Below the pieces are notes generated by a model. The model had not been told where the DNA came from. It saw nothing but the letters and a program-made list of their open reading frames with translations, and ran no database searches. Shown here piece by piece: positions 1-64,000 of a DNA stretch of 64,000 nucleotides. The stretch lies in assembly GCF_037969875.1 (NCBI RefSeq), contig NZ_CP150218.1:1984001-2048000 (forward strand). Reading direction: 5' to 3'. Position 1 is the first letter of the stretch. Each line of letters starts with the position of its first letter. Source of the stretch: Paenibacillus sp. FSL R7-0337. GTDB lineage: Bacteria; Bacillota; Bacilli; Paenibacillales; Paenibacillaceae. Position numbers and translations under genes: made by a program.

Positions 1-1
1 T

Positions 2-100
2 ATGATAGAAGAACCCCACTTCAAGGAGGCCTGGAATCAGCGGCCCTCCTGGTACAGTGGCATAGGGGCTTCAGGTTATATTATTGGTAATACTCGGTAA
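2..100 (+). CDS. C-terminal end of an unidentified protein (partial)
   Basis: A reading frame is open from the window edge to a TAA at 98-100 and ends ...WYSGIGASGYIIGNTR. A rho-independent terminator starts two bases after the stop, which supports this being the true 3' end of a gene running in from the left. No family can be recognised from about 32 residues. The first in-frame ATG at position 2 may be internal. Confidence 0.45.
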   Translation: MIEEPHFKEAWNQRPSWYSGIGASGYIIGNTR

Positions 101-101
101 G

Positions 102-133
102 AAGCCTTACTCCATGCGGAGTAGGCTTTTTTG
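102..133 (+). terminator. Rho-independent terminator
   Basis: AAGCC and TACTCC pair with GGAGTA and GGCTT around an ATGC loop (one bulged T), followed by TTTTTTG. It ends the transcript of the partial gene on the left. Confidence 0.8.
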
Positions 134-172
134 TTATGAAACAATGCAGCAATCTGCTCCACCAATTATATC

Positions 173-201
173 TTGCCCTTTCACCGGAAACTGACTACAA
201 T
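173..201 (+). promoter_or_regulatory. Sigma-A-like promoter of the ROK-MFS operon
   Basis: TTGCCC at 173-178 and TACAAT at 196-201 are separated by 17 bp, about 60 bp before the ROK start. The position and spacing fit a vegetative promoter. The call rests on consensus only. Confidence 0.5.
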
Positions 202-260
202 ACACTTATTATAACTCTTTTAATAACATCGGTAGAATCATCCGGGAGGGGAAATCCGCT

Positions 261-1292
261 ATGACACAGCCGTCTCATAATACACAACTGGTCAAGAAAA
301 TAAACGTAGAGCTGGTGAAAAATGCGCTGCGCACCTCCGGTACCGGCACCAAAGCCTCTGTCGCTGGGCAGACGCGGCTGAGCGTGGCTACCTGCGGCAC
401 CATTCTGAATGAACTGGTTCAGACCGGTGAAATTCTGGAGCTGGGCTGGGAAGAATCCAGTGGCGGCAGACCGGCGAGAAAATATCAGTACAACGCAGAT
501 TACTCTTCTATTATCTGTATGATTGTGCGTTCGGAGGGCGGCCGTCAATCCATTACCTGTGCGCTTGCCAATCTGAACGGTGAAATCAAAGAGGAAGCTG
601 TCAAGGAATGTGAAGAGATCACTCCAGATACCCTTAGAGACTGGCTGGATGAGATGATTGCGGACCATCCGAATGTGCAGGCGATCGGCATAGGCATTCC
701 TGGGGTAGTGCAGCATGACCGCATAGGCATCTGCGATGTCCCTGCGCTTGCAGAGCAGCCGCTCGGACTTTTCCTGAAGGAACGATATGAAGAGGTTGAG
801 ATCATTATTGAGAATGATATGAATCTGACGGTGTATGGCTTGTACCAGAAGCTGCTGCTGGATGAAGAGAGTCATTTTGCCGTGCTGACCTTCCCCAAGA
901 ATCATTATCCGGGGGCCGGCTTCATGCTGAACGGACGTTTGCTGAACGGCAACAGCTTTTTTAGCGGTGAGGTGTCTTATCTGCCTTACGGCATACCCAG
1001 AGAAGAACAGCTCCGGCTGCTCCAAGGAACGGGTGATCCCCGCAAGCTGGCTGTACACGCACTGGTATCGATCATCAGCATCATCAACCCGGCCACCATC
1101 GTTATCACGGGCGATAATATCTCGCCGGAGATGCTGGAGGATCTGCGCAGCGGATGCCTGGACATTATTCCGCCTGAGCATATGCCTGAGCTTATGATTC
1201 AGCGGGACACCCGGCAGGAATACATGAGCGGACTAATTACCACAACCACGGAAAGCCTGAATTACCGCTTCCGCCTGGTTGAACGTAAGTAA
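261..1292 (+). CDS. ROK-family transcriptional repressor
   Basis: The 343-aa protein has an N-terminal winged helix-turn-helix (about residues 10-65) that includes the usual ROK-repressor pattern ...LSVATCGTILNELVQTGEI, followed by a ROK sugar-kinase-like fold (about 85-300) with GIGIPG and ENDMN motifs. The zinc signature CxCGxxGCxE of classical ROK proteins is not visible in the segment around GAGFMLNGRLLNG, so it is a divergent member. The ATG at 261 follows a GGGAGGGG ribosome site. An MFS transporter gene starts 38 bp downstream, so the protein probably senses a sugar or sugar phosphate and controls that transporter. The ligand cannot be told from sequence. Confidence 0.85.
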   Translation: MTQPSHNTQLVKKINVELVKNALRTSGTGTKASVAGQTRLSVATCGTILNELVQTGEILELGWEESSGGRPARKYQYNADYSSIICMIVRSEGGRQSITCALANLNGEIKEEAVKECEEITPDTLRDWLDEMIADHPNVQAIGIGIPGVVQHDRIGICDVPALAEQPLGLFLKERYEEVEIIIENDMNLTVYGLYQKLLLDEESHFAVLTFPKNHYPGAGFMLNGRLLNGNSFFSGEVSYLPYGIPREEQLRLLQGTGDPRKLAVHALVSIISIINPATIVITGDNISPEMLEDLRSGCLDIIPPEHMPELMIQRDTRQEYMSGLITTTTESLNYRFRLVERK

Positions 1293-1330
1293 GGCACAAC
1301 TATTTTGAATCATCCAGGAGGCTATTTACT

Positions 1331-2593
1331 GTGAAAGCTCAATCCGGCAATTCCGCCAGCGCACCACGCAGTAAACGTAACACCGTCTATATCATGCAGC
1401 TCGTAACAATCTTTCTGGGCTTTGTCGTCTTTGGCATCTCGGAGAATATTAAAGGGCCCGCCATTCCGCGGATTCAGCTGTCGTTCAATCTGGACGAAGG
1501 CCAGCTCGGCACCCTGCTCTCACTGAATGCGCTGGGATATCTGATCGCCTGCTCCTTCACCGCTGTGCTTGTCCGCAAATGGGGCATCAAGGCCGTCACT
1601 ATCATTTCATTCGCTTCCATGGTCCTCTCGGGGGTGCTGATCTACCTGTCGCACAGCTATCCGCTGTTTGCTTCCTCCTACTTCCTGATGTATATCGGGA
1701 ACGGGATGCTGGAGATCGGACTGGCGATTCTGGGGGCACGTATTTTCGTCAAAAACACGGGGATGATGATGAACCTATCCCACTTCTTCTATGGATTAAG
1801 CTCAACTGTGGCGCCGCTGCTCGCAACCGGAGTGATGTCGCTGAGCGTGTTCGGACATCTGCTGGACTGGCGGGGGATGTATCTGGTCATGCTGTCGCTC
1901 TGTCTGCTGCCGATACTCTCGGCGCTGCGCAGCACGTATCCCGGGGATGATCTGCCGCAGGAGGACCGCACCTCCTTCCGCACGCTGACGCGTGATCCCG
2001 CGCTCTGGATGATGGTGATGATCCTGTCCTTCGGCGTGGTCTCGGAGCTGGCAGTGGGCGGCTGGCTGGTTAACTTTCTGGAAAAAGCCTATGCCTGGGA
2101 CACCGTCCGGGCTTCCGGCCTGCTCTCTGCTTTCTTCCTGGTGTTCTCTCTAGGCCGGCTCTTGCTCGGCGCTTTGACAGACCGGATCGGCTTCGTGCTC
2201 TCGCTGATTATCTTCTCCTGCTTCTCAGCGGTCTGCACCTTCGCCGCCCTGGCCGGCGGGGAGCGTCTCGCCTTTCTGTTCGCCCTCTCCGGGGCCGGAA
2301 TTGCTATTATCTATCCTACCGTTATGGCCTTCATTGCCCGCAGGTACCCGAACGGGAGCGACACCGCAATTACCTTCGTCGTGACTCTGATGGGTCTCGG
2401 CAGCGTCATCGGCAACTACATTATCGGCTGGGTGATTGAAGCCGTCAAAGCATTCTACGGCTCCACTACCGAGCTTGGCCTGCTCCGCGGACTCCAGGCA
2501 GGGTACGGATTCATCGGCTTATGCGCCGCCGTCTGCTCCCTGTCGGGCATCGTGCTGTATGTGTATTTGAAGCGGCGGCGGGAGTTGATTTGA
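1331..2593 (+). CDS. MFS transporter, probable sugar/organic solute permease
   Basis: A 420-aa polytopic membrane protein with about 12 hydrophobic segments; the conserved inter-helix loop LVRKWGIK lies after TM2 and a second loop LLLGALTDRIG in the second half, as in the major facilitator superfamily. The start is GTG at 1331 behind AGGAGGCT. It sits in the same operon as the ROK repressor just upstream, which suggests import of a carbohydrate-like substrate under ROK control. Substrate and direction are not resolved. Confidence 0.8.
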   Translation: MKAQSGNSASAPRSKRNTVYIMQLVTIFLGFVVFGISENIKGPAIPRIQLSFNLDEGQLGTLLSLNALGYLIACSFTAVLVRKWGIKAVTIISFASMVLSGVLIYLSHSYPLFASSYFLMYIGNGMLEIGLAILGARIFVKNTGMMMNLSHFFYGLSSTVAPLLATGVMSLSVFGHLLDWRGMYLVMLSLCLLPILSALRSTYPGDDLPQEDRTSFRTLTRDPALWMMVMILSFGVVSELAVGGWLVNFLEKAYAWDTVRASGLLSAFFLVFSLGRLLLGALTDRIGFVLSLIIFSCFSAVCTFAALAGGERLAFLFALSGAGIAIIYPTVMAFIARRYPNGSDTAITFVVTLMGLGSVIGNYIIGWVIEAVKAFYGSTTELGLLRGLQAGYGFIGLCAAVCSLSGIVLYVYLKRRRELI

Positions 2594-2662
2594 GGGACGG
2601 GGCTATTAAGGGATTTAATGTAAGGTATAGACTATGCATTGGCCAAGGTACTATTCTATACA

Positions 2663-3092
2663 ATGAAAAGAATAGCTGCTTTACTCTCCACTGCACTATT
2701 GGCATTAACAATTGGAGTAATACCTGCCAATGCGGAACACCTGATGGCAGCGATGGCTCTGAAATTGGAGCATCAGTAACTATACAAGGGACTCTATTTT
2801 TCATTTGTAAAAACTACTCATTATCAAACTTCCTATGGTTCCGGCAAAGTAGTTGATCAGAGAGATATTAAGGTTATTGATGTAGGGATTGATCTGAATG
2901 AAACTTCTTTAGATAAAAAATCGATTATTATCGATCCCCAACAGACAAAGAAAACCTTAATAAAGGCAAATATTAAAAATAACAATGACCGATGAAGACA
3001 TAAAAAAAGAAGTAGACAAAACAGGCATGGCACTTCAACCTGACAGCGCTATTTTTACGTCTCTGTGCCTGCCTTTTACAAATACCCCTTAA
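2663..3092 (+). pseudogene. Decayed small secreted-protein gene
   Basis: An ATG at 2663 begins a clear signal peptide (MKRIAALLSTALLALTIGV, then a PANA cleavage region). The frame meets TAA at 2777-2779, continues open in the same frame (...VVDQRDIKVIDVGIDLNETS...) to TGA at 2993-2995, and a plausible continuation (TDEDIKKEVDKTGMALQP) lies one frame over from 2985 to a TAA at 3090. A nonsense mutation plus a frameshift therefore explain about 140 codons. The last bases overlap the 3' end of the convergent SGNH gene. The family is not recognised. Confidence 0.55.
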
Positions 3093-3765
3093 GATTATTC
3101 AGCACCACCTCATACCCGTTAGCATACATATGAACGCCATCCATCGTGTACTCTTCCTTCAGATTTCCTTCGGTGTCCATCAGTCCCTCATTCACATTGA
3201 TGAACTCATAGCCGTGCCTGACCGCCAGTTCCTCCACGGCCCGGTTCGCTTCCAGCAGTGCCGCATTGGTTCTCGTCCGGAAGTAGCTCGCCCGCATCTC
3301 CTCATCCATGCCGGGAAAGTCGGCCTTGGCGTTGACCGGGTAGTAGGCCATGACGTACACCTTGCACTCCGGCAGCCTGGCCCCGATCCGGGTCAGAATT
3401 TCATTGTAATTCGCAAGCAGCTTCTGAGGCTCATACTCCCCATCCGCTGAACTGATGTCGTTCGTGCCGATATTAATGAACAGCCGCGAAGGCGCAAGCG
3501 CCAGCACACATACCTCCAGCGAATCGAGCAATTCCCGGGTCACATAGCCTGCAATCCCGCGGTTATAGATGATGGTCCGCTTCTCCAGCGTCTGCTGCAA
3601 TTCATTCACCGGAAAAAACTCCATCAGCGAGGAGCCCGCCAGTACAGTCTGCCCTTGTAGCGCCAAGGTGTTCAGAATGCTGTACTTCTTCACCTTCTCT
3701 TCTTTCTCTTCTTTCTCTTCTTGCATTTGCTTCTCCCACATTGCGTCAAGCTCTTCCTCTGTCAT
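3076..3765 (-). CDS. SGNH/GDSL hydrolase family protein
   Basis: The 229-aa protein shows the SGNH blocks: block I GSSL with the likely nucleophile Ser46, block III GTND at residues 100-103, and block V DxxH (Asp209, His212 in MDGVH). The family holds esterases, lipases and carbohydrate O-deacetylases. There is no signal peptide, so it is probably cytoplasmic. The N-terminus carries a charged EEKEEKEEK run encoded by a short purine/pyrimidine repeat near 3700-3722 that could vary in length. The substrate is not known; acetylated sugar is the usual guess for this subgroup. Confidence 0.85.
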   Translation of the reverse strand: MTEEELDAMWEKQMQEEKEEKEEKVKKYSILNTLALQGQTVLAGSSLMEFFPVNELQQTLEKRTIIYNRGIAGYVTRELLDSLEVCVLALAPSRLFINIGTNDISSADGEYEPQKLLANYNEILTRIGARLPECKVYVMAYYPVNAKADFPGMDEEMRASYFRTRTNAALLEANRAVEELAVRHGYEFINVNEGLMDTEGNLKEEYTMDGVHMYANGYEVVLNNLKGYL

Positions 3766-4002
3766 TCTAAATCCCTCCGTTTATGCGGCTCTATTATTCT
3801 ACTATTGTTATCCTTTATCTCTCAGCTTGCAACCCAGTATAATTGTGTCTAAAATATGTTAATTATTCTCAATAAAAGGATTTCGTTCTATGCACACGTG
3901 TTCTGAATAGGCTAGATATCGGGTGCCGTCAGAGGTGCACATCTGGCTGGTATGCCACAAGGAACCGGTGCGCCGGACCTAATTCTACAGCTGAAGGGCG
4001 GA

Positions 4003-4686
4003 ATGTTTTTGAAAAAGGTAGTTGGCTTGCTCCTGTCGGTTGCACTGTTGTCTTCGTTCTATGTTGCCAGTCCCCCCGAGGTATCTGCCGCAACGCCGAT
4101 TGTGGTGAATTCGACGATTGTCGTACCGGCCGGGCAGACGTATGACGGCAGCGGCCAGACGTTTGTCGCCAATCCGAGCACGCTAGGAGACGGCAGTCAG
4201 GCAGAGAACCAGAAGCCCATCTTCCGGCTGGAAAAGAATGCTACACTCAAAAATGTAATTATCGGCGCTCCCGGCGCAGACGGGGTTCACTGTTACGGGA
4301 ATGCTACCATCTCCAATGTGACCTGGCAGGATGTCGGCGAGGATGCCCTGACCCTGAAGGCCTCCGGCACCGTCAATATTACAGGCGGGGGTGCGTACAA
4401 AGCCTACGATAAAGTGTTCCAGGCGAACGCTGCGGGCACGATCAACATCAAGAATTTCAAAGCGAATGACATCGGCAAGCTGGCCCGCCAGAATGGCGGA
4501 ACCTCGTACACGGTGAACTTCACTCTGGATAACTCTGACATCTCGAACGTCAAGGATTCCATCTTCCGCACAGACAGCAGCAGCAGCTCTGCCAAAATTA
4601 CCAACACCCGCTACCGCAGTGTCCCCACCCTGTTCAAAGGCTTTGCCTCAGGCAAGACCAGCCAATCAGGCAACACGCAATACTGA
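4003..4686 (+). CDS. Secreted pectate lyase, polysaccharide lyase family 3
   Basis: About 227 residues: a signal peptide (cleavage near VSA-A, residue 29) followed by a roughly 198-residue PL3 domain, the normal size for the family. Recognisable PL3 segments are [20 protein letters not shown] and [16 protein letters not shown]. The enzyme cleaves polygalacturonate by calcium-dependent beta-elimination outside the cell. The start is uncertain: ATG 4003 lies only 1-2 bases from the AAGGGCGG ribosome site, while the in-frame TTG at 4009 has better spacing. Farther upstream starts would add an implausible leader. It appears monocistronic. Confidence 0.9.
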
Positions 4687-4753
4687 AGCAACAGGTAGAG
4701 AAGCTGGTGTAAATACGGCAGTCTGAGCCTTACCGCATATAGCTGTTATCTGA

Positions 4754-4792
4754 AACCGCCTTCATTCCGGCACTGCCGGGATGGAGGCGGTT
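4754..4792 (+). terminator. Hairpin downstream of the pectate lyase, possible terminator
   Basis: AACCGCCT...CCGGCA and its complement CCGG...AGGCGGTT form a long imperfect stem 70 bp after the stop codon. There is no T-run, so termination is only suggested. Confidence 0.45.
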
Positions 4793-4889
4793 GGCCGTTC
4801 AAACGGATAGCCAAGCACACATGAACACGATCAGCTCCGGGAAGGAGAAGTTAGATTTATTTTGGACACATCTGCCTCTCTCAACTCTA

Positions 4890-4919
4890 TCGACATGAAC
4901 TCACATGATATGTTATTAT
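4890..4919 (+). promoter_or_regulatory. Extended -10 promoter of the amino-acid ABC operon
   Basis: TCGACA at 4890-4895 and TGTTATTAT (extended -10, core 4914-4919) have an 18-bp spacer and lie about 70 bp upstream of the substrate-binding protein gene. Assigned by consensus only. Confidence 0.45.
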
Positions 4920-4990
4920 GATACACTGATAACGTATTAACGAACTAAAGCAACGGATGCGGCAGGCAATCTACTAGGGGGATTAGAGAG

Positions 4991-5761
4991 ATGAAGAGAC
5001 AGGGAATATGGGTTCTACTCGTAATTATGGCACTTGCAGTGGTCACTGGCTGCTCCAGTTCAGGCGGTAAGGACGGGAAGCTGGTGATCGGCATCGACGA
5101 CAAGTTCGCTCCGATGGGCTTCCGGGATGATAACAATGACATTGTCGGCTTCGATATTGATTATGCGAAGGCGGCTGCCGCGAAGATGGGCCGGGAGGTT
5201 ACCTTCCAGCCGATTGACTGGTCCGCCAAGGAGTCTGAGCTGAACAGCGGACGGATCGATATGATCTGGAACGGATACACGATCACGGACGAGCGCAAGG
5301 ACAAGGTGTTATTCACGAAGCCTTATCTGGAGAACAGCCAGGTGGTTGTCGTGCTGGCGGGCTCAGCGCTTACGAAGCTTCAGGATCTGGCAGACAAAGA
5401 GGTCGGACTGCAGAGCCTCTCCTCTGCCGCCGATGCCCTGGATGCGAATCCGATCAAGGCCGAACTTAGCGGCGTGTCTGAATTCACCGATAATGTACTG
5501 GCACTGACCGACCTGAAGTCGGGCCGTCTGGACGGGGTAGTCATCGATGAGGTTGTTGCCAGATATTACATAGCTAAGGAACCGGATACGTACAAGCTGA
5601 TGGAAGAATCGCTGGCCCCTGAGCAATATGGCATCGGAATTAAGAAAGGCAATGAAGCACTGCTCGATGAGCTGCAGAAGGCGCTGGATGAACTGAGCAG
5701 TGACGGAACAGCCGCCGAGATCTCAACCAAGTGGTTCGGAGAGAATAAAGTATTGAACTAG
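4991..5761 (+). CDS. Amino-acid ABC transporter substrate-binding lipoprotein
   Basis: 256 aa with a lipoprotein signal peptide (lipobox VVTGC, lipidated Cys21) followed by a family-3 solute-binding domain (IGIDDKFAPMGF... FDIDYAKAAA... MIWNGYTITDER). It captures an amino acid at the outer face of the membrane and delivers it to the permease encoded 14 bp downstream. The GGGGGATTAGAG ribosome site precedes the ATG. The SBP-permease-ATPase order matches polar amino-acid/cystine uptake systems, but the ligand cannot be fixed from sequence. Confidence 0.9.
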   Translation: MKRQGIWVLLVIMALAVVTGCSSSGGKDGKLVIGIDDKFAPMGFRDDNNDIVGFDIDYAKAAAAKMGREVTFQPIDWSAKESELNSGRIDMIWNGYTITDERKDKVLFTKPYLENSQVVVVLAGSALTKLQDLADKEVGLQSLSSAADALDANPIKAELSGVSEFTDNVLALTDLKSGRLDGVVIDEVVARYYIAKEPDTYKLMEESLAPEQYGIGIKKGNEALLDELQKALDELSSDGTAAEISTKWFGENKVLN

Positions 5762-5775
5762 GAGCCGGTTAAGCC

Positions 5776-6435
5776 ATGGATATTGATTATATTATTAGAA
5801 TTTCCGGACCGATGCTGGAAGGCGCCCGGACTACGGTGCTGCTGTTCCTGATCGTGATCGTGCTGTCCATTCCGCTCGGGATGGTGGTCACGCTGATGGC
5901 CAAAAGCACACTCAAGCCGCTGGCTTGGATCGCACACACTTATATCTACGTCATGCGCGGAACGCCGCTCTTACTGCAATTGTTCTTCTTCTGTTTCGGG
6001 CTGCCGCAGATTCCCGTGATCGGGCAATATCTGGTCATGGACCGTTTTGTAGCGGCCAGCCTGGGCTTTATCCTGAATTACGGCGCTTATTTCGCCGAGA
6101 TTTTCCGGGGCGGGCTGCTCTCGATCGATAAAGGCCAGCATGAGGCGGCCAAGGTTCTGGGCTTAAGCCGGTGGCAGACGCTGCGCAAGGTTATTCTCGC
6201 TCAGATGTTCCGCGTGGCGCTGCCTGCGGTTGCCAATGAGTCTATTACACTGGTCAAGGATACCGCTCTGCTGTATGCCGTGGCCGTGCCGGAGCTGCTG
6301 AATTTCGCCAAGACGGCGGTGAACCGTGATTTCACGGTCACTCCTTTTGTCGTAGCGGGCGTCATTTATCTGTTGATGACCCTGGTGCTGACCTTGTTCT
6401 TCAAGCTGCTGGAGAAACGTTTCAAATTTGAGTAG
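5776..6435 (+). CDS. Amino-acid ABC transporter permease
   Basis: A 219-aa HisM/GlnP-type permease with about five membrane helices and the EAA loop EAAKVLGLSRWQTLRKVILA that contacts the ATPase. The N-terminal motif YIYVMRGTPLLLQLFFFCFG is typical of polar amino-acid permeases. It follows the binding protein after 14 bp and is followed by the ATPase after 9 bp, so the three are one operon. As the only permease gene, it probably forms a homodimer. Confidence 0.9.
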   Translation: MDIDYIIRISGPMLEGARTTVLLFLIVIVLSIPLGMVVTLMAKSTLKPLAWIAHTYIYVMRGTPLLLQLFFFCFGLPQIPVIGQYLVMDRFVAASLGFILNYGAYFAEIFRGGLLSIDKGQHEAAKVLGLSRWQTLRKVILAQMFRVALPAVANESITLVKDTALLYAVAVPELLNFAKTAVNRDFTVTPFVVAGVIYLLMTLVLTLFFKLLEKRFKFE

Positions 6436-6444
6436 AAGGGCTGT

Positions 6445-7194
6445 ATGGCTATGAGTAGCATGATTGAAGTACGGCAATTGAAGAAGGACTTCGGCAGCCT
6501 CAGCGTGCTGAACCAGATAAGCTTTGACGTGAAGCCTGGCGAAGTCGTTGCGGTGATCGGACCCTCTGGCTCCGGCAAAAGCACCATGCTGCGCAGTCTC
6601 GTGCATCTGGAGGAGGTCACCGGGGGCAGCATCGCTATCTGCGGCAAAACGCTGGTTGAGGACGGACGCTACGCCAGTACGGCGGCGATTAGAGACATCA
6701 CCTCAAGCATGGGGATGGTGTTTCAGCATTTTAATCTTTTTCCGCATCTCAGTGTGCGGGACAACCTGGAGCTTGCCCCGCGCACACTGAAGCGGGAAAG
6801 TGTCCAGCAGATCACGGCCAAGAGCCGGGAGCTGCTCGCCAAGGTAGGTCTGGCTGACAAAGCAGATGTCTACCCCTCCACGCTGTCAGGCGGGCAAAAG
6901 CAGCGGGTCGCCATCGCCAGAGCGATGATGCTCAGCCCGGATATTCTTCTGTTCGATGAGCCTACCTCGGCGCTCGATCCTGAATTGACCGGCGAGGTGC
7001 TGCGCGTCATCCGCCAGCTGGCTGAGGAGAACATGACGATGATGATCGTCACCCATGAAATGAGCTTCGCCCGCGATGTCGCGGACCGCGTCTTCTTCAT
7101 GGACAACGGGGACATTGCCGAATCCGGCACCCCGGAGGAGATCTTCGGCAGTCCAAAGCTGGAGCGGACGCGGACGTTTTTGATGCGGGAGTAG
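6445..7194 (+). CDS. Amino-acid ABC transporter ATP-binding protein
   Basis: A 249-aa GlnQ-type ATPase with Walker [11 protein letters not shown]-loop, signature LSGGQKQR, Walker B ILLFDEP and switch His in VTHEMSF. It powers the importer encoded just upstream. Starts at 6445 and 6451 (MAMSSM...) share the GAAGGG ribosome site; 6451 has the more usual spacing. A terminator begins 17 bp after the stop, closing the three-gene operon. Confidence 0.92.
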
Positions 7195-7210
7195 CAGATT
7201 GGAAGGTCAT

Positions 7211-7241
7211 AAGGACTTGGCTTAACGCGAGTCCTTTTTTT
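7211..7241 (+). terminator. Rho-independent terminator of the ABC operon
   Basis: AAGGACT (7211-7217) pairs with AGTCCTT (7230-7236), followed by a run of T. Confidence 0.85.
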
Positions 7242-7280
7242 CATGCAAGGAAAGCTCTATAATTTTCGGAATGATTGAAA

Positions 7281-7312
7281 AGTAAAAAGGCTCTGTCAGT
7301 AAATACAGAGCC
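7281..7312 (-). terminator. Rho-independent terminator of the methyltransferase gene
   Basis: Read on the minus strand, GGCTCTGT pairs with ACAGAGCC around an 8-nt loop and is followed by TTTTTACTTTT. It lies 28 bp after the methyltransferase stop. Confidence 0.85.
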
Positions 7313-7339
7313 TGCTAACACGTTATCAATGACACGCAT

Positions 7340-8146
7340 TTATTTACGAACTAGCTTACGATACCTGTATATATCGCCACCAGATTTACTAACATGATAA
7401 AACGACTCAAAACCTCTTTTTATTAATTCTTCATCGGGTTCCCTTTTCCTATTATCTTCCCCGATGCAATCAATAATGTAACCACCGTTTTTAACAATCC
7501 TAGACAGTTCAGCAATCTCAACGTCATAATTGTCGCCGACTACATGCCCCGACATCACAATATCGAAGGAATTATCCTCATAAGGGATTTTCTCGATCGT
7601 ACCGTCTACGACTACAACATTATTAATGTTCTCACGTTTGATTTTATCGCGCATGTACTCCCTTAGCATATCGGTAGGTTCGCTTGCATACACACTTTTC
7701 GCCTTTTCTGCTGCGGTAAATGCAAGCCTTCCTGTACCGCTTCCTACGTCGAGAACTACCTTATCCGTAAAATCTGCAAGTTCAAATAGTAACTGTTTAT
7801 CCCAGTCGTAAATATAATCACAGTTTTGGTTCATAATATCGGGATAAACATAAACGACCGAAGTTTCCATTGCATGAATTACAAATACCTCTGCTTTTCG
7901 AATATCATGAGGTGCAAGATTTTGGGGCGCCACTGCGATCATTTTTTCAATCGAAGGCTTGCTTTCAGGGCTTTTATGTGCAAAATACCATGCTACTGAT
8001 GGGTTATATGCTAAAGCTATGCTCAAGTTATCACAATACTCGCCCCATCCGGCATAATTGTTACATATCATGCGAACCATCCATCTGTCCATTAACAAGA
8101 AGCTGTTAAAAGAAAACTCTTCTGCGTTTATCCAGTTAAATGACAT
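7340..8146 (-). CDS. Class I SAM-dependent methyltransferase
   Basis: 268 aa. The Rossmann methyltransferase core occupies about residues 105-235, with motif I VVLDVGSGTGRL, an acidic residue in YASEPT, and a motif IV-like NSFDIVMSGHVV. About 100 N-terminal residues (MSFNWINAEEFSFNSFLL...) form a helical extension that may give substrate specificity. Base composition is visibly more AT-rich than its neighbours, which hints at acquisition by transfer. The ATG has a GGAGGA site 10 nt upstream; the leader can form an alternative hairpin (see 8157-8196). The substrate is unknown, and the gene does not resemble an rRNA methylase of the Erm type. Confidence 0.8.
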   Translation of the reverse strand: MSFNWINAEEFSFNSFLLMDRWMVRMICNNYAGWGEYCDNLSIALAYNPSVAWYFAHKSPESKPSIEKMIAVAPQNLAPHDIRKAEVFVIHAMETSVVYVYPDIMNQNCDYIYDWDKQLLFELADFTDKVVLDVGSGTGRLAFTAAEKAKSVYASEPTDMLREYMRDKIKRENINNVVVVDGTIEKIPYEDNSFDIVMSGHVVGDNYDVEIAELSRIVKNGGYIIDCIGEDNRKREPDEELIKRGFESFYHVSKSGGDIYRYRKLVRK

Positions 8147-8156
8147 AGTAAACTAA

Positions 8157-8196
8157 TCCTCCATTTTTTGGGAGGGTTAAAGTATAGCCGCCCTCC
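8157..8196 (-). promoter_or_regulatory. Leader with competing GGAGG/CCTCC pairings before the methyltransferase
   Basis: In transcript order the leader reads GGAGGG (8196-8191), CCCTCC (8176-8171) and then the ribosome site GGAGGA (8162-8157). The middle CCCTCC can pair either with the first GGAGGG, leaving the ribosome site free, or with the ribosome site, hiding it. This is a pattern seen in the sequence; a regulatory role is inference. Confidence 0.35.
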
Positions 8197-8453
8197 AAGA
8201 GATTATGCGAGCTATATTCTCTATGATTGTAGCTGGAACAAATTGTATTATCAATGTATAGTTCTTTTATAACTAACCTGCCCGTTAGCTCAAAGAAACA
8301 TTGTCAGTTTCTTTTGACAGAAGCAAATGGATTTAGAACATCTAATTTCGCTGTTCAGACACACTTTCAGAGATTAGTTGGATAAACAACACTTACTGGG
8401 GCCGACTTTAGGGGAATCCTTAGAATTGGGCAGATTAGATGTACTTTTTCCAC
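8197..8453. other. AT-rich intergenic stretch without recognisable gene
   Basis: Between the methyltransferase leader and the 3' end of the AI-2E-family gene there is no convincing reading frame, repeat or strong hairpin. It presumably holds the methyltransferase promoter. Confidence 0.5.
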
Positions 8454-9602
8454 TTACTCCCCCGCATCCGCAGAAGACACCGTGCCCCCGGGCACCGGCT
8501 CCACGGGTCCCATTGGCGCTGCCGGCTCCTCATCCCAGCGCTTGCTGAGGAAGAGCTGATAGAGCTTGACGATGATGATTTTGAGCATCATGTAGACCGG
8601 AATAATGACCAGGATGCCGATGATGCCGCCGAAATCGCCGCCGGCCAGGACGAGAATGATGGTAGTCAGCGGGTGGATATCCATGCTTTTACCGAAGATA
8701 TAAGGGGCAACCAGGTTATCCTGAATCTGCTGCGCAACGAGCACGACCACAATCGACCAGACCGCCGTAGACGGAGACTCGATCAGACCGATGATGAAGA
8801 TCGGCACAGTAGACAGAATCGCTCCGATAAACGGGATAAAGTTCATCAGCACCGCCACCAGTGTCAGCAGCAGCGCATACGGCAGCCCGATGATCAGGAA
8901 CCCTATGTACATGAGCACGCCGAGCGCCAGATTGACCAGCACTCTGCCGACGATGAAGCTCCCCATCACGTTATCAATCTCGGCAACCACCCCCGCGCCT
9001 TCTTCGTGATACCGTTTGGGGAAGAAGCTTACAACCTTATCGCCGAACTTCCCGCCCTCCTTCAGCATGTAGAACAGCAGGATCGGAAAGGTGAACAGCA
9101 CAATCGCAAAATTAGAGACAAATGAGAACAGCCCGGTCACATAGCCCGTTGCCAGTGAGAAGCCTGTATTCAAATAGCCTATCAATTGGCTGGACAGGTT
9201 CATATTCTCGGGAATCAGATTCGATAGCAACTCCGTGTTCTCCAGCTTGCTAAGCTGCTCTCCCACGGCTCTCAGCACACCCGGCATATTGTTGACCAGG
9301 TTCAGCAGCTGATTTTGCAGCGAAGGCCAGACCCCCACGATGAAGCCCAGCAGCAGAATAGCAATCACCAGATAGACCAGCAGGATCGCCAGCGTCCGCT
9401 TCATTTTGCGGGAGGACAGGAAGTCAATCAAGGGCCGAAGCAGATAATAGAAGAAGACGGCCAGCATTAACGGCACCATCACAACCTTGAACAACGAGAT
9501 AATAGGGGTAAAAATAAAGTCTACTAATGAGCTGACGTAGATTATTCCCAGCACCAGCAGCACGGCAATACACACGCGGATAAACAAATTCAATTTGGCC
9601 AT
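8454..9602 (-). CDS. AI-2E family (PerM/YdbI-type) membrane transporter
   Basis: A 382-aa protein with seven to eight hydrophobic helices and the family's re-entrant region (LLTLVAVLMNFIPFIGAILS, DNLVAPYIFGKSMDIHPL). Members include the autoinducer-2 exporter TqsA and Na+/H+ antiporter-like proteins, so the name does not fix the substrate. The C-terminal tail is acidic and proline-rich (EPAAPMGPVEPVPGG). It appears monocistronic. Confidence 0.88.
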   Translation of the reverse strand: MAKLNLFIRVCIAVLLVLGIIYVSSLVDFIFTPIISLFKVVMVPLMLAVFFYYLLRPLIDFLSSRKMKRTLAILLVYLVIAILLLGFIVGVWPSLQNQLLNLVNNMPGVLRAVGEQLSKLENTELLSNLIPENMNLSSQLIGYLNTGFSLATGYVTGLFSFVSNFAIVLFTFPILLFYMLKEGGKFGDKVVSFFPKRYHEEGAGVVAEIDNVMGSFIVGRVLVNLALGVLMYIGFLIIGLPYALLLTLVAVLMNFIPFIGAILSTVPIFIIGLIESPSTAVWSIVVVLVAQQIQDNLVAPYIFGKSMDIHPLTTIILVLAGGDFGGIIGILVIIPVYMMLKIIIVKLYQLFLSKRWDEEPAAPMGPVEPVPGGTVSSADAGE

Positions 9603-9806
9603 AGCAGACTCCCGTTCCGTTATTTTGAGCAGCGTTTCTTATTCACTTAAATATAGCCGGGTATTCTTAATTCAAACTAAACCAAGTCTAAAGATAAGCT
9701 AAAGATTTGGTCTTCAGGCTGAATACAGCTATGTTTAATTTCCTCATGAAACGGCTCTGGGATAGACGGGTATCTATTTGCCGAAAAAAAGCTGCCGTCC
9801 GCGCGG

Positions 9807-10871
9807 TTAGCCAATAGTTTCGACCACATTACCTTCCTGGTCTTTGATGTAGGTCTTGCGGATCTGCACCTTCAATTCCTTGGCGGCAGACAGCCGGAGC
9901 TCCCCTTCCTTAGGCTGGAGCTTCTCCTCCAGCTCCAGGACCACCTCTTCCGTCAAACCGATGCTGACAAAATCCTCGTTGACCACAGTCCCGTTAACGG
10001 GTTTCAACTCCAGCATCACCTGCCGCTGCTTACTGTTCAGTGTCAGCGGCTTCCCCTTCAGCAGACGGCCGCGCAGCAGCTTGGCTATAGTCGGTGCCTG
10101 CCTTGCTCCTATGGTCAGGACAGCAAGTGCTGTGCCGAGCAGGCGGCTTTTGCCCGGCTCATAATTCAGTTCATCTACATACAGAATGCCCGTCTGTGAT
10201 CCGTCACGTTCAATGCCCTGACGTACCGCTTCCTGGATGACCGGAAGCCGGAGCAGCGAATCCCGGGCTAGATCGGTGATATAGAGAGGCAGCACCTCCT
10301 GACTGGCCTCCAGGAAGGCATTGGTATTCCAGGACATCATCGCTTCCAGCTCGTCCGCTGTGATCCCTACCATCTGCAGGAATTCCACACGGCCGTTCGG
10401 CGTATCCACAGCCGGAAGCTCCGGGTCATCGGTGAACGCCAGCGCCGTCAGCCGGGTAGCAGCCCCCAGGCATATCGGGCCATTGGCATCCAGATGATGC
10501 CCCGAAGCAAAGATATTGCCGCTGGAGAATACATATCGGGCCATGTTCTGCAGCAGATTAATCGCCCAGGCTGGAGGCTCCTGCTCGCCGCTACTACGCG
10601 CCAGACGGAAGGTCAGCTCGAAGCCGTAGCCGCTGTATTCAAGGTCTTCAGACTCCTTCTCATACAGCTCGGAGAACCCGAAGGTTACGAAATGCCAATG
10701 CGGATATGGCTGCTCGGCTGCATAGGCGCTAATTCCGTTCAGCGGGTCATTGCCCCCCAGGCTATACGGCAGCATTGCAGCATAATGCTTCGGTTCCTGT
10801 TGTCCTTATAGCCCTGTCATCTGTTCCTCTATGGCATCCCAGCCGATGGCTTCCACTTCGTGCTCACTCAT
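9807..10871 (-). pseudogene. SUFU-domain protein gene interrupted by an in-frame TAA
   Basis: A proper ribosome site (GAGGG) and ATG at 10871 open a frame MSEHEVEAIGWDAIEEQMTG-L, which hits TAA at 10808-10806 and continues in the same frame as GQQEPKHYAAMLPYSLGG and the rest of a suppressor-of-fused (SUFU) domain (PHWHFVTFGFSELYEKE...). In SUFU proteins this site is normally a Tyr in Y-G-x-Q-E-P-K-H-Y, so one base change made the stop. The downstream ATG at 10775 would give 322 aa but has no ribosome site. Bacterial SUFU proteins such as YqcF act as immunity proteins to secreted toxins. Confidence 0.7.
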
Positions 10872-11146
10872 CTCGTTCCCTCCGGTATCATATTTATGTA
10901 CAGCCGGAACTCCCGTATCCGGCCCAGAATCTCCCGTTCATTACCCCAAATTCCGCAATCATAACCAGCGCCAGGCGGCTCTTTCCCCCTATAGCCGTAC
11001 ACTGCCTGAATAACACCTCCAGCTTGCAAAAAAATCCACCAAGTGGGGCTATAGCTTCGATGATGACTCAGATACTTTGCAGGTACCCCAAAACATATAA
11101 AAACAGCAAGCTCATCTGACGAGCTTGCCGTTTGGTATATCTTCAT
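10868..11146 (-). pseudogene. Possible 3' remnant of a gene upstream of the SUFU gene
   Basis: A frame ending ...NEREILGRIREFRLYINMIP... overlaps the SUFU ATG as ATGA, the arrangement of translationally coupled genes. Extended upstream, the frame runs through the malic-enzyme terminator at 11099-11130, so it cannot be intact. It is best read as the C-terminal piece of a deleted gene. As SUFU proteins can be toxin immunity proteins, the lost gene might have encoded a toxin; nothing in the remaining residues proves this. Confidence 0.3.
11099..11130 (-). terminator. Rho-independent terminator of the malic enzyme gene
   Basis: On the minus strand GCAAGCTC pairs with GAGCTTGC around a GTCAGAT loop, followed by TGTTTTTAT; it begins 28 bp past the stop codon. 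Confidence 0.85.
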
Positions 11147-11157
11147 TATTATAGGTA

Positions 11158-12342
11158 TCAGTTAATGCCGACCAGCAGGTTCTTGCGGGCTACGCCGCTC
11201 TTAACTGCCGCTTCGGCTACAGCCATGCGGATTCTCTCTACTACCCGCGGATCGAAGGCGTCTGGGATGATATATTTCTCATGCAGCTCAGACGGGTCAA
11301 TCACTGAAGAGATCGCCTCTGCTGCCGCCAGCTTCATGTCTTCATTGATATCCGTAGCTTCACAATCAAGCGCCCCTCTGAAAATCCCAGGGAAGCATAG
11401 TACATTGTTAATCTGGTTCGGATAGTCGGAACGGCCGGTCGCCATGACTCTTACATGCGGCGCAGCTATCGCGGGATCAATCTCCGGCATCGGGTTCGCC
11501 ATAGCGAACACAATCGGGTCTGTGGCCATGTTCAGCACATCTTCCAGCTTCAGCACGTCCGGTGCAGAGACTCCGATGAAGACATCCGCGCCTTTAATGA
11601 CATCGGACAGAATTCCGGTTTCAAGAAAAGGGTTCGTAATTTGGGCAAAATCGCTCCAATGGCTGCGCTCATAATCCGCCAGCCGGTTAATCGCGCCCTC
11701 CCGGTCCACGCCGATCAGGTTCACCGCTCCGGCATGCAGCAGCATTTTGGAGACGGAGATGCCTGCCGCACCTATTCCGTTGACTACGATTTTGACATCC
11801 TTAATATCCTTGCCGCATACCTTGAGCGCATTCAGCAATCCGGCAGTAACGACAATTGCCGTACCATGCTGATCATCATGGAAGACCGGAATGTCCAGCT
11901 CGGCTCTTAGTCTGGCTTCAATCTCGAAGCAGCGCGGAGAGGAAATGTCCTCCAGGTTAATGCCGCCGAACGTCGGGGCAAGCGCTTTTACAATCGCAAT
12001 AATCTCTTCGGTATTCTTGGTGTCCAGGCAGATCGGCACGGCGTCTACGTCTGCGAACTGCTTGAACAGCGCTGCCTTACCTTCCATAACCGGCATGGCC
12101 GCCTTCGGCCCGATATCGCCAAGCCCCAGTACAGCCGTGCCATCGGATACGACAGCTACAGTATTCTTCTTCGTGGTTAGCTCGTAAGCCTGGGACTGAT
12201 CGTTGGCAATTGCCTGACAGACCTTCGCCACACCCGGCGTATAGACTTTGGACAGGTCGTCTTTGCACAGAATCGGATGCTTCAGGGTAGTTTCAAGCTT
12301 ACCGCCTTTATGCAGCAGCATAATCTCTTCTAATAGTTCCAT
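11158..12342 (-). CDS. NAD(P)-dependent malic enzyme
   Basis: 394 aa. It catalyses oxidative decarboxylation of malate to pyruvate. The malic N-terminal domain includes KVYTPGVAKVCQAI and VFHDDQHGTA (metal-binding Asp residues), and the NAD-binding domain has VVNGIGAAGIS. The length suits the short bacterial form (B. subtilis YtsJ/MalS type). The start at 12342 (MELLEEIMLL) follows a GGAGGA site; a longer frame from 12459 would add 39 unrelated residues. The upstream 2HCT symporter and two-component system point to malate or citrate use. Confidence 0.92.
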   Translation of the reverse strand: MELLEEIMLLHKGGKLETTLKHPILCKDDLSKVYTPGVAKVCQAIANDQSQAYELTTKKNTVAVVSDGTAVLGLGDIGPKAAMPVMEGKAALFKQFADVDAVPICLDTKNTEEIIAIVKALAPTFGGINLEDISSPRCFEIEARLRAELDIPVFHDDQHGTAIVVTAGLLNALKVCGKDIKDVKIVVNGIGAAGISVSKMLLHAGAVNLIGVDREGAINRLADYERSHWSDFAQITNPFLETGILSDVIKGADVFIGVSAPDVLKLEDVLNMATDPIVFAMANPMPEIDPAIAAPHVRVMATGRSDYPNQINNVLCFPGIFRGALDCEATDINEDMKLAAAEAISSVIDPSELHEKYIIPDAFDPRVVERIRMAVAEAAVKSGVARKNLLVGIN

Positions 12343-12612
12343 AATAGTTCCTCCATTCAACTGGTTAACCGTTTGCTTGCATCTATTCTCAGATCTTTCT
12401 ATATATAGCGGATCTTCCTGCACCGGGAACCTTACCAGACCCGTATGCAGGCCCGTCAACTCTGCGTTTCATAGGCTCCTGTAGCCATTCTCCGCGATAA
12501 TGAATGGATTGGCAATACAAAAGCTGACATCTGTGAATTGTCCATGATTTAGACACGTTTGGATACGTTCTCATGTGATTCAGGCGTACCGTCTGCGGAT
12601 TGAGCGCCCTGA

Positions 12613-13971
12613 TCAGCCGCCCCAGACAGAGATGAGCAATGTGGCTACAACTACTGTAATCGCACCGCCGATACGGGTGGAGATCTGTGCGAACGGCATC
12701 AGCTCCATGCGTCCTGAGGCAGACAGAATGGCTACATCGCCTGTTCCGCCAAGGCCGCCGCGGCAGCCGGTAACAATAGCCGCCTCAACCGGATACATAT
12801 TGACCCATTTGCCGGTAAAATAGCCGGTGATCGTCATCGCCACGATAACAGTAGCGCAGACAATAATATAGGGAAGCGAAATCAGGGCTGCAACATCCTT
12901 CAGCGGAATGTACAGCATCCCCAGGCCGACCATGAGCGGCCAGGTTAAAGTACCGGAGACCAGCTTGTAGAGCTGATAAGCGCCCTGCTCGATTTTGGAC
13001 GGGAGCAGCTTGGAAATCTTCAGTAGTGCTGCTGCGAAGATCATCAGGATCGGACCTGGAATACCGACGAACGGCGACAGCAGATGTCCCGTGATGAACA
13101 ATCCGCAGGCGAACAGCAGGCCCGCGCCCATCAGCAGGAAGTCCGGCTTCGCGCTGTCATACGTGCTGCCCGCCAGCTTCTGGCCGTCCTTCGATTTCAC
13201 CAGTACACCGTTCCCGGTGATGGACGGATTCTTGTCAGCCATCCGCTTGAGCAGTCCCGCTCCGATAATCGCAAACACGTTGCCGATCACCGCCGCTGGA
13301 ATCATCTGTGCCACGTATGACCCGGATTCGCCGCCAAGGATCTGCGAGAACGCGATGGACAGCGGGAGAATCCCTTCACCAACGCCGCCGCCGATAATAG
13401 GCACAACGATGTAGAACAACGTCCGGTGTGCGCTATAGCCGAGCAGCATCCCTACGCCCATCCCCGCAGCGACTGCGGCGATCGTTCCGGCCATCATCGG
13501 AATGAAAATACGGATGAAGCCGTTAATCAGCGTGGTCCGGTTCATCCCGGTAATACTTCCGGCTACCAGAATCGAGATGTACAGGTAGAGGAAGTTCGAT
13601 GTCTTCATCAGCGTGTTGACCGATTCGAGCACCGAAGGGTCAAGCACATTCCAGAACACCAGGAACGATGGGATCATTAACGAGAGGATCGCGGGACCGC
13701 CGATATTCTTGAGAATCGGAAGCTTGAAGCCCAGATCACTGAGCAGCACCCCCAGTACAATAATTACTGCAAAGCCGCCGATCATGTCGTTTGGCAGTTC
13801 ACCAAGCACAGAAGCCGCAAAAATAATGAGTGCAAATACCACATACAATGGGAGCGGAATAACGCCTACCTTTAAATGCAGAACCTTCTGGACAAAACCC
13901 TGTTCTCCTTGATTCAGTACAACAGGCTGCTGTTCCGGTACCGAAAGTGGGGGTTGAATTGCTTTTTGCAT
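12613..13971 (-). CDS. 2-hydroxycarboxylate transporter (malate/citrate:cation symporter)
   Basis: 452 aa, about 11 membrane helices. It has the paired 2HCT signatures: GGGVGEGILPLS in the first half and CRGGLGGTGDVAILSA in the second, the two re-entrant GGxG loops that bind substrate. Family members are CitS, CimH and MaeN. The AAGGAGG ribosome site is at 13981-13988. The gene lies between a CitAB-type two-component system and malic enzyme, so malate (or citrate) uptake followed by conversion to pyruvate is the likely role. A cre-like site lies about 50 bp upstream. Confidence 0.93.
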   Translation of the reverse strand: MQKAIQPPLSVPEQQPVVLNQGEQGFVQKVLHLKVGVIPLPLYVVFALIIFAASVLGELPNDMIGGFAVIIVLGVLLSDLGFKLPILKNIGGPAILSLMIPSFLVFWNVLDPSVLESVNTLMKTSNFLYLYISILVAGSITGMNRTTLINGFIRIFIPMMAGTIAAVAAGMGVGMLLGYSAHRTLFYIVVPIIGGGVGEGILPLSIAFSQILGGESGSYVAQMIPAAVIGNVFAIIGAGLLKRMADKNPSITGNGVLVKSKDGQKLAGSTYDSAKPDFLLMGAGLLFACGLFITGHLLSPFVGIPGPILMIFAAALLKISKLLPSKIEQGAYQLYKLVSGTLTWPLMVGLGMLYIPLKDVAALISLPYIIVCATVIVAMTITGYFTGKWVNMYPVEAAIVTGCRGGLGGTGDVAILSASGRMELMPFAQISTRIGGAITVVVATLLISVWGG

Positions 13972-14017
13972 GTTAACCTTACCTCCTTAACTCTTTTACA
14001 AATTCATCATAGCTGCT

Positions 14018-14032
14018 TTGAAAGCGCTTTTG
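14018..14032 (-). promoter_or_regulatory. Catabolite-responsive element (cre)-like site before the 2HCT gene
   Basis: TTGAAAGCGCTTTTG differs from the CcpA consensus WTGNAANCGNWNNCW at one position. Its place 47 bp upstream of the 2HCT start suggests carbon catabolite repression. Predicted from consensus only. Confidence 0.45.
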
Positions 14033-14094
14033 TTTTTATGAAAGTAATAAAGGGGTTTTGTAAATTATTAAAGTAAGCGCTATCAGAGAGAAGC

Positions 14095-14122
14095 GGGGAC
14101 GCGGGGATTGGCGGGGATTGGG
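14095..14122 (+). other. G-quadruplex-forming motif
   Basis: Four G-runs (14095-14098, 14103-14106, 14113-14116, 14120-14122) are separated by loops of 3-6 nt on the plus strand, inside the 225-bp G-rich gap between the 2HCT promoter and the first 51-bp repeat. The motif is clear; function is not. Confidence 0.45.
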
Positions 14123-14265
14123 AGAGTGCTCCACTTGGTCGAATTTGATTATAGGTATTGGGGAGGGCGTATGGTGGAGTCGGGTAGGGTCAGATAGAAA
14201 CTGGTAGTATCTGGGGGAGGCAGGTAACCTTAGTTAGTAGTAGAGAGGTTGAGACGGAACCAGTC

Positions 14266-14678
14266 TAATTCAGGAGCACTTGTGCTCCTCATTTGCGCCT
14301 ACCGCCGACTTTTGGCTAATTCAGATGCACTTGTGCTCCTCATTTGCGCCTACCGCCAACTTTTGGCTAATTCAGGTGCACTTGTGCTCTTCATTTTCGC
14401 CTACCGCCGACTTTTGAGTAATTCAGGTGCATTTGTGCTCCTCATTTTCGCCTATCGCCGACTTTTGGCTAATTCAGGTGCACTTGTGCTCTTCATTTGC
14501 GTTTACCGCCGACTTCCGCCGGGTTTCAAAGGGATGTATCCCTTTCCTTTCAGCTCCCTGCCCACTTTGGGCCAGTTCAAAGGGATTTATCCCTTCCCCT
14601 TTCGGCTCCCAGCCCACTTTTGGCCAATTCAAAGGGATTTATCTCTTTCCTTTCTGCATCCAGCTGTCAGCGCAACTC
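14266..14678 (+). repeat. 51-bp palindrome-headed tandem array 1 (5 A units, 3 B units)
   Basis: Five A units begin at 14266, 14317, 14368, 14419 and 14470, exactly 51 bp apart. Each has a palindromic head such as GAGCACTTGTGCTC or GTGCACTTGTGCTC and a linker ending ACTTTTGGCTAATTCA. Three B units begin at 14525, 14576 and 14628 with the head AAAGGGATTTATCCCTT and a linker ending ACTTTTGGCCAATTC. A and B thus share the linker but not the head. Because 51 is divisible by 3, one frame stays open across the array, giving a 17-residue peptide repeat, but there is no ribosome site and no sign of protein selection. Array 2 at 59762 has the same design. Confidence 0.9.
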
Positions 14679-14713
14679 AAAAAGCTCCGCCGCAGGTCGC
14701 GCGGCAGGAGCTC
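14677..14713 (-). terminator. Rho-independent terminator of the two-component operon
   Basis: On the minus strand AGCTCC-T-GCCGC pairs with GCGGC-GGAGCT around GCGACCT and is followed by TTTTGA, 20 bp after the response-regulator stop. Confidence 0.85.
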
Positions 14714-14732
14714 CAGAATTAGCTAGTTACAC

Positions 14733-15440
14733 TCAAATATACTTAGTAATCAATCCCTTACCGTTCGGAGCGAGCCGGTATTTCTGCACCGGACGGCCGA
14801 TGCTGCCGTAGACGAGGTCCATCTCCAGCACGCCCATCTCGGTCAGCCCGATCAGGTATTTGCCGGCGGAGACGCGGGAGATGCCGGATACCGCTGAGAT
14901 ATCCTCAGCGGAGAACAGCTCGCTGCCGCAGGCCTCCACGGCACGCCAGATGGTCTGGAGCGTCTGCCGGGTGAAGCCCTTGGCCAGCTCCTGCGAGGTC
15001 GTCCGTTCCTGTTTGAACCGGGACAGCCTGTCGAGCTCCGACTGGTTCAGCCGCTCCTGGCTGCGGAACAGCTTATTCTGCTCCCGGTATCCGTTCAGGG
15101 CGGCCCGGAGCCTAGCGAACTCAAACGGCTTGATCAAGTAGTCCACCGCCCCGTTCTGCAGCGCTTCCTGAATGCTCTCCTTGTCGCTCGCCGCCGAGAT
15201 GACGATGACATCGATCTTCACGCCCCTGCGCCGGATCTCGGACAGCAGCTCCAGCCCGTTGCTCTCCTTCATGTAAATATCGAGCAGGATCAGGTCATAG
15301 GCCTGCTTCTCCAGCATACCCAGCACTTCTTCCGCCGAGCTGGCCCAGCCATCGGCTCGGAAGCCTTCCACCTGCTGGACATAGAACTTGTTCATCTCCG
15401 ACACCATAGGATCATCTTCAACAATAAGTACTTTGATCAT
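14733..15440 (-). CDS. CitB/DcuR/MalR-type response regulator
   Basis: 235 aa: receiver domain (about 3-120) with phospho-acceptor Asp54 in LILLDIYM and Lys in YLIKPFEF, a linker, and a C-terminal helix-turn-helix (about 170-225; LFSAEDISAVSGISRVSAGKYL). This is the CitT/DctR/MalR group that pairs with CitA/DcuS kinases and activates dicarboxylate or citrate transport genes. The kinase gene lies directly upstream, and the probable targets, the 2HCT symporter and malic enzyme, lie downstream beyond repeat array 1. Confidence 0.9.
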   Translation of the reverse strand: MIKVLIVEDDPMVSEMNKFYVQQVEGFRADGWASSAEEVLGMLEKQAYDLILLDIYMKESNGLELLSEIRRRGVKIDVIVISAASDKESIQEALQNGAVDYLIKPFEFARLRAALNGYREQNKLFRSQERLNQSELDRLSRFKQERTTSQELAKGFTRQTLQTIWRAVEACGSELFSAEDISAVSGISRVSAGKYLIGLTEMGVLEMDLVYGSIGRPVQKYRLAPNGKGLITKYI

Positions 15441-15517
15441 AATGGCTGATCACCACTCTTCATGGGCTTTCCACCCTTTTCATTAAATATCTTTACTCTT
15501 CATCATTCTCATATGCT

Positions 15518-17128
15518 TCATGCGTTGGTATCATTCTTTGCGCTATAAGGAATCTGCACCGTGAAGTCGGTACCTTCCCCTTTCCGGCTGCCATACGTAA
15601 TCGTCCCGCCCAGCTTATCTACACTTCGCCGCACCAGATACAGTCCCACGCCCCGGTCGCCGCCTTTGGTCGAATAGCCCTGTTCAAACAGGTGGGCTCC
15701 ATTCTCCGCAGATATGCCTGTTCCGTTATCGCTAACCTTGAGGGTAAGCTGGTTGTCCTTATGCCGGAATCCAATCTCGATCTGCTTAGTGTCCGCGCCT
15801 TGGAGCGCCTCCAGCGCATTGTCCAGCAGGTTGCCCGCAATCGTCACCAGCTCCCGCGCCACCTGGTGATCCGCTGCTTCAGGCAGTATACCCTCATCCC
15901 GGATCACCAGCCGCACATCGGCCTCCCTGATTCTGCTGAGCTTGCCGAGCAGGAAGCCGACCATCACCGGGTCTTTGACCTGCCGGACCACCGAGTCCGC
16001 CTCTGTCTGGATATTCTGCACAATATCCGTGAGATATTCTTCCAGCCGATCGTATCTGCGCATCGTATTCAGCCCCATGATGACATGGAGCTTGTTCATG
16101 AACTCATGGGTCTGGGCACGCAGCGCCTCGGCGTACAAGGAGATACCGGAGAGCCGCTCCATCAGAATACTGATCTCGGTCTTGTCCCGGAACGTGGCAA
16201 TCGCCCCTTCGATGATTCCGTTCACCCGGACCGGAACCACATTCACCAGCAGCGTGATGCCGCTCTGCTCCACTTCCTTATCCTGCAAGGCTTCCCCGGT
16301 CTCCAGCACCTTCTCCATCCGCAGCAGCGGCCAGAACTGTCCAGCCTCTCTGCCTACCGGTTCCTGGTTCAAGCCGACGCTGCCCATCAGCCTCCGGGCC
16401 TCGGCATTCACCAGGGTAATCCGCGATTCCTTATCGACAGCCAGAATTCCCTCCTTGGTCGATTGCAGCATAGCGCTGCGCTCCTCCAGCAATTTGGCGA
16501 TTTCTCCCGGCTCCATGCCGAACATCATCCGCTTGATTTTGCGGGCCAGCAGGATGGCACCGAATATCCCCATCAGCCCGCCGACCAGGATGCCCGAGTA
16601 GATAATCCAGCGGTTCTGCTGAACGGCGGAACGGACGCTGCCCAGCGATATGCCTACAGCAACTGCTCCAACCTGCTTGCCGTCAGCGGCGAAGACCGGT
16701 GAGAACGCTCTCACAGAATAGCCGAGCGAGCCTTCAGCCACGGATATGGTCTCCTTGCCGTGCAGCGCATCTGTCTCGTCCCCGCCCATGAAGTGCTTGC
16801 CGATCAGGGCGGGATCAGGGTGGGAACGGCGAATGCCTCCCATATCCATCACCACCACGAATTGCACGTCATTGATAACGCTGATATCGGTTGCATAACG
16901 CTGTATATTGCCGGAATATGCCTCTGTAAGCAGTTCGTTCACTACCTCCGGCGTACGGGAGACCGTGCGGGCAATGGTGATGGCCTTGTTCTCCAGAGAA
17001 GCCCGGGCTTCTTCGGAGAATCTCATGCCGAACATCATATACACAATCAGCAGCACCAGCACGACGATCAGGCAGATCATCAGAGTGATGGTGGTCTGAA
17101 GGCGTAATCTTTTGGTACCAATTCTCAC
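15518..17128 (-). CDS. CitA/DcuS/MalK-type sensor histidine kinase
   Basis: 536 aa: TM1 (about 15-37), an extracytoplasmic Cache/CitA-type sensor with RSHPDPALIGKHFMGGDE, TM2 (about 175-195), a cytoplasmic PAS domain (about 215-320) and the kinase core. The phospho-His lies in THEFMNKLHVI, the N-box in GNLLDNALEA, and the G-boxes in DNGTGI and GVGLYLV. It should sense extracellular malate or citrate and phosphorylate the regulator encoded 77 bp downstream. Confidence 0.92.
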   Translation of the reverse strand: MRIGTKRLRLQTTITLMICLIVVLVLLIVYMMFGMRFSEEARASLENKAITIARTVSRTPEVVNELLTEAYSGNIQRYATDISVINDVQFVVVMDMGGIRRSHPDPALIGKHFMGGDETDALHGKETISVAEGSLGYSVRAFSPVFAADGKQVGAVAVGISLGSVRSAVQQNRWIIYSGILVGGLMGIFGAILLARKIKRMMFGMEPGEIAKLLEERSAMLQSTKEGILAVDKESRITLVNAEARRLMGSVGLNQEPVGREAGQFWPLLRMEKVLETGEALQDKEVEQSGITLLVNVVPVRVNGIIEGAIATFRDKTEISILMERLSGISLYAEALRAQTHEFMNKLHVIMGLNTMRRYDRLEEYLTDIVQNIQTEADSVVRQVKDPVMVGFLLGKLSRIREADVRLVIRDEGILPEAADHQVARELVTIAGNLLDNALEALQGADTKQIEIGFRHKDNQLTLKVSDNGTGISAENGAHLFEQGYSTKGGDRGVGLYLVRRSVDKLGGTITYGSRKGEGTDFTVQIPYSAKNDTNA

Positions 17129-17210
17129 AATGCTCCACCTTCAGGAAATTTTTCTCGATTATAACGCAAAAGCACTCAAAGCGCGATAATCACAATTCAA
17201 AGTAAATCCG

Positions 17211-18803
17211 CTATGTCTCCGTAATCACCGACTGGTTCCGCCCTCTGCTCTTCGCCAGATACAAGGCCTGATCCGCCTTCACAAGCAGTCCCGTAAGGTC
17301 GGCGGCATGCGAAGGATAGTGGGCAATTCCCTGTGAAATCGTGAGCTGCGCCGCAATCGGCGCCTGGCTCCGTTCGACAGCAAGACGGATTCGCTCAGCA
17401 GCGCTGAAGGCTTCCGCAGGCGTAGTCCGGGCCAGCAGAATAACGAATTCCTCCCCGCCGTAGCGGTAACAGACATCATCCGGACGAAGCGAGGTTACAA
17501 TGACCTGGACGACATGCTTCAGAACTTCATCGCCCAGATTATGGCCGTACGTGTCATTAACCTGCTTGAACTTATCTATATCCAGCAGCACCAGTGAAAA
17601 GGGAACACCAGAACTCATCCGCTGGCTGATCGTCTGCTCCAGGGACCTGCGGTTCATCAGACCGGTCAGCACATCCGTCTCGGCTTCATGGGTCAGCTGC
17701 TCGGTCTGCTGCTGGATATTTGCCAGGGCAAGCGATACGCCGTCTGTCAGTAAATACGCCTCCCGGCTCCAATACCGCTTCGCTTCCTGCAACTCTATCT
17801 GTTCCTTGCCCATTCTGCTCACGACATCTGCCAGATAGACGAAGGGACGCGCAAACTTGCGAGCCAGCAGAATTACGCCCAGCAGCAGGACGATGAATGG
17901 CAAGGCGGAATACCCGATCAGGGTACGAAAATGCCCGATCAGCTCCTGATGAATCTGGCTAATCGGGGAGACAACCACAATGCCCCAGCCATTGGCAGGC
18001 ACACTGGAGTAACCCGCCAGCATCTCGATGCCCCGGGTACTCGTAACAGGCTGTTCTCCGCTTTTCTTATTCATCAGTTGCTGCACCACCTCATTACTGC
18101 TGACATCCGTGCCGATCCGCGCTTTATCCGGATGATAGACCAGATGCCCTTCAGAATCCACAATATAATAATAGGCCCCCGAATCATCCTCCTGCCCATT
18201 GTCAAAAATCTCAGACAGCACGTTATTCTCCTGAAGATAAATAGTGCCGCTAAGAATTCCGGCATAGGTACCCGCAGCATCGAAAATGGGCTGGCTCAAA
18301 AATACGATTAACCGCTTGGTATTGGCCGTCAAATAAGGGGAAGAAATATACGGCTTGCGGAGTGCTAAGGCTTCCTTGCTACTCGTTGAGCTGACGTGCT
18401 TGCCTGTGGTCCCTATGCTGGCAGGTGAGACATTGCGGACGAGTCCGCTGGCGTCAACCACGGTGATGGAATTGAAGAAATTGCTGCTGCTGCGCATCAG
18501 ATCCAAGGAATCATTCACTTCCTGCGGCGGCATAGCGTCTATGTCAGACAGCCTGGCGGCGTTGTATTCCAGAGTCCCGTGCATAGACTGAAATAAGGAA
18601 TCCATCGTCTTAGACATCCGGTCAGCATTGAGATAATTCAGATGAAGCGTGGTCTCCATTAAGGACCGCTTCTTGGACTCATAAGAACCGAGCAGAAGAA
18701 TGCTCGAGGTTAGCACAACCACCAATGTCACCAGACCTGTGAGCAGCGTGGTGAGACTCAGCTTGTGAATTTGACGAAACTTACGCTTCAACCTTATATA
18801 CAA
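17211..18803 (-). CDS. Membrane-bound diguanylate cyclase with Cache sensor
   Basis: About 530 aa: TM1, an extracellular double-Cache-like sensor, TM2 near residue 310, and a C-terminal GGDEF domain. The active site is GGEEF, preceded five residues earlier by RPDD, an intact inhibitory I-site (RxxD). It should make cyclic di-GMP in response to an extracellular ligand and be subject to product inhibition. The start is TTG at 18803 with an AAGGAGG site 9 nt upstream; a longer frame to 18920 lacks one. It lies next to the citrate-type kinase but has its own leader. Confidence 0.9.
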   Translation of the reverse strand: MYIRLKRKFRQIHKLSLTTLLTGLVTLVVVLTSSILLLGSYESKKRSLMETTLHLNYLNADRMSKTMDSLFQSMHGTLEYNAARLSDIDAMPPQEVNDSLDLMRSSSNFFNSITVVDASGLVRNVSPASIGTTGKHVSSTSSKEALALRKPYISSPYLTANTKRLIVFLSQPIFDAAGTYAGILSGTIYLQENNVLSEIFDNGQEDDSGAYYYIVDSEGHLVYHPDKARIGTDVSSNEVVQQLMNKKSGEQPVTSTRGIEMLAGYSSVPANGWGIVVVSPISQIHQELIGHFRTLIGYSALPFIVLLLGVILLARKFARPFVYLADVVSRMGKEQIELQEAKRYWSREAYLLTDGVSLALANIQQQTEQLTHEAETDVLTGLMNRRSLEQTISQRMSSGVPFSLVLLDIDKFKQVNDTYGHNLGDEVLKHVVQVIVTSLRPDDVCYRYGGEEFVILLARTTPAEAFSAAERIRLAVERSQAPIAAQLTISQGIAHYPSHAADLTGLLVKADQALYLAKSRGRNQSVITET

Positions 18804-18981
18804 ACCCGCAATCCTCCTTGGAGCAAAAAACGCAATGATATATTCATCATACCGCAAATACTGATAATGTTCGACAGCGGATTTATGGCAGGACAGGCGG
18901 CGGCTCAGTCTCCCGGACATAGCAGAATAAGCCCGCAGCAGCGAGGCTCATCTTCAAGCGTTATTCAAGTTCACGTTCACC

Positions 18982-19539
18982 CTACGCCTGCAAAATCTCA
19001 TCCACCCGTTCCTTGGCACCCTCCCAGGAGGTCATCAGCGGAAAAGAGTATTGCTCCCGTACCCTGAGGTTCCACGGATGCGGAATACAGAGCACCTTCT
19101 TCCCTGCCTGAACGGCGGGCAGCAGGTTATGCGGGCCGTCATCAATCAGCAGATCGTAGCCGATCAGATGCTTCCGCTTGCAGGTGAAGAAATTGTCGGC
19201 CGGGATGTAAGGCATATGCTTTTGCAGCCAGTTCCATTTCTCCAGCACCGTCTTCGGGACAGCGGCCGTCACAATAATAACGTCATAAGCGTTGTGCAGC
19301 TTCTCCATCTCTTCCACCACATATTCGTCGAACAGCTCCAGCTCCTCGTAGAGGCCGGGTCGGCCGAAGAACAGGTCCATGGTGCTGTCCGGATGGCGCA
19401 GATGGTCCGTGTTCCAATCCATCATATCTTCGTAGCGAAGCGGATGTGTAGGAAACTCAATGTTATTGTGGTATATCGCACGCTTCACGAGATGGCAGAT
19501 GGTATCATCCATATCGACGGCGATGATCGGTTTGCGCAT
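18982..19539 (-). CDS. HAD-superfamily 5'(3')-deoxyribonucleotidase-like protein
   Basis: 185 aa. HAD motif I DMDDTICH holds the nucleophile and acid Asp residues; motif II is VTAA, and the conserved lysine and motif III/IV area are in KRKHLIGYDLLIDDGPHNL. This matches the NT5C/YorS group of small nucleotidases. The ATG at 19539 follows GGAGGAGATT. Candidate substrates are deoxynucleoside monophosphates or another small phosphate ester. Confidence 0.82.
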   Translation of the reverse strand: MRKPIIAVDMDDTICHLVKRAIYHNNIEFPTHPLRYEDMMDWNTDHLRHPDSTMDLFFGRPGLYEELELFDEYVVEEMEKLHNAYDVIIVTAAVPKTVLEKWNWLQKHMPYIPADNFFTCKRKHLIGYDLLIDDGPHNLLPAVQAGKKVLCIPHPWNLRVREQYSFPLMTSWEGAKERVDEILQA

Positions 19540-19625
19540 TGAATCTCCTCCATGTACATTTTCATTCATTTTCATTAATTATAGGCAACGAGGTAATAAG
19601 TGTCCAGACATCCGCCAGACTCCAC

Positions 19626-19664
19626 ATAAAAAAGCACATGCCTCCTTCAAAGGGGCACATGCTT
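19626..19664 (-). terminator. Terminator-like hairpin after the 48-aa membrane protein gene
   Basis: On the minus strand AAGCA..TGCC pairs with GGC..TGCTT (internal 2-nt mismatch) and ends in TTTTTTATG. The repeated 8-mer GCACATGC at 19634 and 19655 makes up much of both arms. Confidence 0.6.
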
Positions 19665-19694
19665 ATCGGCCTAATCCTATCCACTCATTTCCCT

Positions 19695-19841
19695 TTATCT
19701 GCGCGACCGTCCCTTGACCAGGTTAATCACGAACAGGACCGCTGCGACAAACAGCAGAAGATGAATCATGTTGCCCATGAAATTAAAGATGAGGCCTAAC
19801 AGCCATACCACCACTACAAGTCCGATTAATCCCCACAGCAT
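19695..19841 (-). CDS. Small membrane protein, lmo0937/DUF5670 family
   Basis: 48 aa: MLWGLIGLVVVVWLLGLIFN and a second hydrophobic helix ending LVKGRSRR. The two-helix layout with a W-x-L-G-x-I/L motif and a basic tail matches the tiny lmo0937-type proteins common in Firmicutes, often stress-linked, of unknown function. A GGCGG site precedes the ATG at 19841, and a terminator-like hairpin follows. Confidence 0.8.
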   Translation of the reverse strand: MLWGLIGLVVVVWLLGLIFNFMGNMIHLLLFVAAVLFVINLVKGRSRR

Positions 19842-20003
19842 AAGCTTACCGCCTTTCTCTTCCGGTTTGATTTGTTTGTATTTTACCCTTGTGGAGGAGA
19901 ATTCAAACGGATGGTCCGTCAGATCCGGCTGTGGAGACCGCTATTTCGAGGCCTCAGGACATTGCTTAATTGCGGGACATGCTGTTATACTGTCTTTTAA
20001 ATA

Positions 20004-20017
20004 ATACAATTGTATTG
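20004..20017 (+). promoter_or_regulatory. Perfect 14-bp palindrome, putative operator
   Basis: AATACAATTGTATT lies 26 bp upstream of the alpha/beta-hydrolase start and directly downstream of a TATACT box (19987-19992). The site is suited to a dimeric repressor; which one is unknown. Confidence 0.4.
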
Positions 20018-20042
20018 TAAAAAAGGAGACGAGCCCACCACC

Positions 20043-21065
20043 ATGACCCACTCTTCAAGTCACCCGAAACCTGTTGCACCGAAACTGCGAAGCAGGCTGC
20101 TTAAGCTGCTGCTGATCCTTGTATCTGCCATCCTATTTCTCATAGGATCAGGTTTCTTATATGAAGCCATTGCCTCCCATTCCGCCCGTAAAAGCTATCC
20201 TGCACCGGGTCAACTGGTCGATGCCGGAGGCTATAACCTGCACATTCGCCAGCTAGGTGCGGGAGCCCCGACTATCATTCTGGAAGCGGGCAGCGGCGAA
20301 ACCAGCCTGTCGTGGAGAGATATTCCTGAACAGTTAGCTGAACAGGCTACCGTTGTCACTTATGATAGGGCCGGGTATGCCTGGAGCGGACAGGCGGATA
20401 CGGAACGCTCAGGCGCCAATATCGTGCGTGAGCTGCATACGGCACTGAAGAATGCAGAGATTCCCGGCCCCTATTTGATGGTCGGCCACTCTCTTGGCGG
20501 CATGTACGCCCGGCTCTTCACTCAGACCTACCTGGACGAAGTAACCGGACTGGTGCTGATTGATGCCAGACCCGAGAATGACGACCGCGAGACGAAGCCG
20601 ATTCTGGCCGCCGAGAATGTTGCCGGTAACCCCAGCGCTTCCCTGCTGAGCCTGCTCAAGCGCTCCGGTGTGCTTCGGCTATTCCAGGATCAGCTACTCG
20701 CGGGGCTCGTTGCGCCACAAGACCGCGGGGCGTTCATTAACGTTATTTCCACGCCAAGTTATTTTGCCGCCAAGGAGCAGGAAGCAACATTAACTAGCTC
20801 CACCGAGGATGCGATCCGCGGACAGAACTTCGGCTCCCTCCCGGTCAAAGTGATCGCCCGTGGCTTGCCTCAGGACTATGCATCCTTCGGAGTCTCCGAA
20901 GGTACAGGCCAGCAGCTGGAAGCGATTTGGCAGGAGGGCCAGCGCAGTATGCTTAAGCTTTCTTCCAATAGTGAACTGATCGTCGCCGGGAAGAGCGGCC
21001 ATATGGTTATTCATGACCAGCCGGAGCTGGTAGTGCAGACGATTCAGGGTATGCTTAGAGATTAA
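20043..21065 (+). CDS. Membrane-anchored alpha/beta hydrolase
   Basis: 340 aa with one N-terminal membrane helix (about residues 20-42) and an external alpha/beta-hydrolase domain. The nucleophile elbow is VGHSLGG, the oxyanion region follows ILEAGSG, and the catalytic His is probably in GKSGHMVIHDQPELV. ATG 20043 is preceded by AAAGGAGA; an upstream in-frame TTG at 20010 is less likely. Family members are esterases, lipases or haloperoxidase-like enzymes; the substrate is unknown. Confidence 0.85.
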   Translation: MTHSSSHPKPVAPKLRSRLLKLLLILVSAILFLIGSGFLYEAIASHSARKSYPAPGQLVDAGGYNLHIRQLGAGAPTIILEAGSGETSLSWRDIPEQLAEQATVVTYDRAGYAWSGQADTERSGANIVRELHTALKNAEIPGPYLMVGHSLGGMYARLFTQTYLDEVTGLVLIDARPENDDRETKPILAAENVAGNPSASLLSLLKRSGVLRLFQDQLLAGLVAPQDRGAFINVISTPSYFAAKEQEATLTSSTEDAIRGQNFGSLPVKVIARGLPQDYASFGVSEGTGQQLEAIWQEGQRSMLKLSSNSELIVAGKSGHMVIHDQPELVVQTIQGMLRD

Positions 21066-21071
21066 CAGGCT

Positions 21072-21569
21072 TTATACATAGAGGGGCTTGATTTCATCCC
21101 ATTTCGAGAGCATGTGCGAGATGATTGTCGTGCAGCCTTTGGGCATGAGAATGCCGAGTCCATGGGAATGTTCAAATTGTGCCGCCGGGTGTATTTCCTG
21201 CAGTTCCTCCTAGAGCTGGTATACGCCGAAGTCATCCATTCGCACCGTAATATCATGGAACAGTAAGACACTATTATCGGCCAGTTTGGGCAGCCAACAT
21301 TCATAATCATGCTTAATTGCTTCATAAGTGTGAAGTCCGTCAATATGCAGAAGGTCAATGCTGTTGTCTTCAAACGTACCTACAGCCTCGTCAAAAGTCA
21401 TTCGGAGTAAGCTGGCGATGCCGGGAAAGAATTATTCTCCCAGTGTGAGTACCGATTCATAAATCGAACCTTTGTAGAACCCGGAATGCTTATCGCCAAT
21501 TTAGGTATCGACAGCATAACATTCCGTATCCAGCCCCTGATCCAATCCTCCGGATGCTCTGGACCTTCC
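21072..21569 (-). pseudogene. Methyltransferase (Methyltransf_24-like) remnant with three in-frame stops
   Basis: One uninterrupted frame of about 165 codons reads ...GLDTECYAVDT, stop (21503-21501), IGDKHSGFYKGSIYESVLTL-GE, stop (21434-21432), FFPGIASLLRMTFDEAVGTF... LLHIDGLHTYEAIKHDY... VLLFHDITVRMDDFGVYQL, stop TAG (21212-21210), EELQEIHPAAQFEHSHGLG... The LLHIDGxHxYExVKxD motif is typical of class I methyltransferases linked to glycan synthesis. Two stops sit where Trp is expected (DT-W and YQL-W). The 5' end is missing, cut off near the GH38 terminator. No frameshift is present. Confidence 0.75.
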
Positions 21570-21582
21570 GGCCAGCAAGTAC

Positions 21583-21639
21583 ACCAAAAAACGGCACAAA
21601 CCGCAGCTCACCTTACAATGAGACTGCAGTTTGTACCGT
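21583..21639 (-). terminator. Rho-independent terminator of the mannoside operon
   Basis: On the minus strand ACGGTACAAACTGCAG and CTGCGGTTTGTGCCGT form a stem of about 18 bp, followed by TTTTTTGG. It lies 55 bp after the GH38 stop. Confidence 0.9.
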
Positions 21640-21693
21640 TTACAATTCCTTACCATTTACTTGAAGAACATGCTGAATAGCCTATTGTATAAC

Positions 21694-24477
21694 CTATTTC
21701 TCCAACTGGTATACCTGCGTGACGATCTTGTAGCCATCCACAGGCTGCTCCGCTGCCGCAAGCTTCGAGACACGGCGCTCCAGCACATCACTCTCATAGA
21801 CAGCCTCTGCCCCGAAGGCAGGCTGAACCTTGAGCGCTGCCGGTTCGCCGCCCAGATTATACCAGCGGGCCACGAGATCACCCGTCTCCTCAGCCATCTT
21901 GAGTGTCGAGAAGGCCAGCGGTGAAGCGCTGGAGTTCCAGCTTAACCATTGCCCGGATACCGGCAGGGTCACTCCGCCTGAATGCGGACGTCCATTCACG
22001 GCCGGGACGCGTGTTGCCGGGCCTTGGGTCTGAAGAACCGTCCACGGAATCTGGTATTGGTAGGCTTGTGCATAAGCACCGGATACCGCACCGTCACCCG
22101 TATAAGGGATGATCGCATATTCTACGGTTTGCTGGCCCAGGCACTGTGCCTCCGGTGTCTCGAACACACCCCAGTCACCGAGTTCAGAGGACGAGCGCAG
22201 CAGAGTTACTGCAATGGTGTTTTTGCCGTCCAGCAGCACCTCGTATTCATTCAGGCCCTTGTTCGCAACGGCAAGTCCATGGACTCCATCTGCTACACTA
22301 ACGAAGACCTGCTGATGCTGGGCATTACTCGGATTGATCCACTCTGCCGCAGGCCGGTTATTGCGTCTGGCCACCTCGAACACGGAGTCCGCATAGTGGT
22401 GGTCCGATTCAAGACCTGTAGGGAACAAGGCTCTGAGCCGCTGATCCTTGGCCTGATTGTTGAAGCTGGTGCTTAGTTGCAGCATTCCGCTTCCAGCTTC
22501 CAGTGTATAGTGGGTGGTCAGCATAAGCGGCACCATCTGGGCCGAACGCTGCGCGGTACGCTCGGTGAACGGTACCATCTGCTGCTTCTCGGTGAGGAAG
22601 GTCTCGTCTGCACTGGCCGGAACCTCCCAGCGCAGCACCGTCTGCATCACCACACGTGTCGGGGACTGCTCAAGGCATGTGATCTCAGCCGTCAAGCCTT
22701 CGGTGGTCAGCACCTCGCTGCCTTCCGGCTGACGGTACACATACTCATTGCCGATGTCCCCGGTATTCTCGTATGCGTTCAGTCCGGCATAGACCGCACC
22801 TGACTGCTTGTCTGTAACAGTCACGGTACCGTTGTCTGCAACCGCAACGATCAGCTTGGCATTCTCCATCGTGTTGCCTTGTACACGTACACTATCCAGC
22901 ACCGCTGCTTCCGCTCCAGCAGCGGCAGCAGCCGGAACCAATGCATACGTGCGGTACCCAAGCGCAGCCACATCCGCTGCCGGGAAGCTCACCCGGACCT
23001 TACGCGCCATATAAGGCTGGCGGAAGCGGTCCTTGGGCAGCTCGTAGCCGAAGTGAACCCCGAGATCCGCAAGGCCAGCCGGGTACACCTTGCCCGCTTC
23101 GTCCATAACCCGCCATTCACCGAGCGGCTCCTGCGCAAGCTCTCTGGCCAGAGTCTGCGGACTCAGTCCCTCAGGGAAATATTTCTTGACGGTAATCAGC
23201 TCCACCGTAACCGTTCCAGTTCTGGACCAGCCGCTTGTATTAAATACGGTGAACGGAACCGCATCCGGTCCCCAGGCCGCTACTCCGGCCACATCAATGG
23301 CTTCAGTTAGTGCAGCCGCGCTCTGGGCGGCAATCGCCTCAGCCATCTGGCTGCTCTTGGCGAACCGGGTCACCATCTCGCGGTGCACCTCATCCACACT
23401 GCACCCGCAGATGCTGTCATGCGGATGATTCTGCATGAGCGTCTTCCACGCATAGGTCAGCAGAGCATGCGGATAGGCTTGTACTCCAGCCAGCGCGGCA
23501 AACGCCGCCAATGGCTCAGCCACCTTTTCCAGCAAAGTCTGGCCGGATTGGTTCAATTGCTTCAGATACACCCGTGAAGATGCCGTGTTAACCAATGTGC
23601 CCCATCCATCCGTATGCTGGCTGCGCAGCTCCCCTTCCACCGTCACCAGATCGCCGGGAAGATCAGCTTCCAGTGCCTTCAGGTACTCGTCGAAATTGGA
23701 GTGTACGAACTCCACATCGGGATACAAGCTGGAAGCTGTGCGGATCGCCTCTGACAGATCGGTCTGAATCGGCTGGTGATCGCAGCCGTTCATGAACAGC
23801 AGATGCGGAGTAGAAGCGAACTTCTCGGCGTCTGCGAGATTCTTGTCCCAATAAGCTTTGGCGGCCACCGGATCAGCCGGAACCTCCATCCCGTTGCAGT
23901 ACCAGTTGGCGAACAGCACACCCAGCACCTCCGAACCGTCCGGGGAACGCCAGACCATCTCGGAATAAGGAGACTCATAGGTATCCGTCTCGCTGACTTC
24001 ATTATTGAAGCCTGTCGGCTTCACGCCGCGCCCGAAGATGGCATTCGTAATTCCGGCCTGCTGAAGAATCTGCGGCGCCTGGCCCATGTTGCCGAAGGAA
24101 TCGGGGAAATAGCCAGTTTTGGAGATGATTCCGAACGGCCTCGCATCCATATGCCCGATCAACAGGTTGCGCAGATTCGCTTCCCCGCTGGTCAGGAACT
24201 CGTCCTGGAGCACGTACCAAGGCCCGAAATGAATACGTCCTTCACGAATATAGCGGTCCAGCCGCTCTCTCTGCTCCGGGCGGACCTGGAGATAATCCTC
24301 GCGGATAATGGTCTGTCCGTCCAGATGGAAATAGCGGTAATCCGGATCTTGGTCCAGCGTGTCGAGCAGCTTATCCATCAGTTCAATCAATAACAGATGA
24401 TGATGTTCATAAGGCATATACCATTCACGGTCCCAGTGGGTGTGCGAGATGATATGTGCGGTTTTGTGCTTAGCCAT
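21694..24477 (-). CDS. Alpha-mannosidase, glycoside hydrolase family 38
   Basis: 927 aa, the usual length of MngB-type enzymes. GH38 signatures: SHTHWDREW (zinc ligands His14 and Asp16), the nucleophile Asp126 in YFPDSFGNMG, MNGCDHQP, and QNHPHDSICGCSVDEVH; the C-terminal half is the beta-sandwich domain. There is no signal peptide, so it acts on imported mannosides in the cytoplasm. It is the last gene of the cluster after two sugar permeases. The poly-Ala stretch in the middle (VPAAAAAGAEAAV) is a linker. Confidence 0.95.
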   Translation of the reverse strand: MAKHKTAHIISHTHWDREWYMPYEHHHLLLIELMDKLLDTLDQDPDYRYFHLDGQTIIREDYLQVRPEQRERLDRYIREGRIHFGPWYVLQDEFLTSGEANLRNLLIGHMDARPFGIISKTGYFPDSFGNMGQAPQILQQAGITNAIFGRGVKPTGFNNEVSETDTYESPYSEMVWRSPDGSEVLGVLFANWYCNGMEVPADPVAAKAYWDKNLADAEKFASTPHLLFMNGCDHQPIQTDLSEAIRTASSLYPDVEFVHSNFDEYLKALEADLPGDLVTVEGELRSQHTDGWGTLVNTASSRVYLKQLNQSGQTLLEKVAEPLAAFAALAGVQAYPHALLTYAWKTLMQNHPHDSICGCSVDEVHREMVTRFAKSSQMAEAIAAQSAAALTEAIDVAGVAAWGPDAVPFTVFNTSGWSRTGTVTVELITVKKYFPEGLSPQTLARELAQEPLGEWRVMDEAGKVYPAGLADLGVHFGYELPKDRFRQPYMARKVRVSFPAADVAALGYRTYALVPAAAAAGAEAAVLDSVRVQGNTMENAKLIVAVADNGTVTVTDKQSGAVYAGLNAYENTGDIGNEYVYRQPEGSEVLTTEGLTAEITCLEQSPTRVVMQTVLRWEVPASADETFLTEKQQMVPFTERTAQRSAQMVPLMLTTHYTLEAGSGMLQLSTSFNNQAKDQRLRALFPTGLESDHHYADSVFEVARRNNRPAAEWINPSNAQHQQVFVSVADGVHGLAVANKGLNEYEVLLDGKNTIAVTLLRSSSELGDWGVFETPEAQCLGQQTVEYAIIPYTGDGAVSGAYAQAYQYQIPWTVLQTQGPATRVPAVNGRPHSGGVTLPVSGQWLSWNSSASPLAFSTLKMAEETGDLVARWYNLGGEPAALKVQPAFGAEAVYESDVLERRVSKLAAAEQPVDGYKIVTQVYQLEK

Positions 24478-24492
24478 TTAGGTAACCCTCCA

Positions 24493-25314
24493 TTATCCTT
24501 TGGTTGCTCCGCCCATGCTGAACCCTTTGGACATATACCGCTGGGAGAACATATACAGCACTACGGAAGGCATCGTGTAGAGCAGTGAGAAAGCAGCCAG
24601 TCTGCCGTATTCGACCATGCCGTGGCTGCCGAAGAATTGATAGATGGTAACGGATGCCGGAAGCTTCTCCGGCGTCTGGAGCAGAATATACGGTACAAAG
24701 AAATTCCCCCAGCTGCCCGAGAAGGTAAAGATCGCAATCGTGGCGATACCCGGAAGCATGAGCGGGGCAACGATTCTCCGGAGTCCGCCCCAGACGGAAG
24801 CCCCGTCAATCCAGGCCGCTTCCTCCAGGTCAATTGGTACAGAGTCCATGAAGCTCTTCATCATCCAGATCCCGTAGGGCAGGGAGGAGGAAGTGAGGAA
24901 GAGCATGGTTGCGAAGATCGAGTTCTGCAATTTGAAGAACAGGAACATTTGAAATACCGGAACCATCACCGCCGTAATCGGCAGAGCTGTCATGAAGAGG
25001 ATGCTGAGCAGGAAGCTTTTTTTGAATCGCATCTCATAACGGGATAACGGGTACGCAGCCAGTACGGATGCAAGCACAACAAGGGTTGCCTGACCTCCGG
25101 AGAGAATGATCCCTACGCCGAATGAGCGCAGATTGCCGCTGTCTCCGAGCACTGCCGAGAAGTTATCGAGCGTGAAATTAGGGAATCTAATACCCTGCTG
25201 GGCATTTGTATCAAACGAAGCGAGCAGAATCCAGAATAATGGCAGCAGGAAGCAGAGTCCCAGAACGACCAGTATCCCGTATTGGATATTACGTTGAAGC
25301 CTATGCTTGACCAC
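24493..25314 (-). CDS. Sugar ABC transporter permease, MalG type
   Basis: 273 aa, six membrane helices, with the EAA loop DLEEAAWIDGASVWGGLRRI that docks the ATPase. It pairs with the MalF-type permease upstream (21 bp gap) and the sugar-binding lipoprotein. No ATPase gene is present in the cluster, so a shared MsmX-type ATPase encoded elsewhere probably drives it, as is usual for CUT1 importers of Firmicutes. Confidence 0.93.
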   Translation of the reverse strand: MVKHRLQRNIQYGILVVLGLCFLLPLFWILLASFDTNAQQGIRFPNFTLDNFSAVLGDSGNLRSFGVGIILSGGQATLVVLASVLAAYPLSRYEMRFKKSFLLSILFMTALPITAVMVPVFQMFLFFKLQNSIFATMLFLTSSSLPYGIWMMKSFMDSVPIDLEEAAWIDGASVWGGLRRIVAPLMLPGIATIAIFTFSGSWGNFFVPYILLQTPEKLPASVTIYQFFGSHGMVEYGRLAAFSLLYTMPSVVLYMFSQRYMSKGFSMGGATKG

Positions 25315-25335
25315 AGTGATGCACCTCCTTCAGGG

Positions 25336-26202
25336 TTAGACCTTGACTTTCATAGATTTCATGTAGAACAAACTTGCAACAATCCCGATCACCAGCAGTA
25401 CGAGTGAGATCGCGGTGCCGTATCCGAATTGATAATTGACGAAGGCCTGATTGTACATAAATACCGGCAAGGTCTGAGTGGCCGTTCCCGGGCCCCCTCC
25501 GGTCATGGTATAGATCAGTGTGAATACGCCCAGGGTCTGGAGCGTGACAAGCATCATGTTGGTGACGATCGAGCCTTTTACCATAGGAATGGTGATGTAA
25601 CTAAGAATCTTGAAGTTGCTCGCTCCATCAATCGTGGCGGCCTCCTCAATATCCTTGGGAATCTCATCCAGTGCAGATTGATAGACCATCATCGAGAACG
25701 CTGTGCCGTGCCAGATGTTGGCAATGATGACACTCACCATCGGGAAGCTGAACAGCCAGGAGACCGGGCTAATGCCAAACCAGCCGATGATCTGATTGAG
25801 GGACCCGTTATCACTGAAGAACGCTACCATACAGAAGGCGACAACGATCTCCGGTGTAACCCAACCCGCAATGACGATAATGCCGATGATCCGGCGGAAG
25901 GTAACATTCTTCTCTTTCATTAGCAGGGCCAGAATGAAGCCGAGCACGACCTGCCCGATGACCGCTGAGAAAATCAGGAACACCAGGGTTCTCCAGACGC
26001 TGATCCGGAAATCCGGGTCCTGGAACATGTTCGTGAAGTTCTGGAAGCCGATGAATTGCAGGTTACGGGCAGCACTCCCCGTCAGAGCCATATTGGTAAA
26101 GGCAAAGCAAATGGTCAATATAATCGGTACGATAAAGAATATCAGCAGCAGCAAGACTGAAGGCGTCAGAAATAAAAATGCGCCCCGCGACTTCCTTTTC
26201 AT
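25336..26202 (-). CDS. Sugar ABC transporter permease, MalF type
   Basis: 288 aa, six membrane helices, with the EAA loop IPKDIEEAATIDGASNFKILSYI. It forms the CUT1 permease pair with the downstream MalG-type protein. The binding protein is encoded 68 bp upstream. The expected substrate is an alpha-mannoside oligosaccharide, inferred from the flanking GH38 and GH125 genes. Confidence 0.93.
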   Translation of the reverse strand: MKRKSRGAFLFLTPSVLLLLIFFIVPIILTICFAFTNMALTGSAARNLQFIGFQNFTNMFQDPDFRISVWRTLVFLIFSAVIGQVVLGFILALLMKEKNVTFRRIIGIIVIAGWVTPEIVVAFCMVAFFSDNGSLNQIIGWFGISPVSWLFSFPMVSVIIANIWHGTAFSMMVYQSALDEIPKDIEEAATIDGASNFKILSYITIPMVKGSIVTNMMLVTLQTLGVFTLIYTMTGGGPGTATQTLPVFMYNQAFVNYQFGYGTAISLVLLVIGIVASLFYMKSMKVKV

Positions 26203-26270
26203 AGGTCACTCCCCCTCCAAATCCGAAAGAGGAGAATGGCTTCTCCTCTGCGCTCGAATTCTCAAATCCT

Positions 26271-27653
26271 CTATTTGACTTCTACTTTATCTTCGCCAAG
26301 CGAGCGGGTAACATTATCCTTCAGCTGCTTCACAGCATCTTCCGGCGACAGCTTGCCTGAAGCAATGCTCTCTACAATACTCTGAAGCTGCGCAGATACA
26401 GTCGCATACTGATCATTGGCCGGGCGGAATTTCGCCACTTCCAGTAAAGCTTGCGCCTCCGCTGTATACGTACGGTCTGTATAGCCTGCTACGTCCACCG
26501 AATCATTACGCGGGCTCAGGTTGCCCTCTGCCACTACGCGTCCTGTTGCATTCTCCTGATTCATCAGGAACTCCAGGAACTTCCACGCCGCTTCCTTGTT
26601 CTGCGATTGTGCCGGAATCGACCAGGCCCATCCGCCGGACATGGTGATGGCTCCAGGCTCTTGACCCTTCTGCGTCGGGAATGGAGCGAAGCCCATCTTG
26701 TCAGCTACATTCTCAATCGGAGCCGCGCCGTTCTCGAACCAGGTTGATCCTGCCCAGCTTCCGTCCACGGCCATCGCCAGCTTGCCTTGCGGGAACAGCT
26801 GCTGGAAGGCAATGCTGCCGGCTTGTCCGTTAAGCGCTACCTGCATCGAAGGGCCTGTCTTATCTACATTGAACAATTGATTAATGAATTTGAAGGAGTC
26901 TATTAGTCCGGGGCTGCTTACAACCCATTTCTTGGTTTCATCGTTATACAGTGTGTCGTTCGTGCCGTACAGAAGCATCTCCAGCGTCTGCATGGTTACG
27001 CCTTCTCCGCTCGACTTGCCCACGATCATATTCAGCGGAGTTACGCCCGGCAGCTTATCCTTGATGGTACGTGCGGCTTCCAGCACCTCATCCCAGGTAG
27101 CAGGCTTGAACGGTACCGGTAATCCTGCTTGTGCCAGCAGCTCTTTGTTATACCAGATACCGCGTGTATCGGAGGTGGCAGGAATGCCGTAGATTTTGCC
27201 GTCTTCACCAGTCACACCGGCTTTGAGGTTCTCAATGAATTTATCCTTCCAGTCACTCCAGCCCGCAACCTGCGTATCCAGCGGCTCCAGATATCCGGCT
27301 GCGGCATCCGACTTGATGATCGAGGTATCTTCGGCTACGATGTCCGGCGCTGTATCGGGCGACTTCATCTGCAGAACGATCTTGGAGGTGTAATCTCCTT
27401 CACTGGCCAGCACCGGAGCAATCTTGATCTTGATATCCGGGTTGTCCGTTTCGAATTTCTTTATCAGTCCCGATTCAAAATACTTGGTCAATGTATCTTC
27501 GGAGCCCGACGAACGGAAGGTAATGGTGACCTCCTTCTTCCCTTCGGCTGCTCCCGAACCGGAGTTCGAATTGCCGCTTGAACAAGCTGTAGTCAACAGA
27601 AGAAGAGAAGCCATTGCCGCAGTCATCGAAACTTTGAATTTATTCATTTTCAT
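26271..27653 (-). CDS. Sugar ABC transporter substrate-binding lipoprotein
   Basis: 460 aa, CUT1 family-1 solute-binding fold. The start at 27653 (MKMNKFKVSMTA) gives a lipoprotein signal with lipobox LTTAC and Cys24; AAAGGGG lies upstream. A longer frame from 27818 would put 55 unlikely residues before the signal peptide. The 5' leader holds a nested hairpin repeat (27683-27740) and a cre-like site. It is the first transport gene of the mannoside cluster. Confidence 0.93.
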   Translation of the reverse strand: MKMNKFKVSMTAAMASLLLLTTACSSGNSNSGSGAAEGKKEVTITFRSSGSEDTLTKYFESGLIKKFETDNPDIKIKIAPVLASEGDYTSKIVLQMKSPDTAPDIVAEDTSIIKSDAAAGYLEPLDTQVAGWSDWKDKFIENLKAGVTGEDGKIYGIPATSDTRGIWYNKELLAQAGLPVPFKPATWDEVLEAARTIKDKLPGVTPLNMIVGKSSGEGVTMQTLEMLLYGTNDTLYNDETKKWVVSSPGLIDSFKFINQLFNVDKTGPSMQVALNGQAGSIAFQQLFPQGKLAMAVDGSWAGSTWFENGAAPIENVADKMGFAPFPTQKGQEPGAITMSGGWAWSIPAQSQNKEAAWKFLEFLMNQENATGRVVAEGNLSPRNDSVDVAGYTDRTYTAEAQALLEVAKFRPANDQYATVSAQLQSIVESIASGKLSPEDAVKQLKDNVTRSLGEDKVEVK

Positions 27654-27682
27654 TTGTCTTTGCCCCTTTGGTTGTAGTTTGA

Positions 27683-27740
27683 CAAGTGGAAACGTCTTTG
27701 CCGTCCTTTTTAAGGACGGCACCCGTTTCAGCGAGAAATA
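27683..27740. repeat. Nested-hairpin dispersed element, copy 1 (complete)
   Basis: GCCGTCCTT (27700-27708) pairs with AAGGACGGC (27712-27720), inside a second stem GAAACG (27689-27694) with CGTTTC (27724-27729). It begins CAAGTGGAAACG and ends GCGAGAAATA. Copy 2 at 37504 shares the start, CCGTCCTTTT and the end but lacks the closing arm. This copy lies in the untranslated leader of the sugar-binding protein. Confidence 0.65.
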
Positions 27741-27779
27741 GAAGGATAAGTTATCGTGTGCAACATATAAATTCTTATA

Positions 27780-27794
27780 TTTTAACGCTTTCAT
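27780..27794 (-). promoter_or_regulatory. cre-like site upstream of the sugar-binding protein gene
   Basis: On the minus strand ATGAAAGCGTTAAAA fits the CcpA consensus except at one position. It lies about 130 bp upstream of the lipoprotein start. Confidence 0.4.
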
Positions 27795-27845
27795 TAAAGC
27801 TTCAAAAAGAACGGACAAGCCGTCTTTTCTACTTCACTATCCGGT

Positions 27846-29159
27846 CTACTTCACTACCCGTAATCCGCAATAATCCATAATCAGTTCGCTGAACAGCATA
27901 TTCGACCAGGAGAACCATGGACGGGTGAATGCTGCGGCATCGTTGACCGAGAAGCCTTCATGGGTCAAGCCTGTGCCGCCATCCGTATCCTGGATCAGTT
28001 GCAGTAAGCGTTCTTTCTCGCTGCGTTCCGGTGTCGTAAGTCCTTGCATGGACAAGGCGATGTGCCAGATGTAACCCTCCGGGGTATGCGGACTGCCGAT
28101 GCCTTCCGCAACCTGTCCTTTATAGTAATAAGGATTATCTTCGCTAAGGATAAATCTCCGGGTATTGCGGTACACCTCGTCATTCTCGTCGGTGTAGCCA
28201 AGGTAAGGCAAGGACAGCAGGCTTGGAACATTGGCATCATCCATAAGATTGTAATGACCTAGCCCGTCCGTCTCATAAGCATAGATTCTCCCATAGACCG
28301 GATGATTATAGATTCCATACTCCTGAATCCCCTGATTAATCTCCTGGCCCAGCTTCTGTGCCGCTGCCGCAAGCTCCTGATCCCCGTAGATCTCTTGAGC
28401 GATCTCTTCCAGATAGCGCAGGACCACCACAGCGAACATATTGGACGGCACGAGATAACCATATTCACAGCAATCATCACTAGGCCGGAAGCCTGACCAG
28501 GTCATCCCGGTATAAGCGGTTTCGCTGCCTTTGCCCTCCCGGGTCAAGGTATCTGTAAGCGGTGCATCCAGCCGCTGGAACCGGTAGCCCGACTCCGTCT
28601 CATGATGCTGCTCCACTCTCCACAGCTTCATAATTTCGAGCGCTGCCTTGCGGAAGGTCTCATCGAACTGCGTGACGCAGCCGCTATTCTTCCAGAGCAG
28701 ATAACTGAGCTGGATCGGATACGCCAGCGAATCAATCTCATACTTGCGTTCCCAGATCCATGGGCTCATGTCGGTAAGATCCGATTGATGCCCGTGGCCG
28801 TTCGCCTCTTCATTGAAGGCATTGGCATACGGATCGAGCAGAACATAATTCATCTGCCGCTTCACAAGACCCGCAATCATCGCTTCCATGTTAGGATCTT
28901 CTGCGGCAAGCAGCAGATACGGGCGAACCTGGGCGGCGGAATCACGCAGCCACATAGCTGGTATATCACCTGTTATAACGAAGGTGGTGCCATCCGCTTT
29001 CTGCGAAATAGTGGTACCAATAGTATTGATAATGCAGTCCTCGAACATCTTGGCCAGCTTGGAAGAGTCTGGCAACTCCCCTTGTACCTTGCCGATCAAA
29101 TCATAAACAGACTTCGGAATTTCATTCTGTAGCTTCACGGGTGTATGTCGCACCTCCAA
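27846..29159 (-). CDS. Exo-alpha-1,6-mannosidase, glycoside hydrolase family 125
   Basis: 437 aa, full family length. Conserved GH125 segments are visible: GDIPAMWLRDSAAQVRPYL, the metal-independent active-site regions around SPWIWERKYEIDSLAYP and GMTWSGFRPSDD, and DDANVPSLLSLPYLGY. It is cytoplasmic (no signal peptide) and would trim alpha-1,6-linked mannose from imported N-glycan or yeast-mannan fragments, together with GH38. A GGAGGT site precedes the start. The 220 bp upstream contain ATGGTATAT boxes and a cre-like site. Confidence 0.93.
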   Translation of the reverse strand: MEVRHTPVKLQNEIPKSVYDLIGKVQGELPDSSKLAKMFEDCIINTIGTTISQKADGTTFVITGDIPAMWLRDSAAQVRPYLLLAAEDPNMEAMIAGLVKRQMNYVLLDPYANAFNEEANGHGHQSDLTDMSPWIWERKYEIDSLAYPIQLSYLLWKNSGCVTQFDETFRKAALEIMKLWRVEQHHETESGYRFQRLDAPLTDTLTREGKGSETAYTGMTWSGFRPSDDCCEYGYLVPSNMFAVVVLRYLEEIAQEIYGDQELAAAAQKLGQEINQGIQEYGIYNHPVYGRIYAYETDGLGHYNLMDDANVPSLLSLPYLGYTDENDEVYRNTRRFILSEDNPYYYKGQVAEGIGSPHTPEGYIWHIALSMQGLTTPERSEKERLLQLIQDTDGGTGLTHEGFSVNDAAAFTRPWFSWSNMLFSELIMDYCGLRVVK

Positions 29160-29266
29160 ATGGTATATATCAGTATTTCAAACGCTTTCATCATAGTAAA
29201 CAAATAATATTAATATGTCAATATAATAATGGTATATTTATAGAGTTGTATGACCTATTGGTATAT
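29160..29266. promoter_or_regulatory. Cluster of WTGGTATAT operator boxes upstream of GH125
   Basis: ATGGTATAT occurs at 29160-29168 and 29229-29237, and TTGGTATAT at 29258-29266. The same 9-mer on the minus strand lies in the inverted repeat before the regulator gene (30573-30581). Four copies, all near the regulator and its probable target, suggest the binding site of the GntR/LacI-type regulator. Confidence 0.5.
29177..29191 (-). promoter_or_regulatory. cre-like site upstream of GH125
   Basis: On the minus strand ATGAAAGCGTTTGAA fits the CcpA consensus with one mismatch. It lies among the operator boxes, so the mannoside genes may be both induced by substrate and repressed by glucose. Confidence 0.45.
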
Positions 29267-29295
29267 ATAGTATATTCAGATCGGAAGCTGAATAA

Positions 29296-29323
29296 CAAAA
29301 AAAGCCCCCGCAACGGAGGCTTT
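29296..29323 (-). terminator. Rho-independent terminator of the regulator gene
   Basis: On the minus strand AAAGCC-T-CCG and CGG-G-GGCTTT form the stem around TTG, followed by TTTTGTTATT. It lies 56 bp after the regulator stop. Confidence 0.85.
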
Positions 29324-29378
29324 GATCTTACTCCCACGGTTGGGCTTTCAAGAATTCCAGGTACGCTGCTCAGCCAGG

Positions 29379-30527
29379 TCAGTCCTTGCGGACCGGTGCT
29401 GTTGACTTGCCCTTAATCAACTCGGCCGGTAAAAGAATCCGGGAAATCGGCTGCTCGTTCCCATGCATAGTGAATACATTCTCATACGCCTGCTTGCCGA
29501 TGCTGAACTGATTCTGGCGCATATGCGTCACTCTACAGCCTTCATAGGACTCCGGGCTGTCGAAGCAAATCAGGGACAAGTCTTCGGGAATCCGCAGTCC
29601 CAGCTTGCCCGCCGCCTCTTCGACCAGCAACGCGATACTATATTCGGCTGCGAACAGCGCGGTGATCTGAGGATATTTCCGCAGATGCTCTACCAGCTTG
29701 TCTACATCGCTAATACGGGCCTCCGGGTCAAATACATTCGGCATAGTAGACGTGATCGTCTCCATCCATAATTCACGGTTCGCCAGCAGATTATGCTCCA
29801 TGTGAGCTTCGAGAATACCATCGATCCGTTCCTCTATTGCGGTTGTATTCGCTGGCGGAGGCGCGAGAAATCCGATATGGCGGTGCCCAAGCCCGAAGAG
29901 ATAGTGCGTGGCTTCCTTGGCCGCCTGAATATTATCAGTACTCACAGAAGAGGCGGGAATCCCCTTCAGATAGCGGTCAATCATGACGAACGGGAATTTC
30001 TGGATGACCAGCTTCAGGATCTCGGCACTGAAATATTCGCCTTGCGCCGGGAAGATAATCAGCCCGTCCACCCCAAGCCCCAAGAGCTGTTGAATCGCCT
30101 GCTCCTCCAGCTCGGGAATCCCGAACGACCGCCGCACAATCAGAAATGCGTCATTCTCCCGCGAAGCTTCTTCCATGCCGTAGATCAGCTCTGTGCCGTA
30201 CATATCACTGAAGTGTGTAATCACCAGTCCGATGATCCGTTTCTTGCCTGTGGTCCGGACCGTCTGCTGGCTGTCAAAAGGTTTCATGATCAGCGAGTTC
30301 GCATCGGCTACGAAGGAGCCTCTGCCTGGCTGACGGACGATTAGATGTTCATCAGCCAGCATTTTCAGTGCTTTCTTGGAGGTAATCCGGCTCACCCCAA
30401 ATTCACTGCACAGTTCTTTTTCTGAGGGAACCCGCTCCCCCGCTTTATATTCATGATTCGTAATTCGCTCACGCAGCGTATGAAAGATCATTTCGTACAT
30501 CGGCTTCGAGCCTGAGTCATTGGCCAT
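29379..30527 (-). CDS. GntR/LacI-type (AraR-like) transcriptional repressor
   Basis: 382 aa: an N-terminal GntR winged helix (about 10-75; RITNHEYKAGERVPSEKELC) fused to a LacI/periplasmic-binding-protein-like sugar sensor (about 95-375), the AraR architecture. The start at 30527 has GGAGGT 7 nt upstream; a longer frame from 30566 is less likely. It probably represses the adjacent mannoside genes and itself through ATGGTATAT sites. The inducer is presumably a mannoside or mannose derivative. Confidence 0.9.
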   Translation of the reverse strand: MANDSGSKPMYEMIFHTLRERITNHEYKAGERVPSEKELCSEFGVSRITSKKALKMLADEHLIVRQPGRGSFVADANSLIMKPFDSQQTVRTTGKKRIIGLVITHFSDMYGTELIYGMEEASRENDAFLIVRRSFGIPELEEQAIQQLLGLGVDGLIIFPAQGEYFSAEILKLVIQKFPFVMIDRYLKGIPASSVSTDNIQAAKEATHYLFGLGHRHIGFLAPPPANTTAIEERIDGILEAHMEHNLLANRELWMETITSTMPNVFDPEARISDVDKLVEHLRKYPQITALFAAEYSIALLVEEAAGKLGLRIPEDLSLICFDSPESYEGCRVTHMRQNQFSIGKQAYENVFTMHGNEQPISRILLPAELIKGKSTAPVRKD

Positions 30528-30570
30528 ATCAAGCACCTCCATTACCGCTTTCTCTTGGAAAGACACAACC

Positions 30571-30590
30571 TAATATACCATGTTATATTA
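30571..30590. promoter_or_regulatory. Inverted-repeat operator of the GntR/LacI regulator
   Basis: TAATATA and TATATTA flank CCATGT in a perfect 7-6-7 dyad, 44 bp upstream of the regulator start. It contains the ATGGTATAT box (minus strand 30581-30573), so autoregulation is likely. Confidence 0.55.
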
Positions 30591-30630
30591 GTAATGTGAA
30601 GCATACGGATAAAAGGAGCGCCTGAGAATT

Positions 30631-30835
30631 GTTGCAATTATTGCAGGAATCCTCTATACCTATTACTGGCTGAAGTGGAATGTTGCATAAATTGCATAAA
30701 TTTCTGTGATTAGAGCAAGTTTGCGCTGGATTTGTTGCATTTTGTGCAGGATTTCAGCATAGACCGCTTCAATAGGGCAGGATTGTTGCATTTCATGCAG
30801 AATTTCTCAACAATTGTTACTGGCTGTGAAGCCTA
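30631..30835 (+). repeat. 51-bp tandem array 3 (four C units)
   Basis: GTTGCA heads start at 30631, 30682, 30734 and 30785, spaced 51, 52 and 51 bp. Each head is a TGCA-to-TGCA near-palindrome: TGCAATTATTGCA, TGCATAAATTGCA, TGCATTTTGTGCA, TGCATTTCATGCA, mostly followed by an ATTTC-like word. Linkers are poorly conserved except for TACTGGCTG in units 1 and 4. The period equals that of arrays 1 and 2 but the head differs. It fills the gap between the regulator's promoter and the MFS gene's terminator. Confidence 0.75.
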
Positions 30836-30904
30836 GAGCCCATCGCTCATCGTGGCAGCACCCACTGTATTCAGTTTTTGCTTGTAATACACGTTTCTAA
30901 TAAA

Positions 30905-30940
30905 ATACAAATAAGGAGCGCCTCATATGGGGCACTCCTT
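30905..30940 (-). terminator. Rho-independent terminator of the MFS exporter gene
   Basis: On the minus strand AAGGAG-T-GCC pairs with GGC-G-CTCCTT (one mismatch) around CCCATATGA, followed by ATTTGTATTTTATT. The arm word AAGGAGCGCCT also occurs exactly 300 bp away at 30613. Confidence 0.75.
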
Positions 30941-30962
30941 CAACCATAAAAGCATACAACCC

Positions 30963-32264
30963 CTACCGGACACGCTGGCGTAGCGGGCTTCCCTTCTTCG
31001 CCTTGAATGAATTCCGCTCTGTCCGGCCTTCCCCTTCGGCATCGTCCTTACTGGGCGTTACCGCGAAGAAGGACAGCAAGCCGCCTACGGCCCCGACGCC
31101 CGCCATGGTGAAGAACAAGGTCCAATGTCCCCGGTTCATCAAAAGGGACACTACCGGCGGGCCCAGCGCGACCCCGATGAATCTCATGCTGCTGTAGAGG
31201 GAAGTTATCGTGCCCCGGTTCTCCTTCTCGATGCCTTCGGTAATCAGTGCATCCATGCAGGGCAGAACCACTCCGATCCCGATTCCGCTTAGACTCAGGA
31301 ACCCGACCATGTAATAGATGTTCTCGCTGAAGCCCGTAATCAGCGTGGCAGCAGTCAGTAAGGCCATGCCGCCGAAGCCGAGCCATTTCATGAGCGGCTT
31401 GTTTTTGCCGATGATCTTGCCGCTTCCGTAAGAGGCCAGACATAGCAAAGCAAGCGGAATAGCCAGAACGAAGCCTTTGTAGGCCCCATGCAGGTTATAT
31501 CTCGATTCGAGGATCTCAGATAAGTAGAACAGCACCCCGAAGGTGGCGAACATGCAGATGCCCCCGATGGCGAAGATGGCGTACAGCCAGCGGCCCTTCT
31601 CATGCAATACGTTCTTAATGCCGCCCAGGAATTCCTTAAGACTGATCTTCTCCGCCTCCTCCTTAGGCTTCTTGACCAGGAAGATCACTAGAATGCAAGA
31701 GATCAGGCACAGGACAGGAATGGCGATAAAAGGCGCATACCATAGCAGCATCCCCAGATAAGCTCCAAGGATCGGGCTGACCACTTTCCCGAAGGTATTG
31801 GAGGTTTCAATAATCCCGAGCCCCTTGCTCACCTCCTTCTCGTCCTTGAACAGATCGCCCACGAAGGGAATGACGATGGGAAAAGCGCCTGCGGCACCGA
31901 TCCCCTGGACGAAACGTCCGGCAAGAATGATCCAGTACGCGCTCACTCCTGTGAAGAACCAGGCAGCGGCGACACATCCGGCTCCGCCCAGGGCGGCCAG
32001 GATCAGGCTGGGCAGAATTACTTTTTTTCGCCCGAAGCGATCTGATAAATAGCCGGCGATGGGAATCATCAGGATGGCGATCAGGCCATAGACAGTGATG
32101 ATCATACTGACCTCAAAAGCGTTCACCCCAAGCTCCTTCGAGATCTGCGGCAGGATCGGCAACAACATTGAATTACCCAGTGTCATAATCAGCGGGATGG
32201 AGGATAGCGCAATTAGTGCCCCTTTTGTACCTCTTCCCCCTTGGGACTCTTCGGACCCGTTCAT
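30963..32264 (-). CDS. MFS drug/metabolite exporter (12-14 TM, DHA1-like)
   Basis: 433 aa with 12 predicted helices. The loop motif GYLSDRFGRKKVILPS after TM2 is motif A, and RFVQGIGAAGAFPIVIPFVGD carries the antiporter motif C-like segment of proton-driven exporters. The nearest known examples are Bacillus YmfD/YitG-like multidrug or bacillibactin exporters. The C-terminal tail is charged and cytosolic. No accessory genes are linked, so the cargo is not known. Confidence 0.85.
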   Translation of the reverse strand: MNGSEESQGGRGTKGALIALSSIPLIMTLGNSMLLPILPQISKELGVNAFEVSMIITVYGLIAILMIPIAGYLSDRFGRKKVILPSLILAALGGAGCVAAAWFFTGVSAYWIILAGRFVQGIGAAGAFPIVIPFVGDLFKDEKEVSKGLGIIETSNTFGKVVSPILGAYLGMLLWYAPFIAIPVLCLISCILVIFLVKKPKEEAEKISLKEFLGGIKNVLHEKGRWLYAIFAIGGICMFATFGVLFYLSEILESRYNLHGAYKGFVLAIPLALLCLASYGSGKIIGKNKPLMKWLGFGGMALLTAATLITGFSENIYYMVGFLSLSGIGIGVVLPCMDALITEGIEKENRGTITSLYSSMRFIGVALGPPVVSLLMNRGHWTLFFTMAGVGAVGGLLSFFAVTPSKDDAEGEGRTERNSFKAKKGSPLRQRVR

Positions 32265-32499
32265 GGACGAACCACCTTCTTTTAGTTTCGCATCCTGCTT
32301 ATTGTCGGTCTAACGGCTGTATTTATACCCAGGAATGATCCAGCTGATGATTACCTAACTTCACATCTGCTTATTATGGAATGACAGTCAGCCTTTTATC
32401 CGTGTCAACAAATTTACAACCTTGCTCTGTAATATCTCTGTTTCCTCCAGGACATGCTACCCCTTGTTCAAAACCAACCGCAAAGGAGCTTGATTACTT

Positions 32500-33021
32500 A
32501 TGACAGGAATTCTAGGCGGCAACCCCAAAGATGAGCCGATGCATTATGGAGAGATTTTTACGGTGTGGGAGGCTTCGATGGCTGCCAAGGGCGCCTTATC
32601 GTCTTACAGAGCCTACATGTATCATGCCGGAGATAGTGACCTGAAGAAAATCATCGCCTCTATGATCGACCAGGCGGAGCTGGAGATCAGCGAATGCGAC
32701 TCGCTGCTGGCTGAGCAGGGCATTGCTGCTGCCCCGGCACTGCCAAACCGCCCTGAAGCGAGACTGGAGGATATTCCGGTCGGCGCACGGTTCACGGACC
32801 CTGAGATTGCAGCCATGGTTGCAGCCACTCTGGCGGTTGGACTGGTGGCGTGCAGCCAGGCGATGGGGATGTCTATCCGTGAGGATATCGGCGCATTGTT
32901 CGCCAAATATCATCTCACCAAGGCAGCTATCGGTGTGAAGAATCTGCATCTGCTGAAGAAAAAAGGCTGGCTGGTTCCCCCGCCGCTGCTCGTCAAGAGA
33001 CCGGAACCGGTCCACGCGTAA
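32500..33021 (+). CDS. DUF3231 family protein
   Basis: 173 aa, all-helical, similar to the DUF3231 (spore/ferritin-like fold) proteins of Bacilli: MHYGEIFTVWEASMAAKGAL, YRAYMYHAGDSDLKKII, and the C-terminal ALFAKYHLTKAAIGVKN. Many members contain two such domains (about 330 aa); this one has one. AAGGAG lies 11 nt before the ATG. Function is unknown; a spore or stress role is often suggested. Confidence 0.75.
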   Translation: MTGILGGNPKDEPMHYGEIFTVWEASMAAKGALSSYRAYMYHAGDSDLKKIIASMIDQAELEISECDSLLAEQGIAAAPALPNRPEARLEDIPVGARFTDPEIAAMVAATLAVGLVACSQAMGMSIREDIGALFAKYHLTKAAIGVKNLHLLKKKGWLVPPPLLVKRPEPVHA

Positions 33022-33052
33022 AGCAGCCGGTTACAGCATCTGATACAGCAAG

Positions 33053-33080
33053 AGGCCCGCGATTCTTCGCGGGCCTTCTT
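33053..33080 (+). terminator. Rho-independent terminator
   Basis: AGGCCCGCG pairs with CGCGGGCCT around ATTCTT, followed by TCTT. It ends the DUF3231 transcript. Confidence 0.8.
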
Positions 33081-33150
33081 CAGGTCTGGTTGTCCTATTC
33101 TCCCATCCTGTGGAATAAGCTATCTATATAGAATAAAGGAGGAGGACATC

Positions 33151-33783
33151 ATTAACATTTTCATAGGTTATATGGTGCTGGGATTATCCCTGTCAGCGCC
33201 TATCGGCCCTATTAATGCTGCCCAATTGGATAAGGGGCTGCGCGGAGGCTTCATGCCGGCTTGGGTAGTGGGCCTCGGAGCCATCAGCGCCGATATTATC
33301 TACATGCTACTGGTCTATCTGGGGATGATTCATCTGCTGGATGCTCCGTTCGTCAAGGCCTTTCTGTGGCTATTCGGCTTCTTCGTGCTGGTCTATACCG
33401 GTATCGAGAGCATCCAGCATTCTGGGCAGATTGCAGCCGCAGACACGAGAGGCAGTGGGGTCTCCCTGTCCAAATCGTTCGTGTCGGGCTTCCTCATGTC
33501 GCTGTTCAATCCCCTCTCCATCCTGTTCTGGCTCGGAATCTACGGCTCCATCTTGGCCAAAGCAGTTAACGAATACCCGATGCAGCAGCTCCTGATCTAC
33601 AGCGGCGCCATTGTTCTCGGCATACTGCTCTGGGATGTGACCATGGCGGCAGCCTCCAGCATGTTCCGCTCCTTCCTGACTTCGCGGGTGCTGAAGTCGA
33701 TCTCCGTCCTGTCAGGCCTATCGCTGGTCGGCTTCGGCTTCTATTTCGGGATTCAGGCGGCCCGGCTGCTGTTCTTTCATTAG
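33151..33783 (+). CDS. LysE/RhtB-family amino-acid exporter, probable ATT start
   Basis: About 210 aa, six membrane helices, with LysE-family features (LSLSAPIGPINAAQLDKGLRG; SFVSGFLMSLFNPLSILFWL). A strong AAAGGAGGAGG site at 33136-33145 is followed not by ATG but by ATT AAC ATT TTC ATA GGT TAT ATG. Family proteins normally begin M-N-I/L-F-I-G-Y-x-x-L-G, so translation probably starts at the ATT at 33151. The first ATG, 33172, is about 26 nt from the ribosome site and would cut into the first helix. The 3' end overlaps the convergent APC gene by 4 bp. Confidence 0.75.
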   Translation: MNIFIGYMVLGLSLSAPIGPINAAQLDKGLRGGFMPAWVVGLGAISADIIYMLLVYLGMIHLLDAPFVKAFLWLFGFFVLVYTGIESIQHSGQIAAADTRGSGVSLSKSFVSGFLMSLFNPLSILFWLGIYGSILAKAVNEYPMQQLLIYSGAIVLGILLWDVTMAAASSMFRSFLTSRVLKSISVLSGLSLVGFGFYFGIQAARLLFFH

Positions 33784-35222
33784 ATTTTGTTCTTCCGCAG
33801 CCGAATGCCCTTGATCCGGAATCCGGGGCCTCCCGGCAACGAGTGGAAGCTTCCTGTATGCGCTTCCGTACGCTGTTCCTTGTCCGCTGCCTCCTGCCCG
33901 TGCTTGCTGCGGTAATGCTGGAGTATCCAGTCGCTTAGCGCTATCAGGGCTACAATCAAGAGACTGATATAGAAGCCCGGGCGGCTGAGTTTATGGAACA
34001 GCGTCCCGCTGACCGCAGCAAGAATCAGCACCAGCCCGCTCCAGCGCTTCACACGGCTAAGCAGACTTGGCCTCAGCAGCTTGGCGGAAGAGAGCAGGAT
34101 GAAGGCCCAGTTATAGAGAATCATCAGCCCGGCGGCGGTGGTGATGTATTCGTACACTTTTCCCGGCAGCAGTAAGGCCATAATTACAGTCCCCGTCAGA
34201 CCGCCCGCAATCAGGCACAGTGCCAGCAGCGGATACTTGTCCTTCCACTTCTTAGCGAATACCTTGGGCGCATCCCCCTCCTGGGCCAGCGTAAGCATCA
34301 TCGAGGTAATCGCATACAGTGACGCCGTCATCGTGGAGAACCCGGCAATAATCAGCACCCCGTTGAACAGATGCGGTATGAAGGCGAGATGATCACTGCG
34401 CAGAGCCAGAACGAAGGGACTCTCCTTGGGGTTAAAAGCGCTAAGCGGCACCATAATGACTGCTAGTCCAATGGACAAAATATACACTGTTCCCAGCCCA
34501 AGCAGCATCACCTTCCCCGCCTTCGGCGCTTCCTCCGGCTTCTGAAGCCGGTAAGACATAATCCCCAGTACCTCGATCCCGCCATAAGCATAGAAGGCAA
34601 AAATAAACGCTGACCACAACCCGATGCCCCCTGACGGGAACAACGCCTGATAGCTCATAGGCACCTTCGGAGTGAACTTGCCGCCGCCAATCCAGCCTGC
34701 CAGAAGCAGGGCGGCAATCACCAGGAACATAAGAATAGCCGCCACCTTGATGACGGCCAGCACATTCTCCACCCGGTCGAAGCCCTTGTTGCCGAAGAAT
34801 ACAATCCCCAGAGCGACCACCGCATATCCCGCTGCAAAAATCCACATCGGCACGCCCGGGAACCAGAACCGAGAGAAGATCGACAGCGCCGTAAGCTGGC
34901 TGCCCATAATCAGCAGCTCCGAGAACCAGTACAGCCAGCCGCTGCCGAAGCCGGCCCAGTTCCCGAAGGCCTGCTTGGCATACGAGCGGAAGGAGCCTTG
35001 CTCCGGCTGCACCGCCGTCATCCGTGCCAGCGCATCGAAGACGACATATGTCCCCACCGCTGCAAGCAAATAAGCCAGCAGCACCGCCGGCCCGCCCATG
35101 GATATCGCCAGACCTGATCCGAGGAAATACCCGGTTCCTATCGTCCCCGCAATGCCGAGCAGGCTGAGCTGCCACCACTTCAGTTTCTTGTCATTCTCTG
35201 CCGAGCCAGAAGTCTGATTCAT
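33780..35222 (-). CDS. APC-family amino-acid permease
   Basis: 480 aa, about 12 membrane helices. The first helix has GIAGTIGTGYFLGSGLAIS, the unwound substrate-binding segment of the amino acid-polyamine-organocation family, and later FIFAFYAYGGIEVLG. The layout matches YfnA/AlaP/AnsP-type uptake permeases. A basic C-terminal tail extends into the cytoplasm. The substrate is not determinable. AAGGACGG precedes the ATG at 35222. Confidence 0.88.
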   Translation of the reverse strand: MNQTSGSAENDKKLKWWQLSLLGIAGTIGTGYFLGSGLAISMGGPAVLLAYLLAAVGTYVVFDALARMTAVQPEQGSFRSYAKQAFGNWAGFGSGWLYWFSELLIMGSQLTALSIFSRFWFPGVPMWIFAAGYAVVALGIVFFGNKGFDRVENVLAVIKVAAILMFLVIAALLLAGWIGGGKFTPKVPMSYQALFPSGGIGLWSAFIFAFYAYGGIEVLGIMSYRLQKPEEAPKAGKVMLLGLGTVYILSIGLAVIMVPLSAFNPKESPFVLALRSDHLAFIPHLFNGVLIIAGFSTMTASLYAITSMMLTLAQEGDAPKVFAKKWKDKYPLLALCLIAGGLTGTVIMALLLPGKVYEYITTAAGLMILYNWAFILLSSAKLLRPSLLSRVKRWSGLVLILAAVSGTLFHKLSRPGFYISLLIVALIALSDWILQHYRSKHGQEAADKEQRTEAHTGSFHSLPGGPGFRIKGIRLRKNKI

Positions 35223-35299
35223 GAATTCCGTCCTTGTCTTGTTAGAATTAGAGAGGTCTCTCAGGCTTTATAATTCCCTGCGGGCGGGGATTCATGAAT

Positions 35300-35971
35300 T
35301 TAGTTTTCGGGCCAGATGCCCGTAACCGGTCTAGGGTACTCTGCGAAGTAATCCAGAATCTCGAATTTCGCCGCTGGCTTCAGAGAATATACATCATAGG
35401 CTTCATTTTGTACCTCTCCCTGCATACACAGCTTGATCAACCGGACCAAGTCCGCCGGGTGGACGTAATCTCTGATGATGTTGTCCGCTGAGGTGTACAG
35501 AGTCGCTCCATCTTAAGGTGTTGAATAATATCCGTCAGTAAATACCGGGAATCCAAATCAATGAACGCGCTGAAAAAACCGAAGATCCGTAAGTCCACGA
35601 TCCGGAAGGAGCCCAGACTTCTGTGTTTGGCCTCCATATTCAACTTGGTAATTCCGTAAAATTCCTGAGCTGACAGATGGTTGGGACTGAAAGACCTGGA
35701 ACGGATGCTGAATCAGATCACGCGGATCTCCAATCCCCACCCCGTTAATAATCACATCATAGTCTGCTATATGAGCAAATTGATCGTATTCACAAAGCGT
35801 GGCCCCTTCCTGAAGCTGGTTCTCCTCCAGGAAAAGGGTCATCCTTTCCCTGGACCGTGAGAATAAATACAGCTCATATTCCTGCGCCGCTGCAAGACCA
35901 AGAATCAGGTTCTTGGAGATATGGCCTGTGGCTCCCAGTATGGCAATAGGCTTACGTTTGTGGTTAGTCAT
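35300..35971 (-). pseudogene. NAD-dependent epimerase/dehydratase-like gene with two frameshifts
   Basis: The ATG at 35971 opens a Rossmann frame (IAILGATGHISKNLILGLAA... YDVIINGVGIGDPRDLIQ). The frame then shifts near 35665 to AQEFYGITKLNMEAKHRSLG (conserved YxxxK catalytic pair of short-chain epimerases) and SFRIVDLRIFGFFSAFIDL, and again near 35500 to NIIRDYVHPADLVRLIKLCM, ending ...ITGIWPEN-like at TAA 35300. All three pieces are collinear, so this was one gene of about 220 codons. Nucleotide-sugar modification is the likely former role. Confidence 0.75.
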
Positions 35972-36060
35972 GACCGCCGTTCCGAGATCTGCCGCAGCTT
36001 CATGAGGCCATCCTCGTAATAATCTTCATCTGCGTAATAGTCTGAGTACTACTGCTCATA
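35968..36060 (-). pseudogene. C-terminal gene remnant coupled to the epimerase pseudogene
   Basis: A frame ending YYADEDYYEDGLMKLRQISE-RRS with TGA at 35970-35968 overlaps the epimerase ATG as ATGA, typical of operon partners. A TAG lies 27 codons before the end and the rest of the gene is missing. The family is not recognised. Confidence 0.4.
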
Positions 36061-36061
36061 G

Positions 36062-36358
36062 TTGGACACATCGCTTGAGTTCCTGGACAAGGGATTGAGC
36101 GAAGCCGTAATGGCCGCTGAGAAGAAGCATAGCGCCTACACCTTTCTGCTATGGTGGTACAACTATATGCTGGAGAATAATCTTAAGCAGCTGGAGCCCG
36201 GGGATTTTGAAGAGGTCTTAACGGAGGCTTACCATAACGAATTATACTTTGATGATCTCTATGCACATATCAAATCCATTCAGGCCAAGCACCAGCCGGT
36301 CAGGGGGAGCCGCCTGCCATTTCGATCGGAGACGGCTGCAGTTGCAGCCGCAATCTGA
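36062..36358 (+). pseudogene. Unidentified gene fragment
   Basis: A 98-codon frame (LSEAVMAAEKKHSAYTFLLW ... FDDLYAHIKSIQAKHQP) has protein-like composition but begins only at a TTG without a ribosome site and abuts two truncated genes. I read it as an internal or C-terminal fragment; the family is unknown. Confidence 0.35.
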
Positions 36359-36360
36359 TA

Positions 36361-36707
36361 ATTACTGCTGTAAATAGTGTCATTCTTGAGGAGAATATCA
36401 TCGCCGGGCCAGATGTCTACATTGCCGACACAGACCACCAGTACCGACAGATTGCATTCCCATCCGTGACCAGTGGATCACCTCCACCAGCCAGCAGGTG
36501 CGGACCGGTGCGGGCAGCGAGCTGGGCGCCCACTGCGTCATTGTGGGCAACGTGACAATTGGCAAGGGCTGCCGGGTCACACCGAACAGTGTGGTGACCC
36601 GGGATTTACCGGACTTCTGTATCGCGGCAGGCAATCCCGCCAGAGTGGTGGATGCCAATGTTCCCAAAGCGGGAGTATGGCAGCTGCCCGGCGAGGGTAG
36701 CTGTTGA
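36361..36707 (+). pseudogene. Hexapeptide-repeat acyltransferase remnant, 5'-truncated and frameshifted
   Basis: The frame from 36361 (ITAVNSVILEENIIAGPDVY, IADTDHQYRQIAF) shifts near 36465 to QWITSTSQQVRTGAGSELGA and HCVIVGNVTIGKGCRVTPNS, then VVTRDLPDFCIAAGNPARVV, the closing turns of a left-handed beta-helix acetyltransferase (WbbJ/maltose acetyltransferase type). The N-terminal half and start are missing. Such enzymes acetylate surface sugars. Confidence 0.75.
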
Positions 36708-37003
36708 TTGTAGAATAAGAAGTATATTACAGAGAGTACTTCAGATTGGACGAGGTTCTGATCCCTTGATAGTCAACGGACGGCTGGCTGTTCATTGATT
36801 GCCTACTCCTAGGCTGCTTCCGTTCCGCCGCCAGACCGGACATAACAACATAGTGAGGGTGGCGGCACAGCCGGAAGGACAGTGGTGCTATGTACAGGGC
36901 AATGTCCTGTTCGCTGCTTGTTGAAACCCTCAATCTAGCCTATAAGATGCAACCGGTACGCTTCCGCGTAGAAATGGACAAGCCCTAATCATGTAAGCTC
37001 CAC
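36708..37003. other. Degenerate stretch without an intact gene
   Basis: Short protein-like pieces (for example NNIVRVAAQPEGQWCYVQGN on the plus strand, about 36845-36905) are broken by stops in every frame. It is probably more gene debris of the same decayed region. Confidence 0.4.
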
Positions 37004-37402
37004 CTACTGCACCTTCAAGTGATTCAGATGATCCGCAATCCGGATCAGCTCATTGGCCAGCGAGGAGAGAGAAGCCACAAGCTGCTGTTGTCTGTCCATC
37101 TCCGGGGCCTCGGACATACGGCTGTCCGTTCGCTCCGGTACGGGAAGCTCTTGTTCATTTTTGCTGTACATCGGGAATCCCTCCTCGATCAGCAGGCGCA
37201 CAATGGTGCTTAGATGATAACGTTCCATGCGCAGCTCACTGATTCTTTTTAACAGTTTCAGAGTTTCATAGGGATAAAGCGCCTGATCTCCTTGCCGGGT
37301 CACCGGTACGAAGTAAGAGAAATACTCCAGCCATCTCTTCACTGTGGTCGGAGGCAATTTCGATAAATTAATGATTTCCAGTTGAGTGTAATGGCGTACC
37401 AT
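37004..37402 (-). CDS. MerR-like helix-turn-helix protein
   Basis: 132 aa: an N-terminal MerR-type winged helix (TQLEIINLSKLPPTTVKRWL, YPYETLKLLKRISELRMERY) and a C-terminal helical segment with heptad-like leucines (LVASLSSLANELIRIADHLN) suited to dimerisation. The ATG at 37402 follows GAGGAG. It is the only intact gene between two stretches of pseudogenes. The effector and targets are unknown; a RacA-like DNA-binding role is possible. Confidence 0.7.
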   Translation of the reverse strand: MVRHYTQLEIINLSKLPPTTVKRWLEYFSYFVPVTRQGDQALYPYETLKLLKRISELRMERYHLSTIVRLLIEEGFPMYSKNEQELPVPERTDSRMSEAPEMDRQQQLVASLSSLANELIRIADHLNHLKVQ

Positions 37403-37503
37403 AACATCGCTCCTCTATTTTAGGTGGACTTATTTACTTTAATGGTATTCATGTGCCTCGCAATAAATGTGTAAAAATACCTATTTCTCTAATTATCGTC
37501 CCG

Positions 37504-37550
37504 CAAGTGGAAACGGTACCGTCCTTTTAAAAATGTATAGCGAAAAAATA
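37504..37550. repeat. Nested-hairpin dispersed element, copy 2 (truncated)
   Basis: It shares CAAGTGGAAACG, CCGTCCTTTT and GCGAAAAAATA with copy 1 at 27683, in the same order, but lacks the AAGGACGGC and CGTTTC arms, so the hairpin is lost. It sits just before the hairpin at 37550. Confidence 0.55.
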
Positions 37551-37588
37551 ATAGACAGGCCCGTTCCGGGGAACGTTGCCTGTCTATT
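37550..37588. terminator. Strong bidirectional hairpin
   Basis: AATAGACAGGC (37550-37560) pairs with GCCTGTCTATT (37578-37588); inside, GTTCC pairs with GGAAC. A-rich and T-containing flanks allow termination from the minus-strand glycosyltransferase remnant. Confidence 0.65.
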
Positions 37589-37618
37589 AAGCTGCCTTGG
37601 AAGTGGCAGATTGCCTGC

Positions 37619-37898
37619 TTAAGAAACTTTAAATAATTCGCTGAAGGATTCACCCAGGAGTTCTTTATAGTATTTCCGGTTATGCAGCATACCTGGGTGT
37701 GAACCCTCCAGCTTCCACGAATTCACTACCCAGACGGCAGCAGAATTCGGAACGGGGAATATCATAATTCAGGGTGCGGTACAACGCGTTCATCTTCTCG
37801 GCCTTATTGCTCAGATGCCCGTGGCATTCCGCCATATTCTGCGGCAATCTCCTTGGTCCGGTCCGTAGAGCCCGTATCGACAATGACAATTTCGCACC
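37619..37898 (-). pseudogene. Glycosyltransferase family 2 (TPR type) remnant
   Basis: Three collinear fragments in different frames remain: EIVIVDTGSTDRTKEIAAEY (GT2 catalytic start, 37897-37829), HLSNKAEKMNALYRTLNYDI then PRSEFCCRLGSEFVEA (TPR part), and GMLHNRKYYKELLGESFSEL to TAA at 37621. Together they match the layout of SunS-like GT2-TPR proteins with large internal deletions. The 5' end is fused to another remnant at about 37900. Confidence 0.7.
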
Positions 37899-37904
37899 GT
37901 CAAC

Positions 37905-38132
37905 GATAACATCACCAAGGCGGTCAACACCTATCAGCGGATTGTGGAGCTGCATCCCTACCACGAGCCAGGTTACCTGGCACTCATGGAATTCTATAAC
38001 CGGCTGGGCGAGCTGAGCTTCGTACAGGAGCAAAATGAGAAGCTCCGCAGCCTGCTCTGGCAGGACCTGAAGCTCACTCCCTCCCCCAAGGTCGAGCGCT
38101 GGTATGCGAACTGGAAGCGTCTATATACTTGA
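37905..38132 (+). pseudogene. C-terminal BTAD remnant of a transcriptional activator
   Basis: The frame NTYQRIVELHPYHEPGYLAL, MEFYNRLGELSFVQEQ... ending VERWYANWKRLYT matches the tail of a bacterial transcriptional activator (BTAD/TPR-like) domain found at the end of SARP-type response regulators. No start, receiver or winged-helix part remains; the left end abuts the oppositely oriented GT2 remnant. Confidence 0.65.
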
Positions 38133-38170
38133 TTCTGTGCCGGAACACAGGCGTTACAGAGTCCATACAA

Positions 38171-38213
38171 AAACGGTATGCCGCCCCCCGGTCAGGGGTT
38201 AGGCATACCGTTT
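38171..38213 (+). terminator. Strong hairpin after the BTAD remnant
   Basis: AAACGGTATGCC (38171-38182) pairs perfectly with GGCATACCGTTT (38202-38213), with CCCC/GGGG pairing inside. The T-run is weak, but position and strength fit the terminator of the former activator gene. Confidence 0.7.
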
Positions 38214-38418
38214 CTTGTTGCACCTGCAGCTTCCATTATAGCGGCAGGACATGCGCATGCGCGCTGTCCCGTCCTTTCGGTGAAAGGCTGCAGGACATGC
38301 GAATCCGCTGACATAACCGGTGTACAATGATTCTTGTGCAGTAGCTACCCATGCCAATCGGACCCTCACTCTTTCAATGTACCCGTTAGGGGGAACTTAA
38401 AACGCTCTGGCGAAAGAT

Positions 38419-39600
38419 TTAGAAATTCATGTAGACTACCGTGTAATCGGGAAAACCCTCCATCCATTTCACAATAGTCTTCGGCAGCTTGCTGGTGCCC
38501 GGAACATTCGTATAGAACCGCACGAAGGTCTCCGCAATCTCATCTGAATCAGAGGCTTCATCCGAATCGAGCGCAGCCGCCCAGAAATGTCCCTGCTTAT
38601 CATACATGATGATAGCTTCTGTAAGGGTGAACAACCCCCTCACGCCGCCCTCTATCACTTTTGCCCCCTTGCCGTCCAGATCCTTCGACTCATCCAGCAG
38701 CTGCATACTGTACAGGAACAGATCATAATCTTCCCCTACCAGCTTGCGGAAAGCCTTATCATCTGCTGCCGTCTTGAAGACACCTGTATCCCGCAGCGTA
38801 TAGACGGTCTCTTGCAAATTTCTTGTGTACTGGCCGGTGTAGGTTACATTAGCCCCGGCAGAATACACCGGTGAAGGGCTGGTGACATACAAATTGCCGT
38901 TCAGCAGATAGAAAAAGACTACGGAACCGTCCTCTTCCTTATAGACGGCCATCCGTTTGCGGACTACTGCCGATTCTTCATACAGCTGGCCGGAATGGGC
39001 GCCGTCATAGGCATCCATCGAGAAGACCAGCTTATCGCTCTTGACGTTGCTGAATTCAACATATGATCCTAAGAAGGGCGAATCACTCTTCATATACCAT
39101 TCTCCGCTCCAGTCGGCTGCTGCCGGTACCTTGGCGCTGGCTGCGGCGGTAGCCGTCAATGCCTCTACCGGAAGCTGGCGGGTGCCGTCCGGGTTGCTCC
39201 ATACTCCCGCGAAGCCGGTGCCGGGAATCCACCAGCCCTCGAAATGGCCGGTTTCCTTGCCCTTCGCATCGTATTCATACATATTTGCGGTTTTGCCGCT
39301 GACTGTACCGGTGAGCCGGATCGTCTTCTTGTATTTATCATAATAATAACTTCCGGTCAGCTTCCCGCCGCTCTCTACCTTAACCGACATGTGAATCGGC
39401 AGATTACCGTTGATGGCGCCGGTCAGCGGCACCAGCCCGTTCGTGGCCAGACTCTGGGCGGGTGAAGCGGCAGCGGCCACCGTCCCGGACGGCGCAGCCT
39501 TCGCCCCGGCGGGAGCAGCCAGTGCCCCAGGCGGCACCAGAATGGCAGGCAGCAGCAGTGCGGCCGCCAGCAGGGTACTGATTTTTCGGATAATTCTCAC
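38419..39600 (-). CDS. Secreted protein of unknown function
   Basis: About 393 aa. GTG at 39600 follows AGGGAGGG and opens a signal peptide (VRIIRKISTLLAAALLLPAI, cleavage near ALA-AP). An Ala-rich linker leads to two similar beta-rich segments: MSVKVESGGKLTGSYYYDKY around residue 75 and a second around DWSGEWYMKSDSPFLGSYVE, suggesting tandem domains that bind a ligand or wall. The C-terminal part (about 270-390) is unlike the first two. I do not recognise the family. It appears monocistronic. Confidence 0.7.
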   Translation of the reverse strand: MRIIRKISTLLAAALLLPAILVPPGALAAPAGAKAAPSGTVAAAASPAQSLATNGLVPLTGAINGNLPIHMSVKVESGGKLTGSYYYDKYKKTIRLTGTVSGKTANMYEYDAKGKETGHFEGWWIPGTGFAGVWSNPDGTRQLPVEALTATAAASAKVPAAADWSGEWYMKSDSPFLGSYVEFSNVKSDKLVFSMDAYDGAHSGQLYEESAVVRKRMAVYKEEDGSVVFFYLLNGNLYVTSPSPVYSAGANVTYTGQYTRNLQETVYTLRDTGVFKTAADDKAFRKLVGEDYDLFLYSMQLLDESKDLDGKGAKVIEGGVRGLFTLTEAIIMYDKQGHFWAAALDSDEASDSDEIAETFVRFYTNVPGTSKLPKTIVKWMEGFPDYTVVYMNF

Positions 39601-40070
39601 TATATTCCCTCCCTTTCGCAACCATCTATAACAGCTACGTTACACTGTATGCCATCAATTACCCTTTTACAAGCAGGTAGAAAATAGCTCCGCAATATTA
39701 ATTGCACTTATAATTTCACCAATCACAGGCTGAGGAGCCAGCGTCTCATTCGCAAGTTATGCATTTTCTATTGCAGGAAATACAATCACCTACTTGAATG
39801 TAAGAGCAGAAATCGGTAACGGGTGCAGGATCAGCCTAATATCAGCTCGATGTTCATGCAGCCTTTAACACCCCTGAGGTTCATTCTTACAGTTTCAAGC
39901 TGATGCTGTAATAGTGACGCCAAATGATCAGCTAGCTGTATTTCGTTACAATTAAACTGCCATCAATATCTGGGATTCTCACCTTTTAACGAAATTTATT
40001 TTCAGAAGATACATTGCCAACCTTAGGGTAATTCTATATATACCAAAAATAACGTAGGAGATGATCCGTT
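39601..40070. other. Long intergenic region, no gene seen
   Basis: AT-rich, no coding frame. It holds a TTACAG/CTGTAA inverted repeat near 39888-39913 and scattered TGCA-to-TGCA words (39760-39775, 39824) that look like decayed C-type heads of array 3, two of them 52 bp apart; this likeness is weak. The cupin promoter should lie at its right end. Confidence 0.35.
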
Positions 40071-40598
40071 ATGTCAGAACATAACTCTGCAAGCAGGGAG
40101 CAGAACGAATCTATAATCAAGCTCAGCTTCCACGCTGATGGCCTGCTCCCGAACAATCCTCAGCTTGCCGCCGTGCTGTACAAAGGTGTTCTCCGGGACC
40201 ACCCGGAAGACACAGAACAGATCTTCAATAACAATGGCTGGCTGAATAGCTGGGTGAATGGCGTCTTCCCCTATCACCACTATCACAGCAATGCGCATGA
40301 GGTGCTGGGCGTGATCTCCGGCAGCGCCAGCCTTCAGCTTGGCGGAGATGCCGGATACACCGCCGAAGTTGAGGCCGGTGATGTTGTGGCGCTGCCTGCC
40401 GGGACGGCACACAAGAAGCTCTCGGCCACGCCGGACTTCCGTATTGCAGGCGCATATCCCGGCGGCATGGACTATAACACCCGCCAGGCCAATGCAGACG
40501 ACTTCGCTGCGGCGCTCCTCGAGATCCGCGAAGTCCCGCTGCCGGAGCGTGATCCCGTCTATGGCGAAGCAGGGCCGCTGCTGCGGCTGTGGAAGTAG
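40071..40598 (+). CDS. Cupin-domain protein, YjlB family
   Basis: 175 aa, a single cupin barrel. The first motif is FPYHHYHSNAHEVLGVISG (metal-binding His/Glu pattern) and the second AGDVVALPAGTAHKKL. It matches the YjlB family of uncharacterised cytoplasmic cupins. TAGGAGATG precedes the ATG. A structured terminator follows at 40627. The substrate is unknown. Confidence 0.85.
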   Translation: MSEHNSASREQNESIIKLSFHADGLLPNNPQLAAVLYKGVLRDHPEDTEQIFNNNGWLNSWVNGVFPYHHYHSNAHEVLGVISGSASLQLGGDAGYTAEVEAGDVVALPAGTAHKKLSATPDFRIAGAYPGGMDYNTRQANADDFAAALLEIREVPLPERDPVYGEAGPLLRLWK

Positions 40599-40626
40599 CA
40601 GCAGTGCCTGAGCCATACGCTTAAAC

Positions 40627-40702
40627 AGCGGAGCGGGCGGAACGACCCGCGTACCAAGCGTAGCGTTCGCCTTGATCTCCGGATGTTCACCGCTCCGCTT
40701 TT
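40627..40702 (+). terminator. Branched terminator hairpin after the cupin gene
   Basis: AGCGGAGCGG (40627-40636) pairs with CCGCTCCGCT (40690-40699) and is followed by TTTG; between them GGCGGAACG and CGTTCGCC form a second stem. Confidence 0.7.
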
Positions 40703-40825
40703 GCAGTCCAGGGATTAACTTATGCGTTTGGCCCCTGATCCGCTCATTCCCCTGGACAATACTATATAATGTTGTGTACAAATATCTGCTTAGGCATGGA
40801 GCCGGAAGTGAAGGGGGACTCTTGG

Positions 40826-41581
40826 ATGTATCGGGTAGCGGTATGTGAGGATGAAGAACAGCAGCGGGAGCTGGTGAAGAAGATTCTGGTCGGCTTGTCC
40901 GTCAAGACGGATACCGAATTTGAAATCGAGCTGTTTCCCTCGGGAGAGGACTTAATCTCCCACTATGAACTGGGCGGAGCCCCCTTCCATATCCTGATAC
41001 TGGATGTGGAGATGGGAGGTATGAACGGGATTCAGGCGGCGCGCCGTCTCAGAAGCCGGAAGCATTTTGACGAACAGATTATCTTCCTGACCAGCTACCC
41101 TGAATATATGGTGGAGAGCTTCGACGTAATCACCTTCCAGTATCTGATCAAGCCGGTCGCCCCGCAGCTCCTCGAAGAGAAGATTCTTAAGCTGTGTGAC
41201 TACTTCCAGGCCCAGGATAAGAAGTTCATGGTCATTAAGTCCGGGTATGAGGAGGTCGTCTTGCGGCATGATGATATTATCGGGATTGAGGCGGCCAAGA
41301 GCCTGACGGTTAAGAGCAAGCTGAATGTAATTACCACCACGGGAATCTATGAGACCAGAGGAATTATTGCAGAATACGCTTCAGCACTGCGGGACAGCCA
41401 TTTCCTGCATATCCACCGTTCGATTATTATCAATCTGCTGCATGTCCACAAGTTCGCGGGCGGCTCCGTGCTGATGTCGGGCGGGCAGGAGTTCCCCATC
41501 GGCCGGTCCAAAATCAAAGAGGTTAAGGACTTCTACACCAAATTCATGATCATGAAGGGCAGCTCCTATGACACACTATAA
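40826..41581 (+). CDS. LytTR response regulator (AgrA/LytR type)
   Basis: 251 aa: receiver domain (about 1-120; acidic pocket CEDEEQ, phospho-Asp in ILILDVEMGG, Lys in YLIKPV) and a C-terminal LytTR DNA-binding domain (about 140-240; HFLHIHRSIIINLLHVHKF). The start at 40826 (MYRVAVCEDE) follows AAGGGGG; an earlier ATG at 40769 would add 19 residues. A TATAAT box lies at 40765-40770. The kinase gene overlaps its end by 14 bp. Targets may include the serine hydrolase downstream. Confidence 0.88.
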   Translation: MYRVAVCEDEEQQRELVKKILVGLSVKTDTEFEIELFPSGEDLISHYELGGAPFHILILDVEMGGMNGIQAARRLRSRKHFDEQIIFLTSYPEYMVESFDVITFQYLIKPVAPQLLEEKILKLCDYFQAQDKKFMVIKSGYEEVVLRHDDIIGIEAAKSLTVKSKLNVITTTGIYETRGIIAEYASALRDSHFLHIHRSIIINLLHVHKFAGGSVLMSGGQEFPIGRSKIKEVKDFYTKFMIMKGSSYDTL

Positions 41582-42869
41582 TCTGACCCTTGTCGTCTGT
41601 GTGGTGCTGGTGATGTGCTTTCAGACCCAATTCTTCTTTGCCTCTGTATTTGATAAGTCTGCCAGGAAGCCTAACCGGATCATTTATTTCCTCATCTACG
41701 GGGTGCTCTGCTTCCTCTACCTGGTCACCCCGCTGTCCCCTCTATTCTCCTCCGGCGTAGCCCTGCTGATGATCTTCAGTATGGCGCAAGCCTATAGGGT
41801 AGAGATGAAGACTCAGGTGATCTTCTCTATACTGTACGCTGTGCTGATGACGGTGGTCAGCTTTATGTCGCTGTATATTTTCTCAATGATAGATTCGGTA
41901 GACTACACCAGTATGGACGGGGGTACGGGGATTGACCGGCCGGCCTTCATCAAGGGGCTGATCCTGAGCTGCATTATTATGTTCCCGGTGATTCAGATCA
42001 TCCGGCTGATCTCCAAGCGCCGAAGCGTATCCCTGCCCTACCGGTATTATGTGATGTTCCTGCTCGTCCCGCTCATCAGCACCTATCAGATCAACGTTCT
42101 TACGGTGAACAGCACGAAGGATTTCTATTATTTCTTTGCGATTCTCGGCTTCCTGTTCCTGAATGTGATGATCGTCTATATCTTCGATACCATTACCGAC
42201 AAGTTCCAGTTCATGCATGAGAACGCCCAGCTCCAGCACCAGATGAACTATCAGGACGCCAACTATGAGAAGACGGTGCACAGTTTCAAGTCGATTAAAA
42301 GAATCATCCACGATACCCATCAGCAGTTCCTCTACATTGAAGAGTGTATCCGGCGGGATGATCCGGCGGCGGCTCTTGCGCATATCAAGCTCACGCTGAA
42401 TAAAGTAGAGGATGCCTACCAGCGGGTCAACACCGGCCATCTGGTGGTGGATGCACTGGTCACGAATACGCTGAATATCGGACAAGCGAACGGCATCCGA
42501 ATCGATACACGGCTCAAGCTGCTGCCTGGTGAGCTTCACATCGACCGTTATGACCTGTGCGTCGTGCTGGGCAACATGCTGGACAATGCCATTGAAGCCT
42601 CCAAAAAAGTACGGCTGGCCGAGGACCGCTACATTCTGATCCAGATGCACTCCAGTGAATCCGCGCTGTTCATCCGCATCCTAAATCACACCGCCCCGGA
42701 GACTACCTCTTTGCAGAGCCGGAAGCCCCACCCGGAATATCACGGAATCGGCCTGACCAATATCTCCAGAATCTGCGAGAAGTACGGCGGTAATATGACG
42801 ATTGAAGCCGGGCATCGGGAATTCAACAATATGGTGGTCCTCCCCTTCTCGCGCGAAGCTTCTATATAA
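41568..42869 (+). CDS. AgrC/GHKL-type sensor histidine kinase
   Basis: 433 aa: six to seven membrane helices (about 1-215), a coiled linker and a GHKL kinase core. The likely phospho-His is in KRIIHDTHQQFLYIEE, the N-box is GNMLDNAIEASKK, and the G-box is YHGIGLTNI. This is the architecture of kinases that sense peptides or membrane-active compounds. The start overlaps the regulator gene. No signal-peptide gene (AgrD-like) or AgrB protease is seen nearby, so the stimulus is unknown. Confidence 0.88.
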   Translation: MTHYNLTLVVCVVLVMCFQTQFFFASVFDKSARKPNRIIYFLIYGVLCFLYLVTPLSPLFSSGVALLMIFSMAQAYRVEMKTQVIFSILYAVLMTVVSFMSLYIFSMIDSVDYTSMDGGTGIDRPAFIKGLILSCIIMFPVIQIIRLISKRRSVSLPYRYYVMFLLVPLISTYQINVLTVNSTKDFYYFFAILGFLFLNVMIVYIFDTITDKFQFMHENAQLQHQMNYQDANYEKTVHSFKSIKRIIHDTHQQFLYIEECIRRDDPAAALAHIKLTLNKVEDAYQRVNTGHLVVDALVTNTLNIGQANGIRIDTRLKLLPGELHIDRYDLCVVLGNMLDNAIEASKKVRLAEDRYILIQMHSSESALFIRILNHTAPETTSLQSRKPHPEYHGIGLTNISRICEKYGGNMTIEAGHREFNNMVVLPFSREASI

Positions 42870-42983
42870 AATGCGCTTAAGGGATCGTAATCCGCGTTTC
42901 AGGGTTATTCGGGCCACGCTCCTCTCTTCTGCCTGTATGATAACTTCAGGAAGATTACCTAAGAGACACAAGAGGAGGAATTC

Positions 42984-51556: not shown

Positions 51557-52306
51557 TTAAATACTCGACTTATTGCGGAAGTAGTTCTGCAGGAACTCCT
51601 TGGCCCGCTCGGAGGTGGGGTGATTGAACACCTGGTCCGGCGTGCCCTCCTCCACAATTTTCCCCTTATCCAAGAAAAGCACCTTGTTGGCTACTTCATA
51701 TACGAAGCTCATCTCATGCGAGACGAGAATCATCGTCTGACCTGTGGCGGCGGTCTTCTTGATCGTCTGCAGCACCTCGCCCACCAGCTCGGGGTCAAGC
51801 GCTGAGGTCGGCTCGTCCAGAAGCAGCAGCTTCGGATTCATCGCGAGCGCGCGGGCAATGCCCACCCGCTGCTGCTGGCCGCCGGACAGATGCTTCGGAT
51901 AATAATGAGCACGCTCAGCAAGGCCTACCTGCTCCAGTTGCTCCTGTGCAATCTGCGCGGCCTCGCGGTCGTTCATCCGCTTCACAATCCTCAGGCCTTC
52001 CTTCACATTATCCAGCGCCGTCCGATGCTGGAACAGATTGAATTGCTGGAACACCATCGCTGTCTGCTTCCGCAGCTCCAGCCGCTGCTTGTTCGTAATC
52101 GTGCTGAAATCGATCTTGAAGCCTTCGAGATCCAGCATCCCCCGGTCCGCCTGCTCCAGGCAGTTGAGTGAACGCAGGAAGGTAGACTTACCTGCACCGG
52201 ACGAACCGATGATGGCCACAACATCTCCCTTGTTAATCTCGACGGAGAGATCGTCCAGAATCAGATTACCGTGAAAAGACTTGGATAAATGGCTTACCTT
52301 AATCAT
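51557..52306 (-). CDS. Amino-acid ABC transporter ATP-binding protein
   Basis: 249 aa with Walker [10 protein letters not shown], signature LSGGQQQR, Walker B LLLLDEP and switch VSHEMSF. The start at 52306 ([11 protein letters not shown]) has AAGGAG upstream and overlaps the permease stop by one base (TGATG). It is the last gene of the SBP-CapA-permease-ATPase operon. Its 3' end plus terminator is duplicated at 50352-50458. Confidence 0.93.
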
Positions 52307-53061
52307 CAGATCTCTCTCCTTCCCCAAGAGAACCAGCCGCGGTTCATCGCCCCGGCAGCGGAGTCCGGAATCGAGAACCGCTTCTCCAGGAAGCGGAGAA
52401 GCTGCTCAATCAGAATCGTCATGACCCAGTAGATGATCGCCAGCGCGAGATATACCTCGAAGAAGCGAAAGTTGCTGCCGGAGATAATTTTCCCCTTGGC
52501 CGTCATCTCAATCACTCCCGCAACGAAGGCCAGAGAGGTTCCCTTCAGCAGTCCGATCAGTGCATTGCCCAGCGGCGGAATGGCCACCACCAGTGCCTGC
52601 GGAACAATGACTCTTCTAAGCACCTGAAGATAGGTCATCCCCAGAGATTCAGCAGCCTCGATCTGGCCTTTGTTCACCGATTGCAGCGCAGCGCGGATCG
52701 TCTCCGAGTTGTACGCCGCTTCATTGAACGCGAAGGTGACCAGCACGAAGATCATCGCCGGAATGGCATTGATATTATAATCCGTCCCGTACTGCTGATT
52801 AATGAATTTGAGTAACAACGGAATTCCGTTATAAGTCAGATACAGCTGCACAATGATCGGCGTTCCACGAATGAACGAGATGAACAGTGTGACTAGCTGG
52901 CTTAGCACGGGAATTCGGCGCATACGGATAATGGCGAACAGCAGGGCAAACACAAGGCCGACGATCATCGAGATGACCGTAATCTGCAGACTCACAGGAA
53001 GGACCTCTAACAGGCGAGGAATCGCTGAGAACACCGCGTTGATATCAAAAATCTCTCCCAT
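52306..53061 (-). CDS. Amino-acid ABC transporter permease
   Basis: 251 aa, five to six helices, polar amino-acid permease type: FISFIRGTPIIVQLYLTYNG near residue 60 and the EAA loop EAAESLGMTYLQVLRRVIVP. It is similar in kind to the cystine permeases TcyL/TcyM, though specificity cannot be assigned. The ATPase start overlaps its stop; the CapA-like gene ends 42 bp upstream. Confidence 0.92.
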   Translation of the reverse strand: MGEIFDINAVFSAIPRLLEVLPVSLQITVISMIVGLVFALLFAIIRMRRIPVLSQLVTLFISFIRGTPIIVQLYLTYNGIPLLLKFINQQYGTDYNINAIPAMIFVLVTFAFNEAAYNSETIRAALQSVNKGQIEAAESLGMTYLQVLRRVIVPQALVVAIPPLGNALIGLLKGTSLAFVAGVIEMTAKGKIISGSNFRFFEVYLALAIIYWVMTILIEQLLRFLEKRFSIPDSAAGAMNRGWFSWGRREI

Positions 53062-53103
53062 ACCGATTGACTTCCTTCCACGTTCAATTTACAGGGCGAC
53101 GCT

Positions 53104-54435
53104 CTAACACGGTCTGACGGTCAACCGTCTGCCCTCATAGATAATTTCAGTATGATACCGTTCGTTGCTTACCGCATTCAGCCGCTCCACCAGGGAAGCC
53201 GCCGCTTCATCCGAAGCCAGTACCGGAAGCCCGCGCTTCGTCACTGTCTCATGGGTCAGTCTGAGATCAATCGGAATCAGCTCATAACTGAACCGCTTGT
53301 CCTCTACACTCAGATCGAACATGACCAGGAAGTTCTCCGAGAACTTGCGGTCGCTGTAGAAGCCCTGCCAGTTCCCTTCGCTGTCCTTGGTTCTGTTCTT
53401 ATGCAGGGTAGATGGAGCTTCATTCTCGGCATACCCGTAGGCGGTAAACATCTCCGGAGATACAATCGACTCTCCTGCTTCGAACTCCATGAACAGACTG
53501 CCTATGTTATAAAAAATGGGTTGCCCCTTGTACAGCTCCACCCCTCTGGTGAAGTGGGCACCATGTCCGAAGACACAGCTCGCCCCGGCATCCACCGCAC
53601 CCCGCGCGAAGGTCTCAATGAACTCTGCCGGATAATCGGAGTACCAGTTCTCATTCTCCCCTTCATGCGTATGCAGGCTGACAAAAACATAATCACTGCG
53701 CTCCGCCGCATCCTGGATGCTGCGGTAGATTTCCTGCTGATCCTGCTCATGCGCTGCCGTCTTGACGCGGGACTGTTCACCCTTCTCGAAGGTTAAATAG
53801 CCTTCAAACAGCGAGCCGAATTCATAGTGGTTCTCCGACTTGCTCTTGTAAGTCTCAATCCGCTTGCCTTCCTCCATACTGGAGGCGATGCCGATGCGCT
53901 CACTGATCTCCTTCAAGGTGCTAAAGTCCTGATCGTTCACGACATACGTGCGCGACCAGCGGAGCGGGTTGACGCCCGGACGTGCCGGAACGCCATTTCC
54001 CGGGTTCGAGGCTGCGAACACTTCGCTTCTCGTCACATCGATGGTGATGATCGCAATTCGCCCGTCTGGCGTATCCACGAACACCGGCTTGCGCGCTTCA
54101 TGCAGGCTCATGCCCACGCCAAGCGGGGTCAGACCACGGGCTTCCGCCTCTTCGATCGTGTCCACAAGACCTTGGGTCCCGTAGTCCCCCGTATGATTAT
54201 TCGCAAAGCTCACATAACGGATATTAAGCTTCCCGAATTCGTCCAGCGCCTTGGGGCGCACACTGGTCTGGTAGCCGCGCCCTGCCGCCGGAGCGGTATT
54301 CAAACGCGGAGTCACGAACTCTGCATTGGTAAAAGCTTCATCGGCCCCTTGCAAAAGAGCCAGCAGCTCCGGGTCCATCGTCTTATATAAATTACTGCTG
54401 GAGAATAATGCATCTCCCGAGACTAGAAATTTCAT
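53104..54435 (-). CDS. CapA-family metallophosphatase-like protein
   Basis: 443 aa, a full CapA/PgsA-type domain: GDALFS at the start, FANNHTGDYG near residue 80, SLHTHEGENENWYSDYP near 260, and FGHGAHFTRGVELYKGQPIF then YNIGSL near 290. The family is named from poly-gamma-glutamate capsule synthesis, but other members act on other substrates. This one lacks a signal peptide or membrane anchor, unlike PgsA, and stands between the binding-protein and permease genes of an amino-acid importer. A role in processing the imported amino acid or peptide is plausible but unproven. Confidence 0.85.
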   Translation of the reverse strand: MKFLVSGDALFSSSNLYKTMDPELLALLQGADEAFTNAEFVTPRLNTAPAAGRGYQTSVRPKALDEFGKLNIRYVSFANNHTGDYGTQGLVDTIEEAEARGLTPLGVGMSLHEARKPVFVDTPDGRIAIITIDVTRSEVFAASNPGNGVPARPGVNPLRWSRTYVVNDQDFSTLKEISERIGIASSMEEGKRIETYKSKSENHYEFGSLFEGYLTFEKGEQSRVKTAAHEQDQQEIYRSIQDAAERSDYVFVSLHTHEGENENWYSDYPAEFIETFARGAVDAGASCVFGHGAHFTRGVELYKGQPIFYNIGSLFMEFEAGESIVSPEMFTAYGYAENEAPSTLHKNRTKDSEGNWQGFYSDRKFSENFLVMFDLSVEDKRFSYELIPIDLRLTHETVTKRGLPVLASDEAAASLVERLNAVSNERYHTEIIYEGRRLTVRPC

Positions 54436-54453
54436 GCGATCACCTTCCTCCGG

Positions 54454-55302
54454 TTACTCCATTAGCTCTTTTTTAGGCAAATAGTCGCCGCCAAGCTGCT
54501 CTTGGCTAATCTTCAGCAGGGTGCCGTCTGCATACATTTCCTTGATTCTCTTGTTGACGGTATCCAGCAGGGTGCTGTCCGCAGACTTGGAGAGCAGAAT
54601 ATAAGATCCTGGATCACTATTCTCTGTAGAGAACGCAACCACCTTCAGGTTGGTGAAACCATGTTCCTTAATAGCCTTCTCGGCAGAGACACGGGAAATG
54701 ATGCGCACATCGTACTTGCCGGCTTCAATACCTTCGAACTGCTTCACGAAATTCTCGTCGGTATAGATAATCTCTGCTTTGGCATCCGGGTTCGCTTCAT
54801 TATAATTCTCCAGCAGGGTGGCACCGGAGTTGCCTACTTCTGTTACGGCTTTATAGTCCTTCAGGTCTTCTACCGCCTTAAGGGTATTATCGTCCTTGCG
54901 GACTACGAATACATTCGCATTCTCAATAATCGGGAGAGAGAAATTGTACTTGCCGCGTCTCTCGGGGTTGGAGCTGAAATTGTTCGCCCCCAGCTGGAAG
55001 CGTCCATTATCCAGGCCGGTCAGAATCCCTTCGAATTCAATAGCCTGCACCTCTAGCTTATATTCCGGAAGGTCTTTGAAGATCGCCTTCATTACTTCCA
55101 CATCGTAACCTGTCAACTGCCCGTCCTTCTCGTAGCTAAAAGGATTGCTTACCCCACTCGTTGCAGCAACGATAGTCTTCGTACCTGTTCCCGCGCCGTT
55201 TGTCTCAGCGGAGCCTGCGTTATTCTTTGTTCCATTGCCGCAGCCTGCAATAACCAATCCGAGTAGTACAATCAGAACGCCTGGCACAAATTTCTTCTTC
55301 AT
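54454..55302 (-). CDS. Amino-acid ABC transporter substrate-binding lipoprotein
   Basis: 282 aa: lipobox VIAGC with Cys21, an Asn/Gly-rich linker, and a family-3 solute-binding domain (NPFSYEKDGQLTGYDVEVMK; FQLGANNFSSNPERRGKYNF). The pattern resembles cystine-type binding proteins TcyJ/TcyK. It is the first gene of the operon; CapA starts 18 bp downstream. GGGGGAAG precedes the ATG. Confidence 0.92.
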   Translation of the reverse strand: MKKKFVPGVLIVLLGLVIAGCGNGTKNNAGSAETNGAGTGTKTIVAATSGVSNPFSYEKDGQLTGYDVEVMKAIFKDLPEYKLEVQAIEFEGILTGLDNGRFQLGANNFSSNPERRGKYNFSLPIIENANVFVVRKDDNTLKAVEDLKDYKAVTEVGNSGATLLENYNEANPDAKAEIIYTDENFVKQFEGIEAGKYDVRIISRVSAEKAIKEHGFTNLKVVAFSTENSDPGSYILLSKSADSTLLDTVNKRIKEMYADGTLLKISQEQLGGDYLPKKELME

Positions 55303-55483
55303 TATAACTTCCCCCTCGTCTAGTAAAAGCTCTCTCTTGTTGTCCTATGATGTCCAACTTATCATAGTCATTTAGTCTGGAATTATTATGTCATGGGGTA
55401 TACACGGTGTCAAGGTGAACGGGCAAAGGATTTGGCGAATCCTGACGAACGAAGTCGATTGGGAGGCTGGGGTGGGCATGGAT

Positions 55484-55900
55484 CTAATTCATTAAAAGCC
55501 GTACTCTTCCGGCCAACTCCTCCGCCTCTGCCTCGGTACACGAGTTCTGCTGGGAAATCAGTGCAACCCCTTTGGCGCTGTGGCTCAATCGCGGAATGAA
55601 GTGGGCATGGAAATGGGGAACCCCATCCACCATGATGACGGTATAGACTCGTTCAGCCCCCGCCACCTGCTTAAGCGCCGATATTAATTTTTTCACCACA
55701 ATCCCGTAAGAACCCGCTTCATCCTCAGTCATCTCAGCGAAATCGAGCAGATGCCGTTTCGACTCCAGCACCAGTTGCCCTAGCACGGACTGCTCCGCAG
55801 GAAAATGACATACCTTCCAGTGCTCATCTTCATATATATATCCCCCAGGCGGCTGGGGAGTATTCCCCAGCTGCTTCTCACAAATGAAACAAATAGTCAT
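55484..55900 (-). CDS. HIT family hydrolase
   Basis: 138 aa. The histidine triad is HFHAHF (His96, His98, His100) in the context GVPHFHAHFIPR, with a CFIC zinc-ribbon-like pair at residues 4-7. HIT proteins hydrolyse nucleotidyl phosphoramidates or dinucleoside polyphosphates in the cytoplasm. There is no linked partner gene. The 3' end lies in a 180-bp gap before the amino-acid operon's promoter. Confidence 0.88.
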   Translation of the reverse strand: MTICFICEKQLGNTPQPPGGYIYEDEHWKVCHFPAEQSVLGQLVLESKRHLLDFAEMTEDEAGSYGIVVKKLISALKQVAGAERVYTVIMVDGVPHFHAHFIPRLSHSAKGVALISQQNSCTEAEAEELAGRVRLLMN

Positions 55901-56001
55901 GCAGATCGCCTCTTTCTGCTAGGATAGCTAGTTAACTGCTCACGTTCATTAAATGCGGTGCACTAATGCGCTTACCCCATTTACTCCTAACTCTCTGGCT
56001 C

Positions 56002-56457
56002 CTAAGAAGACCGCACCATTCTCTTCCGGCGCGCCGGAACCTTAACGTCCTGGTCCAGCAGCTTTCCCCAGTTGCCGGGATTGGTCAGGTCGGGAATGCG
56101 CTGCTCCAGAATGGCCTGATATTGAAGGGCCTTCTCTTCCAGATGGGCAACGCGCTGCTTGGCCTCTTCCAGCTGAAGGAGTGCCGCTTCCCTGTATTCC
56201 ATCATCATGGCAAAACGCTGTGCAATCGTCGAATCCCCTTCGAGGCAGAGATCGACATAGGTTTTGATGCTTTCAATGGGGAGGCCGGTCTGCTTGAGGC
56301 ACCTAATCCCGTACAACCAGTTGATCGATTCGTCATCGAACAGCCGGATGTTATTCTTATCACGCTGAATGCTTGGTACCAGACCTTTATCCGTATAAAA
56401 GCGTACAGCATGCTCAGTAAGTCCAGTCATAGCGGCAGCTTCTTTGACAGTATACAT
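56002..56457 (-). CDS. MerR-family transcriptional regulator (AdhR/YhdM-like)
   Basis: 151 aa: winged HTH (residues 1-70; YTVKEAAAMTGLTEHAVRFY) and a coiled-coil dimerisation region (about 80-125). There is no C-terminal ligand domain and no cysteine in the usual metal-binding place; the single Cys residues at about 53 and 71 could sense electrophiles as in AdhR. It is transcribed away from an aldo-keto reductase gene whose promoter carries a MerR-type dyad, so it probably activates that gene in response to aldehydes. Confidence 0.88.
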   Translation of the reverse strand: MYTVKEAAAMTGLTEHAVRFYTDKGLVPSIQRDKNNIRLFDDESINWLYGIRCLKQTGLPIESIKTYVDLCLEGDSTIAQRFAMMMEYREAALLQLEEAKQRVAHLEEKALQYQAILEQRIPDLTNPGNWGKLLDQDVKVPARRKRMVRSS

Positions 56458-56491
56458 AATATGCCTCCCTGAAAATAATAATAAGCCCTGC

Positions 56492-56522
56492 TTGACTTCG
56501 TGTTACACGAAGGCGATAGGCT
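56492..56522 (+). promoter_or_regulatory. MerR-type promoter/operator of the aldo-keto reductase gene
   Basis: TTGACT (56492-56497) and TAGGCT (56517-56522) are 19 bp apart, the long spacer typical of MerR-activated promoters. The dyad CTTCGTG-TTA-CACGAAG (56496-56512) lies within the spacer. Confidence 0.7.
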
Positions 56523-56630
56523 TATTGTATAGCAAATCGGCAGCCAGCGGAATCCCCGCAGAGGTGCCTGCTGTCCGGACCTGTTATCCGGGAAATCTGG
56601 CCGGTTGCCATTACACTAAATATACCTTAG

Positions 56631-57494
<864 letters not shown>

Positions 57495-57519
57495 AAGCTC
57501 CGTCATATCTCAGCAGCAC

Positions 57520-57551
57520 AAGGCCCATGCATAGTCGCATGGGCCTCTTGT
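57520..57551 (+). terminator. Rho-independent terminator
   Basis: AGGCCCATGC (57521-57530) pairs with GCATGGGCCT (57537-57546) around ATAGTC, then CTTGTCT. It also faces the convergent leucine-rich-repeat gene. Confidence 0.8.
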
Positions 57552-57566
57552 CTATGGCATACCTGC

Positions 57567-58607
57567 CTAATACATTTCATAGATAAGCTCAGGATCAAGC
57601 TCTCCCTCAGGGTCAAATGCTGCATAGATGCAGAGCCTGCCAGCAGGTGTATCCCCGGCATCATAGCCGATGCGGAAGGAATAATCTTCAGTGAATATTA
57701 ACTCGGCCAGCTCTAGCTCATTCACATCTTCATCCGGATGGGCCTCGGCAATCTGTTGCAATACAAGGTCAAGCAGCTTGTCCAATTCACCCCATACCTT
57801 TTGAATCCGAGAGGTTAAATGCTCCGCTTCAGTCTTGGTCTTTACCTCCGCTGTCACAGGAAGCTCATGGCCCGAATAGGAAAGAATTGCGCTATAGCAA
57901 GTGAAGGTAGTGTCATAGAGCAAGGTTCCTACCCCCTCCACCTCATGATCAGGCTGGGTGATGAGATTATTGGCATAATCCAGCTCCACAAGCTGCGGAT
58001 TATGGCTCGTATCCAGTACCGTCAGTTTGTTCTCAGAACAATAGAGCTTGGTCAACTTAACATTATGGCTGAGGTCCAGACCCGTAACATGATTATTGAA
58101 GCAGCGCAGACTCGTAAGTCTGGGATGATTGCTAGTCTCCAGGCGGGTCAGATGATTATGATTGCAGCGGATTTCCACAAGTTCCTTACACTCTGCGATA
58201 TTCAGAGTAATGATATAATTGCTGCTGCAATCGAGCTGCTCCAATGCTGTATTGTGCTCAAGGTTAAGTTCATGCAGCGAGTTATAGCAACATTGGAGTA
58301 ACGTGAGTCCGGGATTACTCCTTAAGTCCAATGCGGATATCATATTCTCCTGACACTCCAGCTTCTCCAGCTTCGTGTTCCGGCTGAGGTCCAGGGTACG
58401 GAGGCTGTTCCTGCTGCAATCCAGCTCCTGAAGGGCTGTAAAATGTTCAATCCCTTGAAGGCTTGAGATTCCCCGGCCTCCCAAGTTTAATGTGGTCACT
58501 GAGTCTATGTCACTCTTACGTATCGATTCACGTTCACCGCAGAAGTTCTCCTTTACAAACTCCCGGAAACGTTCATCTGCGAAATCAAGGCTAATCTCAA
58601 ATTGCAT
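57567..58607 (-). CDS. Leucine-rich-repeat protein
   Basis: 346 aa. About nine LRR units of 20-21 residues (LQELDCSRNSLRTLDLSRNT pattern, often with Cys at the position before SxN) span about residues 35-225, followed by a C-terminal domain (about 230-346) ending DPELIYEMY, similar to uncharacterised DUF2004-like modules. There is no signal peptide, so it is cytoplasmic. Such proteins mediate protein-protein contacts; no partner is evident. The ankyrin gene lies divergently upstream. Confidence 0.82.
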   Translation of the reverse strand: MQFEISLDFADERFREFVKENFCGERESIRKSDIDSVTTLNLGGRGISSLQGIEHFTALQELDCSRNSLRTLDLSRNTKLEKLECQENMISALDLRSNPGLTLLQCCYNSLHELNLEHNTALEQLDCSSNYIITLNIAECKELVEIRCNHNHLTRLETSNHPRLTSLRCFNNHVTGLDLSHNVKLTKLYCSENKLTVLDTSHNPQLVELDYANNLITQPDHEVEGVGTLLYDTTFTCYSAILSYSGHELPVTAEVKTKTEAEHLTSRIQKVWGELDKLLDLVLQQIAEAHPDEDVNELELAELIFTEDYSFRIGYDAGDTPAGRLCIYAAFDPEGELDPELIYEMY

Positions 58608-58791
58608 GGTTCTCCCCCTCCCGGATCGTTGGAATTATTCTACCATACCCTGGAGAATGGATCACTTCGGATGAAGTCGCCTCCATCATTAGGCATCTGT
58701 TATTCTGTTATAATGAAGGAAATCTATAGATGCTGGAAGATGCAGTGATGACTATGGGACACTGCCGAACCGAAAACGGAGGGGTTAACGG

Positions 58792-59751
58792 ATGAACAAT
58801 GAGCATCCTCAGACTTGGCTGGCATATGATGATCCACTGGCAGTATTGGCGGTGCAGGCGATTCGTACCGGCAATGTGCCGGGATTGACACAATTACTGG
58901 CTGGAAACCCGGGGCTCGCTAAAGCCCGGATTGTTGGGGCTGAAGAGGGGCGTGCAAGTAACGAAGGGACCGGGAGCGGGGAGACTGGCGATGCCGGGAT
59001 TACAGAGACTGTCGGCGAGGACATTAGTAACACTGGGGCTAGTAACGAAGGCAATGGTAATGCTAATAGTGGCGACGTTGGGACAAGAGCAAACAGCGAG
59101 AACACAGGCGGCGGCACTGATCGAGGGATGTCACGTACACTGCTGCATATTGCTACCGACTGGCCGGGGCATTATCCCAATAATGCAGCGGTTGTAACGG
59201 CGCTGATAGAAGCTGGGGCAGACGCGAATGCCCAGTTCGGCGGACCGCACAGCGAGACGCCGCTGCACTGGGCAGCAAGCTGCGATGACATCGAGGTGCT
59301 GGACCTTCTACTTGACGCCGGCGCTGACATTGAGGCCTCGGGCGCCGTCATCGCTGGCGGGACCCCGTTGGACGATGCCGTGGCATTCGCACAGTGGCGG
59401 GCAGCGCAGCGGCTGGTGGAGCGCGGGGCCAATTCAGCGCTCTGGCATGCGGCGGCGCTCGGGCTGCTTGATAGGATGGAAGCCCACTTCGCCGGAGACT
59501 TGCTCTCCCGCCGCTTCCCTTGGGGCGCAAGCTCCGGTTCAGCAGCACCGGACGAGGTAAATGTTGCGTTCTGGTGCGCCTGCCACGGCGGACAACGCGC
59601 CGCCGCCGAATACCTGCTCGGCCAGGGAGCCGAGCTCAACTGGCGCTCCACATGGGATTGCCTCTCTCCCCTGGACGCAGCTCTGCGCAGCAATGCCACT
59701 GAACTAGCAGCATGGCTAGAGGGGCTGGGCGCTCAGTCCGCACATCAGTAA
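58792..59751 (+). CDS. Ankyrin-repeat protein with a Gly/Asn-rich insert
   Basis: 319 aa. After about 45 residues comes a low-complexity insert (about 50-110) rich in Gly, Asn, Ser and Glu, with repeated -SNEG- and -NTG- words, then ankyrin repeats (LLHIATDWPGHYPNNAAVVT, ADANAQFGGPHSETPLHWAA, VLDLLLDAGADIEASG) and a final repeat-like end. GGAGGGG precedes the ATG. The insert may be a recent expansion, since it splits the first ankyrin-like unit. Function unknown. Repeat array 2 starts 10 bp after the stop. Confidence 0.82.
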   Translation: MNNEHPQTWLAYDDPLAVLAVQAIRTGNVPGLTQLLAGNPGLAKARIVGAEEGRASNEGTGSGETGDAGITETVGEDISNTGASNEGNGNANSGDVGTRANSENTGGGTDRGMSRTLLHIATDWPGHYPNNAAVVTALIEAGADANAQFGGPHSETPLHWAASCDDIEVLDLLLDAGADIEASGAVIAGGTPLDDAVAFAQWRAAQRLVERGANSALWHAAALGLLDRMEAHFAGDLLSRRFPWGASSGSAAPDEVNVAFWCACHGGQRAAAEYLLGQGAELNWRSTWDCLSPLDAALRSNATELAAWLEGLGAQSAHQ

Positions 59752-59761
59752 GTAGCGCTGG

Positions 59762-60092
59762 GCGGAATTAGGTACACTAGTGCTCCTAATTCCCATATCG
59801 CCCGCTTTCTGCGGAATCAGGTGCACTAGTGCTCTTCATTTCCTCATATCGCCCGCTTTCTGCGGAATCAGGTGCACTAGTGCTCTTCATTTTCTCATAT
59901 CACCCGCTTTCTGCGGAATCAGGTGCACTAGTGCTCTTCGGTTCCTCATTCTGCCCACTTTCACCTTCACCAAAGGGATTTATCCTTCTCATTCCCTCAT
60001 TCTGCCCACTTTCACCCTCACCAAAGGGATTTATCCCTCTCATTTACTCATCCTGCCCACCTCCACCCTCACCAAAGGGATTTATCCCTCTC
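59762..60092 (+). repeat. 51-bp palindrome-headed tandem array 2 (4 A units, 3 B units)
   Basis: A units start at 59762, 59811, 59862 and 59913 (49, 51, 51 bp), with head GGTGCACTAGTGCTC. B heads CAAAGGGATTTATCCCT start at 59971, 60022 and 60073 (51 bp apart). A and B linkers share CTCAT, then GCCC and CTTTC, but differ from those of array 1. Heads are nearly identical between arrays (for example TCAGGTGCACT-t/a-GTGCTC; AAAGGGATTTATCCC). The order A then B and the strand are also the same. It lies between convergent genes. Confidence 0.9.
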
Positions 60093-60132
60093 ATTTACTC
60101 ATTTACTCATTTACTCATTTACTCATATACTC
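60093..60132 (+). repeat. 8-bp microsatellite (five ATTTACTC units)
   Basis: Four ATTTACTC copies and one ATATACTC directly continue the last B unit of array 2, which itself contains ATTTACTC. It is probably slippage expansion of the linker. Confidence 0.85.
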
Positions 60133-60182
60133 CTCTCGCCCCCCATACCCGCCCTTATACAGCACGGCGGTTCCACAACGAA

Positions 60183-60209
60183 ACAGGACCAGCCCAAGGC
60201 CGGTCCTGT
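60183..60209 (-). terminator. Hairpin downstream of the SLH serine hydrolase
   Basis: ACAGGACC (60183-60190) pairs with GGTCCTGT (60202-60209), with GGC/GCC-type pairing inside; on the minus strand TTTCGTTG follows. It is 100 bp past the stop codon, the nearest terminator. Confidence 0.6.
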
Positions 60210-60308
60210 GTTCATTGTCGCCGGAAGCTTCGACTAGACAGCTTCATAAATAGCATCATCCCAAAGCTCCGGCACATTAGTCATACCTGCTGTGCAAACC
60301 GCAGGTTC

Positions 60309-62426
60309 CTACTTCCCGCCTTCCGCAGCCTGCGACAGCTTGCTCACGATCTGGTCGATCGGGTTCGAGAACAGCGCGTACAGAATGGCGGCGTTCTCCT
60401 TTTTGCTCAGTGCGGCAGTGGACTTGTAGTCCACAGCGCCCTTGGCATCCGGCTTGAAGTCTGGTCCGTACAGGCCCAGGGCAACGGCCATCTTCACGGC
60501 CGGAACGGCCCATTTATCTGTAGTACCGGATAGCTTCACGTTCTGGAACACTTTATCCGGGTATTGCTTATTGTATACTCTCCATATCATGACCGCAGCC
60601 TCCTGGCGGGAGATCACCCGGTCCGGCTGGAATTCTCCGCTTGCTGTTCCTTCAATCATTCCCAGCTCAACTGCCTGCTGAATGAAAGCGGCATCGGGAT
60701 GGCCCTGCAGATCCGGGAAGGCCAGCTTCTCAGTCGAACTTCCCTTGAGTCCGCTGCTCTCCATCATCAGCCGCACATACTGGGCGCGCGTAATGCCCGC
60801 CTCAGGCTGGAAGCTCAGCGTGGCATCATTCGTCAGATACCCCAGCGATTGGAGCATCTGAACCGGAGCTGCATAAGGATGGCTTGCGGGAACATCGGCA
60901 TAACCGACGCCATCCGGCCCCTTTTGCCCGTAGCTGAACGGATTGAGGTAAGGCTCCTTCATATAAGCGCTTTGTCCGTCTGCCTCCAGAGCAAAGCCCG
61001 TTAACTTACCGGTCAGCTCATCCGTGAACAGATTATCATCTACCTGGATCAGCTTGCGGGAACCCAGAAAAGTATCGTTAATCATTAGCGCACCATTCTG
61101 CACAGAGACTGTAGACACCAGACTCTTCATACGGAGATCCGCATAGTAGCCAGTGAATGCCTTCAGCGCTTCAGCACTCTTCGGCTTGTAGGCATCCAGC
61201 TTCACCGGAGAGGCATATTGCGGGAAGAATGTCTGGATAAAGGCCGGATAGAACTGCTCCCGCAGTGCACTCTGCTGATTATAGGCAATGAACACCCCGG
61301 TGTTCTGCTCGGGGATTAGAACCATATACGTGCTGAACCCGACTAAATCACCAGCCTTGGTAATGATCTTGGAGCTGCTGCCGGCTCCCGGAAGCTGAAT
61401 AGGCGCTTCAAAGCCGTAGGTGGTATTCGGCAGCAAAGGATGAATCTCGGAGCGGTATTCCTCCATAGATTGTACTGTGTCTTCCTTAAGAATACGGGTA
61501 TTGTCAACCGCACCCCCGTTCAGAAAAGCCGTCATGAACCTCCCAACATCATCGCCAGTAGACAGCATGCCGCCTTGAGGCATCACGGTTGGCGTCACAT
61601 TGTACAGATCGACCTCTTTGCCAGTAGCATCATAAGCAGTAGCAAGATTGTCCTTCAGCTTACCTTCCAGCAGGAAGCCGCTTGAATCCATCTTCAGCGG
61701 GGCGAATACATGCTGCTGCATATAATCCTCATACGGCATGCCGCTGGCCTTCTCTACCACCAGACCGAGCAGCATCGAAGCGAAGTTGTCATACATGTAA
61801 GAGGTGCCCGGCTTGCGCACCACCGGCGGCATATGCTTCACCACATAATCCTCAATCGACACCTTGGTGGTGAAATCCTGATTGAAATCCTCCGGCAGCG
61901 GGTCCTGGATACGGAAGCCGGTTGTGTGAGTCAACAGATCCGCAACCGTTACCGGAACGCCGAAGGGATTGTCGAAGGCCAGCTTGCCGGTATAGGTTTG
62001 AAAATCCGCCTTCAAATCGAGCTTCCCCTGCTCCACGAGCTGCATGGCAGCAGTGGCGGTGAAGGTTTTGGAGACGGAGGCCAGGCGAAAGACGGTCTTG
62101 TCTGGGTCTACCTTGCTTGCGGCAGCCTTGTCTGCATATCCGAAGCCTTCCTTCACTACGGTCTTGCCGTCCTTAACAACTACCACAACAGCACCGGCAA
62201 GCTGTGCCTGCACCTCCTTCGAGCTGAAGAACGGCTTAAGGAAGGCATCCACATTCTCAGTAGTCAGCGGCTTGCCCGTTACAGCCGCTGCAGCCGGAGC
62301 GGCCGAAGAAGCAGGGGGAACAGCGGCGGCATGGACAGCCGGAGCCGTCAGTGTCAGCACCAGGGTAGCCGCAAGTACGGTTCTTGTCCAAAAGGCAGAG
62401 CGGCGGCGCAATAATGACAAATTCAT
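60309..62426 (-). CDS. Secreted serine hydrolase with SLH domains
   Basis: 705 aa. A signal peptide (cleavage near VHA-AA, residue 33) precedes a class C beta-lactamase/PBP-like domain (about 60-410): SxxK at Ser117-Lys120 (SVSK), YxN as YDN in SYMYDNFASM, and a KAG segment (ITKAGDLVGF) in place of KTG. A beta-rich linker domain follows, and three S-layer-homology-like modules (about 520-690; YADVPASHPYAAPVQMLQSL, FPDLQGHPDAAFIQQAVELG) would anchor it to pyruvylated wall polymer. Likely a wall-bound peptidase or esterase. Confidence 0.88.
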   Translation of the reverse strand: MNLSLLRRRSAFWTRTVLAATLVLTLTAPAVHAAAVPPASSAAPAAAAVTGKPLTTENVDAFLKPFFSSKEVQAQLAGAVVVVVKDGKTVVKEGFGYADKAAASKVDPDKTVFRLASVSKTFTATAAMQLVEQGKLDLKADFQTYTGKLAFDNPFGVPVTVADLLTHTTGFRIQDPLPEDFNQDFTTKVSIEDYVVKHMPPVVRKPGTSYMYDNFASMLLGLVVEKASGMPYEDYMQQHVFAPLKMDSSGFLLEGKLKDNLATAYDATGKEVDLYNVTPTVMPQGGMLSTGDDVGRFMTAFLNGGAVDNTRILKEDTVQSMEEYRSEIHPLLPNTTYGFEAPIQLPGAGSSSKIITKAGDLVGFSTYMVLIPEQNTGVFIAYNQQSALREQFYPAFIQTFFPQYASPVKLDAYKPKSAEALKAFTGYYADLRMKSLVSTVSVQNGALMINDTFLGSRKLIQVDDNLFTDELTGKLTGFALEADGQSAYMKEPYLNPFSYGQKGPDGVGYADVPASHPYAAPVQMLQSLGYLTNDATLSFQPEAGITRAQYVRLMMESSGLKGSSTEKLAFPDLQGHPDAAFIQQAVELGMIEGTASGEFQPDRVISRQEAAVMIWRVYNKQYPDKVFQNVKLSGTTDKWAVPAVKMAVALGLYGPDFKPDAKGAVDYKSTAALSKKENAAILYALFSNPIDQIVSKLSQAAEGGK

Positions 62427-62494
62427 TCAATTCACTCCATTTCCATAGAATATAGGCATAGAAGTAATACGCCTTATCCTGGAAATTGGTTCAA

Positions 62495-63883
62495 CTAATT
62501 CCGCAATACCTCTTCCATCTTCTTCAGCTTTCTGTAAATCACCGACCGGTCCACACTCAACCGCTTGGCCGCTTCTGTACCATTTCCGGAGCAGTCTTTA
62601 AGCACTTTTTTGATATAATGGCCCTCCGCTATGGCAGTGAAATCCTTCAGGGTAGAGAGCTGCTGCTTATTCTTCTCGATAAAATGGTCCAGGGAGAACC
62701 AGTCGTAGGCCGGCTCCTCTTCCTGCGGACTCAGGGCCACATGCTCGGTTACGACCAGTCTCTCGATGTAATTCCTTAATTCTCTCACGTTCCCATGCCA
62801 GGGCTCGTTCAGCATCTTGTCGAACTCTTCGGCACTGAGCACATATTTCTTGCCGTACATCTTATTGAAGCTGGCGATGAAGCTGGAGATTAACCCTACC
62901 AGGTCCAGCTTGCGGTTGCGCAGCGGCGGAATATAAATCGGAATCACATTGATCCGGTAATACAGATCTTCGCGGAATAGCCCCTTCTTGACCAGACTCC
63001 ACAGATCCCGGTTGGTGGCTGCGATCACACGGCAATGGACCGGAATATTCGTAATTCCGCCTACGCGTCTCACTTCATTATTTTCAAGCACACGCAATAA
63101 CTTGGCCTGCATCTCCATCGGCAGATCGGCAATCTCATCAAGGAACAGTACGCCGCCGCTCGCAATTTCAATCATACCGGCCTTGACCTCCGTCTGGCCC
63201 TCAAGCACGCCCTTCTCGTACCCGAACAATTCGTATTCAAAAAGAGCCGGAGCAATCGCAGCGCAGTTAATCGGAATGAACGGACCCTTCCACTTCTCGC
63301 TCTTCAGATGAATGTACTTGGCGATGACTTCCTTGCCCGTCCCGGATTCGCCGTAGATCAGCACCTTACTGTCATAAGACGCAATCTGGTTGCAGACCTT
63401 AATAATCTGCTTCATCGCCAGACTCTCGGCCACGATGCCCTTCTTCTTCTCCGCTGCCATACCGCCTAACTGCTTATGGATCTGCTGGGCGACAGGCACA
63501 TTGGCTTCATAATAGTTCTGCTCCTGGCTGAATTCGTTGGAGGTGGTAACGACCAGCTGAACCTCCCCGTCCTTGTCCAGAATGGGAATCGCCGACGAGA
63601 AGACATGGAAGCCTCTGGAGGTATTGACGGTCCGGGATACCTTCTGCTTGGTCGCAATAGCCTCCATAGTAATGGAATGAGTGTAATAACCCGCCTTGAC
63701 CAGATCCTGAACGTTCGCCTTAAGCAGCTCCTCCAGATGGATGCCGATGGTTAGTGCGGTGAATTCATTGGAGATTAGGATATTTCCGTTCTGATCGGTA
63801 ACAAATAACGTAGACGGATATTCTTCCACGAACTCGTCGATTGAGGGTTTATGGGTGTTTTTGTTTTTTTTGGTCACATTCAT
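62495..63883 (-). CDS. Sigma54-activator-like (PAS-AAA+-Fis) regulator lacking GAFTGA
   Basis: 462 aa: PAS domain (about 15-120), AAA+ domain (about 150-385) with Walker A GESGTGKE (178-185) and Walker B VLFLDE (245-250), and a Fis-type HTH (about 420-460; GNGTEAAKRLSVDRSVIYRK). The sigma54-contact loop GAFTGA is replaced by GVLEGQ at residues 225-230 (63211-63194). Without it, classical sigma54 activation is unlikely, so it may act with another sigma factor, as TyrR does, or repress. ATP hydrolysis motifs are kept. Confidence 0.88.
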   Translation of the reverse strand: MNVTKKNKNTHKPSIDEFVEEYPSTLFVTDQNGNILISNEFTALTIGIHLEELLKANVQDLVKAGYYTHSITMEAIATKQKVSRTVNTSRGFHVFSSAIPILDKDGEVQLVVTTSNEFSQEQNYYEANVPVAQQIHKQLGGMAAEKKKGIVAESLAMKQIIKVCNQIASYDSKVLIYGESGTGKEVIAKYIHLKSEKWKGPFIPINCAAIAPALFEYELFGYEKGVLEGQTEVKAGMIEIASGGVLFLDEIADLPMEMQAKLLRVLENNEVRRVGGITNIPVHCRVIAATNRDLWSLVKKGLFREDLYYRINVIPIYIPPLRNRKLDLVGLISSFIASFNKMYGKKYVLSAEEFDKMLNEPWHGNVRELRNYIERLVVTEHVALSPQEEEPAYDWFSLDHFIEKNKQQLSTLKDFTAIAEGHYIKKVLKDCSGNGTEAAKRLSVDRSVIYRKLKKMEEVLRN

Positions 63884-63924
63884 CAGTCCTAACCCTTGAT
63901 ATGAACGCTTACATTCCGGCTAGA

Positions 63925-63968
63925 CAAAAAGCCAAACAGCATCATTAGATCAATGATACCATTTGGCT
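63925..63968 (-). terminator. Terminator of a minus-strand gene entering from the right
   Basis: On the minus strand AGCCAAA and TTTGGCT close an outer stem, ATCATT/AATGAT an inner one, followed by TTTTTGTC. Its gene must lie beyond position 64000. Confidence 0.75.
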
Positions 63969-64000
63969 GGTGCGGAGCAAACTTTAATCAGGCATGTGCT

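Follow-up and report, generated by a model that had tools for sequence, protein, structure and literature searches.

The window analysed here, a stretch of 64,000 nucleotides, covers positions 1984001-2048000 of the single 7,714,111-base contig that forms the 7.71-Mb chromosome of its source genome, Paenibacillus sp. FSL R7-0337 (G000). Array 2 (59762-60103, plus strand) lies in the gap between two convergent genes, one for an ankyrin-repeat protein (58792-59751, plus strand) and one for a beta-lactamase-fold protein with S-layer homology domains (60309-62426, minus strand), both of which have their stop facing the array. Its period is 51 nt, and it has four A units and then three B units, followed by repeats of the 8-nt CTCATTTA. 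The A block (59762-59944) carries 18-nt palindromic heads at 59770-59787, 59819-59836, 59870-59887, and 59921-59938, and the heads of the B block (59945-60103) are at 59972-59989, 60023-60040, and 60074-60091. The existence of this array, first proposed in a sequence-only reading, is borne out by the sequence itself and by TRF, which returned the A units at 59762-59962 (period 51, score 309) and the B units at 59945-60103 (period 51, score 269). TRF also places a minisatellite of 5.4 copies of CTCATTTA at the B end of the array (60090-60132, plus strand), probably a slippage product from the start of the last linker.

Array 1, also on the plus strand, has an A block of five units (14265-14515; heads at 14272, 14323, 14374, 14425, and 14476) and a B block of three units with steps of 51 and 52 (14525-14654; heads at 14528, 14579, and 14631). 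It is flanked by two minus-strand open reading frames, and the frames around the two arrays confirm that array 2 sits in a convergent gap and array 1 does not. Between the B-side gene and the array there is in both cases a terminator-like hairpin with a T tract on the minus strand (60175-60209 at array 2 and 14673-14714 at array 1), while the scan found no such hairpin behind the A-side gene of array 2 towards the array. Gene and terminator scans used simple in-house rules without an outside check.

Census and unit anatomy

The A-head pattern has 188 matches in the G000 genome (both strands, with palindromic double hits counted) against none for the reversed pattern, and the B-head pattern has 87, again against none for the reversed control. 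Far in excess of chance, these matches form about 40 arrays in the chromosome, counted in the window and in 40 regions, each 10-12 kb long, that were chosen by head-pattern matches on both strands, and the same family is present in close relatives. One large example, at 2.804 Mb, has 15 units. Together, G000, G115, G063, and G087 contributed 849 units in 127 arrays, with 17 regions of G063 and 20 of G087 taken among the matches listed, a G087 cluster at 5740.9 kb left out, and stretches below 100 bases uncounted. Seven other stretches with a 51-nt period scored zero with the matrix described below and stand outside the 127; four are of type C (see below), two resemble coding repeats, and one is locus L159 of G087. 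The 127 arrays are not independent because G000 and G115 share most of their loci, with both flanks and the array in common at 30 of the 40 G000 sites. Across the genus, the A-type pattern, taken alone, had no match in 76 of 100 genomes. In G000 (about 3.46-4.69 Mb) and G115 (about 3.78-4.95 Mb), no array of either type was found in the roughly 0.45 Mb that flank dnaA to the left and right.

Judged from sequence, A and B are sister units that differ in their palindrome, since their linkers are plainly related. The skeleton CATTT..C....GCCCACTTTCGGC..ATTC is common to A and B linkers across loci, and the heads have conserved flanks, ATTC before and CATTT after. With one unit taken per locus from the four genomes, the A consensus is AGGtGCACTagTGCTCCTCATTTgCtC.TTT.GCCcaCTTTcGgcGAATTC (111 loci) and the B consensus is AaAGGGATTTATCCCTTTCATTTCc.CaTcC.GCCCACTTTCgGC..aaTC (72 loci). 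Among the arrays listed from these genomes, 408 of 445 A-A steps and 185 of 199 B-B steps (92-93%) are of 51 nt, yet only 27 of 74 A-B junctions are, and A and B are therefore separate tandem blocks placed side by side. The A-then-B order that had been claimed holds in 73 of the 77 mixed arrays listed and fails in four. The 127 listed arrays comprise 73 that run A then B, 40 with A only, 10 with B only, three that run B then A (one of them resting on a single hybrid head, at G063 L127), and one of the form A-B-A. The steps of other lengths bear on whether the arrays encode a 17-residue protein repeat. Open frames at 14249-14722 and 59780-60253 and a period divisible by three would suit such a repeat, but 40 of the 644 A-A and B-B steps in the listed arrays (33 of 52 nt and seven of 50 nt, array 1 included) would break any frame, making it extremely improbable.

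The commonest A heads of the two window arrays differ at one of 18 positions and the B heads at one of 17, which agrees with the earlier description of near-identical heads. The companion claim that linkers match within their own locus only does not stand, as the A linkers of arrays 1 and 2, compared by eye, agree at about two-thirds of 33 positions. In G000, the identity of A heads is 0.92 within and 0.80 between loci, and that of A linkers is 0.86 and 0.57; the corresponding values are 0.91 and 0.86 for B heads and 0.77 and 0.60 for B linkers. The proposal of conserved heads and locally homogenised linkers holds in these figures, but linkers also keep the skeleton common to A and B. Such a pattern is what would be expected from slippage or unequal exchange within each locus. 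Compensatory change was found at A-head pair 4-15 (102 Watson-Crick combinations against 73.4 expected) and weakly at pair 6-13 (312 against 297.8), and the Watson-Crick counts of the remaining head pairs were not above expectation. A hairpin maintained by compensatory change was rejected on these counts.

Array strand, replication, and gene direction

In G000, the strand of the arrays, as given by A- and B-head matches, changes twice round the chromosome. The dnaA gene lies at 4,187,029, and somewhere from 0.597 to 0.969 Mb the GC skew of the loci flips sign. No match to a dif pattern like that of B. subtilis turned up in eight genomes, and the placement of the terminus therefore rests on GC skew. 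Polarity was scored with a matrix of 51 columns that was trained on the two window arrays only and applied blind to strand. By this measure, arrays lie in the lagging-sense strand in 40 of 40 cases in G000, 44 of 45 in G115, and, among those listed, 21 of 21 in each of G063 and G087, for a total of 126 of 127. The replichore borders of G063 and G087 were placed near the antipode of dnaA; independently of any border, the sign of the GC skew of each locus, with the array excised, predicts the strand of 126 of the 127 listed arrays. Beyond these genomes, an exact 19-mer led to draft contigs of Paenibacillus piscarius, P. tritici, and P. silagei, in which 11 of 11 loci match the local skew, as do seven 3-kb loci of G022, G027, G028, and G034, two or three of which have near-zero skew. 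Within arrays, the B block is mostly origin-proximal and the A block terminus-proximal. The strand bias of the arrays switches at origin and terminus, as that of a polar motif does. Strand as such had been described as conserved, but it is reversed for arrays in the opposite replichore, and the constant is the strand relative to replication; the two window arrays agree because both lie in one replichore.

The sole wrong-way A array of G115 is at L105:5952-6159 (1770752). Its units and about 250 nt of adjoining DNA are common to a right-way array of G000 (L048:4389-4736). A piece of this adjoining DNA recurs at locus L144 of G087, which may mean that it travelled with another repeat.

Other palindromes occur in units of similar length. 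The 51-nt arrays of G022 have heads like AAGGGCATTTTTGCCCTT, and units of G028 and G034 contain a third one, called type C, whose sequence reads ATGTATnCGGTTTTCCGnATACAT; it is found also, with periods of 51-52, in G000, G115, G063, and G087. Type C arrays of 51-52 nt stand alone or adjoin A arrays (L038, L126, L139, L149, and L116, and 5.82-5.86 Mb in G028). The T-rich loop, read from the sequences, is lagging-sense in nine of the nine type C arrays in the examined loci. Genome-wide in G063, all 91 matches and all 26 arrays (20 on one arm and six on the other) obey the same rule. The G028 clusters near 5.82-5.86 Mb obey it as well, and one at 5313.6 kb opposes it. The type C matches of G000 number 17 forward and 36 reverse, counted by contig strand.

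Gene direction could in principle produce the same orientation if the arrays were transcript elements that belong to the B-side gene (its 3' UTR, its terminator, or a small RNA) and so followed the leading-strand genes. The B-side gene does aim into the array in 104 of 112 listed cases. These 112 arrays of the four genomes lie between two leading-strand genes in 54 cases, between convergent genes in 50, between divergent genes in five, and between two lagging-strand genes in three, and the small number of divergent contexts implies that arrays avoid promoters. Leading-strand genes make up 279 of the 391 genes in G000 loci (71%), so about 70% of arrays would be replication-oriented if gene direction were the only cause, against the 126 of 127 listed that are observed. 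In convergent gaps, transcription would be served by either array orientation, yet the gene on the B side is the leading-strand one in 50 of 50 listed (17 of 17 in G000). No array in the sample lies behind a lagging-strand gene in the opposite orientation. On the convergent gaps and the share of leading genes, transcript orientation was rejected as the cause of strand. The role in termination or as a small RNA raised in the sequence-only reading also found no backing. In 48 of 81 cases (G000 and G063 as listed) a terminator-like hairpin already separates an inward-facing gene from the array, covariation in the heads is almost nil, and no Rfam family matched at the gathering threshold in the window. 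An Rfam structured RNA family was rejected on these last two grounds, and the arrays are very unlikely to be transcript elements of any of these kinds. Polarity is tied to replication and not to genes, because it holds across replichores, mostly unshared loci, and palindrome types.

Turnover, insertion sequences, and the source of polarity

Among the 21 listed arrays of G063, none shares both flanks with a G000 array locus and four share one, and polarity is still obeyed. At shared (orthologous) sites, array lengths and unit numbers vary widely; at one of them, 13 A units plus a hybrid head in G063 correspond to a single unit in G087. The array at locus L024 of G000 is missing from G087, the one clean-looking empty site, but the whole spacer has been lost there at a short CGTCA repeat, which makes it a deletion. 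Units of the two replichores are mixed in sequence, with the nearest unit on the same replichore at 19 of 37 G000 loci against 18.0 expected, and the unit tree needs at least 13 replichore changes.

Array heads are also targets of insertion sequences. An IS3-family element of 1.26 kb (NCBIfam transpos_IS3, E 2.8e-108) is present in nine copies, counted at array loci only and, for G063 and G087, among those listed. Eight of the nine (L122:6183-7447, L093, L100, L120 in G115, L126, L134, L141 in G063, and L156 in G087) occupy the centre of an A or B head, where about 3 bp are duplicated; for the ninth (L112), no clear head can be made out around it. Both orientations occur, six with the array and three against it. 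Because A and B heads are hit alike, the target of this element appears to be the shape of the palindrome rather than one sequence. A second IS3-family element lies in linkers, in the orientation of the array in three of three copies (L025:4266-5667, L040:4982-6372, and L103:4308-5707), and further insertion sequences are found in array heads or linkers.

The best explanation at present, which we hold tentatively, is that the arrays are a REP/BIME-like intergenic repeat of one Paenibacillus branch that has spread and multiplied by way of DNA left single-stranded on the fork's lagging side. Polarity would then be set when units are copied or moved. Single-stranded repeat DNA of the lagging side, either Okazaki-strand copies or hairpins of the lagging template, would slip or anneal into other lagging-strand gaps, and a copy that passes from one lagging strand into another would stay in the same polarity on both replichores, even if it did nothing for the cell. 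The units within each array would then be made alike by local slippage or unequal exchange. Lagging-strand copying is favoured because its products are lagging-sense by construction, with no enzyme required. It is consistent with the lagging-sense strand of the listed arrays and of the loci from the three named species, with the obedience of type C in G063 and of the mostly unshared G063 loci, and with the mixing of replichore units and the turnover of units at shared sites. The failure of gene direction to account for polarity and the array-rich genomes that have no Y1 transposase (below) also support it. Against it, no new insertion was found, the sole empty-looking site being a deletion, and inversions about the origin-terminus axis, which keep polarity, could explain part of the replichore mixing.

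Predicted folding does not single out one favoured strand for the intermediate. With DNA parameters, A heads are predicted to be stabler on the array strand (196 heads against 108) and B heads show no strand bias, but whole arrays fold better on the non-array strand (34 of 40 in G000, and also 18 of 21 and 19 of 21). This counts against lagging-strand copying, as does the fact that its preference for one intermediate strand is an inference and not an observation. The folding predictions also bear on survival bias, by which hairpin-rich arrays would arise both ways and be deleted in one orientation. A heads stabler on the array strand, and hence less stable on the lagging template, would fit this proposal, but the unbiased B heads and the better folding of whole arrays on the other strand would not, and we give it a small chance of being right.

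Selection for a polar function would look identical to lagging-strand copying, and the main rival is a polar DNA landmark, in which the palindromes bind a protein, the linker gives direction, machines travelling from origin to terminus (the fork, the SMC complex, or SpoIIIE/FtsK) meet each array one way, and wrong-way arrays are purged. We consider this unlikely. The near-absolute polarity across species and palindrome types would suit a landmark, as would the conservation of the head with dyad symmetry but without compensatory change, like a protein site, the maintenance of the period of 51, and the position of the arrays mostly outside transcription units. Set against this are the 76 genomes with no match to the A-type pattern alone, head sequences that differ between types, the wide variation in unit number at orthologous sites, and the viability of wrong-way arrays in G115 (1770752) and G028 (5313.6 kb). 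It is rather doubtful, in our judgement, that the arrays are chromosome-wide one-way signs, i.e., palindromic protein sites on a 51-nt grid that are selected even though the palindromes change by type.

Alternatively, a Y1 (HUH) transposase of the REP/RAYT or IS200/IS605 kind could move single-stranded palindromes into the lagging-strand template, as IS608 does. This enzyme family targets the lagging strand, with the insertion polarity of IS608 (IS200/IS605) set by the lagging-strand template (PMC6006769), and replication-oriented tandem REP arrays are described for P. fluorescens SBW25 (PMC3116915). The Y1 transposase domain PF01797 is present in 56 of 100 genus genomes, and G000 has one full gene and two broken ones. 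G000 has only about five Y1 matches (354.6 kb, 2829.6 kb, 6038.0 kb), none of them at arrays, and the PF01797 search found none in the array-rich genomes G063 (65 and 116 pattern matches) and G119 (55 and 39), whereas G105, G030, and G061, which have no pattern match, have 12, eight, and six. Array-rich genomes that have no Y1 gene indicate that a RAYT or IS200-type enzyme is not needed now, and present-day dependence on Y1/RAYT was rejected for this reason. A past enzyme or another HUH family may stand behind the arrays, but the Y1 mechanism as a whole is improbable.

Known repeat systems and significance

The one clear precedent for replication-oriented tandem REP arrays is P. fluorescens SBW25, where five tandem GI-GIII arrays are forward near 2 Mb and six are reverse near 4 Mb (PMC3116915, Bertels and Rainey 2011). 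Both systems have tandem arrays, two palindromic repeat types, and fixed spacing; in SBW25, GI and GIII alternate at 112 and 72 bp, whereas the Paenibacillus arrays have A blocks and then B blocks with a 51-nt period. The present arrays also differ in their number (about 40), in their phylum, and in the absence of a Y1 transposase from some array-rich hosts. Neither the enzyme nor the ends of IS200/IS605 elements were found with the arrays, which do not lie next to tnpA.

Like REP/BIME and REPINs, the arrays are intergenic, palindromic, of high copy number, and targets of insertion sequences; Tobes and Pareja reportedly described REPs as such targets in 2006 (PMC1525189). The REP/BIME unit is an inverted pair of palindromes, but the Paenibacillus units are direct tandem repeats. 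REP/BIME palindromes have a GTAG/GGAG tetranucleotide at their foot, which was not found beside the heads, where the unit consensus has ATTC before and CATTT after instead, and the arrays show no link to RAYT. Because the inverted pairs, the tetranucleotide, and a RAYT link are all lacking, the arrays are REP/BIME-like in habit and are not filed as REP/BIME. BOX elements and MIRU/VNTR loci likewise consist of intergenic units, about 50 nt long, that stand in tandem in varying numbers, but the present arrays have their strand locked to replication and a palindromic head in every unit. Chi, KOPS/SRS, and similar skewed motifs also change their favoured strand at origin and terminus, but they are short single motifs, many of them inside genes, and the Paenibacillus arrays are clustered intergenic units of 51 nt. 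Within the terms searched, the open-access collection covered listed no paper on these Paenibacillus repeats.

For IS3-family elements the heads are structured landing sites, and for closely related strains the arrays provide fast-changing markers at fixed places. If the arrays were one-way signs, they would mark direction or anchor loops in replication, for SMC complexes, or in the transport of the spore chromosome, and if they were a landmark under selection, they would mark a so far unknown polar element of the chromosome. If lagging-strand copying is the true explanation, repeats in bacteria can spread by way of the lagging strand with no enzyme dedicated to the task.
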